Source: Sphaerisporangium rubeum
Lineage (GTDB): Bacteria > Actinomycetota > Actinomycetes > Streptosporangiales > Streptosporangiaceae
DNA length: 64,000 bases
NCBI RefSeq assembly: GCF_014207705.1
Contig: NZ_JACHIU010000001.1
Location: 6,626,501-6,690,500 of the forward strand
Direction of reading: 5' to 3'
Under the pieces are notes generated by a model. It was given only the letters and a program-made list of their open reading frames with translations, was not told the DNA's origin and made no database searches. Below are positions 1-64,000 of the stretch, piece by piece (position 1 is the stretch's first letter; each line of letters opens with the position of its first letter). The translations under genes were made by a program, and so were the position numbers.

Positions 1-295
1 CATGCGGCCCGGCCAGATCGTGAGCAAGATGGCCAAAAGGCTGCGGCCCGGCAAGGTGTTCATCGACTGGAGCCAGAACAACCCGGCCAAGACCACCGTC
101 ACGCCGTACTCCCTGCGCGCCAACCCGGACCCCACGGTCTCCACACCGATCACATGGGCCGAGGTCGAGGCGTGCGAGGATCCGCGCGAGCTGGTCTTCA
201 CCCCTGATGACGTGCTGCGACGCGTCACCGAGCACGGCGATCTCATGGCGTCGTCCGCGACGCCGCGACCGAGCGGCGGCGCGCAGGGGCCTTAG
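1..295 (+). CDS. LigD-type polymerase domain, C-terminal end (partial)
   Basis: The frame is open from the left edge of the window to a TAG at 293-295, so only the last 97 or so residues are present. The sequence keeps a FIDWSQNN stretch, then PYSLRA and a PTVSTPITW motif. These are typical of the C-terminal part of the LigD/PolDom archaeo-eukaryotic primase-polymerase domain, which fills gaps with nucleotides during Ku-dependent end joining. No ligase or nuclease domain follows, so the polymerase is either a stand-alone protein or the last domain of one. The gene ends in a short Ala/Pro/Gly-rich tail. Whether ku and a ligase gene lie upstream cannot be seen. Confidence 0.85.
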   Translation, partial: MRPGQIVSKMAKRLRPGKVFIDWSQNNPAKTTVTPYSLRANPDPTVSTPITWAEVEACEDPRELVFTPDDVLRRVTEHGDLMASSATPRPSGGAQGP

Positions 296-360
296 GCTTG
301 ACCCGACGGGGTATGGGAGGCGGCGAGCACAACGCTCGCCATCGACGGAGGGGACGCACC

Positions 361-594
361 ATGTCGGAGATGGATGTGACCGGCGACGGCCGGCCGGTGG
401 ACGCGCTCGACCCGCTGGACGACATCGCCGACGAGCTGGAGACCGAGGTGCCGGAGGCCGACGCCGTCGAGCAGCACCGCGGCATCCGCGCCGACCAGCG
501 GGAATGGCCTCTGGAGATCCGTTACGACGTGGATCCGGCCGACGCCGTCGACCAGGAACGCGAGGTGGATCTCGGCGACGACGACTATCGCTGA
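361..594 (+). CDS. Small acidic protein of unknown function
   Basis: A 77-residue, strongly acidic protein. I chose the ATG at 361 because a GGAGGGG ribosome site lies just upstream (about 346-352); the frame is open further upstream but without a better start. The sequence has two copies of a short motif, EADAVEQ and PADAVDQ, about 35 residues apart, and ends in GDDDYR. There is no signal peptide or membrane segment. Similar small acidic proteins with a DPADA(A/V)(E/D)Q element occur in Streptosporangiales as far as I recall. The role is unknown; I do not assign a function. It lies between the end-joining polymerase and a TetR regulator with no obvious operon link. Confidence 0.7.
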   Translation: MSEMDVTGDGRPVDALDPLDDIADELETEVPEADAVEQHRGIRADQREWPLEIRYDVDPADAVDQEREVDLGDDDYR

Positions 595-747
595 GCAGGT
601 TACCGGTGCGTAGGATGTATACCCCAGGTCCGGGGAGCCGAGGGGCCCCGAGCCCGGCCGGCACAGGACCGGCGGCGTGCCGACCGGCATGAGACGCCGG
701 AGCGCCGGCCGAGGGCCGAGCGCGTGAACCGTCCCAAGGAGAATCCC

Positions 748-1368
748 GTGACCGCTTCCCCGGACGCCAAGCCCCGGGGCACCCGGCTGCCCCGGATGGC
801 CCGTCGCCGACAGTTGCTCAACGCGGCACAAGAGGTCTTCGTGGAGAACGGCTACCACGCGGCCGCCATGGACGAGATCGCCGAACGGGCCGGTGTCAGC
901 AAGCCCGTGCTGTACCAGCACTTCCCCGGCAAGCTGGAGCTGTACATCGCGCTGCTCGACCTGCACGTCGAGGACATGACCACGCGCTGCCGCGAGGCCC
1001 TGGCCTCCACGACCGACAACAAGCAGCGCGTGCAGGCCGCCATCGGCGCGTTCTTCGACTTCGTGTCCAGCCAGGGTGAGGCGTTCCGCCTGGTCTTCGA
1101 GTCCGACCTGCGCAACGTCGCGCCGGTCCGCCAGCGGGTGGAGCGCTCGCTGCGCGAGTGCGCCGAGATGATCAGTCAGGTCATCCAGGAGGACACCGGC
1201 TGCTCCAGCGACGAGGCGCACCTGCTCGGCGTCGGCCTGGTCGGCATGGCCGAGGTCAGCGCGCGCTACTGGCTGTCGCAGCACGGCACCATCCCGAAGG
1301 ACACGGCGACACAGCTCATGGCCCGCCTGGCCTGGCGAGGCATCGGCGGGTTCCCGCGCACCACCTGA
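748..1368 (+). CDS. TetR-family transcriptional regulator
   Basis: A 206-residue TetR/AcrR repressor. The N-terminal helix-turn-helix is clear: RRQLLNAAQEVFVENGY, then MDEIAERAGVSKPVLYQHF with the conserved K-x-x-L-Y-x-H-F recognition helix, about residues 20-65. The rest is the all-helical ligand and dimer domain. The GTG at 748 is preferred over the GTG at 724 because AAGGAG at 736-741 gives ideal spacing. The gene precedes DUF3107, a ferritin-like protein and a DEAD-box helicase; this order is common in actinobacteria. The effector and target genes cannot be read from sequence. Confidence 0.93.
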   Translation: MTASPDAKPRGTRLPRMARRRQLLNAAQEVFVENGYHAAAMDEIAERAGVSKPVLYQHFPGKLELYIALLDLHVEDMTTRCREALASTTDNKQRVQAAIGAFFDFVSSQGEAFRLVFESDLRNVAPVRQRVERSLRECAEMISQVIQEDTGCSSDEAHLLGVGLVGMAEVSARYWLSQHGTIPKDTATQLMARLAWRGIGGFPRTT

Positions 1369-1469
1369 GCATCCCTTTGTTCGCTTGACGCGATCAGAGC
1401 AGGCGGCACGGCCTCGTGGGGGACACGATGGGATCGACACACATCGTCGAGGCCGTGAAAGGACCCCGG

Positions 1470-1700
1470 ATGGAAGTCAAGATCGCTGTACGTTCCGTGC
1501 TGCGCGAGCTCGTCGTCGAAGTCGATCTCACCGCCGAGGAGGTCGAGCAGGAGCTGCGCAACTCCCTCGCCGCCGACCGCGGGGTCTTCACCCTCACCGA
1601 CGTCAAGGGCCGCCGGGTGGTCGTGCCGGTGACGTCACTCGGCTTCGTCGAGATCGGCGAGGACGAGAGCCGCGTCGTGGGCTTCGGCGGCACCCTCTGA
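1470..1700 (+). CDS. DUF3107 family protein
   Basis: A 76-residue protein beginning MEVKIAVRSVLRELVVEV and containing LTAEEVEQELRNSLA, the usual layout of DUF3107. This small family is nearly always found near a TetR gene and a DEAD-box helicase in actinobacteria. The ATG at 1470 is chosen because AAAGGA at 1458-1463 lies at good spacing and family members start at MEVKI; an upstream in-frame ATG at 1416 lacks this support. The fold is predicted small alpha/beta, with no membrane segment. The function is unknown. It lies about 100 bases after the TetR gene and may be cotranscribed with it. Confidence 0.87.
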   Translation: MEVKIAVRSVLRELVVEVDLTAEEVEQELRNSLAADRGVFTLTDVKGRRVVVPVTSLGFVEIGEDESRVVGFGGTL

Positions 1701-1980
1701 CGCGGGGCTAAAGACCCGGACAGGCGTCCCGCTCTCCCAGGGAGCAGCCGCGCGGCCGCCGGGCTCCGCGCGCGCCGTCCCGCTTGCGTGCGGCGGCGGG
1801 ACAGTCGGCGCACTCCCTGCGGAGCACGGGCCGAGAGGTCCAGCGATAAGGTGCGCATCTCGTCATGGAACTGCCGTAGCGGCGCGAGGCCCTCATGCTC
1901 CGACGCTACAACCGCCGGAGGCGTTCGCGCCGCACGATCAGCGAGCCGATCGCCGCGAACACCGGAAATCTCGTCCCGCT

Positions 1981-2658
1981 CTACGGGCCCGGGACGAGAC
2001 CGAGGGCCGACATGCGTTTGCCGTGCTCCTCGGTGAGCCGGGAGAACAGCCGGCCGATGCCGATCTGGCCGGCGTCCGAGGTGCCGTCGACCGCGCCGCC
2101 GGCCACCAGGAGCAGAGCCAGCTCCGGACGGGTCGCGGCGAGGCGGTGCGCCTGGCTGAGCGCCTCGCCGACCAGGCGCCGGGCCCAGAGCGCGAGCCGG
2201 CCCGCGTCCTTGGGGTTCTCCGCGAGCGCCGCGCGCACCCGCTCCACGGCGAACTCCGACCTGCTCTCCTCGGCGAGCACCTCGTCGACCAGCTTGCGGG
2301 TCTCCGGCTCCGCCTGCCGCGCCGCCTCGCGGTAGAAGTCACCCGCGATCCCCGTGCCGACGTACGCCTTCACCAGCGCCTCCAGCCAGTCCCCCGGCTT
2401 GGTCTGCGCGTGCCAGTCGTCCAGCGGCGCCACGAACGGCGCCATCGCCGCCTCGGGATCCTGGCCGAGCGCGGCCAGCCGGTCGCGCAGCAACTCGAAA
2501 TGGCCGTACTCGGCCACCGCCAGGTCGCTGAGCGCGGCGCGGTCGGTGAGCGAGGGAGCGAGGGCCGCGGCGTCCTCCGCGAGCTTGAGGAACGCCGTCA
2601 GCTCCGCGTAGGCGAGCACTCCGAGCAGGTCGACGGCACCGGGAGGGGAATCACTCAT
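1981..2658 (-). CDS. Ferritin-like fold protein (tRNA hydroxylase-like family)
   Basis: A 225-residue, mostly helical protein starting MSDSPPGAVDLLGVLAYAEL. It belongs to the ferritin-like proteins annotated near MiaE in actinobacteria. A four-helix bundle with E/H residues is visible, such as YAELTAF, AEYGHFELLRDR and EESRSEFAV, spaced as in di-iron bundles. I cannot confirm all iron ligands, so enzyme activity is uncertain. The ATG at 2656-2658 is the natural start. It is divergent from the DEAD-box helicase and converges on DUF3107, a conserved neighbourhood. The much longer open frame on this strand opposite the helicase gene is a shadow. Confidence 0.82.
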   Translation of the reverse strand: MSDSPPGAVDLLGVLAYAELTAFLKLAEDAAALAPSLTDRAALSDLAVAEYGHFELLRDRLAALGQDPEAAMAPFVAPLDDWHAQTKPGDWLEALVKAYVGTGIAGDFYREAARQAEPETRKLVDEVLAEESRSEFAVERVRAALAENPKDAGRLALWARRLVGEALSQAHRLAATRPELALLLVAGGAVDGTSDAGQIGIGRLFSRLTEEHGKRMSALGLVPGP

Positions 2659-2955
2659 AAGGGCAGCGTAATCCCGGTGCCGCGCGGCCTCGTCCTGGAC
2701 GTGCCGGACGAGCCTTACCGTGTGGAACACGAAGAAATCGGCTCGCAGTTGTGGTATCGAGTACACTGCTCTGTAAGAGTGCGACCGCAGTATGTCATCC
2801 AGGGCGATTTCGCCCCGACTGATAGCCCCCGCGAGAGATCCGCGGCGGTCGCCAGACGAGATGAGGGTTGGCTTGTCCGTGCGGACCGGCCCGGGGACCA
2901 CACCCCGGCCCGCGGTCCCGGAGCCCGCCTTCGCAGGAGACTTAGGCAGGCAGAG
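2659..2955. other. Divergent intergenic/leader region before the helicase
   Basis: About 300 bases between the ferritin-like gene (leftward) and the helicase (rightward). No coding region is supported on the plus strand: the frame is open but has no plausible ATG, GTG or TTG start with a ribosome site. The stretch 2740-2800 is less GC-rich than its surroundings and probably holds the promoters. An AGGAGA at 2935-2940 is the best Shine-Dalgarno but has no start codon at normal distance. A long 5' leader for the helicase mRNA is therefore possible. Confidence 0.45.
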
Positions 2956-4854
2956 CTGACCACGTTCAAGGACCTTGGAGTCATCCCGGAGATCGCCGAT
3001 GCCCTGGAGACCGAGGGCATCGTCTCCCCCTTCCCCATTCAAGAGATGTCGCTGCCGATCGCGCTCGGCGGTCACGACGTCATCGGCCAGGCCCGCACCG
3101 GCACCGGCAAGACCTACGCCTTCGGCGTGGCGATGCTCCAGCGGGTCGGCAAGCCGCGCAAGAACCGCAAGAAGCCACGCGGCCTGGTCGTCGTGCCGAC
3201 CCGCGAGCTCGCGCTCCAGGTGACGGAGGACCTGCTGGTGGCCGGCGGCAAGCTCGGCTCCCGCATCCTCACCGTCTACGGCGGACGCGCGTACGAGCCG
3301 CAGGTCGAGTCGCTCAAGCAGGGTGTGGACGTCATCGTCGGCACCCCCGGCCGGCTGCTCGACCTCGTCAACCAGAAGCACCTCGACCTCGGTCAGGTGT
3401 CCATGCTGGTGCTCGACGAGGCCGACCGCATGCTCGACCTCGGCTTCCTGCCGGACATCGAGCGCATCATCAAGCTCGTCCCGGCCGAGCGGCAGACCAT
3501 GCTGTTCTCCGCCACCATGCCGGGTGAGATCGTCACGCTGTCGCGGCGCTACCTGACGCGTCCCACGCATGTCCGGGCCGAGAACGCCGACGCCGACAGC
3601 GACAGCCCGTCCACGACCACACAGTTCGTGTGGCGTGTCCACCGCATGGACAAGATCGAGATCGTCGGCCGCGCGCTGCAGTGCGAGGGCCGAGGGCTCA
3701 CCATGGTCTTCTGCGAGACCAAGCGTGCCTGCGACATGGTGTCCGAGCAGCTCAAGGAGCGCGGTTTCGCCTCGGCGGCCGTGCACGGCGACCTCGGTCA
3801 GGGGCAGCGTGAGCAGGCGCTGCGCGCGTTCCGCAACGGCAAGATCGACGTGCTGGTCGCCACCGACGTCGCGGCGCGCGGCATCGACATCGACGACGTC
3901 ACCCACGTCGTCAACTACGACTGCCCGCAGGACGAGAAGGCCTACGTCCACCGCATCGGCCGCACCGGCAGAGCGGGCCGCACCGGCGTGGCGATGACCT
4001 TCGTCGAGTGGGAGGAGCTCACTCGCTGGAAGGTCATCAACAACGCGCTCGGGCTGGACTTCGCCGAGCCCGAGGAGACCTACTCCACCTCGGCGCACCT
4101 CTACACTGCGCTCGGCATCCCCGAGGGCACCAAGGGTGTGCTGCCTCGCGCCAACCGGTCGCGTGCCGGGCTGGACGCCGAGCGCATCGAGGACCTCGGC
4201 GAGACCGGCAGGCACCGCTCCTCGCGCCGTGACGAGCGTGACGATCGCCGCGGCGACCGTGGCGACCGTGGCGACCGCGAGGAGCGCCGCGAGCGGCCGT
4301 CCCGCAACCGGCAGCGCCGCCGCACCCGCGGCGGTCAGACGCTCGGCGCCGCCGAGGACGCAGCCGTCCTCGCTCCGGAGCCGGCCGTCTCGGAGGCGGT
4401 CGTCCCGGAGCCTGTCATCGCCGCACCGGCCGTATCGGAGCCGATCATCTCGGAGCCCGTCATCGTGAATCCCGTCGTCGCCGACCTCCCCGCCGAACCC
4501 TCCGCCGAGACACCGGCCGTGACCCGCAGGGTCGCGCGCCGCAGGGTCGCGGCCGAGGGCGACGTCCTCGCCGCGCCACCGGTGCGCCGGGTGCGCAGGG
4601 TCACGGTCGCCGAGACCCCGGCGCCGGTGGTGGACGACTGGGACGACACCGACGACGGGTGGGAGGACGACGTGGCGGAGACCCCGCGCGTGACCACCCC
4701 CCGTCCGGAGCCGGAGCGGATCATCCCCGCCTCTCCGTTCTCGATCATCTTCTGTTCCCCCGACCTCGCCGACGACGACCAGGAGGTGGCGCCGTCCGCC
4801 GCCTCCGAGCGCGGCCAGCGCCGCCGTCCGCCGCAGCGCGGCCGGAGGGTCTAG
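2956..4854 (+). CDS. DEAD-box RNA helicase
   Basis: A superfamily 2 ATP-dependent RNA helicase of about 632 residues. The Q motif is TTFKDLGV...PFPIQ; motif I is ARTGTGKT (about residues 46-53); then PTRELALQ, GTPGRLLD, the DEAD box in VLDEADRMLDLGF, SAT, and HRIGRTGRAGR (motif VI). The C-terminal third is charged and disordered: an Arg/Asp/Glu-rich stretch (RRGDRGDRGD and basic RQRRRTRGG, likely RNA-binding), then an acidic Pro/Val-rich region. The start is unclear. Homologs begin at the Q motif, and the only codon there is CTG at 2956 (giving M-T-T-F-K). An internal ATG would delete the Q motif. Expected roles are RNA remodelling, ribosome assembly or cold adaptation. Confidence 0.9.
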   Translation: MTTFKDLGVIPEIADALETEGIVSPFPIQEMSLPIALGGHDVIGQARTGTGKTYAFGVAMLQRVGKPRKNRKKPRGLVVVPTRELALQVTEDLLVAGGKLGSRILTVYGGRAYEPQVESLKQGVDVIVGTPGRLLDLVNQKHLDLGQVSMLVLDEADRMLDLGFLPDIERIIKLVPAERQTMLFSATMPGEIVTLSRRYLTRPTHVRAENADADSDSPSTTTQFVWRVHRMDKIEIVGRALQCEGRGLTMVFCETKRACDMVSEQLKERGFASAAVHGDLGQGQREQALRAFRNGKIDVLVATDVAARGIDIDDVTHVVNYDCPQDEKAYVHRIGRTGRAGRTGVAMTFVEWEELTRWKVINNALGLDFAEPEETYSTSAHLYTALGIPEGTKGVLPRANRSRAGLDAERIEDLGETGRHRSSRRDERDDRRGDRGDRGDREERRERPSRNRQRRRTRGGQTLGAAEDAAVLAPEPAVSEAVVPEPVIAAPAVSEPIISEPVIVNPVVADLPAEPSAETPAVTRRVARRRVAAEGDVLAAPPVRRVRRVTVAETPAPVVDDWDDTDDGWEDDVAETPRVTTPRPEPERIIPASPFSIIFCSPDLADDDQEVAPSAASERGQRRRPPQRGRRV

Positions 4855-4868
4855 CGGGAGATGAGGGT

Positions 4869-4904
4869 ACGGCCGGAGCCGTCCTTCGGGACGGGTCCGG
4901 CCGT
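4869..4904. terminator. Strong hairpin with TTCG tetraloop after the helicase gene
   Basis: Fifteen bases after the helicase stop lies a nearly perfect hairpin: outer arms ACGGCCGGA/TCCGGCCGT (9 bp), one G/G mismatch, then inner arms CCGTCC/GGACGG closed by the extra-stable loop TTCG. There is no long T-tract, as is usual for actinobacterial intrinsic terminators. Confidence 0.75.
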
Positions 4905-5011
4905 TCGAGCAATGCGAGCCGACCAGGTGGGGATGTGGACAGCCAGCCACGCGGCCGACGCGGGGACCACGACGGTGGTCCTGGCGTGAATCCGCAGTAT
5001 CGTGGTGCCGT

Positions 5012-5890
5012 GTGAGCACGCCGCGCTTCCTGACGCTGCCTCCGGGTGTCCGTCAGCAGACCATCGAGACACCCGTCGGTGCCTTCGCTGCTCTGGAGGC
5101 CATGCCGCTGCACGGCGTCCCCGAGCGACTACCCGCGCTGCTCGTGCCGGGCTTCACCGGGAGCAAAGAGGACTTCATCGCCGTCCTGCAGACCCTCGCG
5201 CACGCCGGCCGCCGCATCGTGGCGATCGACATGCGCGGCCAGTTCGAGACCAAGGGCCCCGACGACCCGGCCGCCTACACCTGCGAGGCCCTCGGCGACG
5301 ACATCGACCACGTGGCCGCGGCTGTCGGCGGCGGCGAACCCGTCCACCTGGTCGGCCATTCCTTCGGCGGCCTCGTCACCCGGGAGACCGTGATCGGCGG
5401 CGCCACCAAACTGGCGTCGTACACCCTCATGAGCTCGGGCCCCGCCGCCATCACCGGCCAGCGCGAGAAGCTCTGCCGCGCACTGCTCGGCGCGCTCCCC
5501 GAGGTCGGCCTGGAGAACATCTGGGCCACCCGCATGGAGCCCGACGCCATCGCCGCCGGGGTGCCCGACGACATCCTGTCGTTCCTGCGCACCCGGATGT
5601 TCGCCAACTCCCTCATCGGCCTCACCACCATGGCCCGGCAGATCCTCGACGCCGTGGACCGCGTGGACGATCTGCGCGCCGTGGACCTCCCCACTCTGGT
5701 CCTCTACGGCGAGCACGACGACGGCTGGCCCCCCGGCTCGCAGTCCGAGATGGCCGACCGCCTGGACGCCGACTGCTTCGTCGTCCCCGGCGCGGCCCAC
5801 TCCCCCGCCGTGGAGGCTCCGGAGACCACGGCCCACACCTTGACCCGCTTCTGGAACCAGTCGGAGCGTCACCTGCTCCACAACCCCTGA
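5012..5890 (+). CDS. Alpha/beta hydrolase
   Basis: A 292-residue cytosolic alpha/beta-hydrolase-fold enzyme. The nucleophile elbow is GHSFGG (in VHLVGHSFGGLVTRE). The oxyanion-side motif is PALLVPGFTGSKEDF, and the late acid/His region reads LYGEHDDGWPP and PGAAHSPAVEAPE, where GEHDD carries the acid and AAHSP the His. The GTG at 5012 starts MSTPRFLTLPPG; there is no signal peptide. The substrate is unknown (esterase, lactonase or peptidase are all possible). It converges with an ArsR gene, leaving six bases between stop codons. Confidence 0.9.
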   Translation: MSTPRFLTLPPGVRQQTIETPVGAFAALEAMPLHGVPERLPALLVPGFTGSKEDFIAVLQTLAHAGRRIVAIDMRGQFETKGPDDPAAYTCEALGDDIDHVAAAVGGGEPVHLVGHSFGGLVTRETVIGGATKLASYTLMSSGPAAITGQREKLCRALLGALPEVGLENIWATRMEPDAIAAGVPDDILSFLRTRMFANSLIGLTTMARQILDAVDRVDDLRAVDLPTLVLYGEHDDGWPPGSQSEMADRLDADCFVVPGAAHSPAVEAPETTAHTLTRFWNQSERHLLHNP

Positions 5891-5896
5891 GTCCGG

Positions 5897-6190
5897 CTAC
5901 TCCTCGGCCAGCACCAGTGCCAGCAGACCGGGGAAGCGCGCGTCGAACTCCGGCCTGCGCAGCCGGTTGAGGCGCCGCGGCCCGCTGTCGAGCTGTTCCA
6001 GCAGCCCCGCGGCGCGGAGCACGGCGAAGTGGTGGCTCGCGGTGGCCTTGGACACCGGGAGGTCGAAGGCGCCACAGGGCCTGGTGAAGTCGGGCCAGGT
6101 GGAAAGCTCGCGCACGATGGACCGCCGCACCGGGTCGGCGAGAGCGTCCAGCGCGTCCTGAAGCGTCACCTCGGCGGGATCGGTGTGCAC
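5897..6190 (-). CDS. ArsR-type winged-helix regulator
   Basis: A 97-residue winged-helix DNA-binding protein. ALADPVRRSIVRELS (first helices) and LPVSKATASHHFAVLRAAGLLEQ (helix-turn-helix with the SHH signature) are diagnostic of ArsR/HTH_20 proteins. No CxC metal site is visible in the recognition helix, so it probably does not sense metals through that site. The start is GTG at 6188-6190. A 7-bp inverted repeat about 80 bases upstream (6268-6290) may be its operator. Targets are unknown. Confidence 0.9.
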   Translation of the reverse strand: MHTDPAEVTLQDALDALADPVRRSIVRELSTWPDFTRPCGAFDLPVSKATASHHFAVLRAAGLLEQLDSGPRRLNRLRRPEFDARFPGLLALVLAEE

Positions 6191-6789
6191 CGGCGTCCGG
6201 CTGCGGCGTAACGTGGCCTGCTTGACGATGGCGGGCCTCCCATCGGGTTCGGGGACGAAGCCGTGATCGTATCCGTCGTCAAGGGATACGCACGTGGACT
6301 TCCGGCGGTTCGCCCGATCCGTAGTTTAGGGAAGCATCCATGACCATGTCGGCATATTGGGATGTTTCATCCCGTGCGCCGCCGGCTCTTCCCGTCCCGG
6401 CGTCTGGACGGCTCGCTCATGACGCCGGAGACAGCGAGAAATCGCCTCAAGCCAGGCAGTATTTTGTCAGATTTGTCCGATTAGTGTTTTATGTGAACGA
6501 TGCGAGAGGAACGGTCGGGTCGCCATCCTCCCGCAGGTGAGGGCCCGGTCGACCTGCAGCCGGACCTACGGGAAATCCGTTATAGCGGCCTGCGTTACGT
6601 GCCTGTTCGACCCTCCTGCGCCATGTTATGGTGCGGAGGCAGCCAGGACATCTGCCATATGCGCCGCCAAATTCTGCATTTCTCGCCACTCATGCCGATT
6701 CGCATGAGGGTGCGGCATGGCTCGACCCACCACCATGACCTCTCCGGGCTGCCCGAAAACGCGGCGGCCGTCAGTTTTGGAGCGTGACA
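6191..6789. other. Long intergenic region, no supported gene
   Basis: About 600 bases between divergent genes. Base composition is distinctly less GC-rich than the flanks, mainly around 6300-6360, 6450-6500 and 6570-6680. Short open frames exist, for example 6340-6540, but codon use and the lack of a ribosome site argue against them. The region probably holds the ArsR promoter and operator, and a promoter for the gene at 6790; TATGGT near 6624 is a possible -10 box. Confidence 0.5.
6268..6290. promoter_or_regulatory. Inverted repeat upstream of the ArsR gene
   Basis: Perfect 7-bp arms CGTATCC and GGATACG separated by 9 bases, 78 bases upstream of the ArsR start. The size suits a winged-helix dimer, so autoregulation is a reasonable inference. 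Confidence 0.45.
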
Positions 6790-7863
6790 ATGCCGAACGG
6801 CATGATCCACACCTCCGAGGACGCCTTACGCGACCTCAAGACCAAGCAGACGTACACCATCCCGTCCAAGCTCAGGGGACGTCCGGGGGGCACCCTCGTG
6901 ACGTACACGCTCGCCCCGGACAAGACGGTCGACAGCATCACCCCCGGCCTCGTCGGGAAGCTCGACGGCGACGACGCGGTCGACGACGCGACCGAGCAGC
7001 GCGTGCCTCTCGGTGCCGCGCTGCGGAACGTCTACCCTGACGGCATCCAGGTCCGCCTCTACGGCACCAGCACCAAGATCATCGCGTTGGACCCGCTTGG
7101 TCGCGTCATCGGCGGCAAGGACCGCCGGATCGACCTCGTGGACCCGTCGCACGCCGCCCCCGACAACCTGTCGGAGCTCGGCGTCTCGGTCGAACAGGAC
7201 TCCGACGACAAGTCCGACGACGACCCGGATCAGGTGTACTACTACGTCGGAAAGAAATCGGCCTGGACCACACGGATCCAGACCTGCACCGCGCTCGCCA
7301 TGTGGAGCCGCTCGGCCGGACTCTCGTATCTGTCCCACGCCGACGCCGCCACACCCTCAGAGACGATCGCGAAGGAGATGACACGGTTCTTCGAGGCCGC
7401 GGCGGCCACCGATGCGGACCTCTCGGCGAGCGGCGAGCTCAGCGTCTTCCTCTTCACCGCATCGGACACGCCGGCCAGCAGGTTCAGCTCGCTGGAAACG
7501 ACCTTTCTCGCACTGAACCACATCAAGGGAGAATACGCGCGCTACTTCTTCGAGCGGGCCAAGTGCCATATCGTCGGCCACAGAGACGCCGTCGTGGTCT
7601 CGAGCACCGCACGACCCAAGGTTCTCCGTCCCTACGCCGACTACGTGCCGTACCTGCTGACCCGTTACGCCGAGCGCGGCGAGGAACACATCCGCGGCAT
7701 CCTCATCGACGTCCTCAGGACCGCCGAACCGAACCGCGACTTCGAGCCCCAGGCGTACAAAGCCGCCAAGAAAGCCGGTACCGAGCACAGAGATCTGCAG
7801 CGGCTTCTGTACACCGTGGCCGGCTACAGCGAACAGGAGGCGGCGGAGCGCTGGGATCTGTGA
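6790..7863 (+). CDS. Unknown protein with a Cys-His motif like N-terminal Asn amidohydrolase (NTAN1)
   Basis: A 357-residue soluble protein without a family I can name with confidence. Residues 1-160 form an unassigned, partly acidic region (DSDDKSDDDPD near 140-150). The second half contains QTCTALAMWSR, then GLSYLSHADAATPSETI: Cys166, His183 and Asp185 are spaced as in eukaryotic NTAN1, where T-C-H-I and L-x-H-x-D build the active site. HIVGHRDAVVVSSTARPKV further on could be the second half of such a fold. The ATG at 6790 has TTTGGAG eight bases upstream; a GTG at 6784 is the alternative. If the resemblance holds, the likely chemistry is side-chain amide hydrolysis. It stands alone after an AT-richer spacer, which may indicate horizontal origin. 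Confidence 0.6.
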   Translation: MPNGMIHTSEDALRDLKTKQTYTIPSKLRGRPGGTLVTYTLAPDKTVDSITPGLVGKLDGDDAVDDATEQRVPLGAALRNVYPDGIQVRLYGTSTKIIALDPLGRVIGGKDRRIDLVDPSHAAPDNLSELGVSVEQDSDDKSDDDPDQVYYYVGKKSAWTTRIQTCTALAMWSRSAGLSYLSHADAATPSETIAKEMTRFFEAAAATDADLSASGELSVFLFTASDTPASRFSSLETTFLALNHIKGEYARYFFERAKCHIVGHRDAVVVSSTARPKVLRPYADYVPYLLTRYAERGEEHIRGILIDVLRTAEPNRDFEPQAYKAAKKAGTEHRDLQRLLYTVAGYSEQEAAERWDL

Positions 7864-7873
7864 CCAGGAGACC

Positions 7874-8326
7874 CTAGACCGGCTCCCCGAGAATCAACCG
7901 CCGATGAAGGTCCTGCAGCCCCTCAGGCAGCTCCTCCGGAGCGAACCACCCGGCCTCCAGGACCTCCATCGGATCGATCCGCAACGTGCCACCCACGTAC
8001 CGTGCCTCGTACGCGATCTCCAGCCGCATCCGGTACCCGCTCCGCAGATACGCCGGCCGCCCCACCTTCACGTCGAGCCCCGTCTCCTCCCGCACCTCCC
8101 GGACGACGGTCTCCTCGAAAGTCTCCCCGCGCTTGGCGTACCCCCCGGGCAACCCCCATGGCCGCGCCACCGGCCACAACCGATGCTTCAGCAGCAGCAC
8201 GTTGCCGTCCGCGTCCCGCACGACCCCCGTGACCCCGACGACGAACTTGGCGTGCCGCAGGTAGACGACCCGCCACTGCAGCGGCCCGGCCATCGAGTGC
8301 CAGACCCGTGCGACGAGCCGCTTCAC
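7874..8326 (-). CDS. Nudix hydrolase
   Basis: A 150-residue Nudix pyrophosphohydrolase. The Nudix box is complete: GGYAKRGETFEETVVREV followed by REETGL, with the metal-binding REXXEE core. An upstream VGVTGVVRDADGNVLLLKH strand matches MutT-like enzymes. The start is GTG at 8324-8326, which has GGGAGG at ideal spacing on this strand; internal ATGs are less suitable. The substrate (oxidised nucleotides, nucleoside diphosphate-X or a capped RNA) cannot be told. It is divergent from the MpaB-type oxygenase gene. Confidence 0.93.
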   Translation of the reverse strand: MKRLVARVWHSMAGPLQWRVVYLRHAKFVVGVTGVVRDADGNVLLLKHRLWPVARPWGLPGGYAKRGETFEETVVREVREETGLDVKVGRPAYLRSGYRMRLEIAYEARYVGGTLRIDPMEVLEAGWFAPEELPEGLQDLHRRLILGEPV

Positions 8327-8383
8327 GTGGTGCCTCCCGCGAGGTGTAGGAATGCGCCGTAAGAATGTTTCCGGGGTGGGACT

Positions 8384-9277
8384 ATGACAGATCTCGAGAA
8401 TGTCACGGTGCAGGCGCCTTCGTCGGTGAGTTGGGTGGTGCATGTCTCCCGGGCCATGTGGGTGGGGGGTGTGCGGGGGCTGATGTTGCAGGCGTTGCAT
8501 CCTTCGGCCATGCGGGGGGTGTGGCAGAACTCGGACTTCCGGGAGGATCCGGTCGGGAGGCTGCTGCGGACGGCCGACTTCGTGGGGAGGGTGACGTTCG
8601 GGAGTCCTGCCGAGGCGGAGGCGGTCGGGGAGCGGGTGCGGCGGGTGCATCGGGGGTTGCGGGTGCGGGAGCCCTCCGGGGTGGTGGGGCGGGTGGACGA
8701 GCCGGAGCTGCTGCTCTGGGTGCACTGCGCGGAGGTGGCGTCCTACCTGGAGACGGTGGTGCGCGCTGGGGTGCGGCTGAGCAGGGAGCAGGCCGATCGT
8801 TATCTGCTGGAGCAGCGGCGGAGCGCGGCTTACGTGGGGTTGAGGGAGGAGGACGTGCCGGGATCTCTCGGGGAGATGCGGGACTACTTCCGGCGGACGC
8901 GGCGGCGGCTCGATGTGACGCCTGAGGCGGCGGCCGCGGTGCGGTTCCTGGTCTCGCCGCGCGTGCCGGAGAGGTTGCGCCTGCTGCGGGTGGCGAAACC
9001 GTTGTACTGGCCGTTCGGAGCGTTGTGTTACTACACGTTGCCGGGGTGGGCCCGGCGGATGTACGGGTTCCTGCCGGAGGTGCCGCAGGCGGGGGTCACG
9101 GTCGCGCTGCGGGGGTTCAGGCAGGCGCTCGAGACGGTGCCTGAGCCACTGTACGAGAAGGTGTTCATGCCGACGACCCGCGAGATGCTCGACGGGGCTC
9201 GAGAACGGCTGGCGGCGGCGGGGTACGACGTGAGCGCGGGGCTCAGGGGGCTGCGGGACCCGCGCCGCCGGCTCTGA
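8384..9277 (+). CDS. MpaB-type oxygenase (DUF2236)
   Basis: A 297-residue member of the DUF2236/MpaB family, related to haem-dependent oxygenases such as rubber oxygenase and the mycophenolate enzyme MpaB. The marks are MLQALHPSAMRGVWQNSDFR near residues 33-53, RVRRVHRGLRVREPSG, and LLLWVHCAEVASYLE, which hold the conserved His residues. There is no signal peptide. The gene has a higher share of GTG/GGG triplets than its neighbours. Its 3' end overlaps the opposing RecB-like gene by 35 bases. The substrate is unknown. Confidence 0.85.
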   Translation: MTDLENVTVQAPSSVSWVVHVSRAMWVGGVRGLMLQALHPSAMRGVWQNSDFREDPVGRLLRTADFVGRVTFGSPAEAEAVGERVRRVHRGLRVREPSGVVGRVDEPELLLWVHCAEVASYLETVVRAGVRLSREQADRYLLEQRRSAAYVGLREEDVPGSLGEMRDYFRRTRRRLDVTPEAAAAVRFLVSPRVPERLRLLRVAKPLYWPFGALCYYTLPGWARRMYGFLPEVPQAGVTVALRGFRQALETVPEPLYEKVFMPTTREMLDGARERLAAAGYDVSAGLRGLRDPRRRL

Positions 9278-10151
9278 TCTCGCCGTCCTCGCTCAGGTCG
9301 GCCAACCCCTCCCAGGGCTGGCGTGCCGGCCCGGCGGCCCGGCCTTCGGAGCAGTGGCGGCGGAAGTCGCACCAGGAGCAGATGGGGCCCGGACGTGCGG
9401 GGAAGCGGTCGTCGAGCGGAGGGGCCGCGGAGTCCTCGGCGCGGAGGGAGCGGTAGTCCTCGTCTGCCTTGGCGGCCTCCTCGGCGATGTCCTCGGCGCG
9501 GGACAGGTGGCGGCGCAGGGTGTCGGGGGTGTGGGTCCAGGTGGCCACCGAGGCGGTCGGCAGGTGGTGTAACTCGACCCGGTGGCAGGAGCGGTGCAGG
9601 ACCCGGGACGCGCAGACGGCGTAGACGGCCAGCGCCAGGGAGGTGCGTGCGTCGTCCTCGGTGAGGGGACGGCGGCCGGTCTTGTAGTCGACGATGACGA
9701 GCTCGTCGCCGCGCCGGTCGATGCGGTCGACCCGGCCGGAGACGGCGATCACGGACGTGCGGGTCGCCACGGTGCGCTCGACGCCGACCGGCTCGTCGGA
9801 CGGGTCCAGGGTGCCGGTGTACGACATCACCATGTCGCGCGCGCGGTCACGCCACTCGGTGGACTGCTCCTGGTCGCGGAAGCCGTCGGTGAGCCAGCCG
9901 CGGGTCAGCAGGACGCCGGCCACGGCGGGGGTGCGGCGCTCGTACGGCTCGCGCCACCACGCGGCGAGAGCGTTGTGCACCGACGCGCCGACGCTGTTGT
10001 GGGCCCACGGCGGGCCCTTCTGCGGCGCGGGCCGGTCGAGGTAGGTGTAGCGGTAACGCCTCGGGCAGTCCAGCCAGGTGTTCAGCCGGGACGGAGTGCA
10101 CGAGTAGAGCCGCCTCGGCATGCCTTCGAGTTCGAGACCGAGTTGCCCCAC
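9243..10151 (-). CDS. RecB-like PD-(D/E)XK nuclease with Fe-S staple
   Basis: A 302-residue single-domain nuclease of the RecB/Cas4/AddB type. The catalytic core is visible as SGRVDRIDRRGDELVIVDYK (D and then D-x-K), continuing TGRRPLT, with a following QL-like helix. An N-terminal Cys (WLDCPRRYRYTY) and a C-terminal CSWCDFRRHC cluster make the four-cysteine [4Fe-4S] staple known from AddB and Cas4. The start is GTG at 10149-10151. No cas genes are near, so this is the widespread actinobacterial stand-alone form, presumably in DNA repair. It overlaps the oxygenase gene tail-to-tail. Confidence 0.88.
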   Translation of the reverse strand: MGQLGLELEGMPRRLYSCTPSRLNTWLDCPRRYRYTYLDRPAPQKGPPWAHNSVGASVHNALAAWWREPYERRTPAVAGVLLTRGWLTDGFRDQEQSTEWRDRARDMVMSYTGTLDPSDEPVGVERTVATRTSVIAVSGRVDRIDRRGDELVIVDYKTGRRPLTEDDARTSLALAVYAVCASRVLHRSCHRVELHHLPTASVATWTHTPDTLRRHLSRAEDIAEEAAKADEDYRSLRAEDSAAPPLDDRFPARPGPICSWCDFRRHCSEGRAAGPARQPWEGLADLSEDGEIRAGGAGPAAP

Positions 10152-10225
10152 GGCGTGCTGTGACTCCTCTCAGCGGTACCGCCGGGCCCGTGGCACGTAC
10201 GGGACCCGGACGGTGAACGGGTGGC

Positions 10226-10939
10226 TCAGTCGTCGTCGAGGCCGAGCTTGATGCCGGAGACCTTGGTGCCGTCCGCCAGCGGGCCCTCCGCGGCGGCGGT
10301 GGTCTGGCCGGTCAGCGAGCCCGAGAGCCAGTCGTCGAACAGGGGCTCCAGGTCGCCGACGGTGGTCTCCTCGCCGTGCGCCGGCAGCACCCTGGTGTCG
10401 TGCGGCAGGGTGAACAGCCGCTCGCCGATGGCGGTGAGCTGGTCGGCCAGCGCGGGGTACTCCCCGTCGACCTTGCCGGGACCGTCGGCCAGCAGCGTCT
10501 TGCCGGTGAAGACGACGCCGAGCGCCTCGACGTACAGGCACACGCCGCCCTGGGTCACGCCAGGGGTGGTCATGACCTCGAGCTCGACGTCGGCGACGCC
10601 GAAGAGGCCCTCGTCCTCCATGTCGATGTCGGGATAGGTCTCCTGCCAGGTCTCCCGCCACAGGCGGCGGTCCTTGCGGTTGAGGGCGATCACGGCCTCG
10701 TCGCGCGCGGCCACCTCGATGGCCCCGCCGACGTGATCGGGCAGGCCGTGGGTGCACACGACGGCCAGCACCTCGCGTTCGCCGACCTCGGAGAGGATCG
10801 TCTCCGCGTCACGCGCGGGGTCGATCACGATGACCTCGGCGTCGTCGCCGATGATCCAGGTGTTGTTCTCGACCTTGTGCTCGGCGCCGTCGATTGTCAC
10901 GACGCCCTCGGTCACCACTCGCTCGATACGCGCTGTCAC
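10226..10939 (-). CDS. Metallo-beta-lactamase-fold protein, probably catalytically dead
   Basis: A protein of about 237 residues with the MBL fold: NNTWIIGDDAEVIVIDPA, CTHGLPDHVGG, VMTTPGVTQGGVCLYV, VVFTGKTLLADGPG and VLPAHGEETTVG align with the five MBL motifs. The usual zinc ligands are largely replaced. HxHxDH reads HGLPDH (second His to Leu), the His of GHTPG is Val (GVTQG), and the bridging Asp of FSGDTL is Lys (FTGKTL). Only the last His (PAHGE) and part of motif 2 remain. It may be a pseudoenzyme. The GTG at 10937-10939 matches where relatives start; GTG at 10960 is possible. Confidence 0.85.
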   Translation of the reverse strand: MTARIERVVTEGVVTIDGAEHKVENNTWIIGDDAEVIVIDPARDAETILSEVGEREVLAVVCTHGLPDHVGGAIEVAARDEAVIALNRKDRRLWRETWQETYPDIDMEDEGLFGVADVELEVMTTPGVTQGGVCLYVEALGVVFTGKTLLADGPGKVDGEYPALADQLTAIGERLFTLPHDTRVLPAHGEETTVGDLEPLFDDWLSGSLTGQTTAAAEGPLADGTKVSGIKLGLDDD

Positions 10940-11015
10940 GGCCACGACCTTACCGAACACTCGTGCCCCTCAGGGCAGGCAACTCGATGACGTTCCGCCG
11001 CGACCGGCCCCGATG

Positions 11016-11651
11016 TCATGGTTCCTCGCCGAGCCGCGGCGAGAAGGCGCCGAACGGCAGGTCGAACTCGTGGTCCCGCACGCTCAGATCATGCAGCCGG
11101 AACTCGGCGAGCGTCAGCAGCCACCCCGCCTCGGTGGGCCACCCGATGATCCACAGCCAGTTCCCCATGGCCTCGCCGACGTACGCCGCGCGGTCCGGCA
11201 GTCCCTCCACCCACCACAGCGGCGTGGGGTGGCCGTTCGCCTCGACCTTGGCGTTCGGCGGGCCCTCGTCGAACCCGGGGCCGGGGTCGGGGCCGTCCAG
11301 ACCGGCGAACGCCGCGCCGAGGCCCATGCCGGGCTCCTCGGCGACGATGAGCAGATCGGCGGGTCCCTGGGTGACGGACGGCCCGGACAGCGCGACGACA
11401 CCGGCGCGCGCGCCGGTGCGCTCGTCACCGGCGTCGCCGAAGCCGGTGACGAGCCAGCCGGCCGGCAGCGGCCACGGCAGCCAGAACGGCACCTTGGCGA
11501 TCCTCGTGACGAGGCCGAGCGCCTCGGGGGACGGCCGGCGCGGCTGGTACGGCAGCACCGAGCCGTGGACGGCGCAGCGCCACGCGCTGGACCACGCGCT
11601 CGGTGGCCGCAGAGCGCCGAAACAGCGAGGGCAGGTAGGCGCGGCTCTCAC
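11016..11651 (-). CDS. DUF6758-type zinc-ribbon protein
   Basis: A 211-residue protein that opens with a zinc ribbon: PTCPRCFGALRPP, then WRCAVHG, a CxxC...CxxH pattern within the first 30 residues. It continues with PFWLPWPLPAGWLVTG, HPTPLWWVEGLPDRAAYVGE and NWLWIIGWP, as in the actinobacterial family labelled DUF6758. The GTG at 11649-11651 places the ribbon at the very N terminus, as in relatives. The function is unknown; there is no membrane segment. It is divergent from the second Nudix gene with 72 bases between start codons. Confidence 0.78.
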   Translation of the reverse strand: MRAAPTCPRCFGALRPPSAWSSAWRCAVHGSVLPYQPRRPSPEALGLVTRIAKVPFWLPWPLPAGWLVTGFGDAGDERTGARAGVVALSGPSVTQGPADLLIVAEEPGMGLGAAFAGLDGPDPGPGFDEGPPNAKVEANGHPTPLWWVEGLPDRAAYVGEAMGNWLWIIGWPTEAGWLLTLAEFRLHDLSVRDHEFDLPFGAFSPRLGEEP

Positions 11652-11711
11652 AGTTACCCACGGTGCTTCCGCCGGTGCGCGGAAGTCAAGGGCATCCCCG
11701 TTATCCCGGCG

Positions 11712-11717
11712 TAATCT
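11712..11717 (+). promoter_or_regulatory. -10 box for a leaderless Nudix mRNA
   Basis: TAATCT ends 6 bases before the ATG at 11724, so the transcript probably begins at or next to the start codon. No Shine-Dalgarno is present. Confidence 0.6.
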
Positions 11718-11723
11718 TGGTGC

Positions 11724-12131
11724 ATGCGGGTGAGGTGCGTGGGTGGGGTGGTGCTCGACGGCGCGGGCCGGTTCCTGCTGGTACGGCGCGGCCGTCCGCC
11801 GGGTGAGGGCCTGTGGTCGCTGCCGGGGGGCCGGGTGGAGGCCGGGGAGTCCGACGCCGAGGCCCTGCGGCGCGAGCTGCTGGAGGAGACCGGCCTGCCG
11901 GTCACGGTGGGACGGCTCGCGGGGACGGTGGAGCGTCCCGGGCCCGGTGGTGTGGTGTACGAGATCCACGACTACCTGGCGGCCCCCGGTGGCGGCACGG
12001 CCCGGCCCGGGGACGACGCGGCAGATGTGGGGTGGTTCACACCCGATGAGCTGGCGGCGCTGCCGCTCACCTCCGGGCTGCTGGACGCGCTCACGTCCTG
12101 GCGACTGCTCGGACCGGCCCGGGACGCGTGA
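11724..12131 (+). CDS. Nudix (MutT-like) hydrolase
   Basis: A 135-residue MutT-type enzyme. VVLDGAGRFLLVRRGRPPG and a perfect Nudix box, GGRVEAGESDAEALRRE followed by LLEETGL, are present. The C-terminal WFTPDELAALPL segment is common to actinobacterial MutT paralogs. The ATG at 11724 lies directly after the -10 box, so translation is probably leaderless. It converges with the large propeller gene. The substrate is not predictable. Confidence 0.92.
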   Translation: MRVRCVGGVVLDGAGRFLLVRRGRPPGEGLWSLPGGRVEAGESDAEALRRELLEETGLPVTVGRLAGTVERPGPGGVVYEIHDYLAAPGGGTARPGDDAADVGWFTPDELAALPLTSGLLDALTSWRLLGPARDA

Positions 12132-12233
12132 GACCTCACGACCTCGGACCCGGCCCCGCAGACCTGGGAACCCCGAGGTTCACCCCCCTGACCTCGACCT
12201 CCAGACATCTCGGAAAGCGCGGGCCGAGGCCGT

Positions 12234-15200
12234 TCAGCGGCTGAAGGTCGTGCGCCACAGGGTCAGGTGGTCGGTCGTGTAGGTCGTGGAGCGGCCGACG
12301 GCCACCACGCGGTCGCCGATGACGGCGATGGCGCCGAGCCATTGCGCGCCGTCGCCGGTCATGCCGTCGCCGGTCAGCGCGTGACGCTGCCAGTCCAGGC
12401 CGTCGCGTGACGTCCACACCGTGGCGTCCTGCGTGGCAGGCGCGCCGTACGATCCGACGGCGACGAGGCCGGACGGCGCCGACGTCATGTCGAGCACGAC
12501 GGCGGTGTCGTCGGCCGGCAGCCAGGAGTACTCCCAGCTCTCCCCGTCGTCCCCGGAGACCGCGGCGAACGGCCGCTCACCTCCCTTGTCGTCGGTGGCG
12601 GCACCGACCGCGATCACGTCACCGTCGCGCACCACCACCCTGCGCAGGGACGCCGACCGCGCGCCGTCCGGCACCACGCGTTTGCGCGCCGTCCAGTTCA
12701 GGCCGTCCTGCGACACCCACACCACGCCGGACGTACGGCCGGCGCTCCCCGAGCCGCCGACCGCGATGTAGCCGCCGCCGGTCGCGGCGACGTCCTCGAT
12801 GCGCACGTCGGCGCCACCGGCCGGCAGGCTGCGCGGCGCGGCCCGTGAGAAGCGTTTGAGGTCGGCGGTGAACCACAGCGCGGCGACCACCCCGCCGGGG
12901 CCGCTGTCGTCGCCTGCCAGCACGTACCCCTTGGGTCCGGCCGCGACCACACGTGGCACGACGGCGTACCGGCCGGACGCGCCGAGCGCCGGGGACTGCG
13001 GCGCGGCCCGCCAGTCGCGGCCGTTGCCGGAGACGGCGAGCATGGGACGGATGAACGCCGAGTCGGCGGTGGCGCTGCCGACCGCGAGCCACCCGTGGGG
13101 GCCGTGCGCGACGTCGTTCAGCGACTGCCGTCCCGCGCCGCCGAGCGCCGGTGAGCCGGCCGGCCGCCAGTTCTCGCCGGTGGAGCTGGTCCAGATGCCG
13201 GCGTCGCCTTTCACCGAGCCGACCGCGACGAACGTCTCACCCGCCGCGACGAGGGCCGCGGTGTCCCTGGCCTGGCGGGTCAGGCCGTCCACCTCGGCGA
13301 GCGGCACCGGCGCGGCGGCCCGGCCCTTGGCCGCGGTCATGAGCACAGCGAGGTTGTCCAGTCCGTCGGCCCGCTGGTCCCCCGCGGCGACCAGGGTGCC
13401 CTTGTCGGTGACGGCGAGGCCGCGCAGGGTGCCGGGGATCTGGCCGAGGTCGGTGCTCTCGGTCCACTTGCGGCCGTCGGTGCTGGTGTAGACGGCGTAC
13501 CGCTCCCAGCCGGACTCGGCGACGGCCGCCACGCCTGCCTTGGACGTCGCGAGGCCCCGCACACCGGTCGCCTCACGGCCGAGGCCGTCGATGACGCCGC
13601 ACTGGCGCCACGCGTCGCCGAGCTCGGAGCAGTACACCTTGACCTCGCCGGAGGAGGACTTCTGCAGGGTCGGGACCAGCACGAACCCCTTGCCTGTCGC
13701 GGCGAGCGCACCGGGTTCCGGACGTACGCCGGGGAGCGCGGCGGCGGTGCGCAGCCAGGTGCGGCCGCCGTCGGGGGAACGCAGGATGACCGAGGTGCTG
13801 TCCCCCTTGCCGGGGTCGGCGAGCGCCACGACGGCGTCGCCGCGTGCGGCGACGGCCCTGATGGCCCGCACCTTGTCGGTGGTGCCGATGTCGCGGCTCT
13901 CGACGCGGCTCCAGCTCTGGCCGTCCGGCGAGACCCAGGCGACCGGGCCGTACCCGTCGGGGAGCGCGGTGGAGCCGACGGCGACGAAACCGCTACCGGT
14001 GCGTGCCAGGTCGGTGATGCGGTCGCCGCTCCAGAACGGCGCGAGGCGTGCGGGGTCCACGGCGGTCCACGTGCCACCGTCGGTGCTGGTCCACAGGCCG
14101 CGGGCCGCCGGGCCCGCCGCGCCTGGGGCCTCGGTGCCGGCGGCGAGCCACAGTCCGGCGCCGCCGGCGACCCGGCCCGCCGCTCTGGCCTGCTGGTATC
14201 CGGCGGGCCCCGCGACCCGGCCGAGCCGCCAGGTGCCGCCGCCGTCCTCGGAGACCAGGAACAGGGGCCGGGGGACGGGGCTGGTGGTGTCGCTGCCGAC
14301 GGCCACCACCGTGGAGCCGACGGAGGTGACGGCGCTCAGCACCTGGCGCGAGCCGCTGCCGCTGGTGCCTGCGGGGGCCACGAACGCCTGGTCCCCCGAG
14401 CCGCCGTCCCCGGCGGCGAGGCGCAGGCCGGCTCCTGTGGGGGAGTTCACCCAGTTGACGATGACCAGGCCGAGTCCGGACGCGGCGAGCAGCACCACGA
14501 CGACGAAGACCGGGGTGAGCAGGCCGCGTCCCGGCCGGCCCGGCCGCGGCGTGCGGCGGGGTGGACGTGTGGTGGTCTGCTCTCTGTGGTGCCGTCCTCG
14601 TCCGCGGCTTCGCGGCGGTCCTGACGCGACGAGGACGTCGGGACGGGGTGGGCTGGTGGCGAGGGGTCGTCTCGGGGTGGCGGGCCGGCCCGCCGGGGGG
14701 CGGCCGATGCGTTCGCCGGTGGTGGGGTCGTCCGGTGGATAGGTGATCTCCGGCTCGGCGGGGATGTGCGGTTCGACCCGGATGCCGGGTTCCGCCACGC
14801 CGGGTAACGCGCCGGTGTGGCCGGGGTCAGGGGGTTCGTGGTGCTCGGCGAAGGTCGCGTGCCGCGGGCTCGCGCCGCGCGCCGCCTCGCCGGCGTACCC
14901 GGCACCCGCCGGGTAGCCCATGGTGGCGCCGTCGTCGTCGCGCCGGGGTTCGCTCGCGTGCCGCGGCGGGGGCTTGCGCGGGGGGCCGGAGGCGACGAGC
15001 TTGTCGGGACGGTCCACCAGGCGGCGGGGAGGCTCGTGCGGTTCCGTCGGCGGGCCGGGGTGCCGGTCGGCGGTGTGGGGCTCCGGCGCGCTGTGGCGGG
15101 CCTCAGGACGCGCGTAGGGGTGACGGCCGGAGGCGGGCCGGGGGTCGGGGGCCGGGTCGCGCGGGGGCTCGCCGGGGGTGGGTGCGCCGAAGGGAGGCAG

Positions 15201-15386
15201 AGCCCATGGGGACTGCAGAGGGGTGCCGTGGGGCTGGTCGGCGCCGGGAGGCGGCGGCGCGTGGTGGAGAGCCGGTGGAGGAGCCTCGGACATGCGGGGG
15301 CCGAAGTGTGGCGACATGTCACCATGGCCGGCGGAATCGTCCGGCGGCCATCCTGACGAGCGCGGGTCGTGGGGGCCCGAGGCCAC
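12234..15386 (-). CDS. Membrane protein with disordered N-terminal tail and Asp-box beta-propeller
   Basis: About 1050 residues in three parts. Residues 1-287 are Pro/Arg/His-rich and disordered; LVASGPP occurs at about 130-136 and 252-258, and the protein begins VASGPH. One membrane helix follows (about 288-312). The outside part has at least nine Asp-box motifs (S-x-D-G-x-x-W), such as STDGGTWT, SPDGQSWS, STDGRKWT, SQDGLNWT and SRDGLDWQ, spaced about 60-80 residues apart as in sialidase/BNR propellers. No sialidase catalytic residues are evident; it may be a sensor, adhesin or scaffold. The GTG at 15384-15386 has GAGGAGG at good spacing, better than the GTG at 15395, which touches the ribosome site. 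Confidence 0.85.
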   Translation of the reverse strand: MASGPHDPRSSGWPPDDSAGHGDMSPHFGPRMSEAPPPALHHAPPPPGADQPHGTPLQSPWALPPFGAPTPGEPPRDPAPDPRPASGRHPYARPEARHSAPEPHTADRHPGPPTEPHEPPRRLVDRPDKLVASGPPRKPPPRHASEPRRDDDGATMGYPAGAGYAGEAARGASPRHATFAEHHEPPDPGHTGALPGVAEPGIRVEPHIPAEPEITYPPDDPTTGERIGRPPAGRPATPRRPLATSPPRPDVLVASGPPRSRGRGRHHREQTTTRPPRRTPRPGRPGRGLLTPVFVVVVLLAASGLGLVIVNWVNSPTGAGLRLAAGDGGSGDQAFVAPAGTSGSGSRQVLSAVTSVGSTVVAVGSDTTSPVPRPLFLVSEDGGGTWRLGRVAGPAGYQQARAAGRVAGGAGLWLAAGTEAPGAAGPAARGLWTSTDGGTWTAVDPARLAPFWSGDRITDLARTGSGFVAVGSTALPDGYGPVAWVSPDGQSWSRVESRDIGTTDKVRAIRAVAARGDAVVALADPGKGDSTSVILRSPDGGRTWLRTAAALPGVRPEPGALAATGKGFVLVPTLQKSSSGEVKVYCSELGDAWRQCGVIDGLGREATGVRGLATSKAGVAAVAESGWERYAVYTSTDGRKWTESTDLGQIPGTLRGLAVTDKGTLVAAGDQRADGLDNLAVLMTAAKGRAAAPVPLAEVDGLTRQARDTAALVAAGETFVAVGSVKGDAGIWTSSTGENWRPAGSPALGGAGRQSLNDVAHGPHGWLAVGSATADSAFIRPMLAVSGNGRDWRAAPQSPALGASGRYAVVPRVVAAGPKGYVLAGDDSGPGGVVAALWFTADLKRFSRAAPRSLPAGGADVRIEDVAATGGGYIAVGGSGSAGRTSGVVWVSQDGLNWTARKRVVPDGARSASLRRVVVRDGDVIAVGAATDDKGGERPFAAVSGDDGESWEYSWLPADDTAVVLDMTSAPSGLVAVGSYGAPATQDATVWTSRDGLDWQRHALTGDGMTGDGAQWLGAIAVIGDRVVAVGRSTTYTTDHLTLWRTTFSR

Positions 15387-15633
15387 GCTCAGCACCTCCT
15401 CGTCGGCAGCCTAAGCCTGTGTGATAGCCGTGATTCGGGACCGTTCCACCGAACCTCCGCGCATCCGGTGTGTCGGCCACAGATCCGCTGTGATCGTACC
15501 GATACCCACCCGTGCCCGTAGATCACACGGCCGAGCTCCCTCGCCCTCGCCGACAGCGCGCACCTCCCTGGGGCCGGCCACCCGGCCCGTACACATTCCA
15601 GGGCAACATGCCGAGACCCTTCCTGGCGAGACC

Positions 15634-15657
15634 TCTCTAGTCAGATTTATCTAGAGA
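15634..15657. terminator. 7-bp inverted repeat at the end of the CPBP gene
   Basis: Arms TCTCTAG and CTAGAGA separated by an AT-rich 10-base loop. The repeat overlaps the last codons and stop of the CPBP gene at 15647. It may be a weak terminator or an operator for the downstream propeller gene, about 250 bases away. No other structure was found in 15396-15633. Confidence 0.35.
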
Positions 15658-16804
15658 CCGTCGGAATTGCCCGCCTTTGGGCGATTATCACGACCACGAT
15701 CGCGAACACGGCCAGCTGCACCACCGTCCCGCTGACCGCCTGCCACGGCACCGCCCCCTGCTTCAACGCGTCCCCGAGCTCACCGGCCGCCGCAGCCGGC
15801 AGGAAACTCACGACGTTGTTGAGCACGTGGAGCGCGATCGGCGCCTCCAGGCCGCCGGTGCGCACCGCCAGCCACCCCATCAGCAGCCCGAAGCCGAACA
15901 CGTCGAGGATGCCCCAGTCGGTGTAGGCGTGCAGCGACGTGAAGGCCGCGGCCCCGATCACGATGCCGGGCCACGGCGTCGTGAAGAAGGAGCCGAACGC
16001 CTGGATCAGCCACCCGCGGAACATGTACTCCTCGGCCGCCGCCTGGAACGGCACCAGCAGCAGGATCACCACCAGCCCCGGCGCGAACCGCTCCCAGCCC
16101 ACCCAGCCGAACATGCCGTCGAGCCCCTCGCCGGTCACGGCGAACGTGAGCATCATCGCGAGCTGGCCGAGGACCATCGCCACCAGCGCCACCACCGAGC
16201 ACAGCAGCAGCCACCTCCACCGCAGCCGTCCCGCCACCGACGACAACGTGCCGGGCCTGCGGCGCTGCACCAGCCACGCCGTACCGAACACCACCGGCAG
16301 CACCAGCGCGATGGACAGCAGCGCCACGGCCAGCTCGAACACCGGGTCGCCGAACAGCCGCTCGTCCGACATCACCACCGCCACGCCGGCGAACTGCGCC
16401 ACCACCGCGCCGATCGTGATCACGATGACGCCGACCAGAAGGTACGCCATCGCGACGACCACCGTGCCGACCACCGGCCGCCACCAGCGGTGCCACGGCG
16501 TGCGGCCGAGGTGGTCGTACCGCGTGCCGCTCGGCGGGGGGACGGTCCACGGCGCCGGCGCCGGCGCCTGACCCCACGGCGCGGGCCCCGGGTAGGGGCC
16601 GTACGGACCCTGCGAAGGCGGCCCGCCGTGCGGACCCTCCGCGGGAGGGCGGCCGTGAGGCGTCCGCGCAGGCGGCCCTCCTGGAGGCTGTGGGCCGTTC
16701 CCAGGCCACCCTTGCCGCTCCGGGGACCCCGGCTCCTCCCCCGGAGGCTTCCACGGGTGCTGCGGCTCCTGAGGCCCCTGCGGCGGTTCGTGCATAGTGG
16801 TCAT
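15647..16804 (-). CDS. CPBP-family intramembrane metalloprotease
   Basis: About 385 residues. The N-terminal 100 residues are Pro/Gly-rich and cytoplasmic (PPAEGPHGGPPSQGPYG). Then come about eight membrane helices with the CPBP/Abi catalytic motifs: AAEEYMFRG (EExxxR), FTSLHAYTD (FxxxH) and ALHVLNN. These enzymes cleave substrates in the membrane or, in some bacteria, give bacteriocin self-immunity. The ATG at 16802-16804 is used; ATGs at 16813 and 16795 are alternatives. A second CPBP gene lies at 43836-44672. Confidence 0.9.
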   Translation of the reverse strand: MTTMHEPPQGPQEPQHPWKPPGEEPGSPERQGWPGNGPQPPGGPPARTPHGRPPAEGPHGGPPSQGPYGPYPGPAPWGQAPAPAPWTVPPPSGTRYDHLGRTPWHRWWRPVVGTVVVAMAYLLVGVIVITIGAVVAQFAGVAVVMSDERLFGDPVFELAVALLSIALVLPVVFGTAWLVQRRRPGTLSSVAGRLRWRWLLLCSVVALVAMVLGQLAMMLTFAVTGEGLDGMFGWVGWERFAPGLVVILLLVPFQAAAEEYMFRGWLIQAFGSFFTTPWPGIVIGAAAFTSLHAYTDWGILDVFGFGLLMGWLAVRTGGLEAPIALHVLNNVVSFLPAAAAGELGDALKQGAVPWQAVSGTVVQLAVFAIVVVIIAQRRAIPTVSR

Positions 16805-16852
16805 TCTTCCCATCTGACGGCCGAGCCGCGCCGGTCGGAGCGTCGCGCGCCG

Positions 16853-17779
16853 TCAGTCCGGCGGGGTGCGCCGCAGGCCGGCCGCTCTGCCTTTGGCCGC
16901 CACGACCAGCGCCATCTTGCGGGACGCCTCGTCGATCATCTCGTCACCGAGCATCACCGCACCCCGGCCGTCCACCGTGGTGGCCTGCTCGTAGGCCGCG
17001 AGGACGCGCTCGGCGTGGTCGTAGTCGTCCTGGTCGGGTGAGTACACATCGTTGGCGGCGTCGATCTGGGACGGATGCAGCACCCACTTGCCGTCGTAGC
17101 CGAGCGCCGCCGACCTGCGTGCCACCTCGGTGAACCCGTCGAGGTCCCTGATCTGCAGGTACGGCCCGTCGATCGCCTGCAGGCCGTACGCGCGCGCGGC
17201 CATGAGGATGCGCATCAGCACGTAGTGGTAGGCGTCACCTTCGGTGTACCCCGGTGGCTGGCGGCCCACCACGAGCGTCTTCATGTTGATGGACGCCATG
17301 AAGTCGGCCGGCCCGAACACCAGTGTCTCCAGGCGCGGCGACGCGGCGGCGATGGCGTCCACCTCGACCAGGCCCCTGGCGCTCTCGATCTGCGCCTCGA
17401 CGCCGATGCGGCCGACCGGCAGCCCGTTGGCGCGCTCGATCTGGGTGAGCAGCGTGTCCAGCCACGCCACCTGCCGCGCGTCCTCGACCTTGGGGAGCAT
17501 CAGGCAGTCGAGTCGGTCCCCCGCGCCTTCGACGACCTCGATCACGTCGCGGTACGTCCACGCGGTGGACAGGTCGTTGACCCGCACGACCCTGGTACGG
17601 CCGGTCCAGTGGCCGTCACGCAGCGCCGCGACGACGTTCTTCCTCGCCTGTTCCTTGGCGGACGGCGCGACGGAGTCCTCCAGGTCGAGGAAGACCTCGT
17701 CGGCGGGCAGTCCCTGCGCCTTTTCGAGGAACCTCGGGTTGCTGCCGGGGACCGCGAGGCAGGAACGACGGGAACGCAT
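16853..17779 (-). CDS. HpcH/HpaI-family CoA-ester lyase (malyl-CoA lyase-like)
   Basis: A 308-residue TIM-barrel enzyme of the citrate-lyase-beta/malyl-CoA lyase family. Diagnostic segments are SCLAVPGSNPRFLEKAQ, DEVFLDLEDSVAP (acidic metal site), RVNDLSTAWTYRD, MLPKVEDARQV, IGVEAQIESARGL (metal-binding Glu), FGPADFMASINM and GKWVLHPSQIDAAN. Relatives cleave malyl-CoA or methylmalyl-CoA to glyoxylate plus acyl-CoA, or act as malyl-CoA thioesterases in the ethylmalonyl-CoA pathway. No other gene of that pathway is in the window. The ATG at 17777-17779 is used. It is divergent from bioY. Confidence 0.9.
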   Translation of the reverse strand: MRSRRSCLAVPGSNPRFLEKAQGLPADEVFLDLEDSVAPSAKEQARKNVVAALRDGHWTGRTRVVRVNDLSTAWTYRDVIEVVEGAGDRLDCLMLPKVEDARQVAWLDTLLTQIERANGLPVGRIGVEAQIESARGLVEVDAIAAASPRLETLVFGPADFMASINMKTLVVGRQPPGYTEGDAYHYVLMRILMAARAYGLQAIDGPYLQIRDLDGFTEVARRSAALGYDGKWVLHPSQIDAANDVYSPDQDDYDHAERVLAAYEQATTVDGRGAVMLGDEMIDEASRKMALVVAAKGRAAGLRRTPPD

Positions 17780-17855
17780 GCGATCACCGTAACGCGTGGC
17801 GGAGGCGGTGCCGGGCTGTGGGGGCGGCACAAAGGCCGCGGCTCGTTCTTGGCGC

Positions 17856-17870
17856 GGACCTAACAGGTCC
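17856..17870. promoter_or_regulatory. Perfect inverted repeat between CoA-lyase gene and bioY
   Basis: GGACCT-AAC-AGGTCC, 6-3-6, centred 63 bases upstream of bioY and 84 bases upstream of the divergent gene. It is a candidate operator for either. Confidence 0.5.
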
Positions 17871-17881
17871 AAATCCGCAAA

Positions 17882-17891
17882 TGTCATGACA
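17882..17891. promoter_or_regulatory. 10-bp palindrome in the bioY promoter region
   Basis: TGTCATGACA is fully self-complementary and lies about 35 bases before the bioY start, where a repressor would block initiation. I cannot match it to a known biotin regulator site. Confidence 0.4.
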
Positions 17892-17925
17892 ATGGACACG
17901 CTGACTACCTGCGGAGAGAAGAGAC

Positions 17926-18507
17926 ATGACGATGAGCAATGCGTACGTGGCCGATGGTCCCGCCGTACTGTCCGACCTCATCCCCGGCATCCCCGGCAAG
18001 CTGGCCAGGGACGTCGCTCTCGTGGTCGGTCTCGCGGGCCTGACCGGCCTCGCCGCGCAGGTCGCCGTCCCGCTCCCCGGCACGCCGGTGCCGTTCACCC
18101 TGCAGACCTTCGCGGTGCTCCTCGGCGGCGCGGCGCTCGGCCTGCCGCGCGCGTTCCTCGGCATGGCGCTGTACCTGCTGGTGGGACAGCTCGGCGTGCC
18201 GTGGTTCGCGCCGTCAGGCGGCAACGCGACCCTCGGGTACGTCGTGGGGTTCGTGCTCGCCGCCTCGGTGACCGGCGCGCTGGCGAGCCGCGGCGGCGAC
18301 CGCACGCCGCTGCGCACGGCCGTGACCATGACGACCGGCACTGTGCTGATCTACCTGGTCGGCGTGCCGTGGCTGATGGTCGCCACCGGCATGGACCTGG
18401 CCGCCGCCGTCGCCGCCGGGATCGTCCCGTTCCTCATCGGGGACATCATCAAGGTGATCGCCGCGACCGGCCTGCTGCCGGCCGCCTGGAAGCTGTCCGG
18501 CCGCTGA
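17926..18507 (+). CDS. bioY: BioY biotin transporter (S component)
   Basis: A 193-residue membrane protein with about six helices. VPLPGTPVPFTLQTFAVLLGGAALG is the signature BioY segment, followed by GQLGVPWFAPSGGNATLGYVVGF. BioY binds biotin and either works alone or with an ECF energising module (EcfA/EcfT); no bioMN genes are adjacent. The ATG at 17926 has a GGAGAGAAG-type ribosome site. Two palindromes upstream (17856-17870 and 17882-17891) suggest repression by a biotin-responsive regulator. Confidence 0.93.
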   Translation: MTMSNAYVADGPAVLSDLIPGIPGKLARDVALVVGLAGLTGLAAQVAVPLPGTPVPFTLQTFAVLLGGAALGLPRAFLGMALYLLVGQLGVPWFAPSGGNATLGYVVGFVLAASVTGALASRGGDRTPLRTAVTMTTGTVLIYLVGVPWLMVATGMDLAAAVAAGIVPFLIGDIIKVIAATGLLPAAWKLSGR

Positions 18508-18515
18508 CGTCCCGC

Positions 18516-18537
18516 CGCGCGGGCCCGCGCGTACAGT
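18516..18537 (+). promoter_or_regulatory. GC palindrome plus -10 box before the gene at 18545
   Basis: A 16-bp perfect palindrome (arms CGCGCGGG/CCCGCGCG, 18516-18531) directly abuts TACAGT (18532-18537), a -10 box placed for leaderless translation from GTG 18545. It may end bioY transcription, act as an operator, or both. Confidence 0.4.
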
Positions 18538-18544
18538 GACCGGT

Positions 18545-18922
18545 GTGAGCCTTGCACTCATCGAGGAGGGTGCCCGCAAGTCCGGCATCCTGTGGATCAC
18601 GGTCGGCGGCCGGGACCTCGCCGCCTGGCACGTCTGGCACGAAGGCGCCGTCCACGTCGTCACCGGCGGCGGAGAGCAGCGCCTTCCGGGCCTCGCCGAG
18701 GCGTCGCGGGTGCGGGTCACCCTGCGCAGCAAGGACAACGGCGCCAGGCTGGTGACGTTCGACGCGACCGCCGAGGTCGTCGATCAGGCGTCACCCTCGG
18801 CCGCCGGCGCGCTCGCCCTCCTCGCCAAGGAGCGCCTCAACGCCGTCGACGCGCCGGGGCTGCTCACGCGCTGGGCCGCGGAGTCCTCGGTGATCCGGCT
18901 CACCCCCGACGTCGCCGACTGA
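18545..18922 (+). CDS. Small protein, possibly a flavin-reductase-like split barrel
   Basis: A 125-residue protein starting VSLALIEEGARKSGILWITVGG. The pattern of strands (GILWITVGGRDLAAWHVWHEGAVHVVTGGGEQ, then RVRVTLRSKDNGARLVTFDATAEVV) resembles pyridoxamine-phosphate-oxidase-like split-barrel proteins, but I see no clear flavin-binding motif. The GTG at 18545 follows TACAGT by 7 bases. Its last 139 bases overlap the opposing EamA gene, an unusually long tail-to-tail overlap. Function unknown. Confidence 0.7.
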   Translation: MSLALIEEGARKSGILWITVGGRDLAAWHVWHEGAVHVVTGGGEQRLPGLAEASRVRVTLRSKDNGARLVTFDATAEVVDQASPSAAGALALLAKERLNAVDAPGLLTRWAAESSVIRLTPDVAD

Positions 18923-19833
18923 GCGAGCAGGGCCCCCGCCAGCACGACGGCGCCACCGGTGATCTGCGGCACGCCGAGGCGCTCGCCGAGCAGGAACCAC
19001 GCGATCACCGACCCGGTGACCACCTCCAGGGACGCGAACGTCGCGCCGATGGCCGCCGACAGGTGCCGCACCGCGTACACCCCCGTGCCGTACGCGAGCA
19101 CGGTCGCCACGCCGATCAGGACCAGCGTGGGGACCGCCGCCGGCAGCGTGAGCCCCGCCTGCGTGACGGTGCCGCCGAACGCCTCCCACGGGATGTCCCA
19201 CGGCGCGGCCAGCGGGGTGAGCACAACGGCGGCGCCGGCCAGGCCCCAGGCGATCAGGCCGAGGGGCTGGACGTCGTCCGCGTATCCATCGCTCATCAGG
19301 AAATATCCGGCGCAGCACGCCGCTGCGACCAGTCCGAGCGCCAGCCCGAGCCCGTCCAGGGCCAGCCCCCGCCACACCTCCACGACCACGCACAACCCCA
19401 CCACGACGATCGCCGCACCCGCGTACGCGGCCCGCGGCAGCCGGACCCGCCGCACCGAGCGCACCCACAACACCACGAGCACCGGAGAGCTGTACTCCAG
19501 CAGCAGCACGACGCCGACCGGCAGCCGGGTGATCGCCAGGAAGAACAGCGCCTGCACCCCCGCCACCGCGATCAGCGCGTACGCGGCGAAGAACGGCCCG
19601 CGGCTCCGCGGGACACGCAGCGCTCCCGGCCGCACCACCGCCAGGATCACGATAAGCAGCACGGCGGCGCCTGCCATGCGCACCCACACCGCCTGCAACG
19701 GGGTCAGCCCGGCGGCCCCCACGAACTTCGCCGCGGTTCCGGAGAAGCCGAAACACCATGCCGAGACGACCGCCGCCACGAGTGCCGCGCCGCGCGTACC
19801 GTAATTACCGTTCACGCTTTTTGATGCTGTCAT
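18784..19833 (-). CDS. EamA/DMT-family exporter
   Basis: A 349-residue integral membrane protein with ten predicted helices in two EamA repeats: AWCFGFSGTAAKF...PLQAVWVRMAG in the first half, and GTVTQAGLTLPAAVP...LEVVTGSVIAWFLLGE in the second. ASLEVVTGSVIAWFLLGE is typical of drug/metabolite transporters that export amino acids or metabolites. The ATG at 19831-19833 is used. The last 45 residues are a basic, non-membrane tail that overlaps the opposing gene ending at 18922. The cargo is unknown. Confidence 0.9.
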   Translation of the reverse strand: MTASKSVNGNYGTRGAALVAAVVSAWCFGFSGTAAKFVGAAGLTPLQAVWVRMAGAAVLLIVILAVVRPGALRVPRSRGPFFAAYALIAVAGVQALFFLAITRLPVGVVLLLEYSSPVLVVLWVRSVRRVRLPRAAYAGAAIVVVGLCVVVEVWRGLALDGLGLALGLVAAACCAGYFLMSDGYADDVQPLGLIAWGLAGAAVVLTPLAAPWDIPWEAFGGTVTQAGLTLPAAVPTLVLIGVATVLAYGTGVYAVRHLSAAIGATFASLEVVTGSVIAWFLLGERLGVPQITGGAVVLAGALLAQSATSGVSRITEDSAAQRVSSPGASTALRRSLARRASAPAAEGDA

Positions 19834-19944
19834 AGCCGCTCCGACGGCGGCAACCCGGTTTCGCGGGGTGAAACGACCCGGATTGGGGTTGCTTTTACCG
19901 GCCCCACCGGTGCGCGTCCCCCACCCCCCTCGTACGCTTCCAAG

Positions 19945-21216
19945 GTGAGGATCTTCATCGCCCGGCTGGCGGGGACCGCGGTGTTCGATCCCGCCGGAGA
20001 CCGCATCGGCCGCGTCCGGGACGTCGTGGTCGCCATGCGGCCCAACGACCCGCCACGTGTGCACGGCCTCGTCGTCGAGGTCATGCCGCGCCGCAGGGTG
20101 TTCCTGTCGATCACCCGCGTGCGGGGCATCGAAGCCGACGCCGTCGTCTTCACCGGCACACTGAACATGAGGCGCTTCGAGAAACGCGCCGTCGAGACCC
20201 TGGCCATCGGCGAGATGCTGGACCTCGCCGTCGAGGTCTCCGGGGAACGCGTGACCGTGCTCGACCTCGCCATGGAGCGCACCAGGACCGGCGAATGGCT
20301 CATCACCAAGGTCGCCGTACGGCGTCCGGGACGCGGCCTGCGCAGGCGCGGCGAGACCCTGGTGGTCGACTGGGCCGACGTGCAGGGCTTCGCCGCCGTA
20401 CAGGCCGACCAGGGAGCCGCCAACCTGCTCGCCGCCTTCGAGGAGACCCGGCCCGCCGACCTCGCCAACGCGCTGCGCCACCTCACCGCCAAACGCCGCG
20501 CCGAAGTCGCCGCCGCGCTCGACGACGAACGACTCGCCGACGTGCTGGAGGAACTCCCCGAACGCGACCAGATCGCCATCCTCGGCAAACTCGACGGCGA
20601 CCGCGCCGCCGACGTCCTCGGCGCCATGGACCCCGACGACGCCGCCGACCTCCTCCAGGACCTGCCACCCGCGCAGGCCGAAGCCATGCTGGCCCGCATG
20701 CGGCCCGACGAGGCCGACCCCGTACGGCGGCTGCTGACCTACCCCGAGAACACCGCCGGCGGCATGATGACCAGCGAACCCGTCGTCATGCCGCCGCACG
20801 CCACCATCGCCGAGGCCCTCGCCGAGATCCGCAAACAGGACCTCACCCCCGCCGTGGCCGCCGCCGTGTACGTCACCCGGCCCCCCGCCGAGACCCCCAC
20901 CGGCAAGTTCCTCGGCGTCGCGCACTTCCAGCGCCTCCTGCGCGAACCCCCGTCGTCCCTGCTCGGCGGCGCCATCGACACCAGCATCGACCCCATACGT
21001 CCCGATCTTCCGCTGCGCCAGGTCACGTACTACCTCGCCACGTACAATCTTGTCGCGGCGCCTGTGGTGGACGAGAACGGACGCCTGGTAGGCGCCGTCA
21101 CCGTTGATGACGTCCTCGACCACCTGCTGCCTGAGGACTGGCGCGAACACGACGAGCAGCCCCACGAGGGCGAGACGACCGGCCACGCCGGGCCGGAGGT
21201 GCGCGGTGGTGGTTAA
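19945..21216 (+). CDS. Soluble MgtE N-domain/CBS protein
   Basis: A 423-residue protein with a PRC-barrel-like start (VFDPAGDRIGRVRDVVVAM, repeated as a second barrel after 90), an MgtE N-terminal superhelix (ADLANALRHLTAKRRAEVAAAL and DAADLLQDLPPAQAEAML), and a pair of CBS domains (TAGGMMTSEPVVMPPHATI and RLVGAVTVDDVLDHLLPED). The membrane channel of real MgtE magnesium transporters is absent. The GTG at 19945 sits 6 bases after a TACGCT -10 box, so translation is probably leaderless. It overlaps the DUF1003 gene by 11 bases, so the two are translationally coupled. From memory the M. tuberculosis counterpart is Rv1232c. Likely a cation- or nucleotide-sensing regulator. Confidence 0.9.
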   Translation: MRIFIARLAGTAVFDPAGDRIGRVRDVVVAMRPNDPPRVHGLVVEVMPRRRVFLSITRVRGIEADAVVFTGTLNMRRFEKRAVETLAIGEMLDLAVEVSGERVTVLDLAMERTRTGEWLITKVAVRRPGRGLRRRGETLVVDWADVQGFAAVQADQGAANLLAAFEETRPADLANALRHLTAKRRAEVAAALDDERLADVLEELPERDQIAILGKLDGDRAADVLGAMDPDDAADLLQDLPPAQAEAMLARMRPDEADPVRRLLTYPENTAGGMMTSEPVVMPPHATIAEALAEIRKQDLTPAVAAAVYVTRPPAETPTGKFLGVAHFQRLLREPPSSLLGGAIDTSIDPIRPDLPLRQVTYYLATYNLVAAPVVDENGRLVGAVTVDDVLDHLLPEDWREHDEQPHEGETTGHAGPEVRGGG

Positions 21217-21682
21217 CCGGCTGGACCAGCCGCGGGAACTGCGCCGCATCCGTCCCCACTACGACCCGGAAGCCTTCGGCCGCCTCTCGGAACGCTTCGC
21301 GCGTTTCCTCGGCACCGCCAGATTCCTGGTCTACATGACCGTCTTCATCCTGGTCTGGGTCTCCTGGAACTGGCTCGTCCCCGACCCCTTGGTCTTCGAC
21401 CCCTACCCCTTCATCTTCCTGACCCTGATCCTGTCCCTCCAGGCGTCCTACGCGGCCCCGCTGATCCTGCTGGCCCAGAACCGCCAGGCCGACCGCGACC
21501 GCGTCCAGGCCGAACGGGACCGCCTGGCCTCCGAACGCAACCAGGCCGAAGTCGAATACCTCACCCGCGAGATCGCGGGCCTCCGCCACGCTCTCGGCGA
21601 ACTGGCCACCCGCGACTACATCCGCGGCGAACTCGACCACCTCATAGAAGAACTCCGCCACCCCACCCCCGACGACCACTGA
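21206..21682 (+). CDS. DUF1003 membrane protein
   Basis: A 158-residue protein with two membrane helices (RFLVYMTVFILVWVSWNWL and FIFLTLILSLQASYAAPLIL) separated by the DUF1003 hallmark VFDPYPFIF. A coiled-coil tail follows (RQADRDRVQAERDRLASERN). The start is GTG at 21206, six bases after GGAGG at 21195-21199, inside the end of the MgtE/CBS gene. The pairing suggests that the CBS protein regulates, or is tethered by, this membrane protein. The function of DUF1003 is not known. Confidence 0.9.
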   Translation: MVVNRLDQPRELRRIRPHYDPEAFGRLSERFARFLGTARFLVYMTVFILVWVSWNWLVPDPLVFDPYPFIFLTLILSLQASYAAPLILLAQNRQADRDRVQAERDRLASERNQAEVEYLTREIAGLRHALGELATRDYIRGELDHLIEELRHPTPDDH

Positions 21683-21903
21683 CCCACCCGACCGGCCACC
21701 ACCCCCGAACCACACCCCCCCCGGACGACCACCGACCCCCTCCGGCCGGCCACCGTCTCCCCGGACGACACCACCCACCTCCCAGGCCACCACCGCCTCA
21801 CCCTTACTGCGCGCACCGGCACAGTCCGTCCATTGACTCCCCTTTGGCACCACATGGCGCCACCGGTTTCGTTTTGACGGCCCTGGGTTCGTAGCATGGA
21901 TCC

Positions 21904-23046
21904 ATGGCACCCACCCCAGAACTGGTGACGGCCGCTCTGGCGACGGTCAACGACCCGGAGATCCGCCGGCCGATCACCGAGCTCGACATGGTCAAAAGCG
22001 TCGATGTCTCCCCCGACGGGGTGGTGCGGGTCGGCGTCTATCTCACCGTCGCCGGCTGCCCCATGCGCGACACCATCACCCGCGACGTCACCAACGCCGT
22101 CGCCAAGGTGGAAGGCGTCACCCAGGTCCACGTCGACCTCGACGTGATGAGCGCCGACCAGCGCAAGACGCTCCAGACCAAGCTCCGCGGCGACCGCGGC
22201 CCGGAGAAGGAGATCCCCTTCGCCAAGCCCGGTTCCCTGACCCGCGTCTTCGCGGTCGCGAGCGGCAAGGGCGGCGTCGGCAAGTCCTCCGTCACCGTCA
22301 ACCTCGCTGCCGCCATGACCGCCGGCGGCCTCAAGGTCGGCATCGTCGACGCCGATATCTACGGCCACTCCGTCCCCCGCATGCTCGGCACGGACGAACG
22401 ACCCACCAAGGTCGAAGACATGATCATGCCCCCCGTGGCGCATGACATCAAAGTCATCTCGGTAGGCATGTTCAAGCCCCCCGGCAACAACCACCCCGTG
22501 GTCTGGCGCGGCCCCATGCTCGACCGGGCCCTTCACCAGTTCCTGGCCGACGTCTTCTGGGGCGACCTGGACGTCCTCCTCATGGACCTCCCCCCCGGCA
22601 CCGGCGACATAGCCATCTCCGTGGCCCAGCGCATGCCGACCGCCGAGATCCTCGTCGTCACCACCCCCCAGCAGGCCGCCGCCGAGGTCGCCGAACGCGC
22701 CGGCTCCATCGCCTTCCAGACCCACCAGCAGATAGCCGGCGTCATCGAGAACATGGCCTGGCTCCCCTGCCCCCACTGCGACGAACGCATCCCTGTCTTC
22801 GGCGAAGGCGGCGGCCAGACCGTGGCCGACGGCCTCACCCGCCTCCTCGGCACCAACGTCCCCCTCCTCGGCCAGATCCCCCTGGACCTCCGCCTAAGAG
22901 AAGGCAGCGACAACGGCAAACCCCTGGTCCTCACCGACCCCGACTCCCCCGCCGCCACCGAACTCCGCCAAATAGCCAACACCCTCAGCAAAAAACCCGG
23001 CTCCCTGAAAGGCATGCGCCTGAACCTGTCTCCTTCAGGCCGCTGA
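21904..23046 (+). CDS. mrp: Mrp/NBP35-type Fe-S carrier ATPase
   Basis: A 380-residue P-loop protein that binds and delivers iron-sulfur clusters. Residues 1-95 are the MIP18/DUF59 domain; then the deviant Walker A GKGGVGKS at 121-128, GIVDADIYGHSVPRML, and DLPPGTGD. A CPHC motif near residue 280 is the bridging cluster site. The ATG at 21904 lies 6 bases after TAGCAT, giving a leaderless message. It is conserved next to DUF1003 and MgtE/CBS genes and convergent with the sigE locus. The intergenic 21683-21903 is a monotonous CCACC-rich stretch plus the promoter. Confidence 0.95.
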   Translation: MAPTPELVTAALATVNDPEIRRPITELDMVKSVDVSPDGVVRVGVYLTVAGCPMRDTITRDVTNAVAKVEGVTQVHVDLDVMSADQRKTLQTKLRGDRGPEKEIPFAKPGSLTRVFAVASGKGGVGKSSVTVNLAAAMTAGGLKVGIVDADIYGHSVPRMLGTDERPTKVEDMIMPPVAHDIKVISVGMFKPPGNNHPVVWRGPMLDRALHQFLADVFWGDLDVLLMDLPPGTGDIAISVAQRMPTAEILVVTTPQQAAAEVAERAGSIAFQTHQQIAGVIENMAWLPCPHCDERIPVFGEGGGQTVADGLTRLLGTNVPLLGQIPLDLRLREGSDNGKPLVLTDPDSPAATELRQIANTLSKKPGSLKGMRLNLSPSGR

Positions 23047-23062
23047 CCCCACCCTCACCACA

Positions 23063-23088
23063 TCCCACCGCTCCCTGAAGCGGTGGGA
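23063..23088. terminator. Hairpin after mrp
   Basis: Arms TCCCACCGCT/AGCGGTGGGA, 10 bp, loop CCCTGA, 16 bases after the mrp stop codon. Confidence 0.7.
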
Positions 23089-23096
23089 CGCACGCC

Positions 23097-23293
23097 TCAC
23101 CAGCAGACGGTGAACCACACCGTCTTGCCACCGGTTCCCTGAGGCTCGACACCCCACCGAGTGCTCAAGGCCGCCACGACCTGGAGGCCACGGCCATGTT
23201 CGGCGTCTTCCGAAGGACGCCGACGAAGGACGAAAACAGCTCCGGCGTCGCCGACCCGTACGGGGTTTCGGGGGGCGAGAGGGGCGGAGCCCC
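23097..23293 (-). pseudogene. C-terminal remnant of an anti-sigma-type HATPase gene
   Basis: Read on the minus strand, the frame ending at TGA (23097-23099) gives EDAEHGRGLQVVAALSTRWG and then VEP..GTGGKTVWFTVCW. This is the G2 box and C terminus of RsbW/SpoIIAB-like histidine-kinase-fold ATPases, which inhibit sigma factors or regulators. About 55 residues are recognisable; the N-terminal half with the N box and G1 box is missing. The frame runs into the left end of the IS element. The DNA on the far side of the IS does not restore the missing half, so the gene was probably already truncated, or lost more than the insertion alone explains. Confidence 0.75.
23281..23293. repeat. Left copy of the 13-bp target duplication
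   Basis: GGGGCGGAGCCCC, itself nearly palindromic, occurs here and again at 24800-24812, flanking the IS element exactly. Confidence 0.85.
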
Positions 23294-23347
23294 AATGCCG
23301 GGAAGTTAAGGCGGGGGGTTGGTTGTCAATAGCGCTGAGATGAGGAT

Positions 23348-23402
23348 GGAGCTCCTGCTAGAACGTTGATCGACCAAGATCTCGTTCGTAGGCAGGAGCT
23401 CC
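23348..23402 (+). promoter_or_regulatory. Hairpin that can hide the transposase ribosome site
   Basis: GGAGCTCCTGC (23348-23358) is perfectly complementary to GCAGGAGCTCC (23392-23402). Pairing can extend further inward with small bulges. The right arm contains the Shine-Dalgarno AGGAG (23394-23398) of the transposase, so transcripts that enter from outside would fold it away. Confidence 0.65.
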
Positions 23403-23404
23403 GT

Positions 23405-24787
23405 GTGTGTGAGTGTGTCATGCCGGTGGGTGGGTGTGTGTGGGCTCCGGCGCATCTTGGGGTGCTGAGTGACGGGGTGCCGGTGGAGTTGGTGGATGAG
23501 GTGCTTGTGGAGTGCCGGCGAGGTGAGCGGCGGGTGCGGGTGTTGCCTGCACGGGTGGTGGTGTTTTTCGTCTTGGCGATGACCTTGTTCCCGGAGCGGG
23601 GGTATGCAGGGGTGTGGCGGGCGTTGTGTTGTTCGGTGCGGGGGGTGGGGGTGCCGTCGGCGGCGGCGTTGCGTCAGGCCAGAGCACGGCTGGGTGAGGC
23701 GCCGGTACGGATGTTGTTCGATCGGCTGCGCGGTCCGGTTGCCCCGGTTGCGACGCCGGGGGTGTGGTGGCGGGGGTTGCGGCTGGTGGCCTGGGACGGT
23801 TCCACGCTGGATCTGGCCGATGAGGCGGCGGTGCGTAAGGAGTTCGGGGCTCCGGTGCACGGCAGCGGGCGCGAGGGTGCGCCGCAGATGGCGTTCGCGC
23901 TCACCATCGAGTGCGGGACCCGGGCCGTCATGGACGCGGTGTTCGGGCATTGCCGCACGAGTGAGTCGGCATTGGTGGAACGGATGCTGGGCGCTCTTGC
24001 GCCGGGGATGCTGCTGCTTGCCGATCGCCGGTTCATCGGTCTTGGGCTGTGGCGGTCGGCCCGCCAGACCGGGGCCCACCTTTTGTGGCGCGCCACCGCT
24101 ACCTTGGCCCCCACCGTGATCGCACACCTCCCCGATGGGTCCTACCTGGCCATGCGCCGCGGCCACAAGCACGAACGGCACCTGCGCGAGATGGTGCGCA
24201 TCATCGAGGCCACCATCACCGTGACCCTCGCCGACGGCACCACACGCCACCAGACCTACAAGCTCATGACCACCCTGCTGGACCACCGCACCCACCCCGC
24301 CGCCGACCTTGTGGCCTGCTACCACCAGCGCTGGGAGATCGAAACCGCGTTATACGGCCTCAAAGCCATCCACAAAGGATCACTGCGACCCCTGCGATCA
24401 CGCACCGTCCCCGGCATCGTCCAGGAGTTCTACGCCCTGCTGCTCACCCACCACCTGCTACGCCGCCTGGCCTGCCACGCCGCCCTGGACACCGGCCTGG
24501 ACCCCGACCAGATCAGCTTCACCACCACCCTGCACACCACCCGCGACACCATCATCACCGCACACGGCACCCAGCCCCGCCACGCCCCCCAGGACTGGGC
24601 CTACACCCTCACCATGCTCACCAACCGGCCCATGCCCGCAACCCGACGCCCAAGGACCAGCCCACGCGTCAAAAACCGTCCCAAAGTCCGCTACCCCTTC
24701 CGACAAACACACCCCGACCCCAAACCCAAAACCGCCAGCTACACCATCACCATCCGCAGCCCCTTGACACTCACCCTCGCCGCCTAA
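23405..24787 (+). CDS. IS4-family transposase
   Basis: About 460 residues. The RNase-H-fold catalytic triad is visible: Asp131 in AWDGSTLDLAD, Asp207 in LLLADRRFIGLG, and Glu313 in the YREK signature (Y306-x2-R309-x3-E313-x6-K320, CYHQRWEIETALYGLK). The N terminus has the IS4 N-domain (ELVDEVLVECRRGERRVRVLPAR). GTG 23405 is chosen because AGGAG at 23394-23398 is correctly spaced; TTG 23366 and ATG 23420 are alternatives. The gene shows a codon-style switch: GT-rich in the first third, CA/CC-rich in the rest, unlike its neighbours. Both ends of the element are intact. Confidence 0.93.
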   Translation: MCECVMPVGGCVWAPAHLGVLSDGVPVELVDEVLVECRRGERRVRVLPARVVVFFVLAMTLFPERGYAGVWRALCCSVRGVGVPSAAALRQARARLGEAPVRMLFDRLRGPVAPVATPGVWWRGLRLVAWDGSTLDLADEAAVRKEFGAPVHGSGREGAPQMAFALTIECGTRAVMDAVFGHCRTSESALVERMLGALAPGMLLLADRRFIGLGLWRSARQTGAHLLWRATATLAPTVIAHLPDGSYLAMRRGHKHERHLREMVRIIEATITVTLADGTTRHQTYKLMTTLLDHRTHPAADLVACYHQRWEIETALYGLKAIHKGSLRPLRSRTVPGIVQEFYALLLTHHLLRRLACHAALDTGLDPDQISFTTTLHTTRDTIITAHGTQPRHAPQDWAYTLTMLTNRPMPATRRPRTSPRVKNRPKVRYPFRQTHPDPKPKTASYTITIRSPLTLTLAA

Positions 24788-24799
24788 CTTCCCGGCATT

Positions 24800-24812
24800 G
24801 GGGCGGAGCCCC
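24800..24812. repeat. Right copy of the 13-bp target duplication
   Basis: Same GGGGCGGAGCCCC as at 23281-23293. Beyond it, 24813-24945 shows no gene; it holds a small hairpin-like GGCGCTCTGGCGCC stretch and ends at the tatB stop. Confidence 0.85.
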
Positions 24813-24945
24813 CTGGGAGAACACAGCCCGAGCCGGAAGGCGCTCTGGCGCCTGGAGGGGAGGACCGCGACGTGAGGCGGAAGGCATCGCGGTGGTCACA
24901 TGAGACGGCGCGGTGGCCGCTACAGACGGCGGAGAAGAAGTTCGG

Positions 24946-25326
24946 TCAGGTGGCTTCGGGGTCGTAGGGGGGGACTTCGCCGTAGCCGAGTTCGGGGGTG
25001 GGGGTGGTGGTGGCGTAGGCGGGTTCGTGGTCGTTTATCAGGGGCTGGGGGTCTTGGGAGCCCGGGGTGCGGTTCCAGTCGTCTTCGAGGTCGGAGAGCA
25101 GGTGTTTGCGGACGAAGTTCTTGGGGTGGAGGTCGGTCGGGTCGAAGTTGGCGAACTCCGGGCCCAGGTTGTCCTGGAGGTCGTTGCGTGCGTTGGTGGC
25201 CATCTGGCGGATCTGGCGTAGGGCACGGCCTGCCTGCGCGGCGGCTTGGGGAAGTTTCTCTGGGCCTAGTACCAGTAGTGCGATGACTACCAGGGCCAAG
25301 ACTTCAGCCCAGCCGAGTCCGAACAC
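24946..25326 (-). CDS. tatB: Twin-arginine translocase subunit TatB
   Basis: A 126-residue TatB. It starts VFGLGWAEVLALVVIALLVL with the single N-terminal membrane helix, then GPEKLPQAAAQAGRALRQIR, the FGP-type hinge and amphipathic helix, and a charged tail ending PPYDPEAT. With TatA and TatC it moves folded proteins across the membrane. The GTG at 25324-25326 has GAGGAG at good spacing on this strand. It lies downstream of htrA, as in the M. tuberculosis sigE locus. A Tat substrate, the sulfatase at 38967, is in this window. Confidence 0.93.
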   Translation of the reverse strand: MFGLGWAEVLALVVIALLVLGPEKLPQAAAQAGRALRQIRQMATNARNDLQDNLGPEFANFDPTDLHPKNFVRKHLLSDLEDDWNRTPGSQDPQPLINDHEPAYATTTPTPELGYGEVPPYDPEAT

Positions 25327-25856
25327 CGCATGCTCCTCGTGTCTTGCGCACCGGCGTCTCGCCGGGGCAACACCCAGACTAATGTGCCCGGACGGCGGGA
25401 GCGCCATGTGGTGTTTATGTCCGGTTCAGGATGGGTGGTGGGGACGCGTGGGACGAGGCCGGTGAAGGTTCGTCCTGGACCGGACCGTGGGGCTGAACTG
25501 TGGGGCTGATGGGTCCGACCCCGTGGTCGCTCGCCGTGGTGTCGGCGGCACAGACGGCCTGCCTGGGGCTCGGCCGCCGGCCACACCGCGCCGGGGTCAC
25601 CGGCCTCGCGTCTCTGGGACGCCGCCGGGGTCCGGGCCGGTGGGAAACTCGGGGACGAGGTGCGATGCGACGTCCGGTGCGCCTGCCGCCGGGGTCCGGG
25701 CCGGTGGCGTACGCGGACCCCGGGTCCGGGGTGGTGCGTGGACCCGGGTCCGGGGTGGTGCGTGGACCCGGATCCGGGGTGGTGCGTGGCCCGGGGTCCG
25801 GGGTGGGGAGTGGACCCCGGGTCCGGTTCGGTGCGTGGGCCCGGGGTCGGGGTGGG
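25327..25856. other. Long spacer between htrA and tatB
   Basis: About 530 bases without a supported gene, extremely G-rich on the plus strand in its left half. It contains the 24-bp tandem repeat at 25704-25851. Promoter elements for tatB are expected near 25340-25420, where GC content drops slightly. Confidence 0.5.
25704..25851. repeat. Degenerate 24-bp tandem repeat downstream of htrA
   Basis: Three near-identical 24-bp units (25731, 25755, 25779; core GTGGTGCGTGG followed by CCC/GGG blocks) are flanked by one degenerate 27-bp unit on the left and two diverged units on the right. The repeats begin right after the htrA stop and contain several self-complementary GGACCC/GGGTCC pairs. Confidence 0.7.
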
Positions 25857-27662
25857 TCAGGAGGGTTGGGGGGTGGGGACGGAGACGGCGTCTACGGTGA
25901 GGCTGGTGGTTCGGGTTTCGCCGTTGCGCTGGTACTTGACGTTGATCTTGGTGCCGGGGGCCTTGCTGCGGACGGTGACGATCAGCTCGCTGGGCTGGGT
26001 CATGGGGTTGCCGTCGATCTCCAGGATGATGTCACCGGCTTTCAGGCCGGCCTTGTCGGCGGGGCCGCCGGGGATGACGGGTTCCTGGCCGGCGACGGCC
26101 TCGGTGGCGATGCGGACGCCTTCGCCCTGGTAGTTCTCGTCGAGCTGGACACCGATGCGGGACTTCTTGGCGGTGCCGGTGGTGATGAGCTCTTCGGCGA
26201 TGCGGCGCACGTGGTTGATCGGGATGGAGAAGCCGAGGCCGATGCTGCCGCTCTGGCCGCCGCCGAGGGAGCCGCCGAGGGTGGCGATCGCGGAGTTGAC
26301 GCCGATGACCTCGCCTGCGCCGTTCACCAGAGGGCCGCCGGAGTTGCCGGGGTTGATGGCGGCGTCGGTCTGGATGGCGTTGATGAACGACGACTCCGAG
26401 CCGCCTTCGCCGCCGGCGGTGACCGGACGGTTCAGCGAGCTGATGATGCCGGTGGTGACGGTGCCGGTGAGGCCGAGCGGCGAGCCGATGGCGATCACGG
26501 GGTCGCCGACGACGACCTTGTCGGAGTTGCCGAGCACGATCTCGGGTGCGCCGAAGGTCGTGTCGGGCTTGACCACCGCGATGTCGGAACTCGGGTCGCG
26601 GCCGACGATGCGTCCCTGCGTGGACTTCTTGCTGCTGAAGGTCACCTTGATGGTGCCGGTCGAGGAGGCGGCGGCCACCACGTGGTTGTTGGTGACGATG
26701 TAGCCACCCTTGATCAGGAAGCCGGAGCCGGTGCCGGCTTCGCTGTTGCCTCGCACGTCGAGCGACACGACGCTCGGCAGCACCTTGGCCGCGACACCGG
26801 CCACCGAGTCGGGGGCCCGGTTGACGATGGCGCCGGTCGGCGTGCCGAGGGAGTACGAAGGGTCACGGCCGGGGCCGTCGCCGCGGGTCAGCAGGTAGGT
26901 GCCGAGGCTGCCGGCGGTGGAGGCGATGAGCGCGATCACCACGGCGAACGCGGCGAGCGTGCCGGTGCGCGGGCCGCGCGGGGCCGGGCCGGCGCTCTGA
27001 CCCGGAGGAAGCCCCGGGCCCATGCCACCCGGCTCGCCGAAGGGACGGCTGCCCGGAGGCGGCGGAGCCCAGCCACGGCCCATGCCGGACGCGGCGCGCG
27101 GCGGCGGCGGGCCGAAGGAGGAGGTGTCGGACGGGGAGGAGAAGACGTCGGTGGAGCCGTACGTCTCGGTGCGGCCCCCGTAGGACGACGAGCCGCCGAG
27201 GCCGTCACCTCGCGACGCCGGGTAGGACGGCGGCACCTGGTGCGCGCCGGTGGTGTAGGCGCCGTACGGGTCGGAGGAGCGGCCCTGGCCGCCGTACGGG
27301 TCGGACAAGTGGCCCTGACCGCCGTACGGGTCGCCGGAGCGGCCGTAGGTGTCCTGGCCGCCGCTCGGGTAGGACGGCAGCGGGCCGCCGGCGGGGTTGC
27401 CCCACGAGCCCCGGTCGTCCGAGCCGGCGAGCCTCTCCGGCGGCGTGGCGTACGACCCCGTGCTGAACAGGTCGTCGGAGTAGGAGCCGGTACCGGAGCG
27501 ACCCGCGGGGGTGGCCCGCTCGGACACCACCTGGTCGGCCGGCAGGAAACCCGGACGCGCGGTTCGATCGCCGTCCCCGGCGGGCTGCGTCTCGCCGCCC
27601 CCCGAGCGGTGCGATGGACCGGCCACGTCCTCGTCCTCGAAGGCACGTGTGTCGTCGCTCAT
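25857..27662 (-). CDS. htrA: HtrA/DegP-like membrane serine protease
   Basis: A 601-residue trypsin-fold protease with PDZ domain. The disordered N-terminal 230 residues contain DPYGGQG repeats (about 111-134). One membrane helix follows (about 234-257). The protease has His327 (TNNHV), Asp360 (SSDIAVVK) and Ser441 (NPGNSGGPL). The PDZ domain is about 500-595 (GPADKAGLKAGDIILEIDG). It lies downstream of the sigE-rseA pair, as in mycobacteria, where HtrA takes part in the envelope stress response. The ATG at 27660-27662 is used. A terminator hairpin at 27785-27816 separates it from rseA, so it probably has its own promoter. Confidence 0.95.
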   Translation of the reverse strand: MSDDTRAFEDEDVAGPSHRSGGGETQPAGDGDRTARPGFLPADQVVSERATPAGRSGTGSYSDDLFSTGSYATPPERLAGSDDRGSWGNPAGGPLPSYPSGGQDTYGRSGDPYGGQGHLSDPYGGQGRSSDPYGAYTTGAHQVPPSYPASRGDGLGGSSSYGGRTETYGSTDVFSSPSDTSSFGPPPPRAASGMGRGWAPPPPGSRPFGEPGGMGPGLPPGQSAGPAPRGPRTGTLAAFAVVIALIASTAGSLGTYLLTRGDGPGRDPSYSLGTPTGAIVNRAPDSVAGVAAKVLPSVVSLDVRGNSEAGTGSGFLIKGGYIVTNNHVVAAASSTGTIKVTFSSKKSTQGRIVGRDPSSDIAVVKPDTTFGAPEIVLGNSDKVVVGDPVIAIGSPLGLTGTVTTGIISSLNRPVTAGGEGGSESSFINAIQTDAAINPGNSGGPLVNGAGEVIGVNSAIATLGGSLGGGQSGSIGLGFSIPINHVRRIAEELITTGTAKKSRIGVQLDENYQGEGVRIATEAVAGQEPVIPGGPADKAGLKAGDIILEIDGNPMTQPSELIVTVRSKAPGTKINVKYQRNGETRTTSLTVDAVSVPTPQPS

Positions 27663-27784
27663 CGATCGCTCACTCCCGGAACACAGTCGACTCGGCTACG
27701 CCAGATTTTCCGTGTGACCCCATACGCGGGGCGTAAACGCCAGGACAGACGCCCCATCCGATCGTATGCCCGCCGGGGAACGAA

Positions 27785-27816
27785 CGAGCCCCCGTCTGTG
27801 GACAGACGGGGGCTCG
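27785..27816. terminator. Strong hairpin between rseA and htrA
   Basis: A perfect 14-bp stem, CGAGCCCCCGTCTG and its complement, closed by TGGA, 21 bases after the rseA stop on the minus strand. Confidence 0.85.
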
Positions 27817-27837
27817 CAGGACGCCGGACGGCGACCG

Positions 27838-28368
27838 TCACGGGTGCGGGGTGGGTACTCCCGCGCGCCCGTGCCAGATGCCACCCGACGGGGTCGTGGT
27901 GGTCCTGTGCTGGTTGGCGAACATCTCGACCGGGGCCGCGGGACGGTTCTCCGGGCCACCGACCATGAACAACGTGCCGATGGCCACGGCCGCCGAGGCC
28001 ACCCCCACCGCGACGTACCCGGCTCTGCGGCCGGGACCGGTGCGGCCGGGGCCGCGCAGGGACGCGCCGCGCCGTGGCCGGTTGTCTGCCGGCGCGCCGG
28101 TCAGCGAATAAGAGGCAGGTGCCGGAAAGGGCCGCACTCTCGGCGGGAGCGGCCCCCCGGGCTCCGCCATGCGGAGCAGCGACGCCGTGAGGTCCCCCGG
28201 CATGCCGGGTGGCGGCAGGGAACGCAGGCGGCTCTTCAGCGCCCTTATCGCGTCGAGCTCCGCGCGGCAGTCGGCGCAGAAGGTCAGGTGCGCCAGCGCG
28301 CGCTCGCGCTCGGCGTGCCCGAGTTCACCGTCGACGAGCGCGGACGCGCGCTCTCCAAGATGACTCAT
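27838..28368 (-). CDS. rseA: Zinc-type anti-sigma factor (RseA-like)
   Basis: A 176-residue ZAS-family anti-sigma factor. His27, Cys31 and Cys34 form the HX3CX2C motif (HLTFCADC). The middle is a basic linker, and [20 protein letters not shown] near residues 110-130 may be a membrane segment. It presumably binds the sigma factor encoded upstream until stress releases it. Its ATG overlaps the sigE stop by three bases (ATGA-type coupling), which fixes both the start and the operon. It is followed by a strong terminator. Confidence 0.9.
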
Positions 28369-29024
28369 GCTCCCTCCCTGGTTACGGTCGGGGGGAGTTC
28401 GTCGCGACGCGGCGCACGGTGTTCGAGCGCCTCGCGCAACTGACTGCGACCGCGATGGATTCGGCTGCGTACTGTGCCCAGCTTCACGCCGAGCGTCGCG
28501 GCGATCTCTTCGTAGGACAGGCCTTCGATGTCGCACAACACCACGGCGGCGCGGAACTCCGGCGCGAGCGCGTCGAGCGCCGCCTGGATGTCCGGCTCCA
28601 TGTACGCGTCGTCGAGCACCTGGGCCGGGGACGGCTCCCGCCCGCGCAGCCGCTCCGCGGCGTCGTCGGCGAGGCCCTCGAACCGGATGCGCTGCCTGCG
28701 GCGCGCCATGTCCAGGAAGAGGTTCGTCGTGATGCGGTGCAGCCACCCCTCGAACGTGCCGGGGGTGTAGCTGGACAGGGATCGGAAGACCCTGACGAAG
28801 ACCTCCTGAGTGAGGTCCTCGGCGTCGTGGACGTTGCCGGTCAAGCGGTACGCGAGGCGGTAGACGCGCGCCGAGTGCTCGCGGACGACCTCCTCCCATG
28901 TGGGAGGCTTCCAGTCCGCACCTGGCAGCCGGGGGTCACCCCCCGGGAACGCACTGTCGGGAGTATCGGTCTGGTGGTTATCGTCCACCAGGACTCCTCT
29001 CTCCGGGACCACCGCTACAGCCAT
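28365..29024 (-). CDS. sigE: ECF RNA polymerase sigma factor, SigE-like
   Basis: A group 4 sigma factor of about 219 residues. Region 2 is [20 protein letters not shown] plus [29 protein letters not shown] follows, and region 4 is [20 protein letters not shown] with [16 protein letters not shown]. The sequence is very close to what I recall of M. tuberculosis SigE. The ATG at 29022-29024 is used, though SigE proteins may have several starts; the frame is open to 29111. It is cotranscribed with rseA. The neighbours htrA, tatB and the divergent methyltransferase match the mycobacterial sigE locus, so an envelope-stress regulon is likely. Confidence 0.93.
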
Positions 29025-29219
29025 AGTGCCTGCTTTCGTCCCTTCCCGCGTACCCGTGGGCCGATGCCTTCGGCCCATGTCTTGGAAACGTCCGTGGATG
29101 CCGTCGTACAAAGGTCATTCAAAGCGTGCAACGTACGCGATGTGGCGTGAGTTCCCGTTCGGGCCCGACTCCCCTAGGCTGCGACCAAAACGTGTCGCAA
29201 GAGCGGGAAGGAGAGGCCG

Positions 29220-29870
29220 ATGGCCCCGACACCGACCAGTCCGGTGCAGGCCACGCTGGCCTACGCCGAGGAGTTCCATACCGAGGACGAGATCCTGCTC
29301 GCCGCCAGGCGGTACGGCGCGGAGGTGGGGGCGGTCCCCATCCTGCCGGGCGGCGGTGCCGCTCTGTGTTTCCTGGCGACGGCGATCAGCGCGAGGTCGG
29401 TCGTCGAGATCGGCACCGGCTGCGGCGTGTCCGGGTTGTGGCTGCTGCGTGGCATGCGGCAGGACGGCACGCTGACCAGCGTCGACGTCGAGCCTGAGCA
29501 TCAGCGTCTGGCCAGGCAGGCGTTCACCGCGGCCGGGTTCTCCGGCAGCCGGGTACGGCTGATCAGCGGCCGGGCCCTGGACGTTCTGCCCCGGCTCGCC
29601 GACGGCGGCTACGACCTGGTGTTCTGCGACGCCGCCAAGCAGGAGTACGGCGACTACCTGGCCGAGGCGGTGCGCCTGCTGCGGCCCGGCGGCATCGTGG
29701 CGTTCGACAACGCCTTGTGGCACAACCGTGTCGCCGACCCGGCGCAGCGTGACCCGGACACGGTGGCGATCCGCGAGCTCGGCAAGTTGATCCGCGCCGA
29801 CGACCGCCTCCGTGCCCTGATGATCCCTCTCGGCGACGGCCTGCTGACCGCCGTGAAGATCTCCGACTGA
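29220..29870 (+). CDS. O-methyltransferase (class I SAM)
   Basis: A 216-residue enzyme of the catechol/caffeoyl-CoA O-methyltransferase type. The SAM motif is SVVEIGTGCGVSGLWLLRGM; VDVEPEHQRLARQAF, YDLVFCDAAKQEYGDYL and GGIVAFDNALWHNRV (metal-binding DN) follow. It starts at ATG 29220 after GGAG. It is divergent from sigE with a TAGGCT -10-like box at 29175-29180, and is positioned like Rv1220c next to M. tuberculosis sigE. The substrate is unknown. Confidence 0.92.
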   Translation: MAPTPTSPVQATLAYAEEFHTEDEILLAARRYGAEVGAVPILPGGGAALCFLATAISARSVVEIGTGCGVSGLWLLRGMRQDGTLTSVDVEPEHQRLARQAFTAAGFSGSRVRLISGRALDVLPRLADGGYDLVFCDAAKQEYGDYLAEAVRLLRPGGIVAFDNALWHNRVADPAQRDPDTVAIRELGKLIRADDRLRALMIPLGDGLLTAVKISD

Positions 29871-29874
29871 GGTC

Positions 29875-31314
29875 TCAGCCGGTCAGCCACTCAAGGAGCA
29901 GGCGGGTGCCGAAGCCGGTGGCCCCTTTGCTGTAGAGGCCGTCGTCGGCGGTGCTGCGCGCGACGCCGGCGATGTCCAGGTGGGCCCAGCGGCGGCCGCC
30001 GGTGAACTCGCGCAGGAACAGCGCCGCGGTGATCGCGCCGCCGCCGTACTTGCCTTCGGCGTCGATGTTGGACAGGTCGGCCACCGGGGAGTTGAGTGCC
30101 GCGCGGTAGTCGTCGATCAGCGGCATGTGCCACAGCCGGTCGCCGCCTCTTCCGCCGGCGGCCGTCAGCTCGTCGACCAGGTCCTCGTGTGCCGAGAAGA
30201 CCGCGCCGAGGTCGCGGCCGAGCGCGATGCCGATCGCGCCGGTCAGCGTGGCGATGTCGAGCACCGTGTCGGGTTCGAGCACCTCGTCGGCGTACGCCAG
30301 CGCGTCGGCCAGCACCAGCCGGCCCTCGGCGTCGGTGTTGAGCACCTCGACGGTCTTGCCGCCGTAGTGCCTGATCACGTCCCCCGGCCGTTGCGCCGAG
30401 CCGGACGGCATGTTCTCCGCCGCCGCGACCAGACCGGTGACGCGGGCCCGCGCGCCGAGGTCGCGCAACGCGCCGAGCACGGAGATGACCACGGCGCCAC
30501 CCGCCATGTCGGTCTTCATGAACTTCATGCCGTCGGTCGGCTTGAGCGACAGGCCGCCGCTGTCGAACGTGATGCCCTTGCCGACCAGCACGACGTGGGT
30601 GCCGTCGTGGTCGTCAGGCGTGTACGACAGCTCGATCATGCGGGGTGGGCTCACCGAGCCCTGGCCGACGGCGAGGATGCCGCCGAAGCCGCCGGCCACG
30701 AGGTCGGCGGGCTCCCAGACGCGGATGTCCAGGCCGGACCGCTCGGCCACCTCGGTGGCGCGCGCGGCCAGCCAGGCAGGGTTCTTCTCCGACGACGGCG
30801 TGTTGGCGAGGTCGCGGGTGAGCGCGGTGGCGCGGGCCGTCACCTCGGCTCTGCGCAGCGCGGACGCGGCCTGCTCGGGGCCGCGGACCTTGATCTCGGC
30901 CACCGCCTTGGCGCGCTCGGCCCCGACGCGGAAGGTGTAGCAGGCGAGCAGTGCTCCCTGCAGCATCGCCGTCCACCCCTCCTCGCCGGCGCCGCGCGGC
31001 AGCGTGAGGTCCAGGACCCGCCGGCCCTTGGCGCGGCGCGCGACCGCGGCGCCGGCCTTGCGCAGCGCGGCGGAGGAGAGGTCACCCACGCCGTACAGCA
31101 GCACGCGGCGCACGGCGTCGCCGTGGCTCACGGGGACCTCGATGATCTCGCCGGCGTCGCCCTTGGCGTCGTGGTGCACGAGCAGGGCCGGCACGGGGAC
31201 GGGGAGCGGCACGTCGACGGTCAGGTCACCGCCGAACGGCACGGCGGTCAGCTCGGCGTCGTCCTGGTCGCCGGACGCCGCCTCCGTCAGGCGGATCGCG
31301 GTCTCGATGGGCAT
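29875..31314 (-). CDS. pepA: Leucyl aminopeptidase (M17)
   Basis: A 479-residue cytosolic M17 metallo-aminopeptidase. The two-metal site is visible: Lys246 and Asp251 in VGKGITFDSGGLSLKP, KTDMAGGA, and the family signature NTDAEGRL at 326-333. The N-terminal 150 residues form the non-catalytic alpha/beta domain. These enzymes are hexameric and remove N-terminal residues from peptides. The ATG at 31312-31314 is used. It converges with the methyltransferase gene, four bases between stops. Confidence 0.95.
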   Translation of the reverse strand: MPIETAIRLTEAASGDQDDAELTAVPFGGDLTVDVPLPVPVPALLVHHDAKGDAGEIIEVPVSHGDAVRRVLLYGVGDLSSAALRKAGAAVARRAKGRRVLDLTLPRGAGEEGWTAMLQGALLACYTFRVGAERAKAVAEIKVRGPEQAASALRRAEVTARATALTRDLANTPSSEKNPAWLAARATEVAERSGLDIRVWEPADLVAGGFGGILAVGQGSVSPPRMIELSYTPDDHDGTHVVLVGKGITFDSGGLSLKPTDGMKFMKTDMAGGAVVISVLGALRDLGARARVTGLVAAAENMPSGSAQRPGDVIRHYGGKTVEVLNTDAEGRLVLADALAYADEVLEPDTVLDIATLTGAIGIALGRDLGAVFSAHEDLVDELTAAGGRGGDRLWHMPLIDDYRAALNSPVADLSNIDAEGKYGGGAITAALFLREFTGGRRWAHLDIAGVARSTADDGLYSKGATGFGTRLLLEWLTG

Positions 31315-31418
31315 GGTCTCCCCTGCCTGGATATGCGAGGGCCCCGGCTGGGGGGCACGCGGCCCGGCCGCCGGGGCCGTCGACTCGTCTGTGTCGAAGT
31401 GGGTGTGTCAGGGGTATG

Positions 31419-31586
31419 TCAGCCGACGACGTTCTTCAGAGCGTCGCCAAGGGCTCTGGCTTCATCCGGTGAAAGTTCGACGACGAGCCGGCCGCCACCC
31501 TCCAGAGGGACCCGCATGACAATGCCCCGTCCTTCCTTGGTGACCTCCAGCGGACCATCGCCGGTCCGCGGCTTCATCGCCGCCAT
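31419..31586 (-). CDS. DUF3117 family small protein
   Basis: A 55-residue protein, MAAMKPRTGDGPLEVTKEGR followed by GIVMRVPLEGGG, almost invariant in actinobacteria (as I recall it matches Rv1211 of M. tuberculosis). It starts at the ATG of 31584-31586 with AAGGGA upstream on this strand. A short beta-rich fold with a C-terminal helix (SPDEARALGDALK) is likely. The function is unknown despite the strong conservation. It lies upstream of pepA and could share its transcript. Confidence 0.92.
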   Translation of the reverse strand: MAAMKPRTGDGPLEVTKEGRGIVMRVPLEGGGRLVVELSPDEARALGDALKNVVG

Positions 31587-31765
31587 GCGTCTGTTCCCTT
31601 CCTGCCTCGGCCTGTGCGACGCCGAACACGCTCCTCGTATCCGGCCGCTCGCCGCTTTCACGTCTTCTGTGACGTCCTATTATCCCGCCTCGCGAGCGCG
31701 CATGGGTAACGATCTCCTCCCAGAATGCGTTGTCCGCGGCCCCCGCTCGGACGAGACTTGACTGT

Positions 31766-32554
31766 GTGAACGCCCGTGCCGCGCTATTCGATCTCTATGG
31801 AGACCATCTGCGAATCCGTTCCGGACGCGCGTCGGTGGCCGCTCTGGTGCGGCTGCTCGCGCCGCTCGACATCGCTCCGCCGGCGGTACGCACCGCGATC
31901 TCCCGCATGGTGCGTCAGGACTGGCTGACACCGGTACGGCTGCCGCAGGGGCCCGGATACGCGTTGACGCGCAAGTGCGCGCGGCGGCTGGACGAGACGG
32001 CGCTGCGGGTCTACCGCAGCGGCTCGGCGCCGTGGTCGGGACGCTGGCACGTGCTCGTCTTCCAGCCGGTGCGCGAACGCGGCCCACGCGAACGGCTCCG
32101 TGCCGACCTGTCGTTCCTCGGGTACGCGCCGCTGTCGGAGAACACCTGGATCGGTCCGCGGCCCTCCCCCGAGCTCGACGCGCTGCTGGAGGGCCAGGCC
32201 CTGTCCGCCGACCGGTTCGACAGCACCCTCGACGGCGATCCCCGTGCGCTCGTCGCGCGCGCGTGGGATCTGCACGCCATCGCGCACGCGTACGAGCAGT
32301 GGATGACGTCCGCCGCCGGCCTGATCGGCGAGCTGCCCCCCGCCGCCCCCGACGACCACGTGTTCGCCGTACGTAGCAGACTGGTCCACGGGTGGCGCAA
32401 CTTCCTGTTCCGCGACCCCGGACTGCCGCAGGAGCTGCTGCCGCCGGGGTGGCCGGGTGACAGGGCCCGCGCCTACTTCGAGCAGGAGGCCGCGCGGCTG
32501 CTGCCGGCGGCGGCCCGTTTCGTCGACCACAACCTGGACAAGGGAGTCCATTGA
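31766..32554 (+). CDS. PaaX-family transcriptional regulator
   Basis: A 262-residue PaaX-like repressor: N-terminal winged helix with ALFDLYGDHLRIRSGRASVA and PPAVRTAISRMVRQDWLTPV, then the PaaX C-domain with WHVLVFQPVRERGPRERLR, LSFLGYAPLSENTWIGPRP and a final FLFRDPGLPQELLPPGWPG. PaaX proteins repress phenylacetate catabolism and sense phenylacetyl-CoA. The GTG at 31766 is used. Its stop codon overlaps the enoyl-CoA hydratase start (TGATG), so the two are coupled. The full paa operon is not in this window. Confidence 0.92.
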   Translation: MNARAALFDLYGDHLRIRSGRASVAALVRLLAPLDIAPPAVRTAISRMVRQDWLTPVRLPQGPGYALTRKCARRLDETALRVYRSGSAPWSGRWHVLVFQPVRERGPRERLRADLSFLGYAPLSENTWIGPRPSPELDALLEGQALSADRFDSTLDGDPRALVARAWDLHAIAHAYEQWMTSAAGLIGELPPAAPDDHVFAVRSRLVHGWRNFLFRDPGLPQELLPPGWPGDRARAYFEQEAARLLPAAARFVDHNLDKGVH

Positions 32555-33396
32555 TGGATCAGCCATCCGCCACGTCACCGAGCCCCCTGTCGTCCACCGC
32601 CGACGTGCACGGCCACGACCATGTGGTGACCACCGTGGCGGACCAGGTGGCCACGATCACGCTGAACCGGCCCGAGGCCATGAACGCGCTGACCCTGGTG
32701 ATGAAGGCCGGGCTCCTTGAGGCGCTCGAACGGGTGAGGGACGACCACGGTGTGCGTGCCGTGCTGCTGACCGGCGCGGGGGGAGCGTTCTGCGTGGGTC
32801 AGGACCTGCGTGAGCATGCCGCGAACCTTGAGGCGGGGGTCGGGCTGGACGACACCGTGCGCTCGCACTACAACCCGATCGTCACGACCATCATGACCAT
32901 GGAGAAGCCGGTGGTGGCCGCCGTGAACGGCGTCGCGGCCGGCGCGGGTGCCTCACTGGCGTTCGCGTGCGACTTCCGCGTGGCGGCCGAGGAGGCCCGC
33001 TTTGTGACCGCGTTCGGCTCCATCGGCCTCGCCCCCGACTCCGGCGCGTCCTGGACGCTGCCGCGCCTGGTCGGCCCCGCCAAGGCCAGGGAGCTGCTGA
33101 TGCTGGGGGGTGAGGTGGACGCCGCCGAGGCCCTGAGGCTCGGTCTCGTCACCTCTGTCGTCCCCGGCGGGTCCGTGGCCGCGAGCGCGCGTGAACTGGC
33201 CGTACGGCTCGCTCAGGGCCCGACGCTGGCGTTCGGCGCCATCAAGCGGGCCCTGGACTTCTCGGCCGCGCACTCCCTCGAGGATTCCCTGGAGGTGGAG
33301 GCCGAGCTCCAGGACACCTGCGCCAAGAGCACCGACCACATCAGGGCCACCGAGGCCTTCCTGGCCAGGCGGGCCCCCGTCTTCGAGGGCCGCTGA
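32554..33396 (+). CDS. Enoyl-CoA hydratase/isomerase
   Basis: A 280-residue crotonase-fold enzyme: TITLNRPEAMNALTLVMKAG, then GAGGAFCVGQDL, the first oxyanion-hole and CoA segment, and GVAAGAGASLAFACDFRVA for the second. FGSIGLAPDSGASWTLPRLVG is typical of PaaG/PaaB-type isomerases, with Asp in the place of one Glu. A ribosome site GGGAG at 32542-32546 and overlap with PaaX fix the ATG at 32554. Coupling to PaaX suggests a step in phenylacetate or aromatic acyl-CoA degradation, but the substrate is not proven. Confidence 0.92.
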   Translation: MDQPSATSPSPLSSTADVHGHDHVVTTVADQVATITLNRPEAMNALTLVMKAGLLEALERVRDDHGVRAVLLTGAGGAFCVGQDLREHAANLEAGVGLDDTVRSHYNPIVTTIMTMEKPVVAAVNGVAAGAGASLAFACDFRVAAEEARFVTAFGSIGLAPDSGASWTLPRLVGPAKARELLMLGGEVDAAEALRLGLVTSVVPGGSVAASARELAVRLAQGPTLAFGAIKRALDFSAAHSLEDSLEVEAELQDTCAKSTDHIRATEAFLARRAPVFEGR

Positions 33397-33407
33397 CACC
33401 GGCGCGG

Positions 33408-33965
33408 CTACCGGGGCAGGCGGGTGCAGCAGGTGGCCAGGTGGTCGTTGACCAGGCCGATGGCCTGCATCATCGCGTAGGCCGTGGTGGGGCCGACGAA
33501 GCGGAAGCCGTTGCGTTTGAGCTCTTTGCTCAAGGCGGTGGAGGCCGGGGTCGTGGCGGGGACGTCGGCCGGGGTGGCGGGGACCGGGGAGGCGGGGTCG
33601 GCGTACCGCCAGACCAGGTCCGACAGCCCTCCTGGCAGGGCCTCGGCGGCGCGCGCGTTGGCGACCGCGGCTTCGATCTTGGCCCGGTTGCGCACGATGC
33701 CGGGGTCGGCGAGCAGGCGTGCCACGTCGTCCTCGCCGAACGCCGCCACGGCCGTGATGGAGAAACCGGCGAACGCGGCGCGGAAGTTCTCCCGTTTGCG
33801 CAGGATCGTGAGCCACGACAGCCCTGACTGGAAGGCCTCCAGGGTCAGGCGTTCGTACACCTGGTCGTCCCCGCGCACCGGCCGCCCCCACTCCTCGTCG
33901 TGGTAGCGGACGTAGTCAGGCGACCCGTTCGCCCAGCCGCAGCGGACGACCTCGATTTCTCCCAT
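33408..33965 (-). CDS. tag: DNA-3-methyladenine glycosylase I
   Basis: A 185-residue Tag-type base-excision enzyme. RCGWANGSPDYVRYHDEEWG is the family N-terminal motif, followed by LTLEAFQSGLSWLTILRKRENF and FRFVGPTTAYAMMQAIGLVNDH. The zinc site appears complete: RCGW near the N terminus, and H and C residues in NDHLATC. It removes 3-methyladenine from alkylated DNA. The ATG at 33963-33965 is used. It sits next to the DivIVA-like gene, as in M. tuberculosis (tagA, Rv1210, from memory). Confidence 0.95.
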   Translation of the reverse strand: MGEIEVVRCGWANGSPDYVRYHDEEWGRPVRGDDQVYERLTLEAFQSGLSWLTILRKRENFRAAFAGFSITAVAAFGEDDVARLLADPGIVRNRAKIEAAVANARAAEALPGGLSDLVWRYADPASPVPATPADVPATTPASTALSKELKRNGFRFVGPTTAYAMMQAIGLVNDHLATCCTRLPR

Positions 33966-33990
33966 GTCGGGTTACATCCTCGGTGAAGCT

Positions 33991-34659
33991 TCAGACTTCC
34001 CGAGACGCGGACCGCTCACCGGCCGGCACATCGGCCCCGTTCACGACCCGCTCCTCGGCCGGCATCCCGGCCTCCGGCGCGGCGGCGTCGCTCGACGACT
34101 CCGCCGCGGCGACACCACTCGACGGACCCGCCGCGGTGTCACCACCGCTCGAGGAATCGGCGTCGCCACCGCTTGAGGGACCCGCCGTGGCGTCATCGCC
34201 GCCGGAACGATCCGCCGCGATGTCACCGCTGGTGAAAAGCCCCCCGGAGACCTTCTCAGGCACCGTACCCGACGGCCGCGCGTCCTCCGGCACAGGCACC
34301 GGGGCCCACTCAGGACGTGGCTGCGACTCCTTGCGCGCCTGCACCCGGTCGGCCATCAGCTCGGCCAGCCGCTGCTCCAGGACCGCGATGCGCGTGTCGC
34401 GCTCCCCGAGTGCCGTGGCCGCGCGGTGCAGCGCCTCGTCCACGCTGGGGGTGTGGTAGCCCACAAGGCTCACCGGAAGCCGCAGCGCCATGACGTCCAC
34501 AGCCGCGAGTTGCCCCGGCTCGGGCAGGTCCAAGGAAGGCACGTCGGGGACGAACTCCGCGAGTTCCCCGCCACGTCCCTGGGAGACCATCACCACGCAG
34601 TACAGCACCGCCAGCGCGGCGATCGCTATAAGGACCAGCACACACGAATCGTGCCACAT
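33991..34659 (-). CDS. Membrane-anchored DivIVA-domain protein
   Basis: A 222-residue protein. An N-terminal membrane helix (VLVLIAIAALAVLYCVVMV) is followed by LPEPGQLAAVDVMALRLPVS, a DivIVA-like motif ending in GYHTPSVDEALHRAATALGE, and a coiled coil (RDTRIAVLEQRLAELMADR). The C-terminal 90 residues are low-complexity Ser/Gly/Ala/Asp with repeated SSGGD/SSSGGD units. In M. tuberculosis the equivalent (Rv1209) sits beside tagA. A role in polar growth or septation is inferred from DivIVA proteins only. The ATG at 34657-34659 is used; a GTG a few codons later is possible. Confidence 0.82.
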   Translation of the reverse strand: MWHDSCVLVLIAIAALAVLYCVVMVSQGRGGELAEFVPDVPSLDLPEPGQLAAVDVMALRLPVSLVGYHTPSVDEALHRAATALGERDTRIAVLEQRLAELMADRVQARKESQPRPEWAPVPVPEDARPSGTVPEKVSGGLFTSGDIAADRSGGDDATAGPSSGGDADSSSGGDTAAGPSSGVAAAESSSDAAAPEAGMPAEERVVNGADVPAGERSASREV

Positions 34660-34757
34660 CGCGGCCTTTGGTCGCGCGCGGTTGCCTCTCAAGGAAAGAT
34701 CTCTGCCGACCCTGGCCACCGGAACCCTGCCTGCGGGGGTGTGCGAGCATCGGTGGT

Positions 34758-35042
34758 GTGGACGTGGTGAAGGTGGTCGGCTGGGACGAGGGTGGGGACG
34801 AGGCCTGGGTGGAGGGAGGGTCACCGGAGGAGGTCGAGCGGTTGGCCGGGGAGGGGAGGGTGGTGCTGGTGGTGTTGGAGGGGGATGTGTCCGGTCAGGT
34901 GGCGGCGGCTTCTGTTTACGGGTGGCTGGGGGCTCGGGTGTTCCGTACGGCGTTTCCCGAGGAGGTGCGTACGGCGCTGGACATGGTCGAGTCGCTGGCG
35001 GGGCGGCGGCCGCCGGCTGTTACGCGTCGGGGGCTCGCGTGA
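34758..35042 (+). CDS. Small protein resembling the C-terminal end of dihydropteroate synthase
   Basis: A 94-residue protein (GTG 34758) starting VDVVKVVGWDEGGDEAWVEG. Its second half (VSGQVAAASVYGWLGARVFR, then TALDMVESLAGRRPPAVTRR-GLA) resembles the last strand and helix of FolP-type dihydropteroate synthases, where a V-R-V-H/R motif precedes the final helix. It is far too short for a TIM barrel. In mycobacteria folP2 stands near the DivIVA and tag genes, so it may be a relict or a stand-alone paralog fragment. There are no catalytic residues to judge. Function unknown. Confidence 0.6.
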   Translation: MDVVKVVGWDEGGDEAWVEGGSPEEVERLAGEGRVVLVVLEGDVSGQVAAASVYGWLGARVFRTAFPEEVRTALDMVESLAGRRPPAVTRRGLA

Positions 35043-35354
35043 GGCGGAAGTGGTCTGACCGATTTGTGCTGAATGTGCAGATCGGAGCATAGGGTCGTGC
35101 CGCGATGCCGACATGACAGGGGTCGTTGACCTCATCGTGACCGCTTCCACCTGGGGCGGGAGGCGTTCGGTATGAGAAGTCCCTTTTGTGCCGGATGGGG
35201 GAAATCACCGGCGGGGGATTCGCCGACGACCCCGTGCGAAAACCTAAAACCAGAAGAGTTATGTTCCACTCCATATCTGGTCAGAGGTATTTCCTATAAC
35301 GATCAGAACTTTCGTCGATGACGAATTGACAATTCGCCTATATCATCACGCCTC
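35043..35354. other. AT-richer intergenic region before the GPP34 gene
   Basis: About 310 bases with no supported gene. GC falls markedly from 35225 onward, ending in the promoter described at 35322-35346. Nothing else distinct was seen. Confidence 0.5.
35322..35346 (+). promoter_or_regulatory. Promoter and palindrome of the GPP34 gene
   Basis: CGAATT-GAC-AATTCG (35322-35336) is a perfect 6-3-6 palindrome, with TATCAT (35341-35346) as -10 box. GTG 35355 follows after 8 bases, so the message is probably leaderless and the palindrome would overlap the polymerase site. Confidence 0.5.
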
Positions 35355-35996
35355 GTGGCTAAAGGTGATCTTTCGCGCCCGTCGCTGGCCGACGATCTGT
35401 ACTTTGTCATGCATGACGACGTGACAGGCCGTCCACGGCTGCATCCCCGCCTCGCGGGGCTCGGTCTGGCCGCGGCCGTCGTCGGTGAACTGATGCTCGC
35501 CGAACGGGTCACCATCGAGCTGGCGTCCGGACAGGATCGCCTGTACGTGACGTCGCGGACGGCCACGGGTGATCCGCTCACGCAGAGCGTGCTCGACCAG
35601 GTCGTCGCGGAACCCCAGCATCCGGTGCTCACCTGGCTCGTGTTCTTCGCCAAGACGGTGCCGGCGGGGGTCACGGACCGGATGATCGCCGCGGGGCTGC
35701 TCAACCCGCCGTCGAAGAATCTCTTCAAGCAGCAACCTCCCGTCCCCGTGAGCACCAACACGGCCGCCTGGCCGCTCGCCCGTCTCAACCTCGCCGTACG
35801 GCAGAAGCAGCCGCCTGCCGCGCCGGACGACGTGCTGTACGGGCTCTTCGCCGCCACAGGCGGCGCGCAGCGGGCCCTGTGGGAGCACGACCCGGCGTTC
35901 GTGGCCGCCACGATCGCCACACTCCCTGTGCCGCTGCGCCGACTGATCGTCCAGACCGAGGTCGCCGTCGGCAAAGCCGTCATCAGCCGCCGGTGA
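35355..35996 (+). CDS. GPP34-family protein
   Basis: A 213-residue protein of the Golgi-phosphoprotein-3 fold, common in actinobacteria: LADDLYFVMHDDVTGRPRLH, then LGLAAAVVGELMLAERVTIE and VLTWLVFFAKTVPAGVTDRM. In eukaryotes GPP34 binds phosphatidylinositol-4-phosphate; the bacterial role is unknown, perhaps membrane-lipid binding. The GTG at 35355 directly follows the promoter. It is followed after 36 bases by the APC permease gene with its own GGAG ribosome site, so they may form an operon. Confidence 0.88.
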   Translation: MAKGDLSRPSLADDLYFVMHDDVTGRPRLHPRLAGLGLAAAVVGELMLAERVTIELASGQDRLYVTSRTATGDPLTQSVLDQVVAEPQHPVLTWLVFFAKTVPAGVTDRMIAAGLLNPPSKNLFKQQPPVPVSTNTAAWPLARLNLAVRQKQPPAAPDDVLYGLFAATGGAQRALWEHDPAFVAATIATLPVPLRRLIVQTEVAVGKAVISRR

Positions 35997-36032
35997 CCAA
36001 GCAGCCCTCTTCCCTCTCTCACGGAGTTCCGG

Positions 36033-37505
36033 ATGCCCCTCACTGAACAGCGGCCGAGCGCCGTCTCCGCCGCACTGGCCAAGGACCGCTTAGGCGTCCC
36101 GTCGGTCGTCTTCTTCGTCGTGTCCGCCGCGGCGCCGCTGATGGTCGTCGCGGGGTCGGTCCCGACGGCGTACGCGGTGACGGGTGTCATCGGCGTGCCG
36201 TTCGCCTTCCTGATGCTCGGCGCGATCTTCGCGTTGTTCGCTGTCGGGTACGTCACGATGGCCCGGCATGTCGTGAACGCGGGTGCTTTCTACGCCTACG
36301 CCGCGCAGGGCCTCGGCAAGACGGCGGGTGTGGCGACGGCGTGGGTGGCGCTGCTGGCGTACAACGCGCTGCAACTCGGGCTCTACGGCATCATCGGGTC
36401 GGCCGCCGAGCCGCTGCTGAACGACTGGTTCGGCGCCTCACCCCCGTGGTGGGTGATCGCGTTGGTCGCGTGGGCCCTGACCGGTGTGCTCGGCCTGCTG
36501 CGCGTGGACATCAACGGCAGGATCCTTTCCGTGCTGCTGGTCAGCGAGATCGCCGTCGTGCTGCTCTTCGACCTCGGCGACCTGCTGAACGCCGCGCCGA
36601 GCGGCATCAGCTTCGAGGGCTTCACCCCGGGGTCGCTGTTCGTGCCGGGTGTCGGCGCCGCGCTCGCCACGGTCGTCGCGGGGTTCGCCGGCATCGAGTC
36701 GTCGGTGGTGTTCGCCGAGGAGTCCAAGGACCGCAGGCGCACCGTGCCGCTCGCCACCTACCTCGGCATCGCGATCATCGCGATCCTGTACTCGGTGTCC
36801 GCGTGGGCCCAGACCGTCCCGACGGGGCCGGACGGCATCGTGAAGGCGGCGACCGACGAGGGGCCGCTGCTGATCTTCAACCAGGCCGCCACCCACATGG
36901 GCTCGTTCGTCGCGACGCTCGGCTCGGTGCTGTTCGTGACCAGCAGCATCGCCTGCATGATCGCCTTCCACAACACCACGGCCCGCTACATCTTCGCGCT
37001 CGGCCGCGAGAGCGTGCTGCCCTCGGTCTTCGGCCGCACCTCGGCGCGCACCGCGGCCCCGATGACCGGCTCACTGCTGCAGACGGCGCTCGGCCTCATC
37101 GTGATCACCGTGTACGCCGTCAGCGGCCTCGACCCGGTCACGAAGCTGTTCTTCACGTTCGGCGCGTTCGGCGGCCTCGGCCTGCTCACCCTGCTCACCG
37201 TCACCTCGGTCGCGGTGATCGTGTACTTCTCCCGCAACCCCGCGGGTGAGACGACCTGGCGCACCCGCGTCGCGCCGGCGCTCTCGATCGTCGCGCTGAG
37301 CGTGATCATCGGCATGACGCTGATCAACTTCGACACGGTGCTCGGCGTGCCGTCCGACTCGGCCATCCGGTGGATCCTCCCCGGCATCTTCGTCGTCGCG
37401 ATCGTCTTCGGCGTGATCTGGGCCCGGGTGCTGAAGTCGACACGGCCCGAGGTGTACGCCGGCATCGGCCTCGGGCCGCAGGCGGTCGGCGGAGGTGCCA
37501 AGTGA
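36033..37505 (+). CDS. APC-family amino acid/amine permease
   Basis: A 490-residue transporter with about 12 membrane helices. VSAAAPLMVVAGSVPTAYAV is the unwound helix-1 region of the APC superfamily, and AALATVVAGFAGIESSVVFA-EESKDRRRTVP is the helix-6 motif followed by the conserved cytosolic loop. The substrate is probably an amino acid or polyamine, not predictable further. The ATG at 36033 follows GGAG. Its stop overlaps the GNAT start by four bases (GTGA), indicating coupled expression. Confidence 0.92.
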   Translation: MPLTEQRPSAVSAALAKDRLGVPSVVFFVVSAAAPLMVVAGSVPTAYAVTGVIGVPFAFLMLGAIFALFAVGYVTMARHVVNAGAFYAYAAQGLGKTAGVATAWVALLAYNALQLGLYGIIGSAAEPLLNDWFGASPPWWVIALVAWALTGVLGLLRVDINGRILSVLLVSEIAVVLLFDLGDLLNAAPSGISFEGFTPGSLFVPGVGAALATVVAGFAGIESSVVFAEESKDRRRTVPLATYLGIAIIAILYSVSAWAQTVPTGPDGIVKAATDEGPLLIFNQAATHMGSFVATLGSVLFVTSSIACMIAFHNTTARYIFALGRESVLPSVFGRTSARTAAPMTGSLLQTALGLIVITVYAVSGLDPVTKLFFTFGAFGGLGLLTLLTVTSVAVIVYFSRNPAGETTWRTRVAPALSIVALSVIIGMTLINFDTVLGVPSDSAIRWILPGIFVVAIVFGVIWARVLKSTRPEVYAGIGLGPQAVGGGAK

Positions 37506-38086
37506 TCGAGATCGTCCGCCTGGACGACCCCGTCCCCGCCGGCGAGATCATCGCGGACACCTTCAGCGGCGACGACATCAGCCGCTGGCTCATCCCGCCG
37601 GAGCACGAGCGGCTGCCGATCCAGCGGCGGTTCTTCACGATGTACACCACGCACGCCATGGAGCACGGCGAGGTGTACGGGATCCTGGAGGACGGCGAGC
37701 TGTCCGGCGCCGCGGTGTGGTTCGCCGCGCCGTTCCCGCCGATACCCGGCGAGGAGGAGGCCATCGCGGAGTTCGCCGGTGAGCACGCCGAGCGGTACGA
37801 CGTGCTCGGCAAGGAGATGGAGAAGCTGCACCCGCACGACCCGCACCACTATCTGGCCTTCATCGCGCTGGTGCGGGGACGCACCGGCCGCGGGCTCGGC
37901 AGCATGCTGCTGGAGGATCGCCACAGGCGGCTGGACGACGACGGCGTCCCCGCCTACCTGGAGGCCAGCAGCGAGGCCAGCCGCCGTCTGTACCTGCGGC
38001 ACGGCTACGTGGACATGCCGGTGCGGCTCCGGCTTCCCGACGGCCCGGTGATGTACCCCATGTGGCGGGACCCCGTCACCCGATGA
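37502..38086 (+). CDS. GNAT-family N-acetyltransferase
   Basis: A 194-residue GNAT enzyme. LAFIALVRGRTGRGLGSMLL is motif A with the acetyl-CoA loop RGRTGRG, and AYLEASSEASRRLYLRHGYV is motif B, typical of small-molecule acetyltransferases in actinobacteria. GTG 37502 overlaps the permease stop, and GGAGG lies upstream at about 37489. Coupling to the permease suggests that it acetylates the transported substrate, which is an inference. Confidence 0.9.
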   Translation: MIEIVRLDDPVPAGEIIADTFSGDDISRWLIPPEHERLPIQRRFFTMYTTHAMEHGEVYGILEDGELSGAAVWFAAPFPPIPGEEEAIAEFAGEHAERYDVLGKEMEKLHPHDPHHYLAFIALVRGRTGRGLGSMLLEDRHRRLDDDGVPAYLEASSEASRRLYLRHGYVDMPVRLRLPDGPVMYPMWRDPVTR

Positions 38087-38091
38087 GCGCG

Positions 38092-38119
38092 TCCCGGCCG
38101 TCCGGCAAGACGGCCGGGA
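38092..38119. terminator. Bidirectional terminator between GNAT and LOG genes
   Basis: Perfect 11-bp arms TCCCGGCCGTC/GACGGCCGGGA with loop CGGCAA, located between two convergent genes. Confidence 0.8.
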
Positions 38120-38130
38120 ACTCTCCCCGG

Positions 38131-38724
38131 TCAGCCCGCCGCGGACTCGCCGATCTCCTCGGGGGCCGGGGAGAGCACGCGCGCGGGGGCCTCCAGGTGG
38201 TCCATGGCCTCGTCGACGGTGGTGGTCCACGAGATCGCGTCGAAGACGTCGGCCCTGGTGAAGCCGGCGTCGTAGAGGTCGGTGACCAGGCCGCGCAGCG
38301 CCGTGTACAGGCCCCAGGGGTCCAGGATGACCAGCGGCTTGTCGTGCAGGCCGAGCACGCGGGACGTCCAGATCTCGAACAGCTCCTCCAGCGTGCCGAT
38401 GCCGCCGGGAAGGACGAGGAACGCGTCGGAGCGCGCGTCCATCAGGCCCTTGCGCTCACGCATGTCCCCCGTGATGATCAGCTCGTCGGAGTCGGTGTCG
38501 GCGATCTCCATGTCCACCAGGGCCTGCGGCATGACGCCGACCGTGCGGCCACCCGCCGCTCTGGCGGCGCGGGTCACCGCACCCATGGTGGAGACCACGG
38601 CGCCGCCGCTGACCAGGGTGTGACCTCGCCTCGCGATCTCGGTGCCGACCTCGGCCGCCAGCTCCAGGTAGCGGTGGTCGATCCGCTGACTCGACGAGCA
38701 GAACACGCAGATAGCCAATGCCAC
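38131..38724 (-). CDS. LOG-family nucleotide phosphoribohydrolase
   Basis: A 197-residue Rossmann-like protein of the TIGR00730/LOG family, which releases the base from nucleoside monophosphates, as in cytokinin activation. Motifs are VFCSSSQRIDHRYLELA, LVSGGAVVSTMGAV and the catalytic LPGGIGTLEELFE (PGGxGTxxE). The GTG at 38722-38724 is used. It converges with the GNAT gene. A longer, second LOG-type gene is at 50410-51207 beside dapE. Confidence 0.92.
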   Translation of the reverse strand: MALAICVFCSSSQRIDHRYLELAAEVGTEIARRGHTLVSGGAVVSTMGAVTRAARAAGGRTVGVMPQALVDMEIADTDSDELIITGDMRERKGLMDARSDAFLVLPGGIGTLEELFEIWTSRVLGLHDKPLVILDPWGLYTALRGLVTDLYDAGFTRADVFDAISWTTTVDEAMDHLEAPARVLSPAPEEIGESAAG

Positions 38725-38966
38725 CCGGCCACCTTATCCACCCGGATCAGACCGTCTCACCCTGGTTTCCCGGCACTCGTCCTGATGGCGGCCGATGAAG
38801 TGCCAGGAAAATCCGCCGCGGTGGCGACTGGCGGCAGATGATCGGATTCGGTACGGTCCAGCACGGCGGACGGCGTCCCGGCCGCCGCGACGACCCGAGC
38901 CCCCGCCTCCCTGGAACGACGTGTGACGCTGTGAACGCCACCTCTCCCGACACCGGTCGAGGACCG

Positions 38967-40637
38967 ATGCCGCCGACCACCAGACGCGGGTTCTTCGCCG
39001 GCACCGGAGGCCTGCTCGCGGCCGGGCTCGCCACCGCGAGCGCGGCCGAGCCCGCGGCCGCCGCGGCCCGCGGACCGCTCAACTTCGTCCTGATCCTCGC
39101 CGACGACCTCGGCTGGGGTGAGATCGGCTGCTACGGACAGCGCAAGATCGTCACCCCGAACATCGACCGCCTCGCGGCCCGCGGCGTGCGGTTCACCGAC
39201 GCGTACGCCGGGTCGTCGCTGTGCGCGCCGTCACGGTGCGCGCTGATGACGGGCCTGCACTCCGGCCACGGCACGGTGCGCGAGAACCCCGAAGGCGGGC
39301 CGCAGCGCTCGCTCGGCGCCGCCGACCTCACGTTCGCCGAGATCGCCAGGCTGGCCGGGTACCGCACGGCCTGCATCGGCAAGTGGGGGTTCGGTCCCGA
39401 GGAGCCGGGCCAGGTGTCGCACCCCAACGCGCGGGGCTTCGACGAGTTCTTCGGCTACATCACCCACGCGCACGCGCACCAGTACTGGCCCGCCTATCTG
39501 TGGCACAACCAGGAGAAGGTCACCTTCGGCCGCGCTCAGTACGCGCCTGACGTGCTGCGCGACCGGGCCGTCGAGTTCATCGAGGAGTCGGCGGGCCATC
39601 CCTTCCTGCTGCACTTCGCGACCAATCTGCCGCACTCCCCCAGCGAGATCCCCGGCGACGCCGGCCGGTACGCGCACGAGCCGTGGACCCGTTCCAACCG
39701 CCGCCACGCCGCACAGGTGACGCGCATGGACGCGCACGTCGCCGACATCGTGCGCGCCTTGGAGGAGGCCGGGGTGGCCGACCGCACCGTGGTGCTGTTC
39801 ACCGCCGACAACGGGCCGCACCACGAGAAGGGTGTGACCCCGGAGGTCTTCAACTCCAACGGGCCGTTCCGCGGCGTCAAGCGCCAGCTCTACGAAGGCG
39901 GCATCCGGGTGCCGATGGTCGCCTGGGCCCCGTTCCTCAGCCCGAAGGTCGTCCACGACCCGGTGGCGCTGTGGGACATCCTGCCGACGGTCGCGGAGAT
40001 CGCGCGGGTCCCCGTCCCCGCCGGCCTGGACGGCAGGTCGTTCCTCGGCCTGCTGACCGGGGGGAACCACAAGCGGCACGACCACCTGGTGTGGAACCGG
40101 CCGCGCAAGATGCAGGCCGTCAGGCGCGGCCACTGGAAGATGATCCGCTTCGCGCCGGAGATCGCGGGAGCCGGTCCCGAGGGCCGGGTCGAGCTGTACG
40201 ACCTGCGCGACGACCGCGGGGAGCGCCACGACGTCTCGGTCACACACCCGGACCGCGTCATCGAGCTGAACGACCTGCTCGACGCCTCCATCGGCCCCGA
40301 CCCCCGCCTGCCGTACGGCCTCACGGCCTACGAGGAGGGGGCCGAGGTGGAGGTGACCTTGATGAACGGCTCCGCCAGGCCCTGGCGCGACGTCCGCCTG
40401 AGCCTCGACGCCGGCGGCCGCCGCAGCACCCGCAAGGGTGGCCGCGCCGAGGTGCTGGAACCCGGGGAGTCCCTCACGGCGACGTTCACGCTCACCGGGG
40501 AGAGTGAGGAGGGGCCGCTCGCGGGCCGGGCCAGGTTCACCGTGGACGGCCGCACGGTGCGCTTCCACGCCAAGGCCGGCGGACGGCCCGCCGGTGACGG
40601 CGGCCATCCGCCGGCGGCCGGCGGGTTCGCGCTGTAG
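38967..40637 (+). CDS. Tat-exported sulfatase
   Basis: A 556-residue sulfatase. Twin-arginine signal TTRRGFFAGTGGLLAAGLAT near the N terminus, cleavage likely after the ASAAEPAAAAA stretch. VLILADDLGWGEIGCYG holds the metal-binding Asp pair (46-47), and CAPSRCALMTG starts with Cys86, the residue converted to formylglycine. ADNGPHHEKG and a GVKRQLYEGGIRVPMVAW segment complete the alkaline-phosphatase-fold active site. The last 110 residues form a beta-domain (VEVTLMNGSARPWRDVRLSL) like those in carbohydrate-active enzymes. ATG 38967 is chosen; GTG 38931 would lengthen the signal by 12 residues. A separate formylglycine-generating enzyme would be needed. Confidence 0.92.
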   Translation: MPPTTRRGFFAGTGGLLAAGLATASAAEPAAAAARGPLNFVLILADDLGWGEIGCYGQRKIVTPNIDRLAARGVRFTDAYAGSSLCAPSRCALMTGLHSGHGTVRENPEGGPQRSLGAADLTFAEIARLAGYRTACIGKWGFGPEEPGQVSHPNARGFDEFFGYITHAHAHQYWPAYLWHNQEKVTFGRAQYAPDVLRDRAVEFIEESAGHPFLLHFATNLPHSPSEIPGDAGRYAHEPWTRSNRRHAAQVTRMDAHVADIVRALEEAGVADRTVVLFTADNGPHHEKGVTPEVFNSNGPFRGVKRQLYEGGIRVPMVAWAPFLSPKVVHDPVALWDILPTVAEIARVPVPAGLDGRSFLGLLTGGNHKRHDHLVWNRPRKMQAVRRGHWKMIRFAPEIAGAGPEGRVELYDLRDDRGERHDVSVTHPDRVIELNDLLDASIGPDPRLPYGLTAYEEGAEVEVTLMNGSARPWRDVRLSLDAGGRRSTRKGGRAEVLEPGESLTATFTLTGESEEGPLAGRARFTVDGRTVRFHAKAGGRPAGDGGHPPAAGGFAL

Positions 40638-40674
40638 CGGCGGTCACCCTCGGCGAGCCGGTCGGCGTGGCGGG

Positions 40675-41412
40675 TCAGGCCTTGGCGAGCCAGTCGCGGT
40701 AGCGGGTGGCGGCGATGACCGCGCCGGCCGGAGCGGTGAGGACGTCCCCCTTGACCTCGGCGAACATGCCGGCGGTGTCGTCGGCGACGACGGTGCGGCC
40801 GTCACCCTTGGCCGCGAGGGTGATCCTGCCGAGTTCGTCGAGCGTGAAGACCTCCGGGCCGCCGACGTCGCGCACGCCGTTCAGCGGGTCACCGGCGGCG
40901 ACCTCGGCGACGGCGGCGGCGACGTCCGCGGCGGCGATCGGCTGGATCGGGGTGCGCGGCAGGCGGACGGTCGTCCCGTCGGAGGTCCACGACAGGACGG
41001 CGTCCACGAACTCCATGAACTGCGTGGCGCGCACGATCGAGTACGGCACGGGCCCGGCCCGCAGCACGTCCTCCTGGAGCACCTTGGCCCGGTAGTACAC
41101 CAGGTCCGGCACCTGGTCGACGCCGACGATCGACAGGACGACGAAGTGACCGACGCCGGCCTTGGCGCTCGCGGCGAGGAGGTTGTCCATCGAGGTCTGG
41201 AAGAAGGCCGGGGAGGCGTCGTCGAACGTCGGCGAGTTGGTGAGGTTGACGACGACGTCCGCACCCGCCACCGCGTCGTCCACACCCGCGCCGGTGACGA
41301 CGTCCACACCTGTGGACAGCGCGTGCGGCACGGCCTCGTGGCCCGCGGCCGTGAGGTCGCGCACCACCCGCGAGCCGATCAGGCCGGTCCCGCCGATTAC
41401 CGCGATCTTCAT
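40675..41412 (-). CDS. NmrA-like NAD(P)-binding protein
   Basis: A 245-residue atypical short-chain dehydrogenase. KIAVIGGTGLIGSRVVRDL is the N-terminal GxxGxxG nucleotide-binding motif. GADVVVNLTNSPTFDD and HFVVLSIVGVDQVPDLVYYR (a Y-x-x-x-K-like position, YYRAK) follow. These NmrA-type proteins often sense the NAD(P) redox state. The ATG at 41410-41412 has GGAGAGGGA upstream. It is divergent from the rsrR-like gene across a 23-bp operator, the arrangement published for RsrR of Streptomyces venezuelae. Confidence 0.9.
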   Translation of the reverse strand: MKIAVIGGTGLIGSRVVRDLTAAGHEAVPHALSTGVDVVTGAGVDDAVAGADVVVNLTNSPTFDDASPAFFQTSMDNLLAASAKAGVGHFVVLSIVGVDQVPDLVYYRAKVLQEDVLRAGPVPYSIVRATQFMEFVDAVLSWTSDGTTVRLPRTPIQPIAAADVAAAVAEVAAGDPLNGVRDVGGPEVFTLDELGRITLAAKGDGRTVVADDTAGMFAEVKGDVLTAPAGAVIAATRYRDWLAKA

Positions 41413-41455
41413 GATGGTCCCTCTCCGTCGATGTCGTCTCTTCACCACCCACCAT

Positions 41456-41478
41456 ACTCGGACAAGTTTTGTCCGAGT
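41456..41478. promoter_or_regulatory. RsrR-type operator, 10-3-10 inverted repeat
   Basis: Perfect arms ACTCGGACAA and TTGTCCGAGT separated by GTT. It overlaps the -35 box TTGTCC (41469-41474) of the Rrf2 gene and lies 44 bases before the divergent NmrA-like gene. RsrR is known to bind an 11-3-11 repeat. Confidence 0.85.
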
Positions 41479-41496
41479 TACCGGGGTGCGGATAAT
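41469..41496 (+). promoter_or_regulatory. Promoter of the rsrR-like gene
   Basis: TTGTCC (41469-41474), 16-base spacer, GATAAT (41491-41496). The GTG start at 41503 is 6 bases further, so the transcript is leaderless. The -35 box lies inside the operator. Confidence 0.75.
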
Positions 41497-41502
41497 GGCA
41501 GG

Positions 41503-41985
41503 GTGAAGATGTCAGGAGGCGTGGAGTGGGCCCTGCACTGCTGCGTGGTGCTCACGTCCGTCGCGGAACCGGTGCCGGCGGCCCGGCTCGCCGAGTTCCA
41601 CGACGTGTCGCCGACCTACCTGGCCAAGCAGCTCCAGGCCCTCGCCAGAGCGGGCCTCGTGGCGTCCGTGCAGGGCAAGTCCGGCGGCTACGTCCTGACG
41701 CGTCCCCCGGAGACGATCACTCTGCTCGACGTCGTCGAAGCCGTGGACGGCCTCGGCCCGGCCTTCGTGTGCACCGAGATCCGTCAGCGCGGCCCGTTCG
41801 CCACCCCCGCCGAGGCCTGCACCACCCCGTGTCCCATCTCCCGCGCCATGGCCGAGGCCGAGTCGGCCCGCCGCGCCGCGCTGCGCGCCACGACCATCGC
41901 CGACCTGGCCGCACAGGTCGAGATCACCAGCGGCCCCGGCACCCTCGGCCGCGTCGGCACCTGGCTCGGCAGCTCTCCCACGTGA
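41503..41985 (+). CDS. rsrR: Rrf2-family [2Fe-2S] redox regulator, RsrR-like
   Basis: A 160-residue Rrf2 protein. VKMSGGVEWALHC places Glu8 and His12 exactly as in RsrR, whose [2Fe-2S] cluster uses Glu8, His12 and cysteines. The helix-turn-helix is SPTYLAKQLQALARAGLVAS, followed by the wing GKSGGYVLTRPPE. Cys90, Cys106 and Cys110 lie in the cluster loop (FVCTEIRQ...EACTTPC). GTG 41503 is supported by the promoter position and by the RsrR alignment. It faces an NmrA-like gene across a near-perfect palindrome, so autorepression and control of that gene by cluster redox state are expected. It converges with the response regulator. Confidence 0.9.
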   Translation: MKMSGGVEWALHCCVVLTSVAEPVPAARLAEFHDVSPTYLAKQLQALARAGLVASVQGKSGGYVLTRPPETITLLDVVEAVDGLGPAFVCTEIRQRGPFATPAEACTTPCPISRAMAEAESARRAALRATTIADLAAQVEITSGPGTLGRVGTWLGSSPT

Positions 41986-42004
41986 CGGCAGCCGTGCGGG
42001 TGCT

Positions 42005-42688
42005 TCAGGTCGCGAGACCCCGGCGGTAGGCGTAGACCACGGCCTGCACGCGGTCGCGCAGGTCGAGTTTGGTGAGGATGCGCGACACGTAGGTCTTGAC
42101 GGTCTCGTGGCTGATGACCAGGGTCGCGGCGATCTCGTTGTTGGACAGGCCGTCGGCGATGAGGCGCAGCACCTCGAGCTCGCGCGGCGTGAGCGGTACG
42201 TCGGCGGGGTCGCCGTCGGCGGGACGTATCCGTGCGGCGTACCTGCCGACGAGCTGCCGAGTCACCTCCGGGGCCAGCAGCGCGGCGCCGGTGGCGACGG
42301 TCCTGACGCCGTGCAGGAGCTGCGGCGCCGGCGCGTCCTTGAGCAGGAAACCGCTGGCGCCGGCGCGCAGCGCCTCGTAGACGTACTCGTCGAGGTTGAA
42401 CGTCGTCACCACGAGGACCTTCACGGGGTCGGCCACACCGGCGCCGGCGAGCAGGCGGGTCGCCTTGATGCCGTCGAGCACCGGCATCCGCACGTCCATC
42501 ACGACCACGTCGGGACGCAGCCGTCCCGCGAGCTCGACCGCGGCCTTGCCGTCCCCGCACTCCCCCACGACCTCCATGTCGGGCTGCGCGTCGATGATGG
42601 TCGCGAAACCGGTGCGGATCAGGGCCTGGTCGTCGCAGACCAGCACCCGGATCGGCACCCCGATCGGCACTCCGGTCGGCGCGGTCAC
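42005..42688 (-). CDS. NarL/LuxR-type response regulator
   Basis: A 227-residue two-component response regulator. The receiver domain has the acidic pair DD at 19-20, phospho-acceptor Asp65 in VVVMDVRMP, and a Thr/Lys pair later (VVTTF, LLKDAP). The LuxR helix-turn-helix is LTPRELEVLRLIADGLSNNE followed by SHETVKTYVSRIL. Its GTG start overlaps the kinase stop by four bases. It is the last gene of a three-gene operon with CPBP protease and kinase. Confidence 0.93.
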   Translation of the reverse strand: MTAPTGVPIGVPIRVLVCDDQALIRTGFATIIDAQPDMEVVGECGDGKAAVELAGRLRPDVVVMDVRMPVLDGIKATRLLAGAGVADPVKVLVVTTFNLDEYVYEALRAGASGFLLKDAPAPQLLHGVRTVATGAALLAPEVTRQLVGRYAARIRPADGDPADVPLTPRELEVLRLIADGLSNNEIAATLVISHETVKTYVSRILTKLDLRDRVQAVVYAYRRGLAT

Positions 42689-43839
42689 GCGGCGCTCGCC
42701 ACCGGGATGCGGGCCCGCACCACGAAGCCGCCGCCGGGCCGCCGGTCCGCGCTGAACTCGCCGCCGAGCACCTCGACCCGTTCCCGCAGCCCGATGAGAC
42801 CGCGACCGCTTCCGCCAGGTGAGGCGGCGAGCGACCCCGGGCCCTCGGTGCCGACCTCCACGGTGATCTCGGTGGCGCGGTGCCGCACGTGGACCTCGGT
42901 ACGGCTGCCGTGCGCGTACTTGAGCGCGTTCGTCAGGGCCTCCTGCACGACACGGTACGCCGTGGCCTCGGCGCCGCCGGTCGTCTCCCGTGGGCTGCCT
43001 TCCTCCGACAGCTCCACCGGCTGGCCGGCCAGACGGGTCTGCTCCACGAGCTCGCGCAACTCGCCGGTCCGCGATGTCACCGGCCCGGGGCCATGGCCGG
43101 GGTCGAGCAGGTCGAGCAGGTGACGCAGGTCAGTGATGGCTCGCCTCCCGGTGTCGGTGACGGCGGTCAGGCTCTGGTCCAGGCGCTCGGGGGCCGCGGT
43201 CAGGTAGCGCGCGGCCTCGGCCTGCACGACCATCGCCGTCACGTGGTGGGTCACGACGTCGTGCAGTTCGCGTGCGATGCGGGTGCGCTCGGCGGCGCGG
43301 GTGGCCTCGGCGACGTGGCGGCGGCGCTCGGCCTCGGCGGCCCGTGCGGTCCGCAGCCACGCGCCGGCCCCCCACGCGACCGCAAGCACCAGGTAGAACG
43401 TCGCGAACCCGGCCAGGTCCTCGGGGGACCCGAGCCGGTTGAGCGTGACCGCCAGCAGCACGTACGCCGCGGACAGGACGACCGCGACCTCGCGCCGGTG
43501 ACGTTCCAGGTGGGCCCCCGCGCTCAGCAGCGCGACGGCCAGCGCGGCGCCGGAGAACGTGTGGTACGTGAGAAGCTGGTCGGCGGCGAAACCGGCCGAC
43601 ACCAGCGCGAGACAGGCGGCGGGCCACCGGCGGCGTACGGCCAGCGGCAGGCACTCAAGCGCGACGACGGCCAAGGTCAGCGTGTCGAACGGCCGGTCCG
43701 GCAGGTCGCCGAGCTGCGTCCCCTGCTCCTGGAACGCCGGCACGAACGACAGGACGGCGAGCAGGAGCGCGACGGGGAGATCCCGGACCGTGACGTCGTA
43801 TCCCCGCCAAAGGTCCGGGACGCGCCGGAAGCCGATCAC
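42685..43839 (-). CDS. Sensor histidine kinase (HisKA_3 type)
   Basis: A 384-residue NarX/DesK-type kinase with about five or six membrane helices in the first 165 residues and no large extracellular loop, suggesting a membrane-embedded signal. His193 is in RIARELHDVVTHHVTAMVVQ. The ATPase part has EALTNALKYAHG (N box) and GRGLIGLRERVEVLGGEF. The start is GTG at 43837-43839, overlapping the CPBP stop by four bases (GTGA). Partner of the response regulator just downstream. Confidence 0.92.
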   Translation of the reverse strand: MIGFRRVPDLWRGYDVTVRDLPVALLLAVLSFVPAFQEQGTQLGDLPDRPFDTLTLAVVALECLPLAVRRRWPAACLALVSAGFAADQLLTYHTFSGAALAVALLSAGAHLERHRREVAVVLSAAYVLLAVTLNRLGSPEDLAGFATFYLVLAVAWGAGAWLRTARAAEAERRRHVAEATRAAERTRIARELHDVVTHHVTAMVVQAEAARYLTAAPERLDQSLTAVTDTGRRAITDLRHLLDLLDPGHGPGPVTSRTGELRELVEQTRLAGQPVELSEEGSPRETTGGAEATAYRVVQEALTNALKYAHGSRTEVHVRHRATEITVEVGTEGPGSLAASPGGSGRGLIGLRERVEVLGGEFSADRRPGGGFVVRARIPVASAA

Positions 43840-44672
43840 GGGACGAGGGTAGCGTCACGGCCGGTGGCGCCGGAACGGCCGCGGCGGGGGACGATGGTGC
43901 CGCGCCTGCGGGCCAGCCGCATGAACAGGGCCGTCAGCACCAGGCCGGCGATCACCGTCACCACGCTCGCCTCCGGCCCGAAGGCGCCGCCGCTCAGCGC
44001 CACCGGCCCCGACGTCACGGCGTCGAGCAGCCCGTCCGACCCGCTCTTACCCGACACGTCGGCCCCGAAGATCGCGGCCCCGCTGTAGTTCCACGCGAAG
44101 TGCAGCCCGATCGGCAGCCAGAGCGTGCGGGTGGCGGCGTACGCCGCGGCGAGCATCCAGCCGGCCTCGATGCCGATGGCGAGCGCACCCCACAGGCTGG
44201 AGTGCGGGTTGACCAGGTGCACCATGCCGAACACCAGGCCGGTCAGCACCAGCGCGACCCACGTGCCGACGCGTTCTTCGACGATGCGGAACAGCACGCC
44301 GCGGAACATCAGCTCTTCGGTCACGGCCGCCGCGGCCATGACCCCGATCAGCGCCACCGGCCCCGCCACGGACCCGAACCCGGTCACGTGGTAGCCGCCG
44401 AACGCGGCGATCAGCCCGATGACCACCGTGAACATCCCCGCACCGAGCAGCACCCCTCTGCCGAGGGCCGCCCCGGCCCCCGTCCTCGCGACCTCCACCG
44501 GCTCACGCCGCTCGGTGCGCCGCACCACCCACGCGTACGCCAGGACCGCGAGCACCGCCGTCGCGCCGCCGAGGACCAGCGCCGGCCAGGCGACCCCCCG
44601 CACCGCGCCGACCAGCTGACCCCCGATGAAGGCCACCACCGCGACGGCCCCGAGCTGCTTCAACAGCCGCAT
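43836..44672 (-). CDS. CPBP-family intramembrane protease, first gene of a two-component operon
   Basis: A 278-residue membrane protein with eight helices and CPBP motifs VTEELMFRGVLFRIVEE (EExxxR), FGMVHLVNP (FxxxH) and GLHFAWNYSG. The ATG at 44670-44672 has AAGGAG at good spacing on this strand. Its stop overlaps the kinase start by four bases, so protease, kinase and response regulator are made together. The protease may process the signal or be a target of the system. The C-terminal tail is basic (RLARRRGTIVPRRGRSG). Confidence 0.9.
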   Translation of the reverse strand: MRLLKQLGAVAVVAFIGGQLVGAVRGVAWPALVLGGATAVLAVLAYAWVVRRTERREPVEVARTGAGAALGRGVLLGAGMFTVVIGLIAAFGGYHVTGFGSVAGPVALIGVMAAAAVTEELMFRGVLFRIVEERVGTWVALVLTGLVFGMVHLVNPHSSLWGALAIGIEAGWMLAAAYAATRTLWLPIGLHFAWNYSGAAIFGADVSGKSGSDGLLDAVTSGPVALSGGAFGPEASVVTVIAGLVLTALFMRLARRRGTIVPRRGRSGATGRDATLVP

Positions 44673-45007
44673 GACGACTCCTTGTGCGTTCCCCGCGGCC
44701 GTGTGCCGCGCCGTGCCGAGAACGCTATGGATGCGAGGCACCCCTGATCGTCACCGCGCGGTGGACACCTCCGGGTAGCTCGCATGGGGGACGAGCCGGC
44801 GGGAACCCGCGACCGGAATCAGAACCGTGTCGAGAATCCACGCCGATGTTAGCGGTCACATTCAGGGTTATTCCGCTTTGCAGGAGAAGGCACGAATCGA
44901 GGGAAAGAACGAGCGGAGGTCTGTTCCCGGCAGCCCGTGGCCACCAGCATCCAGACCTCCGCCCGAGACGTCTCACCCGATCGCTGTGCCGAGCCGGATG
45001 GCCGGGA
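44673..45007. other. Intergenic region between the GH54 gene and the CPBP operon
   Basis: 335 bases without a supported gene; short open frames have no ribosome site or family resemblance. It holds the CPBP operon promoter region and an imperfect copy of the LacI-type operator at 44846-44864. Confidence 0.5.
44846..44864. promoter_or_regulatory. Imperfect copy of the LacI-type operator
   Basis: ATGTTAGCGGTCACATTCA differs at two positions from the central part of the perfect operator at 46517-46540. It lies 174 bases upstream of the CPBP start and 144 bases past the GH54 stop. Confidence 0.5.
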
Positions 45008-46477
<1,470 letters not shown>

Positions 46478-46516
46478 TCAGGAATCGTGATCGGACGGCA
46501 CAGGAACAAGGGCCCG

Positions 46517-46540
46517 GTGAATGTTAGCGCTAACATTCAC
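46517..46540. promoter_or_regulatory. Perfect 24-bp palindromic LacI-family operator
   Basis: Half-site GTGAATGTTAGC followed directly by its complement, with the central CG typical of LacI/GalR operators. It lies 52 bases before the GH54 start and about 180 bases after the LacI-type gene on the same strand. Confidence 0.88.
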
Positions 46541-46718
46541 TTTCGTCCGACACCGATTTACGGTTGGCAGTACGCGGAGTCAAATGAATGAGGGTCCCGG
46601 CGTCAAGAACGCGGATCTGATCTCTCGGACGTCCGGGTGCCCCCGGTGCGCCGCCTGGGCTGTTGTCGTGACGCGTTCCGCCCCCGGGACGCGATGCCGT
46701 GGAACTTTCACTCCGGCG

Positions 46719-47756
46719 CTAGCGTGGCGTGGCCGTGCTCGCCCGGACCACCAGCGTGGTCGCCAGCTCCACCCGGTGGTCGGCCGGTGCGCGGCCGCCG
46801 GCGGCGGCCATGACCATCTCGGCGGCGACGGCACCCATCCTGGCCAGCGGCTGCCGCACGGTCGTCATCGGAGGGTCCGCCCACTGGGCCAGCGGCAGAT
46901 CGTCGAACCCGACGACGCTGAGGTCGCCGGGGACCCGGAGCCCGCGCCGCTGCGCGGCCTGGTAGACCCCGAGGGCCTGCAGGTCGTTGGCGGCGAACAC
47001 GGCGGTCGGCGGATCCGGCAGCGCGAGCAACGCCTCCGCCTCGGTCCGGCCTCCTTCGACGTAGAGCGGCGCCGTACGCAGGAGCGCCGGATCGGCCGGG
47101 ACGCCGGCCACGTCCAGGGCCGCGCGGTGGCCGTCCACCCGGGCCCGGCAGCACATCAAGGTGTCCGGGCCGTTGACCATGGCGATCCTGCGGTGACCGA
47201 GCTCCAGCAGGTGGCGCGTGGCGGTCAGGCCGCCGTTCCAGTTGGTGGCTCCGACCGAGGGCACCCGGTGGTCGGGCTCGCCACGCGGGTCCAAGGCGAT
47301 CAGCGGGATGGACCTGCTGGCGAGCCGTACCTGCTGGCGTTCGCTGAGGTCGGCGGAAACGGCGATCACCCCCGCCGGACGCCGGGCCAGCACCTGGTCG
47401 ATCCAGCCGCCGTGCGGGGAACGCCGTCCCCGCATGTCGATGAGGGCCACGACCATGCCGCGGGCCTGGACCACCTCGTCGATGCCGCGGATGATCTCCA
47501 GGGCCCACAGGCTGTCCAGGGACTGGAAGAGGACCTCCACGACCACGCCGGCCCCCGCGGTCTCCGGCCTGCGCCAGCCGTGCTCCCTGACGAGGTCCTC
47601 GATCCGGCGCCGCGTCCCCGTCGACACCCCGGGATGACCGTTGATCACCTTGGACACGGTGGGGGGAGAGACACCCGCCAGCCTCGCGATGTGCGCCAGC
47701 GTCACGGCCTGCCGAGCGGACGGTCCCGGCGGCGGATCGTCGGGGGTACGGGTCAC
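46719..47756 (-). CDS. LacI-family transcriptional regulator
   Basis: A 345-residue LacI/GalR repressor. The DNA-binding domain is VTLAHIARLAGVSPPTVSKV plus INGHPGVSTGTRRRIEDLV (about residues 18-57). The periplasmic-binding-protein-like core has SLDSLWALEIIRGIDEVV, PLIALDPRGEP and GDLSVVGFDDLPLAQWADPP. It lies directly upstream of the arabinofuranosidase gene on the same strand and divergent from the cellulase, so it probably controls plant-polysaccharide use. The start is GTG at 47754-47756. Likely binds the palindrome at 46517-46540. Confidence 0.92.
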   Translation of the reverse strand: MTRTPDDPPPGPSARQAVTLAHIARLAGVSPPTVSKVINGHPGVSTGTRRRIEDLVREHGWRRPETAGAGVVVEVLFQSLDSLWALEIIRGIDEVVQARGMVVALIDMRGRRSPHGGWIDQVLARRPAGVIAVSADLSERQQVRLASRSIPLIALDPRGEPDHRVPSVGATNWNGGLTATRHLLELGHRRIAMVNGPDTLMCCRARVDGHRAALDVAGVPADPALLRTAPLYVEGGRTEAEALLALPDPPTAVFAANDLQALGVYQAAQRRGLRVPGDLSVVGFDDLPLAQWADPPMTTVRQPLARMGAVAAEMVMAAAGGRAPADHRVELATTLVVRASTATPR

Positions 47757-47759
47757 GCG

Positions 47760-47807
47760 AAGATTCTACGGACCACCAGGAAACGTTCGTGAAAAGTGCA
47801 GAATCTT
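47760..47807. promoter_or_regulatory. Inverted repeat in the lacI/cellulase divergent region
   Basis: AAGATTCT (47760-47767) and AGAATCTT (47800-47807) are perfect complements 32 bases apart, just upstream of the LacI-type gene. They could be paired half-sites or a looping hairpin. Confidence 0.4.
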
Positions 47808-47831
47808 ACCGTGAATCATCGCGGTTGAACT

Positions 47832-47855
47832 GCGGAAACGTCGTTCCATTTCCGC
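47832..47855. promoter_or_regulatory. Inverted repeat upstream of the cellulase gene
   Basis: GCGGAAA and TTTCCGC separated by 10 bases, about 72 bases before the GH9 start; a candidate operator distinct from the LacI palindrome. Confidence 0.4.
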
Positions 47856-47926
47856 CGGTGCTGTTCCTGTCCCGGTCCCGGGTCCACGATGGCGAACCTT
47901 GAAGCGCACAGCAGAAGGGACCCGCC

Positions 47927-50257
<2,331 letters not shown>

Positions 50258-50269
50258 GCCGGCCGCACC

Positions 50270-50304
50270 CCACGGCCTCACGGGACGACACCGTGAGGCC
50301 GTGG
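50270..50304. terminator. Strong hairpin after the cellulase gene
   Basis: Perfect 14-bp stem CCACGGCCTCACGG and complement with loop GACGACA, 12 bases after the cellulase stop and before the convergent LOG gene. Confidence 0.85.
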
Positions 50305-50409
50305 AATCACGGCGCCGGGTCTCGGACCTGGAGTCCGTCGCCGCCTCGGCCCACCCTGGCCCGCACGGAGCGCCGGATCGCCCTGGCCGGAACGATCCGA
50401 AGCACACCG

Positions 50410-51207
50410 TCAGGACTTCGCCTCTTGTTCGGCGGCGGCCTGGACGCGGGCCTCGACGACGGCCTGTTCCGCTCGGCGGCGGCCGTCCACGATGTGGCGC
50501 ACGGCTTCCTCGGGGTCGTCGGTGACGTGGAGCAGCTTGGGGTCGTGCGGCGAGATCATGCCGTTGGCCAGCAGGGTCTCGTTGATCCAGTTGATCAGGG
50601 GACGCCAGAACTCGGTGCCGATGAGGACGATGGGGAACTGGGTGACCTTGCCGGTCTGCACCAGGGTCACGGCCTCGAACAGTTCGTCGAGGGTGCCGAA
50701 GCCGCCGGGGAGGACGACGAAGGCGTCGGCGTACTTGACGAACATGGTCTTGCGGACGAAGAAATAGCGGAACTCGATGCCGAGGTCCACATAATCGTTC
50801 AGTCTCTGCTCGAAGGGGAGCTCGATGCCGAGGCCCACCGAGATGCCGCCTGCTTCGCGTGCGCCTTTGTTGGCGGCCTCCATGCAGCCGGGGCCGCCGC
50901 CGGTGATGACGGCGAAGCCGGCCTTGACGAGGGAGCGGCCGAGCTGGACGCCGAGTTCGTAGTCGGGGGTGCCGGCGGGGGTGCGGGCCGAGCCGAAGAC
51001 GGTCACGGCGGGAGGGAGCTCGGCGAGCTGGCCGAAGCCCTCGACGAACTCGGCCTGGATGCGCAGGACGCGCCAGGGGTCCATGTGGAGCCACTCGGTG
51101 GAGCCGCGTTGGTCGAGCAGGCGCGCGTCATAGGTGGACTGGGGGAGGAACTTGCCGCGGACCAGGGCGGGGCCCTGGCGGCGCTCCTCACGTGTACTTT
51201 CGGTCAT
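50410..51207 (-). CDS. LOG-family (TIGR00730) protein near dapE
   Basis: A 265-residue LOG-type protein, longer than the other LOG gene because of an N-terminal 65-residue extension (STYDARLLDQRGSTEWLHMD). Core motifs are AVTVFGSARTPAGTPDY, VITGGGPGCMEAANKGAREA and VLPGGFGTLDELFEAVT (PGGxGTxxE). The ATG at 51205-51207 is used; GTG 51216 is possible. It follows dapE and dapD on the same strand, a common actinobacterial order, but a hairpin separates it from dapE, so its transcription is likely independent. Confidence 0.92.
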   Translation of the reverse strand: MTESTREERRQGPALVRGKFLPQSTYDARLLDQRGSTEWLHMDPWRVLRIQAEFVEGFGQLAELPPAVTVFGSARTPAGTPDYELGVQLGRSLVKAGFAVITGGGPGCMEAANKGAREAGGISVGLGIELPFEQRLNDYVDLGIEFRYFFVRKTMFVKYADAFVVLPGGFGTLDELFEAVTLVQTGKVTQFPIVLIGTEFWRPLINWINETLLANGMISPHDPKLLHVTDDPEEAVRHIVDGRRRAEQAVVEARVQAAAEQEAKS

Positions 51208-51352
51208 GCCGCTCACGCTAACGGGCCGGGACGACGCGCGGGACGCCCGTAGGTTGCCCGGCCCATGAAAGAATCTTGAAAAATCCGCGAAGAACCGGGG
51301 AACCGGATCTCCGGTAGGCCACGTCTAAGTGACGAGGGTGCTGCTCGGGACT

Positions 51353-51403
51353 GAAAGTGGCTTTCCCCGCCAAATGGCCGGCGAGGAAAGCCACTTTCTT
51401 TTG
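51353..51403 (+). terminator. Hairpin with T-tract between LOG gene and dapE
   Basis: GAAAGTGGCTTTCC and its complement (51353-51366, 51385-51398) plus inner CCGCC/GGCG pairing, followed by TTTT on the plus strand. This is unusual: both neighbours are on the minus strand, on which no T-run follows. It may act in both directions. Confidence 0.7.
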
Positions 51404-51481
51404 TGCCGTCCTGCGTGGCGCCACATGAGCGATATGAGGGACACACAGCCCGTTCAGGTGGTTTTGGGCCCCCTGGACCGC

Positions 51482-52544
51482 TCAGCCGGCCAGCCAGCGC
51501 AGCATGCGCCGCTCGCAGTCCACGATCGTGTCGAGCGTCACGTACTCCCCCTGCTGGTGCGCCAGGTGCGGGTTCCCCGGGCCGTAGTTGACGGCGGGGA
51601 CGCCGAGGCGGGAGAACAGCGACACGTCGGTCCAGCCGAGCTTGGCACGGGGCTCGCCGCCGATCATCTCGGCGAAGGCCGCGGCGACCGGGTGGGTGAG
51701 GCCGGGCCTCGCGCCGGGGGCTCCGTCGGTGAACCGCACGGTGTGGCCGGCGAACAGGTCGCTGATGTGCGCCTGCGCCTCCTCCAGGGAACGGTCGGGT
51801 GCGAAGCGGTAGTTCACCGTGACCACGCACTCGTCGGGGACGACGTTCCCCGCCACCCCACCGCGTATCCCGACGGCGTTCAGGCCCTCGTGGTACGCGA
51901 GCCCGTCCACGACCGGTTCCCTCGGCCGGTAGGCGTTCAACGTCTCCAGCACCGCGGCCGCGGCGTGGACGGCGTTGACGCCGAGCCAGGACCGCGCGCT
52001 GTGCGCGCGGCGGCCGGTGGTGACGATTTCCGCGCGCAGCGTGCCCTGGCAGCCGCCTTCGATCTCGCCGTCGGTGGGCTCCATCAGCACGGCGAAGTCA
52101 CCGGCCAGCAACTCGGGCCTCGTGCGGCTCAGCCGGCCGAGGCCGTTGCGTGCGGCCTCGATCTCCTCGCACTCGTAGAACACGTACGACACGTCGCGGG
52201 CCGGCCGCTCCACCGTGGCGGCGAGCTTGAGCGCGACCGCGACGCCGCTCTTCATGTCCGAGGTGCCGCAGCCGTACAGCAGACCGTCCTCGACGCGCGA
52301 CGGCAGGTTGCCGGCGACCGGCACGGTGTCGATGTGGCCGGCGATCACGACCCGCTCGGCGTGGCCGGCCTCGGTGCGCGCCACGACCGCGTCGCCGTCC
52401 CGCACGACCGTCAGGTGGGGAAGCGGCGCGAGGGCCGCCTCGATCATGTCCGCGAGGGCCTTCTCGCCGCCGCTGACCGACTCGACGTCCACCAGGGCCG
52501 CCGTCAGGTCCCTGACGTCGGCGGACAGGTCGAGCGGCGCGGCG

Positions 52545-52552
<8 letters not shown>
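51482..52552 (-). CDS. dapE: Succinyl-diaminopimelate desuccinylase
   Basis: A 356-residue M20 metallopeptidase-fold enzyme that makes LL-diaminopimelate for lysine and peptidoglycan. Metal and catalytic motifs: VVIAGHIDTVPVAGN, GCGTSDMKSGVAVAL, YECEEIEAARNGLG and FLMEPTDGEIEGGCQG-like segment (VLMEPTDGEIEGG), with NPHLAHQQGEYV near the C terminus. The start is ATG 52550-52552. Its first codons overlap the dapD stop by eight bases, so dapD-dapE are cotranscribed. Confidence 0.95.
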
Positions 52553-53381
<829 letters not shown>

Positions 53382-53437
53382 GGAACGGGAGCTTAGTGCC
53401 GCACACACACCGCGATCGGGCCGGTAGGTTCTTGTGC

Positions 53438-54268
53438 GTGGCACGGCGTTTCTCACGAGCGGTTCTGACGATCATCGCGATAGTTGTCGTGCTCAGCGTG
53501 GCAATATTTTTCGGCATTTATCACCTTTTGAACAGAGCGAAGCCTTTCGCCCTCGGTGAGCACTGCCAGGTGACCACCGCACTCGGCACCCTCGACCTGG
53601 ACATCGAGCAGGCCCAGATCTCCGCCACCATCGCCGCGGTGGCCGCGCGCCGCAAGCTGCCGGAGCGTGCCGTGCAGATCGCGTACGTCACCGCGATCCA
53701 GGAGTCCAAGCTGCTCAACCTGACGTGGGGCGACCGCGACTCGGTCGGCGTCTTCCAGCAGCGGCCCTCGCAGGGGTGGGGCACCGTGGAGCAGCTCCAG
53801 GACCCGGTGTACGCGACGAACAAGTTCTTCTCCGCGCTGGTCAAGGTCAAGCGCTACCTGAAGCTGCCGCTGCACGACGCCGCACAGGCCGTGCAGCGCT
53901 CGGCGGACGGCTCGGCGTACGCGCAGCACGAGACCGACGCGCGCATCCTCGCCGACGCGTTCACCGGCAAGGTGCCGAAGGCCGTGCACTGCTGGTACCC
54001 GCCGCCGGACAAACCGGTCGCGTTCGAGGCGGCCAAGGCGCGCAAGGAGCTCGGCAGGGCCCTCGGCGGCGGCGCGCCGCAGAGCAACCAGATCGACGCG
54101 GCGTCCCAGCGCAGAGGCTGGCTCATCGCCGCCTGGTCGGTGGCCCACGCGCAGAAGTACGGCCTCCACCAGGTGCGCTACGCCGGCGTCTCCTGGACCG
54201 CCACCGCCGGCCACGACGGCTGGCTCGCCGACGCCAAGGCCGGCGCCGGCCAGGTCGTCATCGCCTGA
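53438..54268 (+). CDS. Membrane-anchored protein with a lysozyme/SLT-like domain
   Basis: A 276-residue protein with one N-terminal membrane helix (VLTIIAIVVVLSVAIFFGIY) and an extracytoplasmic domain. ERAVQIAYVTAIQESKLLNL and DRDSVGVFQQRPSQGWGTVE resemble the Glu-containing helix and G(L/V)FQQR turn of transglycosylase folds; the Glu in IQESK would be catalytic. NKFFSALVKVKRYLKLPLHD continues the fold. Such genes are often labelled hypothetical or heavy metal transporter, which I think is wrong. GTG 53438 follows a TAGGTT -10 box by 7 bases. It is divergent from dapD. Confidence 0.75.
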   Translation: MARRFSRAVLTIIAIVVVLSVAIFFGIYHLLNRAKPFALGEHCQVTTALGTLDLDIEQAQISATIAAVAARRKLPERAVQIAYVTAIQESKLLNLTWGDRDSVGVFQQRPSQGWGTVEQLQDPVYATNKFFSALVKVKRYLKLPLHDAAQAVQRSADGSAYAQHETDARILADAFTGKVPKAVHCWYPPPDKPVAFEAAKARKELGRALGGGAPQSNQIDAASQRRGWLIAAWSVAHAQKYGLHQVRYAGVSWTATAGHDGWLADAKAGAGQVVIA

Positions 54269-54404
54269 GTCTTCTGACGAGCCCGCGGCACCGGGCCGGA
54301 CGCCGAGGCGCCGGGCCGCGGTCAGATCGTGACGACGACCTTGCCGGGGACGGACCCGCGTACGGGCCGGCCGCCTTGACCGGCCTCGAAGTCCTGCGCG
54401 GCGG

Positions 54405-55049
54405 TCAGGTCAGGCGGTCCACCTTGATGGACCCCGGGGCCAGCGGCTGCGCGTGCGCCGCCGTCCACGCCTGGCCCTGCACGCGGTTGAAGGTCAGCAA
54501 GCGGCCGTCGCCGGCACGGTAGTCGGCGAAGTCGATGAGGCCGCGCTCGGGGTACCCCGTCGTTCCCTCGGAGCGGAACGCCGCCGTGCCGCGCTCGATG
54601 GGGAAGAACTCGACCCCCTGCATGATCAGCATGCTCTTGGCCGGCACCATGCCCTCGGTCGGCACCGGTGTCCACAAGTGGACCTCCAGGTGCGACAGCT
54701 CGCCGTGCGCGTCACCCCGCTCGCGGACCGAGAGCCACTGGTAGTGGCGCATGCCTTCCTCAAGCAGGTACTCGACCCACTGGTCACCCTGCCACGACAG
54801 GTGGAGCGCGCCGATGACCCTGGCGCGCACGCCGCGCCGGTCCACCGTGTCGCCGACCTTGATGGTGCGCGGATCGAGGTAGTCGGGGTCCACGTGGGGA
54901 GCGGCCTCGGGCTGGACCGGTTCAGCGAACGACGGAGCCGCGTCGCGAGCCGCACGGGCCCCGCGTTCGGTACGCCGCGTGCCAAGGTAGGTGCCCAGCA
55001 CGACGACCAGGATGGCTGCGCTCACGGCGAGCACGACCGCAACGGTCAT
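54405..55049 (-). CDS. DUF4178 membrane-anchored protein
   Basis: A 214-residue protein with an N-terminal membrane helix (VAVVLAVSAAILVVVLGTYL) and one DUF4178 domain: TIKVGDTVDRRGVRARVIGA, then LHLSWQGDQWVEYLLEEGMR-HYQWLSVRE. DUF4178 proteins are linked to membrane-lipid or PspA-like systems in some bacteria, but the role here is unknown. The ATG at 55047-55049 starts 12 bases after the dapC stop on the same strand, so they may be cotranscribed. The spacer 54269-54404 shows only GC-rich sequence. Confidence 0.85.
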   Translation of the reverse strand: MTVAVVLAVSAAILVVVLGTYLGTRRTERGARAARDAAPSFAEPVQPEAAPHVDPDYLDPRTIKVGDTVDRRGVRARVIGALHLSWQGDQWVEYLLEEGMRHYQWLSVRERGDAHGELSHLEVHLWTPVPTEGMVPAKSMLIMQGVEFFPIERGTAAFRSEGTTGYPERGLIDFADYRAGDGRLLTFNRVQGQAWTAAHAQPLAPGSIKVDRLT

Positions 55050-55060
55050 GCCGCGGGATA

Positions 55061-56140
55061 TTACTGGAGCCGGAGCACCGCCGCATTGATCCTCTCGTCA
55101 CTCGCGGTCATCGCGACACGAATGTGAGAAGCGCCGGCCGGTCCGTAGAAATCACCGGGGGCCACGAGGATGCCGAGATCGGCCAGCGCGCCGGCCTGCT
55201 CCCAGCACGGACGGCCGTCGGTGGCCCACAGGTAGAGCCCCGCCGTCGAGTGCTCGACGCGCCAGCCGGCCTTCTCCAGCGCCGGACGCACCAGCGCGCG
55301 CCGCGCGGCGTACCGCTCGCGCTGCTCGGCCGCGTGGGTGTCGTCGTCGAGCACGGCGGCCATCGCGGCCTGCACCGGCTCCGGCACGATCATGCCGGCG
55401 TGCTTGCGTACTTCGAGCAGCCGCGCGACCAGCGCGGGGTCGCCGGTGACGAAACCGGCGCGGTACCCGGCGAGGTTGGAGCGCTTGGACAGCGAGTGCA
55501 CCGCGAGCAGCCCCTCGTGGGAGCCGCCGCAGACGTCGGGGTGGAGGATCGAGACCGGCTGGTCCTCCCAGCCGAGCTCGATGTAGCACTCGTCGGACGC
55601 CACCACGGCGCCGTGCTCGCGGGCCCAGTCGACCACCTTGCGCAGGTGCTCAGGCGGCAGCACCCGGCCGGTGGGGTTGGACGGGGAGTTCACCCACACC
55701 AGCGGCACCCGCTCGGGGCCGAGCGCGAGCAGCCCGTCGGCGGCGTACGGCGTGGCGCCGGCCAGCCGCGCGCCGACGTCGTAGGTGGGGTAGGCGAGCG
55801 TGGGGTGGACCACGCGGTCACCGGGGCCCACGCCGAGCAGCGTCGGCAGCCACGCGACCAGCTCCTTGGAGCCGATCGTGGGGAGCACGGCCTCGGGGCC
55901 GACGCTCACGCCGTGGCGGCGCGCCAGCCAGCCGGCGGCCGCCTCGCGCAGGCGCGGCGTGCCGTACGTCAGGGGGTACCCCGGGCTGTCGGCCGCGCCG
56001 GCGAGCGCCTCGCGCGCGACGGCGGGAACCGGGTCCACGGGGGTGCCGACGGACAGGTCGACGATGCCGCCGGGGTGCGCCTTGGCGCGTTCCTTGTACG
56101 ACGCCAGGCGGTCCCACGGGAAGTCCGGCAGGCCGATCAC
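55061..56140 (-). CDS. dapC: Succinyldiaminopimelate transaminase
   Basis: A 359-residue fold-type I aminotransferase. VNSPSNPTGRVLPPEHLRKV, VASDECYIELGWE and the PLP-lysine motif VHSLSKRSNLAGYRAGFVTG (Lys in SLSKRS) identify it. LPDFPWDRLASYKERAKAHP at the start is typical of actinobacterial DapC. It makes N-succinyl-LL-diaminopimelate, the substrate of DapE encoded nearby. The GTG at 56138-56140 has AGGAGT upstream; the frame is open to 56176 without another good start. Gene order fdxA-dapC is conserved in actinobacteria. Confidence 0.94.
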   Translation of the reverse strand: MIGLPDFPWDRLASYKERAKAHPGGIVDLSVGTPVDPVPAVAREALAGAADSPGYPLTYGTPRLREAAAGWLARRHGVSVGPEAVLPTIGSKELVAWLPTLLGVGPGDRVVHPTLAYPTYDVGARLAGATPYAADGLLALGPERVPLVWVNSPSNPTGRVLPPEHLRKVVDWAREHGAVVASDECYIELGWEDQPVSILHPDVCGGSHEGLLAVHSLSKRSNLAGYRAGFVTGDPALVARLLEVRKHAGMIVPEPVQAAMAAVLDDDTHAAEQRERYAARRALVRPALEKAGWRVEHSTAGLYLWATDGRPCWEQAGALADLGILVAPGDFYGPAGASHIRVAMTASDERINAAVLRLQ

Positions 56141-56288
56141 CGCATCACTCCTGAGTTGCGAACACTCCAGCCGCACCGGCCCCGCGGCACGTCACAGCGC
56201 GCTTCACGGGGCATGGCACAGGCATGGACGGGTGGTACCGCGACCTGAGTCACGGTACCTGTGGCACCACGTGCGAAGCGCGAGGTGG

Positions 56289-56615
56289 TCAGTGTGCCTC
56301 CGCCTGCGGCGGCAGCGCCGCCACGATCGGGTGGTCACGCTCGATCTTGCCGACCTTCGACGCACCACCCGGCGAGCCCAGCTCCTCGAAGAACTCCACG
56401 TTGGCCTTGTAGAAGTCCTTCCACTGGTCCGGCGTGTCGTCCTCGTAGAAGATCGCCTCGACCGGGCAGACGGGCTCGCACGCGCCGCAGTCCACACACT
56501 CGTCTGGGTGGATGTAGAGCATGCGGTTGCCCTCGTAGATGCAATCGACGGGGCACTCTTCGATGCACGCCTTGTCCAGCACATCCACGCAAGGCTGCGC
56601 GATGACGTAGGTCAC
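56289..56615 (-). CDS. fdxA: Seven-iron ferredoxin
   Basis: A 108-residue bacterial 7Fe ferredoxin. It starts VTYVIAQPCVDVLDKACIEE; CPVDC and CVDCGACEPVCPVEAI hold the cysteines for one [3Fe-4S] and one [4Fe-4S] cluster. The tail EDDTPDQWKDFYKANVEFFE is conserved in actinobacteria. The GTG at 56613-56615 follows AAGGAG on this strand. It passes electrons to cytochromes P450 or other enzymes. About 150 bases upstream of dapC on the same strand. Confidence 0.95.
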   Translation of the reverse strand: MTYVIAQPCVDVLDKACIEECPVDCIYEGNRMLYIHPDECVDCGACEPVCPVEAIFYEDDTPDQWKDFYKANVEFFEELGSPGGASKVGKIERDHPIVAALPPQAEAH

Positions 56616-56712
56616 CTCGGACTCCTTCTTTTCCGCATGACGACGACCGCGGGTTGCTAGACCTAGTATTGCCGCGTGGGCCACGTGTCCGAAACGGAGG
56701 GGGGCAAAGCCG

Positions 56713-56949
56713 TTGACTGCGCGTTTCGCGGGCAGGCTGGTCATCGCGGTCACCCCGTCCGACATCGGCCGTCGTGTCACGATCCGGCGTGCCGATACCG
56801 GGGGTTTCCGTGACACCGTAGGGGTGCTCGTCTCCTGGGAGCACGGGGTGCTCCGGGTGCGCAGGCGCGACGGCGAGCTGGTCGAGATCTCCGAGACGTC
56901 CGTGGTGGCCGGCAAGGTCGTCCCCGACGCGCCGGGCCGCGCGCGCTGA
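56713..56949 (+). CDS. Small beta-barrel protein, stand-alone N-domain of a GNAT-type protein
   Basis: A 78-residue protein starting at TTG 56713 (MTARFAGRLVIAVTPSDIGR). A GGAGG run lies 12 bases or so upstream. VTIRRADTGGFRDTVGVLVS, WEHGVLRVRRRDGELVEISE and VVAGKVVPDAP match the SH3-like N-terminal domain of a family of actinobacterial acetyltransferases usually found beside fdxA and dapC. Here the protein stops (GRAR) where the acetyltransferase domain would begin, and no such domain follows. It may be a natural small protein or a truncated remnant. Confidence 0.7.
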   Translation: MTARFAGRLVIAVTPSDIGRRVTIRRADTGGFRDTVGVLVSWEHGVLRVRRRDGELVEISETSVVAGKVVPDAPGRAR

Positions 56950-57051
56950 TCCCCGGCTCCCCGCAACGACCCGGCAGGCGCCGGCCCAACACCGGTCAAA
57001 GCCCCGCGTGCCTCCTCGACCCACGCCGATGTGACGCCGAGTATTCGATAC

Positions 57052-58140
57052 GTGACCACACGTGCCGCATCCGCAGTCTGTCTCATGCTCCTCGCCGCCG
57101 CCGTGGCCGCGTGCTCGTCCTCACCGGCCGAGCCGAAGCGGGAGCAGCCGATCGACCCCCGCGCCACCGGGCTCGCCGAGGGGTTCGGCACGATGGACCG
57201 CCTCGTGGAGGCGGCGCGGCGCGAAGGCGCGCTGAACCTCGTCGGCGTGCCGCGCGACTGGGTGAACTTCGGCGCCGTGATGGACCGCTTCACCGGCCAC
57301 TACGGCATCAGGATCAACGTGGCCGAGCCCAAGGCGAGCAGCCACAGGGAGATCGAGATCGCCAAGGCCGCGCGGCCGCAGGACGCGCCGGACGTGTTCG
57401 ACCTCGGCCTGGACGTGGCCGCCGCCAACGCCGAGCGGTTCGCGCCGTACCGCGTCGCCGCGTGGCAGGACGTGCCGGACGGCGTCAAGGACCTCGGCGG
57501 CCGGTGGTACGGCGCGTACGGCGGCTACATGTCCATCGGCTACGACCCGCGCAAGGTGAAGGAGCCGCGCACCTTCGCCGACCTGCTGCGGCCGGGGTAC
57601 GCCGTCGCGCTGGCCGGCGACCCGCTTCGTACCGCCGCCGCGTTCCACGGCGTGATGGCGGCCTCGCTGCGTAACGGCACGCCGGAGGCGAAACGCGGCG
57701 TCGAGCTGTTCGCGCGGCTGAAGAAGTCAGGCGCGTTCAGCAAGCCGTCCAAGGCCAACACGCTGGTCGACTGGGACTACGTGAACGCCGCCAAGGCCGC
57801 GCAGACCGCCGGCGACGACAGACCGGCCTGGAAGGTCGTGGTCCCCAAGGACGCGGCGCTGGCGTCCTACTACGTGCAGGCGATCAACAAGAAGGCCCCG
57901 CACCCCGCGGCGGCCCGCCTGTGGGAGGAGTTCCTGTTCGGCGACGAGGCGCAGAACCTGCTGCTGAAGGGCTTCGCGCGTCCCGTGCGCATGGAGGCGC
58001 TGGAGATGAAGGGAGCGCTCGACCGCCAGGCCGCGGCCCGGATGCCTGCCGTCCCCGGCCGGCCGGTGATGCTCACGATCCCGCAGTACGACGCCGGCCG
58101 GACGTACCTGAAGTCCACCTGGGCCACCGCCGTGGGCTGA
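57052..58140 (+). CDS. Solute-binding lipoprotein (iron/phosphonate ABC type)
   Basis: A 362-residue extracytoplasmic binding protein. Lipobox: CLMLLAAAVAAC, so the mature protein starts at the second Cys. RLVEAARREGALNLVGVPRD, GGYMSIGYDPRKVKEPRTFA and EEFLFGDEAQNLLLKGFARP are typical of the family that binds iron(III), thiamine, putrescine or 2-aminoethylphosphonate. The GTG at 57052 is preferred over GTG 57031, giving a normal 20-residue signal. No ABC permease or ATPase gene is next to it, so its partners must be elsewhere. Confidence 0.88.
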   Translation: MTTRAASAVCLMLLAAAVAACSSSPAEPKREQPIDPRATGLAEGFGTMDRLVEAARREGALNLVGVPRDWVNFGAVMDRFTGHYGIRINVAEPKASSHREIEIAKAARPQDAPDVFDLGLDVAAANAERFAPYRVAAWQDVPDGVKDLGGRWYGAYGGYMSIGYDPRKVKEPRTFADLLRPGYAVALAGDPLRTAAAFHGVMAASLRNGTPEAKRGVELFARLKKSGAFSKPSKANTLVDWDYVNAAKAAQTAGDDRPAWKVVVPKDAALASYYVQAINKKAPHPAAARLWEEFLFGDEAQNLLLKGFARPVRMEALEMKGALDRQAAARMPAVPGRPVMLTIPQYDAGRTYLKSTWATAVG

Positions 58141-58282
58141 GTCCGCACGCTCGCGAACGGGCCAGAGCAACCATCGCGACCGATGTGTGGCCCGGACATC
58201 GAAGCCTTAAAGTGTCTCTACCCATAAGGACCCGTGAGGACCGGTAAGGACACGGACAAGCGATGTCGGAGAATGCGAGCTG

Positions 58283-59065
58283 ATGGCCGTGCGATACGAC
58301 ACGCCGAGTTTGATGCGGTGGAACGCTCGCGCCTACGACAGCTCCTTCGGCTACGTCTCGGCGCACGGCGCGCCGCTGATCGAACTGCTGGATCCCCAGC
58401 CAGGTGAGCGCATCCTCGACCTCGGCTGCGGCACGGGGGTGCTCACCGCGGACATCGCGGCACGGGGCACGACGGTCCTCGGCATGGACGGCTCGGCCGC
58501 GATGATCGAGGTCGCGCTGCGGCACCATCCGGGGCTGGACTTCATCGTGGGGGACGGCGCCAACTTCCGGCTGCTCGACACCTACGACGCGGTGTTCTCC
58601 AACGCGGCGCTGCACTGGATGGGCCGCGACCCCGACGCGGTGATCCGCTGTGTGCGCACGGCGCTCGCGCCTGGGGGCCGGTTCGTGGCCGAGATGGGTG
58701 GCGCCGGCAACTGCGCCGCGCTGACGTCGGCGATGATGACCGCGTGGCGTGAGCACGGCCTGCGCGAGCCCGACCTGCCGTGGTACTTCCCGACCCCCGC
58801 CGAGTACGCCACACGGCTGGAGAAGTGCGGTTTCACGGTGCGGCTGCTCGAGTACTTCGACCGGCCGACCCCGCTCGACGAGTGCCAGAACGGCGCGGCC
58901 GACTGGGTGCGCATGTTCGCGGGACACCTGCTGGACGATGTGCCGGCCGAGACGGTGGAGCCGCTGCTGCGGCGGGTCAACGAGCTGGCGGCCCCCGCGC
59001 TGCGCCGGGAGTCGGGGTGGGTCGCCGACTACGTGCGGTTGCGCTTCGCCGCCGTACGAGCGTAA
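58283..59065 (+). CDS. Class I SAM-dependent methyltransferase (trans-aconitate type)
   Basis: A 260-residue methyltransferase. GERILDLGCGTGVLTADIAA is the SAM-binding motif I, followed by VLGMDGSAAMIEVALRHHPG, FSNAALHWMGRDPDAVIRCV (the NAALHW pattern of trans-aconitate 2-methyltransferases) and LAPGGRFVAEMGGAGN. It starts at ATG 58283 with a GGAGA-like site upstream. Cytosolic. It precedes the helicase module by 67 bases but has no clear functional link. Confidence 0.9.
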   Translation: MAVRYDTPSLMRWNARAYDSSFGYVSAHGAPLIELLDPQPGERILDLGCGTGVLTADIAARGTTVLGMDGSAAMIEVALRHHPGLDFIVGDGANFRLLDTYDAVFSNAALHWMGRDPDAVIRCVRTALAPGGRFVAEMGGAGNCAALTSAMMTAWREHGLREPDLPWYFPTPAEYATRLEKCGFTVRLLEYFDRPTPLDECQNGAADWVRMFAGHLLDDVPAETVEPLLRRVNELAAPALRRESGWVADYVRLRFAAVRA

Positions 59066-59132
59066 CGGCGCCGACGATCGTGCGGTTTGCCAGACTATGT
59101 TCTGGTCCTGAAATCACCGGAGAGGGAACGGG

Positions 59133-61433
59133 ATGAACTTCTGCCTGAGTGATCTCGTGCCTCCGCTTCGCTGGAGTGACGCGGCGGGGTTCTCGCAGTT
59201 GCGCGACCTGCCGGGACTGCCTGACGCCTGGTGGCGTTCGCTGCCGGTCACCCAGGTGTTCGCCGTGATCGGGCCGGAGGCGCTCGGTGAACTGCTGACG
59301 GAGCTGGCGCTGGAGCACTGGCCGGCCGCCGCCGTGGGGGACGTGCTGCCCGCGCTGCACGTCATGGACCCCGAGGAGGCCGACGAGCCGCAGGTGTCCA
59401 TCGCGCTGGACCGCGTGGGCTCCTGGCACGGTCTGCTCGCGCTGACCGGCAGGGAGCTGACCGACCAGCCGTTCATCCGGCCCCGTCCGGTGCTCGCCGC
59501 GTTGTTCACCGCGGTGTTCACCCGCATGACCGCCGGCGCGAAGACACCCGCGGAGAAGGCCCCCGCGGAGAACGCGCAGGAGGAGCGGGCCCCCGCCGCG
59601 CTGCGGGCCCCGGCCCCCGCCGAGCGTGAGCCGCTGCCGGTGCGCCGTCCCGCGCTGCCGAAACGGCAGTCGCGCCAGAGCCAGGCCATCGACCCCGGCG
59701 ACCCGCTCGGCCTGGCCGCCGCGCGCATGGCCGCCGCCGCGCTGGAGCAGCGGGTCTTCGGCGACGCCGTCGCCGGCACCCCCGCGACGTCCCGCCCCTC
59801 GATGTTCACTCCTCCCCCCCGTCCCGAGCGTCCCGCCAGGTACGAGCCGTCCCCGACCCCGCCGGCGCCGAACGCCGTCCCCTTCCCGCCGCAGAGCCCG
59901 GTGTCGAGCCCGGTGCCGAACGGCATGCCGGCGCCGCTCGCCGTGCCGCTCCCCGTGCCGATCCCGGCCCCGGTCCCCACCTCGGAACCGGCCCCCGTCC
60001 CGGCGCAGGGTGAGCACGACCCCGACCCCCTCGGCACCGATCGCACGCACCGGGAGCCGTCCCCCGATCCACGGGACGAGCCGGCCCCCGGCCCGCTCGG
60101 CCCCGACACCCCGCGCGCCGCCGACGAGCGGCCCGGCCAGGAGTCCGCCGGGGAGCCCGAGCGCACGCAACCCGGCGACTCCACGGACGCCGTACCGGCC
60201 GACCACCCGGCCGACCACCTGGCCGACACGTCCGACACGGCGGACGCGGCCGGCGCGGAGCCGGCCGGCGGGACCGGGGCCGACGGCGAGGAACGTGACA
60301 TGGTCGCGATCATCGACGCCGCTTTCGCCGACCTGGACGACAAGACGTGGACGGTGGCGCAGAACCACGTCTTCACCGACGCTCCCGCCGCCCCCGAGGA
60401 GCTCGCCAAGCTGTTCGCCGTCCCCGCCGAGGAGATCGTGGCGCTCGAGCACGAGCTGCGCCACCGCCTCGCCGAATGGCTGGAGAGCCCGGACGCCGCC
60501 CCCTACGCGCAGTACCTGGAGAAGCTGCCCGGCACCCTCGGCGTCGCCGCACCGAGGTCGCGCCTCATCGCCGCGGCCCCCTGGCACACACGTGAGCTGC
60601 GTTCGCTCGACGTGCCGGCGTGGCAGTTCGTGCTGAGCACCCTGCCGGGCTACACCGTGCAGGAAGGCTGGCTGGTGTCGGAGGACGTCAACGACCTGCG
60701 CGAACGCACCTGCGCACTGATCTTGGACGCCGACCGTCCGCCGACGGTGGCCCGCGCGCTGGAACTGGTGACCACGCTCGGCATCCACCCCGAGGTCGCC
60801 AAGGAGTGGCTGGAGAGCGTGCCGCAGCTGCGCATCCAGAGCCCGAAACCCGTGCCGGGCCAGGAGGGTGAACGGCAGAGGCAGCAGGAGGTCGCGCACT
60901 CCGCGCCGGACGGCCGCCTGAAGGACGTGTCGATGACCCGCAGGTGCTTCAGGCACCCCGACGGCCTGTGGTGGCTACGGGTCGACGTGGCACCCGAGCA
61001 GATCAACGGCGGAGAGTGCCCGCTGCCGAGCGGCTTCGCGGCCTACCTCGGCATGGCCCCCGGCGAGAGCCGCACGGTGGGGAGCGCGGCAGGCGAGGTC
61101 ACGCTGAGCTGGCAGACCCGTCCGGTCATCGAGTCGTTCGGCGGCCTCCTCACCGACATGGAGGCCACGCCGGGGGCCCATCTGTTCCTCACGGTCGCCG
61201 AGGACGACGAGGTGCTGCGCACCCGCCTGGTCCCGGCGGCGTCCGGCGACTCCGACAAGGGGGCGATGGCGCTGCGGCTCGCGGGCCACACCTCGGGGGG
61301 CACCGAGTCGCTGGAGGAGACGATCCGCGTGCTCGCCACCCGCATCGGCATGACCGGCCCGGTCGGCCTGCCGGACCTGATGAACCGGCTACGTGAACGC
61401 GGGGACCGCGATCTGCTGTCCCTGATGGTCTGA
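59133..61433 (+). CDS. Unknown three-domain protein, first paralog flanking a UvrD-like helicase
   Basis: A 766-residue soluble protein. Residues 1-135 form a domain starting MNFCLSDLVPPLRW and containing LPDAWWRSLP. Residues 137-388 are a Pro/Ala/Glu-rich linker. From 389 comes DMVAIIDAAFADLDDKTW, then APAAPEELAKLFAVPAEEIV, which looks like a sigma-region-4-type helix-turn-helix. A second helical part (about 520-570) and a beta-rich C-terminal domain (CPLPSGFAAYLGMAPGESRT) follow. The gene at 63579 is a paralog that shares domain 1 and the start of the 389 region but lacks the long linker. The helicase gene follows after 11 bases with AGGAG, so they form an operon. Function unknown. ATG 59133 has GGAGAGGGA upstream. 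Confidence 0.8.
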   Translation: MNFCLSDLVPPLRWSDAAGFSQLRDLPGLPDAWWRSLPVTQVFAVIGPEALGELLTELALEHWPAAAVGDVLPALHVMDPEEADEPQVSIALDRVGSWHGLLALTGRELTDQPFIRPRPVLAALFTAVFTRMTAGAKTPAEKAPAENAQEERAPAALRAPAPAEREPLPVRRPALPKRQSRQSQAIDPGDPLGLAAARMAAAALEQRVFGDAVAGTPATSRPSMFTPPPRPERPARYEPSPTPPAPNAVPFPPQSPVSSPVPNGMPAPLAVPLPVPIPAPVPTSEPAPVPAQGEHDPDPLGTDRTHREPSPDPRDEPAPGPLGPDTPRAADERPGQESAGEPERTQPGDSTDAVPADHPADHLADTSDTADAAGAEPAGGTGADGEERDMVAIIDAAFADLDDKTWTVAQNHVFTDAPAAPEELAKLFAVPAEEIVALEHELRHRLAEWLESPDAAPYAQYLEKLPGTLGVAAPRSRLIAAAPWHTRELRSLDVPAWQFVLSTLPGYTVQEGWLVSEDVNDLRERTCALILDADRPPTVARALELVTTLGIHPEVAKEWLESVPQLRIQSPKPVPGQEGERQRQQEVAHSAPDGRLKDVSMTRRCFRHPDGLWWLRVDVAPEQINGGECPLPSGFAAYLGMAPGESRTVGSAAGEVTLSWQTRPVIESFGGLLTDMEATPGAHLFLTVAEDDEVLRTRLVPAASGDSDKGAMALRLAGHTSGGTESLEETIRVLATRIGMTGPVGLPDLMNRLRERGDRDLLSLMV

Positions 61434-61444
61434 CAGGAGCCCCG

Positions 61445-63511
61445 GTGCCCCGGCTCGCCATCGCCCCAGAGGTCCACAGCGACCTCGGCGCGCTGGCATC
61501 CCCGGCACGCGAGGAGGCGGTGGTGTCGCTGCGGCGGTTCCTGCGCGGCGCCACCTCCGCGCCGCATCCCGAGCGGGTGCGCAACACGCGTGACCCGCGC
61601 GTCGCGACGATGCGGCTGACCGACCGGCACCGCGGCGTGGTGGTGCGGCAGCGCGACGTGTACTGGATGCTGACCGTCCAGCCGGACGCCGAGGCGTGGT
61701 CGTACGCGCAGCGGCACAGGTTCGCGGTCAACGCCGCCGCCGGGATGGCGGAGATCTGGGACGCCGCGGCGCTGGAGTCGGTGGAGCCCGCGCTGCGCCG
61801 CGCCGCCGGGTCGGCGGCCCGGCGGCTGTTCGCGCACGTCTGCGACACCGACCTGCTCGGGCTCGGCATCGACACGTGGCTGCTGCCGCTGGTGCGGCTC
61901 ATGGCGAGCGAGACGGCCCTCGACGCGGTGGAGCCGCTGATCCCCGAGAGCCAGTTCGCACCGTTGTCGGTGCTCGCCGCCGGCGGGTCGATCGCCGAGG
62001 CGTGGCGCGCGCTCGACGCGTGCGCGGCCGTACCGGCGGGGCCGATCGACGTGAGCGACCTCGGGGCCGCGCTCGACCGCACGCCGAGCCGCGCGGTGTT
62101 CGTCGCGGACGCCGAGGAGCTCGACCACCTGCTGGACCGGCCGCAGTGGTGCGGCTTCCCCTACGCGGTCCAGTACCGCATCGCCTACCACGACGTCCAC
62201 GACGGCCCGGTGCTCGTGACCGGCGGCGCCGGCACCGGCAAGACCGTGCTCGCGCTGCACCGCGCGGCGCATCTGGCGCGCACCGGCGGCGGCCGGGTGC
62301 TCGTGGTGACGTTCTCCCAGGCCACCGCCGCCGACCTCACCGCCAAGCTGGACCTGCTCGTGGACGACACGCGGGTGCGCGACCGCATCGAGGTCGGGAA
62401 CGTCGAACGTCTCGCGCACCGCGTCGTCGCCGAGGCCGAGGGCCGGCCCCCGCTGCTGGTCGGCCCCCCCGACCTCGCCTCGCTGTGGCAGGAGGCCGCC
62501 GAGCTGTACGGCACGACGCACAGCCCCGCGTTCCTGCTGCGCGAGTGGGAACAGGTGATCCTCGCGCAGAACCTGTGCACCCTGCAGGAGTACCTGTCGG
62601 CGGCCCGTCCCGGCCGCGGCGTGGACCTCGACCGCGGCGAGCGAGCCGAGGTGTGGCGTGCCATCGAGCACGTCACGGGACGGCTGCGTGAGACCGGCAG
62701 GCGCACCCTGCTGCAACTCGCGACACGCGCGAGCACGCTGCTCGGCCGCACCACCGGCGACCTGCTCGACGACGCGCCAGGCGGCGAGCCGTACCGGCAC
62801 ATCGTGGTCGACGAGGCGCAGGACCTGCACCCGGCGCAGTGGCGGCTGCTGCGGGCCGCCGTGCCGGCGGGCCCGGACGATCTGTTCATCGTCGGCGACC
62901 CCCATCAGCGGGTCTTCGACACCCGGGTCGCGCTCAGCAGCCTCGGGGTGAAGGCCGAGACCTACCGGCTCACCGTGTCGCGCCGCCTGCCGCGGGAGAT
63001 CCTCACCTGGGCCGTGCGGCTGCGCGGCGGCGGTCCGGTGGACGGGCTGGTGGACGGCGTCACCGAGCTCGCGGGGTTCCGCGCCGGACAGGAGGGCCCG
63101 CGTCCCGTCGTCCGGGAGTACGTCTCGCCGCAGGCGGAGCTCGCCGGGCTGGTCACGCAGGTCGGGGAGTGGCTGGCCGAGGGGGTGCCGGCGAGGGCCG
63201 TGGCCGTCGCGGCCCGCTCGGCCGGCCTCGTCAGGGACGTCAAGGCGGCGCTGCGCGAAGCGGGCCTCGCGGTGCGCGCCACCCCGCTGCACGGGCTCAA
63301 GGGCCTGGAGTTCCGCCGGGTCGCACTGATCGGCGTCGCGGAAGGCGTCGTCCCCGCGCCTGGTTCCCTCACGCCGGCCGAGGAGGACCCGACCGCCAGG
63401 GCACACGATCTGCAACGGGAACGGGGGCTTCTGTACATGGCCTGCACCCGGGCCACCGAACGCCTTTACGTGTCCTATTCCGGGCGAGCAAGTCCATTTC
63501 TACCGCCCTGA
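61445..63511 (+). CDS. UvrD-like SF1 helicase with RelE-like N-terminal domain
   Basis: A 688-residue protein. Residues 1-110 (MPRLAIAPEVHSDLGALASP ... VATMRLTDRHRGVVVRQRDV ... YWMLTVQPDAEAWSYAQRHR) have the helix-then-beta pattern of RelE/ParE toxin folds. The SF1A helicase follows: Walker A GGAGTGKT (260-267), VDEAQD (455-460), FIVGDPHQRVF, HGLKGLEFRRVALIG and LYMACTRATERLYVSY (motif VI). Motif Ia reads VVTFSQATAADL. GTG 61445 has AGGAG right after the preceding stop. Two paralogous genes flank it. DNA repair, plasmid control or phage defence are possible roles; none is shown. Confidence 0.87.
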   Translation: MPRLAIAPEVHSDLGALASPAREEAVVSLRRFLRGATSAPHPERVRNTRDPRVATMRLTDRHRGVVVRQRDVYWMLTVQPDAEAWSYAQRHRFAVNAAAGMAEIWDAAALESVEPALRRAAGSAARRLFAHVCDTDLLGLGIDTWLLPLVRLMASETALDAVEPLIPESQFAPLSVLAAGGSIAEAWRALDACAAVPAGPIDVSDLGAALDRTPSRAVFVADAEELDHLLDRPQWCGFPYAVQYRIAYHDVHDGPVLVTGGAGTGKTVLALHRAAHLARTGGGRVLVVTFSQATAADLTAKLDLLVDDTRVRDRIEVGNVERLAHRVVAEAEGRPPLLVGPPDLASLWQEAAELYGTTHSPAFLLREWEQVILAQNLCTLQEYLSAARPGRGVDLDRGERAEVWRAIEHVTGRLRETGRRTLLQLATRASTLLGRTTGDLLDDAPGGEPYRHIVVDEAQDLHPAQWRLLRAAVPAGPDDLFIVGDPHQRVFDTRVALSSLGVKAETYRLTVSRRLPREILTWAVRLRGGGPVDGLVDGVTELAGFRAGQEGPRPVVREYVSPQAELAGLVTQVGEWLAEGVPARAVAVAARSAGLVRDVKAALREAGLAVRATPLHGLKGLEFRRVALIGVAEGVVPAPGSLTPAEEDPTARAHDLQRERGLLYMACTRATERLYVSYSGRASPFLPP

Positions 63512-63578
63512 CCCAATACCCTGAACCCGGCGGAACCCGTCCGATGCCACCACATGCCCCATGCCGGTTTGGACCTTC

Positions 63579-64000
63579 ATGAATCTGAGCCTTAGCGACA
63601 TCGTGCCTCCCCTGCGCTGGACCCCGCCCGGCCAGGTCGAGCCGATCGCGAGCGATCCTCGTCTGCCGGACGCGTGGTGGCAGGCGCTGCCGCTCGACCG
63701 TGCGTGCCTGATCGCGGGGACCGCTCAGGTGGCCGCACGGCTGGCCGACCTCACCATGGCCTGCTGGGGACACCTGCCGCTCGGCGACATCCTGCCGCCG
63801 CTCAGGATGATCGATCCCAAGCGGTCCGCGCGGACCCCCGACGCCAGGGACACGGTGCGCACGGTCTTCACCGACGTGCTGGAACGGCTGGTCGCCTCCG
63901 GCAGCCACGAGTCGATCGCCGCGCCGGCCGCACAGGTGCGGCAGGACCGGCCGATCCCCGAGCTGATCGACGACATCTTCTCGGCGCTCGACGACCGGCA
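63579..64000 (+). CDS. Second paralog flanking the helicase (partial)
   Basis: The first 140 residues of a gene that continues beyond the window. It starts MNLSLSDIVPPLRW, almost the same as the protein at 59133, and has LPDAWWQALPLD and GDILPPLRMIDPKRS in matching positions. The stretch PIPELIDDIFSALDDR begins at residue 125 and corresponds to DMVAIIDAAFADLDDK at residue 389 of the first paralog, so the long Pro-rich linker is missing here. The ATG at 63579 is 67 bases after the helicase stop. No clear ribosome site is seen, so it may have its own promoter. Confidence 0.82.
   Translation, partial: MNLSLSDIVPPLRWTPPGQVEPIASDPRLPDAWWQALPLDRACLIAGTAQVAARLADLTMACWGHLPLGDILPPLRMIDPKRSARTPDARDTVRTVFTDVLERLVASGSHESIAAPAAQVRQDRPIPELIDDIFSALDDR

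Follow-up and report, generated by a model that had tools for sequence, protein, structure and literature searches.

The SF1 helicases HelD/HelR and UvrD/PcrA are linked to RNA polymerase. A helicase of another composition, the UvrD/GajB-like ArmD with its N-terminal RelE-like domain, belongs to an immune system, ARMADA type II, in which, according to PMC12458937, the substitution K266A in ArmD abolished protection in E. coli and D454N did so only in part. In this study we analysed a window of 64,000 nucleotides from Sphaerisporangium rubeum (genome of 7.5 Mb in one contig), at the end of which a helicase gene of this latter composition, designated H, lies between two further genes, A and B (Table 1). 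Along almost all of its length, H is approximately 30% identical to an E. coli IncY plasmid gene, which was taken for ArmD because the gene for a 2113-aa helicase precedes it, but H differs from ArmD in being flanked by A and B, in occupying one fixed place and in carrying an acidic instead of a basic residue at position 81. The actinobacterial RelE-UvrD helicases linked to GmrSD_N (DUF262) at loci L055 and L058 are among the nearer relatives of H (44-46% identity), but these lie beside one GmrSD_N gene at other places, without A or B, and keep the basic residue. Gabija differs in that no gene for GajA (OLD-type nuclease) is found beside H, both direct neighbours being A and B in 80/80 loci. 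The SF1A motor fold is shared with HelD/HelR and UvrD/PcrA, but H stays far below the cut-offs of these families and alone has the RelE-like domain and the A/B partners. No description of the trio was found in the open-licence papers searched, in agreement with the preceding sequence-only reading of the window, which knew no named system with this layout.

Layout, distribution and non-coding elements of the A-H-B unit

The unit runs off the end of the window, B finishing outside. The arrangement of two paralogs around a UvrD-like helicase, with the first paralog and the helicase 11 bases apart, was confirmed as noted in the sequence-only reading. The start of B is best set at MNLSLSD..., as called in 80 orthologs, an alternative in-frame ATG being located 18 bases 5'. 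Upstream of A are genes for a class I/II aminotransferase (called DapC), a ferredoxin, a solute-binding protein (SBP) and a small methyltransferase. Further members past the window edge had been thought possible, but the gene 3' of B scores 406 bits with the NCBIfam model of cysteine--tRNA ligase, above its cut-off of 340, and no fourth member of the unit was therefore seen.

Table 1. Positions of the genes, domains and elements described in the text (window coordinates, except for the solo genes, which are given by locus).
Feature	Position	Strand	Length	Description
Element 1 (non-coding)	59084-59105	+		5' of A
Gene A	59133-61433	+	766 aa	LSDLVPPLRW N-terminus, long Pro/Ala-rich linker, decayed sigma-region-4-like segment, C-terminal part alignable with the B3-like part of B
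Gene H	61445-63511	+	688 aa	Predicted RelE-like domain fused to UvrD/PcrA-type SF1A helicase
RelE-like domain of H (predicted)	61445-61738	+	residues 1-98	Residue 81 is Asp
H-B intergenic stretch	63512-63578	+		Holds element 2
Gene B	63579-65429 (in-window part 63579-64000)	+	616 aa	LSDIVPPLRW N-terminus, sigma-region-4-like HTH, winged helices, probable B3-like domain, helical tail
Solo S gene, L047	8325-10505			
Solo S gene, L048	7285-9393			
Solo S gene, L049	7964-10420			

As trio loci we read the 80 top-ranking among 202 relatives of B; these 80 come without exception from Streptosporangiaceae (15 named genera and one other). In 80/80 of these loci A, H and B stand in one order on one strand, and the place is fixed as aminotransferase-ferredoxin-SBP-methyltransferase-A-H-B-cysS. 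The spacing ranges from -41 to 16 bases between A and H (median 4) and from 47 to 71 bases between H and B (median 49); the methyltransferase gene lies 65-158 bases 5' of A and the cysS-like gene 9-1968 bases 3' of B, each in 77 of the 80 loci, and A runs to the contig end in three (L117, L174 and L181). Among 60 whole genomes, full-length B (at least 74% identity) was detected in 18 and H (at least 60%) in the same 18, H being split in two pieces in one of them, and the other 42 carry neither full-length B nor matching H; the trio is present in 18 of the 37 sampled Streptosporangiaceae genomes. A-H-B is one linked unit, as the sequence-only reading had proposed. The defence island that it had also envisaged was not found around the trio: a mobile island was rejected because of the constant synteny, a single place in 80/80 loci, and no ORF similar to GmrSD, DrmA, DrmB or ArmC (the YprA-like component of ARMADA type II, with ArmC-like genes lying beside the helicases of L098-L100) was detected in the 80 loci at E 1e-8. 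The operon of ARMADA type II further includes the BrxHII-like ArmA and the PglX-like ArmB; in the trio loci H has A and B as its direct neighbours. A, H and B are under purifying selection: over 12 close pairs, chosen by hand, the median dN/dS was 0.31 in A, 0.17 in H and 0.11 in B. Among the neighbouring genes, the medians were 0.08 (methyltransferase), 0.15 (DapC-type gene), 0.25 (solute-binding protein) and 0.26 (cysS-like gene).

The operon is accompanied by two non-coding elements. Element 1 has the family consensus GATTTGCCAGACTATGGTCTG with the dyad CAGAC-TATG-GTCTG, which is imperfect in the window copy. Three of the 80 loci, in which A is at a contig end, were removed; of the 77 A genes left, 75 have the element with up to 4 mismatches and 71 with up to 2, while 3 of 800 stretches drawn at random from these loci come within 4 mismatches. 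The window copy is the only site genome-wide at up to 3 mismatches of the 22-base pattern. Across the 60 genomes, element 1 occurs once each, 5' of A, in 17 of the 18 with the trio (missing in G022), and in one of the 42 without it (G027, a 3-mismatch match), the reversed control pattern also matching once. The operon is probably regulated through this element. A consensus scan gave no sigma-70 promoter 5' of A, and a known RNA element was rejected after no Rfam family matched over L008 1300-8200.

Element 2, between H and B, has the family consensus CTGAACTGCGGATA ... TTGCCGGTTGGACC. Searching the H-B gap plus 60 bases of B, we found the half CTGAACTGCGGA with up to 1 mismatch in 78/80 loci and the half TTGCCGGTTGGAC with up to 2 mismatches in 79/80, each against 3 of 800 random stretches. 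The window copy is eroded, the halves at approximately 63521 and 63561 having 5 and 4 mismatches, respectively, and only 5 of the 60 genomes carry the element at strict spacing, since this spacing is longer in Sphaerisporangium. Both consensus elements include TTGCC(A/G)G, and as a guess from this common string, B might bind there.

Two side observations concern the neighbourhood. The cysteine--tRNA ligase gene 3' of B (65572-66969 in window numbering, L008 8073-9470), whose called length ranges from 211 to 492 aa among other loci, is possibly a decaying or re-purposed second copy. At L008, two tandem similar genes on the minus strand (11116-12411 and 12562-13863) look by eye like secreted trypsin-type proteases, and had no Pfam match at E 0.001.

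Fold, key residues and relatives of helicase H

In Pfam, H matches UvrD-helicase (E 1e-19) and UvrD_C, and the predicted structure of the window copy (mean pLDDT 85, pTM 0.83) matches UvrD, PcrA and Rep over almost the full length (best E 3e-18). GajB profiles also match, while the scores are far below cut-off for NCBIfam PcrA (78 of 911 bits) and below it for the HelD/HelR models, HelR giving 55.6 of 750 bits and the others less. In the model, residues ~1-100 follow the order strand-helix-helix-four strands-helix of RelE toxins; a profile of this domain from 16 members had the toxin RelE3 as its sole PDB match at E<1, spanning almost the whole length (E 0.023, profile positions 3-88), and 4 of the 16 members matched Pfam ParE_like (best E 0.0035). 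These matches, weak by sequence alone, point together with the model to a RelE-like fold of the N-terminus, and the designation of H as a RelE-UvrD helicase in the sequence-only reading agrees with the model topology, the RelE3 match and the UvrD-helicase match in Pfam.

We aligned 81 trio helicases (80 loci plus the window) with 17 others. Lys266, Asp456, Asp460, Gln488, Arg514, Lys619 and Arg669 are kept in 81/81 and 17/17, respectively. Motif IV is SYR in 51, SHR in 26 and SRR in 4 trio members, the window copy being SRR, and NYR in 10, SYR in 6 and GYR in 1 of the 17 others. Position 81, which aligns with an Arg of RelE3 and, by this alignment and by analogy with RelE, would be catalytic, is basic in all 16 other helicases that have a residue there (His 12, Arg 4), but in none of the 81 trio members (Asp 73, Glu 6, Asn 1, Gly 1). 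At position 85, Tyr in 13 of the 16 others stands against Trp in 72 of the 81. Since the main helicase residues are kept and positions 81 and 85 are changed, trio H appears to retain its motor with the putative toxin site altered.

The relatives of H were found in phage-defence settings, as expected from the candidate role in phage defence that the sequence-only reading had listed. An H-like stretch is present in 54 plasmid records; in the three that were read, from Escherichia, Pseudanabaena and Haematobacter, the gene adjoins that for a ~2100-aa DEAD/DEAH helicase (of these, one was scanned and carries the MrfA Zn-binding domain), and on a Tsukamurella plasmid it comes after a Zn-binding-domain gene. 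Among actinomycete relatives, those of L055, L056 and L058 adjoin a GmrSD_N gene, that of L096 adjoins DrmB and DrmA, and DrmA in L057 and DrmB in L056 lie within ~5 kb of the helicase. In L097-L100, all from same-genus genomes, the relative adjoins a large DruE/ArmC-like helicase; the names ArmC and ArmD were given to relatives' genes by likeness, and for the ArmC-like genes of L097 and L098 the best PADLOC score is that of DruE in the 2023 release, which is older than the ARMADA paper. No partner of the YprA/DruE, Drm or GmrSD_N type was seen in L092-L095. In a tree of 36 rows with midpoint root, the trio helicases, 19 in number, fall into a single clade (100/100) within a wider clade (100/99) that includes L092, L094, L095 and the GmrSD-linked L055 and L058, and from which the ARMADA-type helicases fall apart. 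As a separate observation, that same genus holds pairs of DruE/ArmC-like and ArmD-like helicases (L098, L099 and L100) besides the trio, so that both helicase forms coexist within one genus.

Proteins A and B and their relatives

A and B are paralogs: three separate segments of B align to A (E 1e-38, 3e-36 and 4e-14), and the likeness extends past the near-identical N-termini on which the sequence-only reading had relied. That reading had taken both for HTH-bearing proteins. This holds for B, which matches Pfam Sigma70_r4 above cut-off (E 1e-7) and SigA by profile (E 3e-11), but not for A, in which the HTH is not recognisable: the sigma-type recognition helix is invariant in B and absent from A, and the string RERIRQ occurs in 0/80 A orthologs, indicating that the helix of A has decayed. 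The resemblance of B to sigma-70 factors appears confined to region 4, in that no region-2 match was found in Pfam and all 19 NCBIfam sigma models that match fall within residues 106-186, far below cut-off. Residues 118-175 match the HTH, and the HTH only, of MzaA, the sigma-like protein of the MZA anti-phage system (E 5e-9; 35.4 of 800 bits, below the NCBIfam cut-off). The C-terminus of B is probably a B3-like (DNA-binding pseudobarrel) domain. The top Foldseek match of the B model, UFL1/DDRGK1 (E 2e-3), was read as tandem winged helices and rejected as kinship. A known family was rejected for A, which has no Pfam, NCBIfam or PADLOC match, and for B, which has no PADLOC match when scanned at full length. 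Phage origin of B was also rejected, with no match in 50,697 phage records and just 5 short matches in viral contigs, all to the sigma-type HTH.

The Microbacterium plasmid protein named 'Sigma factor-like helix-turn-helix DNA-binding protein' (L102) and its Arthrobacter relative (L103) are 29-30% identical to B, and their sigma-region-4 HTH, middle and C-terminal parts can be aligned with it; they differ in that an RNA polymerase alpha-CTD-like N-terminus (below cut-off in L102, above it in L103) replaces the LSD part and no RelE-UvrD gene lies beside the B-like gene. The L102 gene is near DUF4011 and UvrD/PDDEXK pieces, and the L103 gene is near PLD-helicase and AAA_23 genes. On the 17.5-kb plasmid of L102, the helicase and DUF4011 genes (578-2999 and 6501-10093) that surround the alpha-CTD plus sigma-region-4 gene seem to be disrupted, each being spread over several frames.

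Members of the A/B family also exist alone. The window's own genome carries a solo copy, C (L046), and G035 has a solo A-like gene (L050) near cysS-like and, by eye, PIG-L-type genes, with no H or B. In three other genera, solo genes of the family (S; L047, L048 and L049) adjoin SUF iron-sulfur genes, the SufB-type neighbour being tested by Pfam in L047 only, and the SUF vicinity is a second recurrent place of this unnamed protein family. Elsewhere in the phylum, 345 other genomes gave a profile match in 10 cases; in the five of these ten that were read, B-like genes were called in four (none in L196), a partial ArmC-like gene was seen in L195, and no RelE-UvrD gene was called, L197 being a 3.6-kb contig. 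Paralogs that occur widely without the helicase would speak against a joint system: such solo paralogs do exist more widely (L046 and L047-L049), but no full-length B ortholog without H was seen. The existence of helicase-free relatives of A and B thus leaves the earlier interpretation only partly supported.

Possible roles of the unit

We consider it the most likely reading, although at somewhat less than an even chance, that A-H-B, a fixed operon in many genera of Streptosporangiaceae, holds a RelE-UvrD helicase of the defence type that has been put to use as a motor on chromosomal DNA, with A and B guiding it. B would position H by binding DNA with its winged helices and its sigma-region-4-like and B3-like parts; its target might be a -35-like site, perhaps also the beta flap of RNA polymerase. 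A, having kept the outer parts and lost the sigma helix, would be a partner or regulator, and the RelE-like part of H would now serve as docking surface rather than RNase. H would travel on DNA, clearing RNA polymerase or another bound protein, or opening DNA for repair. Distinctly more tentative, and doubtful in our view, is the fuller form of this proposal: a helicase of antiphage origin, its toxin-type active site lost, would be tied by two sigma-region-4-derived adaptors to promoters or RNA polymerase, as a domesticated motor that serves genome upkeep linked to transcription and has a dedicated operator.

A strong rival to the chromosomal-motor reading, possible although by itself rather unlikely, is an immune role, in which A-H-B would be a vertically kept chromosomal antiviral or anti-plasmid system, A and B sensing foreign DNA or transcription and H acting as a motor effector like ArmD of ARMADA II. 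The YprA/DruE-like, DrmA/DrmB or GmrSD_N neighbours of H relatives, the effects of K266A and D454N described above for ArmD, the plasmid surroundings of the L102 and L103 proteins, the GajB profile matches of H and the likeness of the B HTH to that of MzaA are all in its favour, but they have to be weighed against the one fixed place in 80/80 loci, the lack there of any ArmC-, GmrSD-, DrmA- or DrmB-like gene, the lack of PADLOC matches for A and B and of B matches in the phage records, and the replacement of the basic residue in the RelE-like domain. That A and B are transcription regulators with separate tasks, H being merely co-transcribed, is improbable: helicase-free solo relatives exist and element 2 may be B's own promoter, but full-length B always occurs with H (18/18 genomes) and the A-H junction is as close as described above. 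Least probable is a toxin-antitoxin-like operon whose toxin, the RelE-like part of H, is restrained by A/B with autoregulation at element 1, as the RelE-like domain and the genome-unique dyad 5' of the first gene would suggest, but from which the loss of the basic residue in 81/81 trio members, the lack of any Pfam antitoxin family match for A or B and the single fixed place argue away.

If the chromosomal-motor reading is true, the trio would clearly exemplify the repurposing of an immune gene, with such a helicase fixed at one place, a key residue of its toxin-like part changed in all members seen, and two sigma-like paralogs as its partners. Comparison of the trio with the defence members would offer direct tests of the purpose of the RelE-like part in ArmD, and the trio allows a test of whether sigma region 4 can act as an adaptor outside a sigma factor.

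A minor observation concerns the size of H. In all 29 Nonomuraea loci (among L139-L188) H is shorter than 640 aa (for instance L147 7130-8950), against 0/51 of the other loci, and it is without 76 of window residues 341-425, between motifs Ia and II, a stretch that is probably the 1B part. An SF1A helicase is naturally shortened across a whole genus here, and H of G013 is an open 610-aa form similar to that of Nonomuraea.
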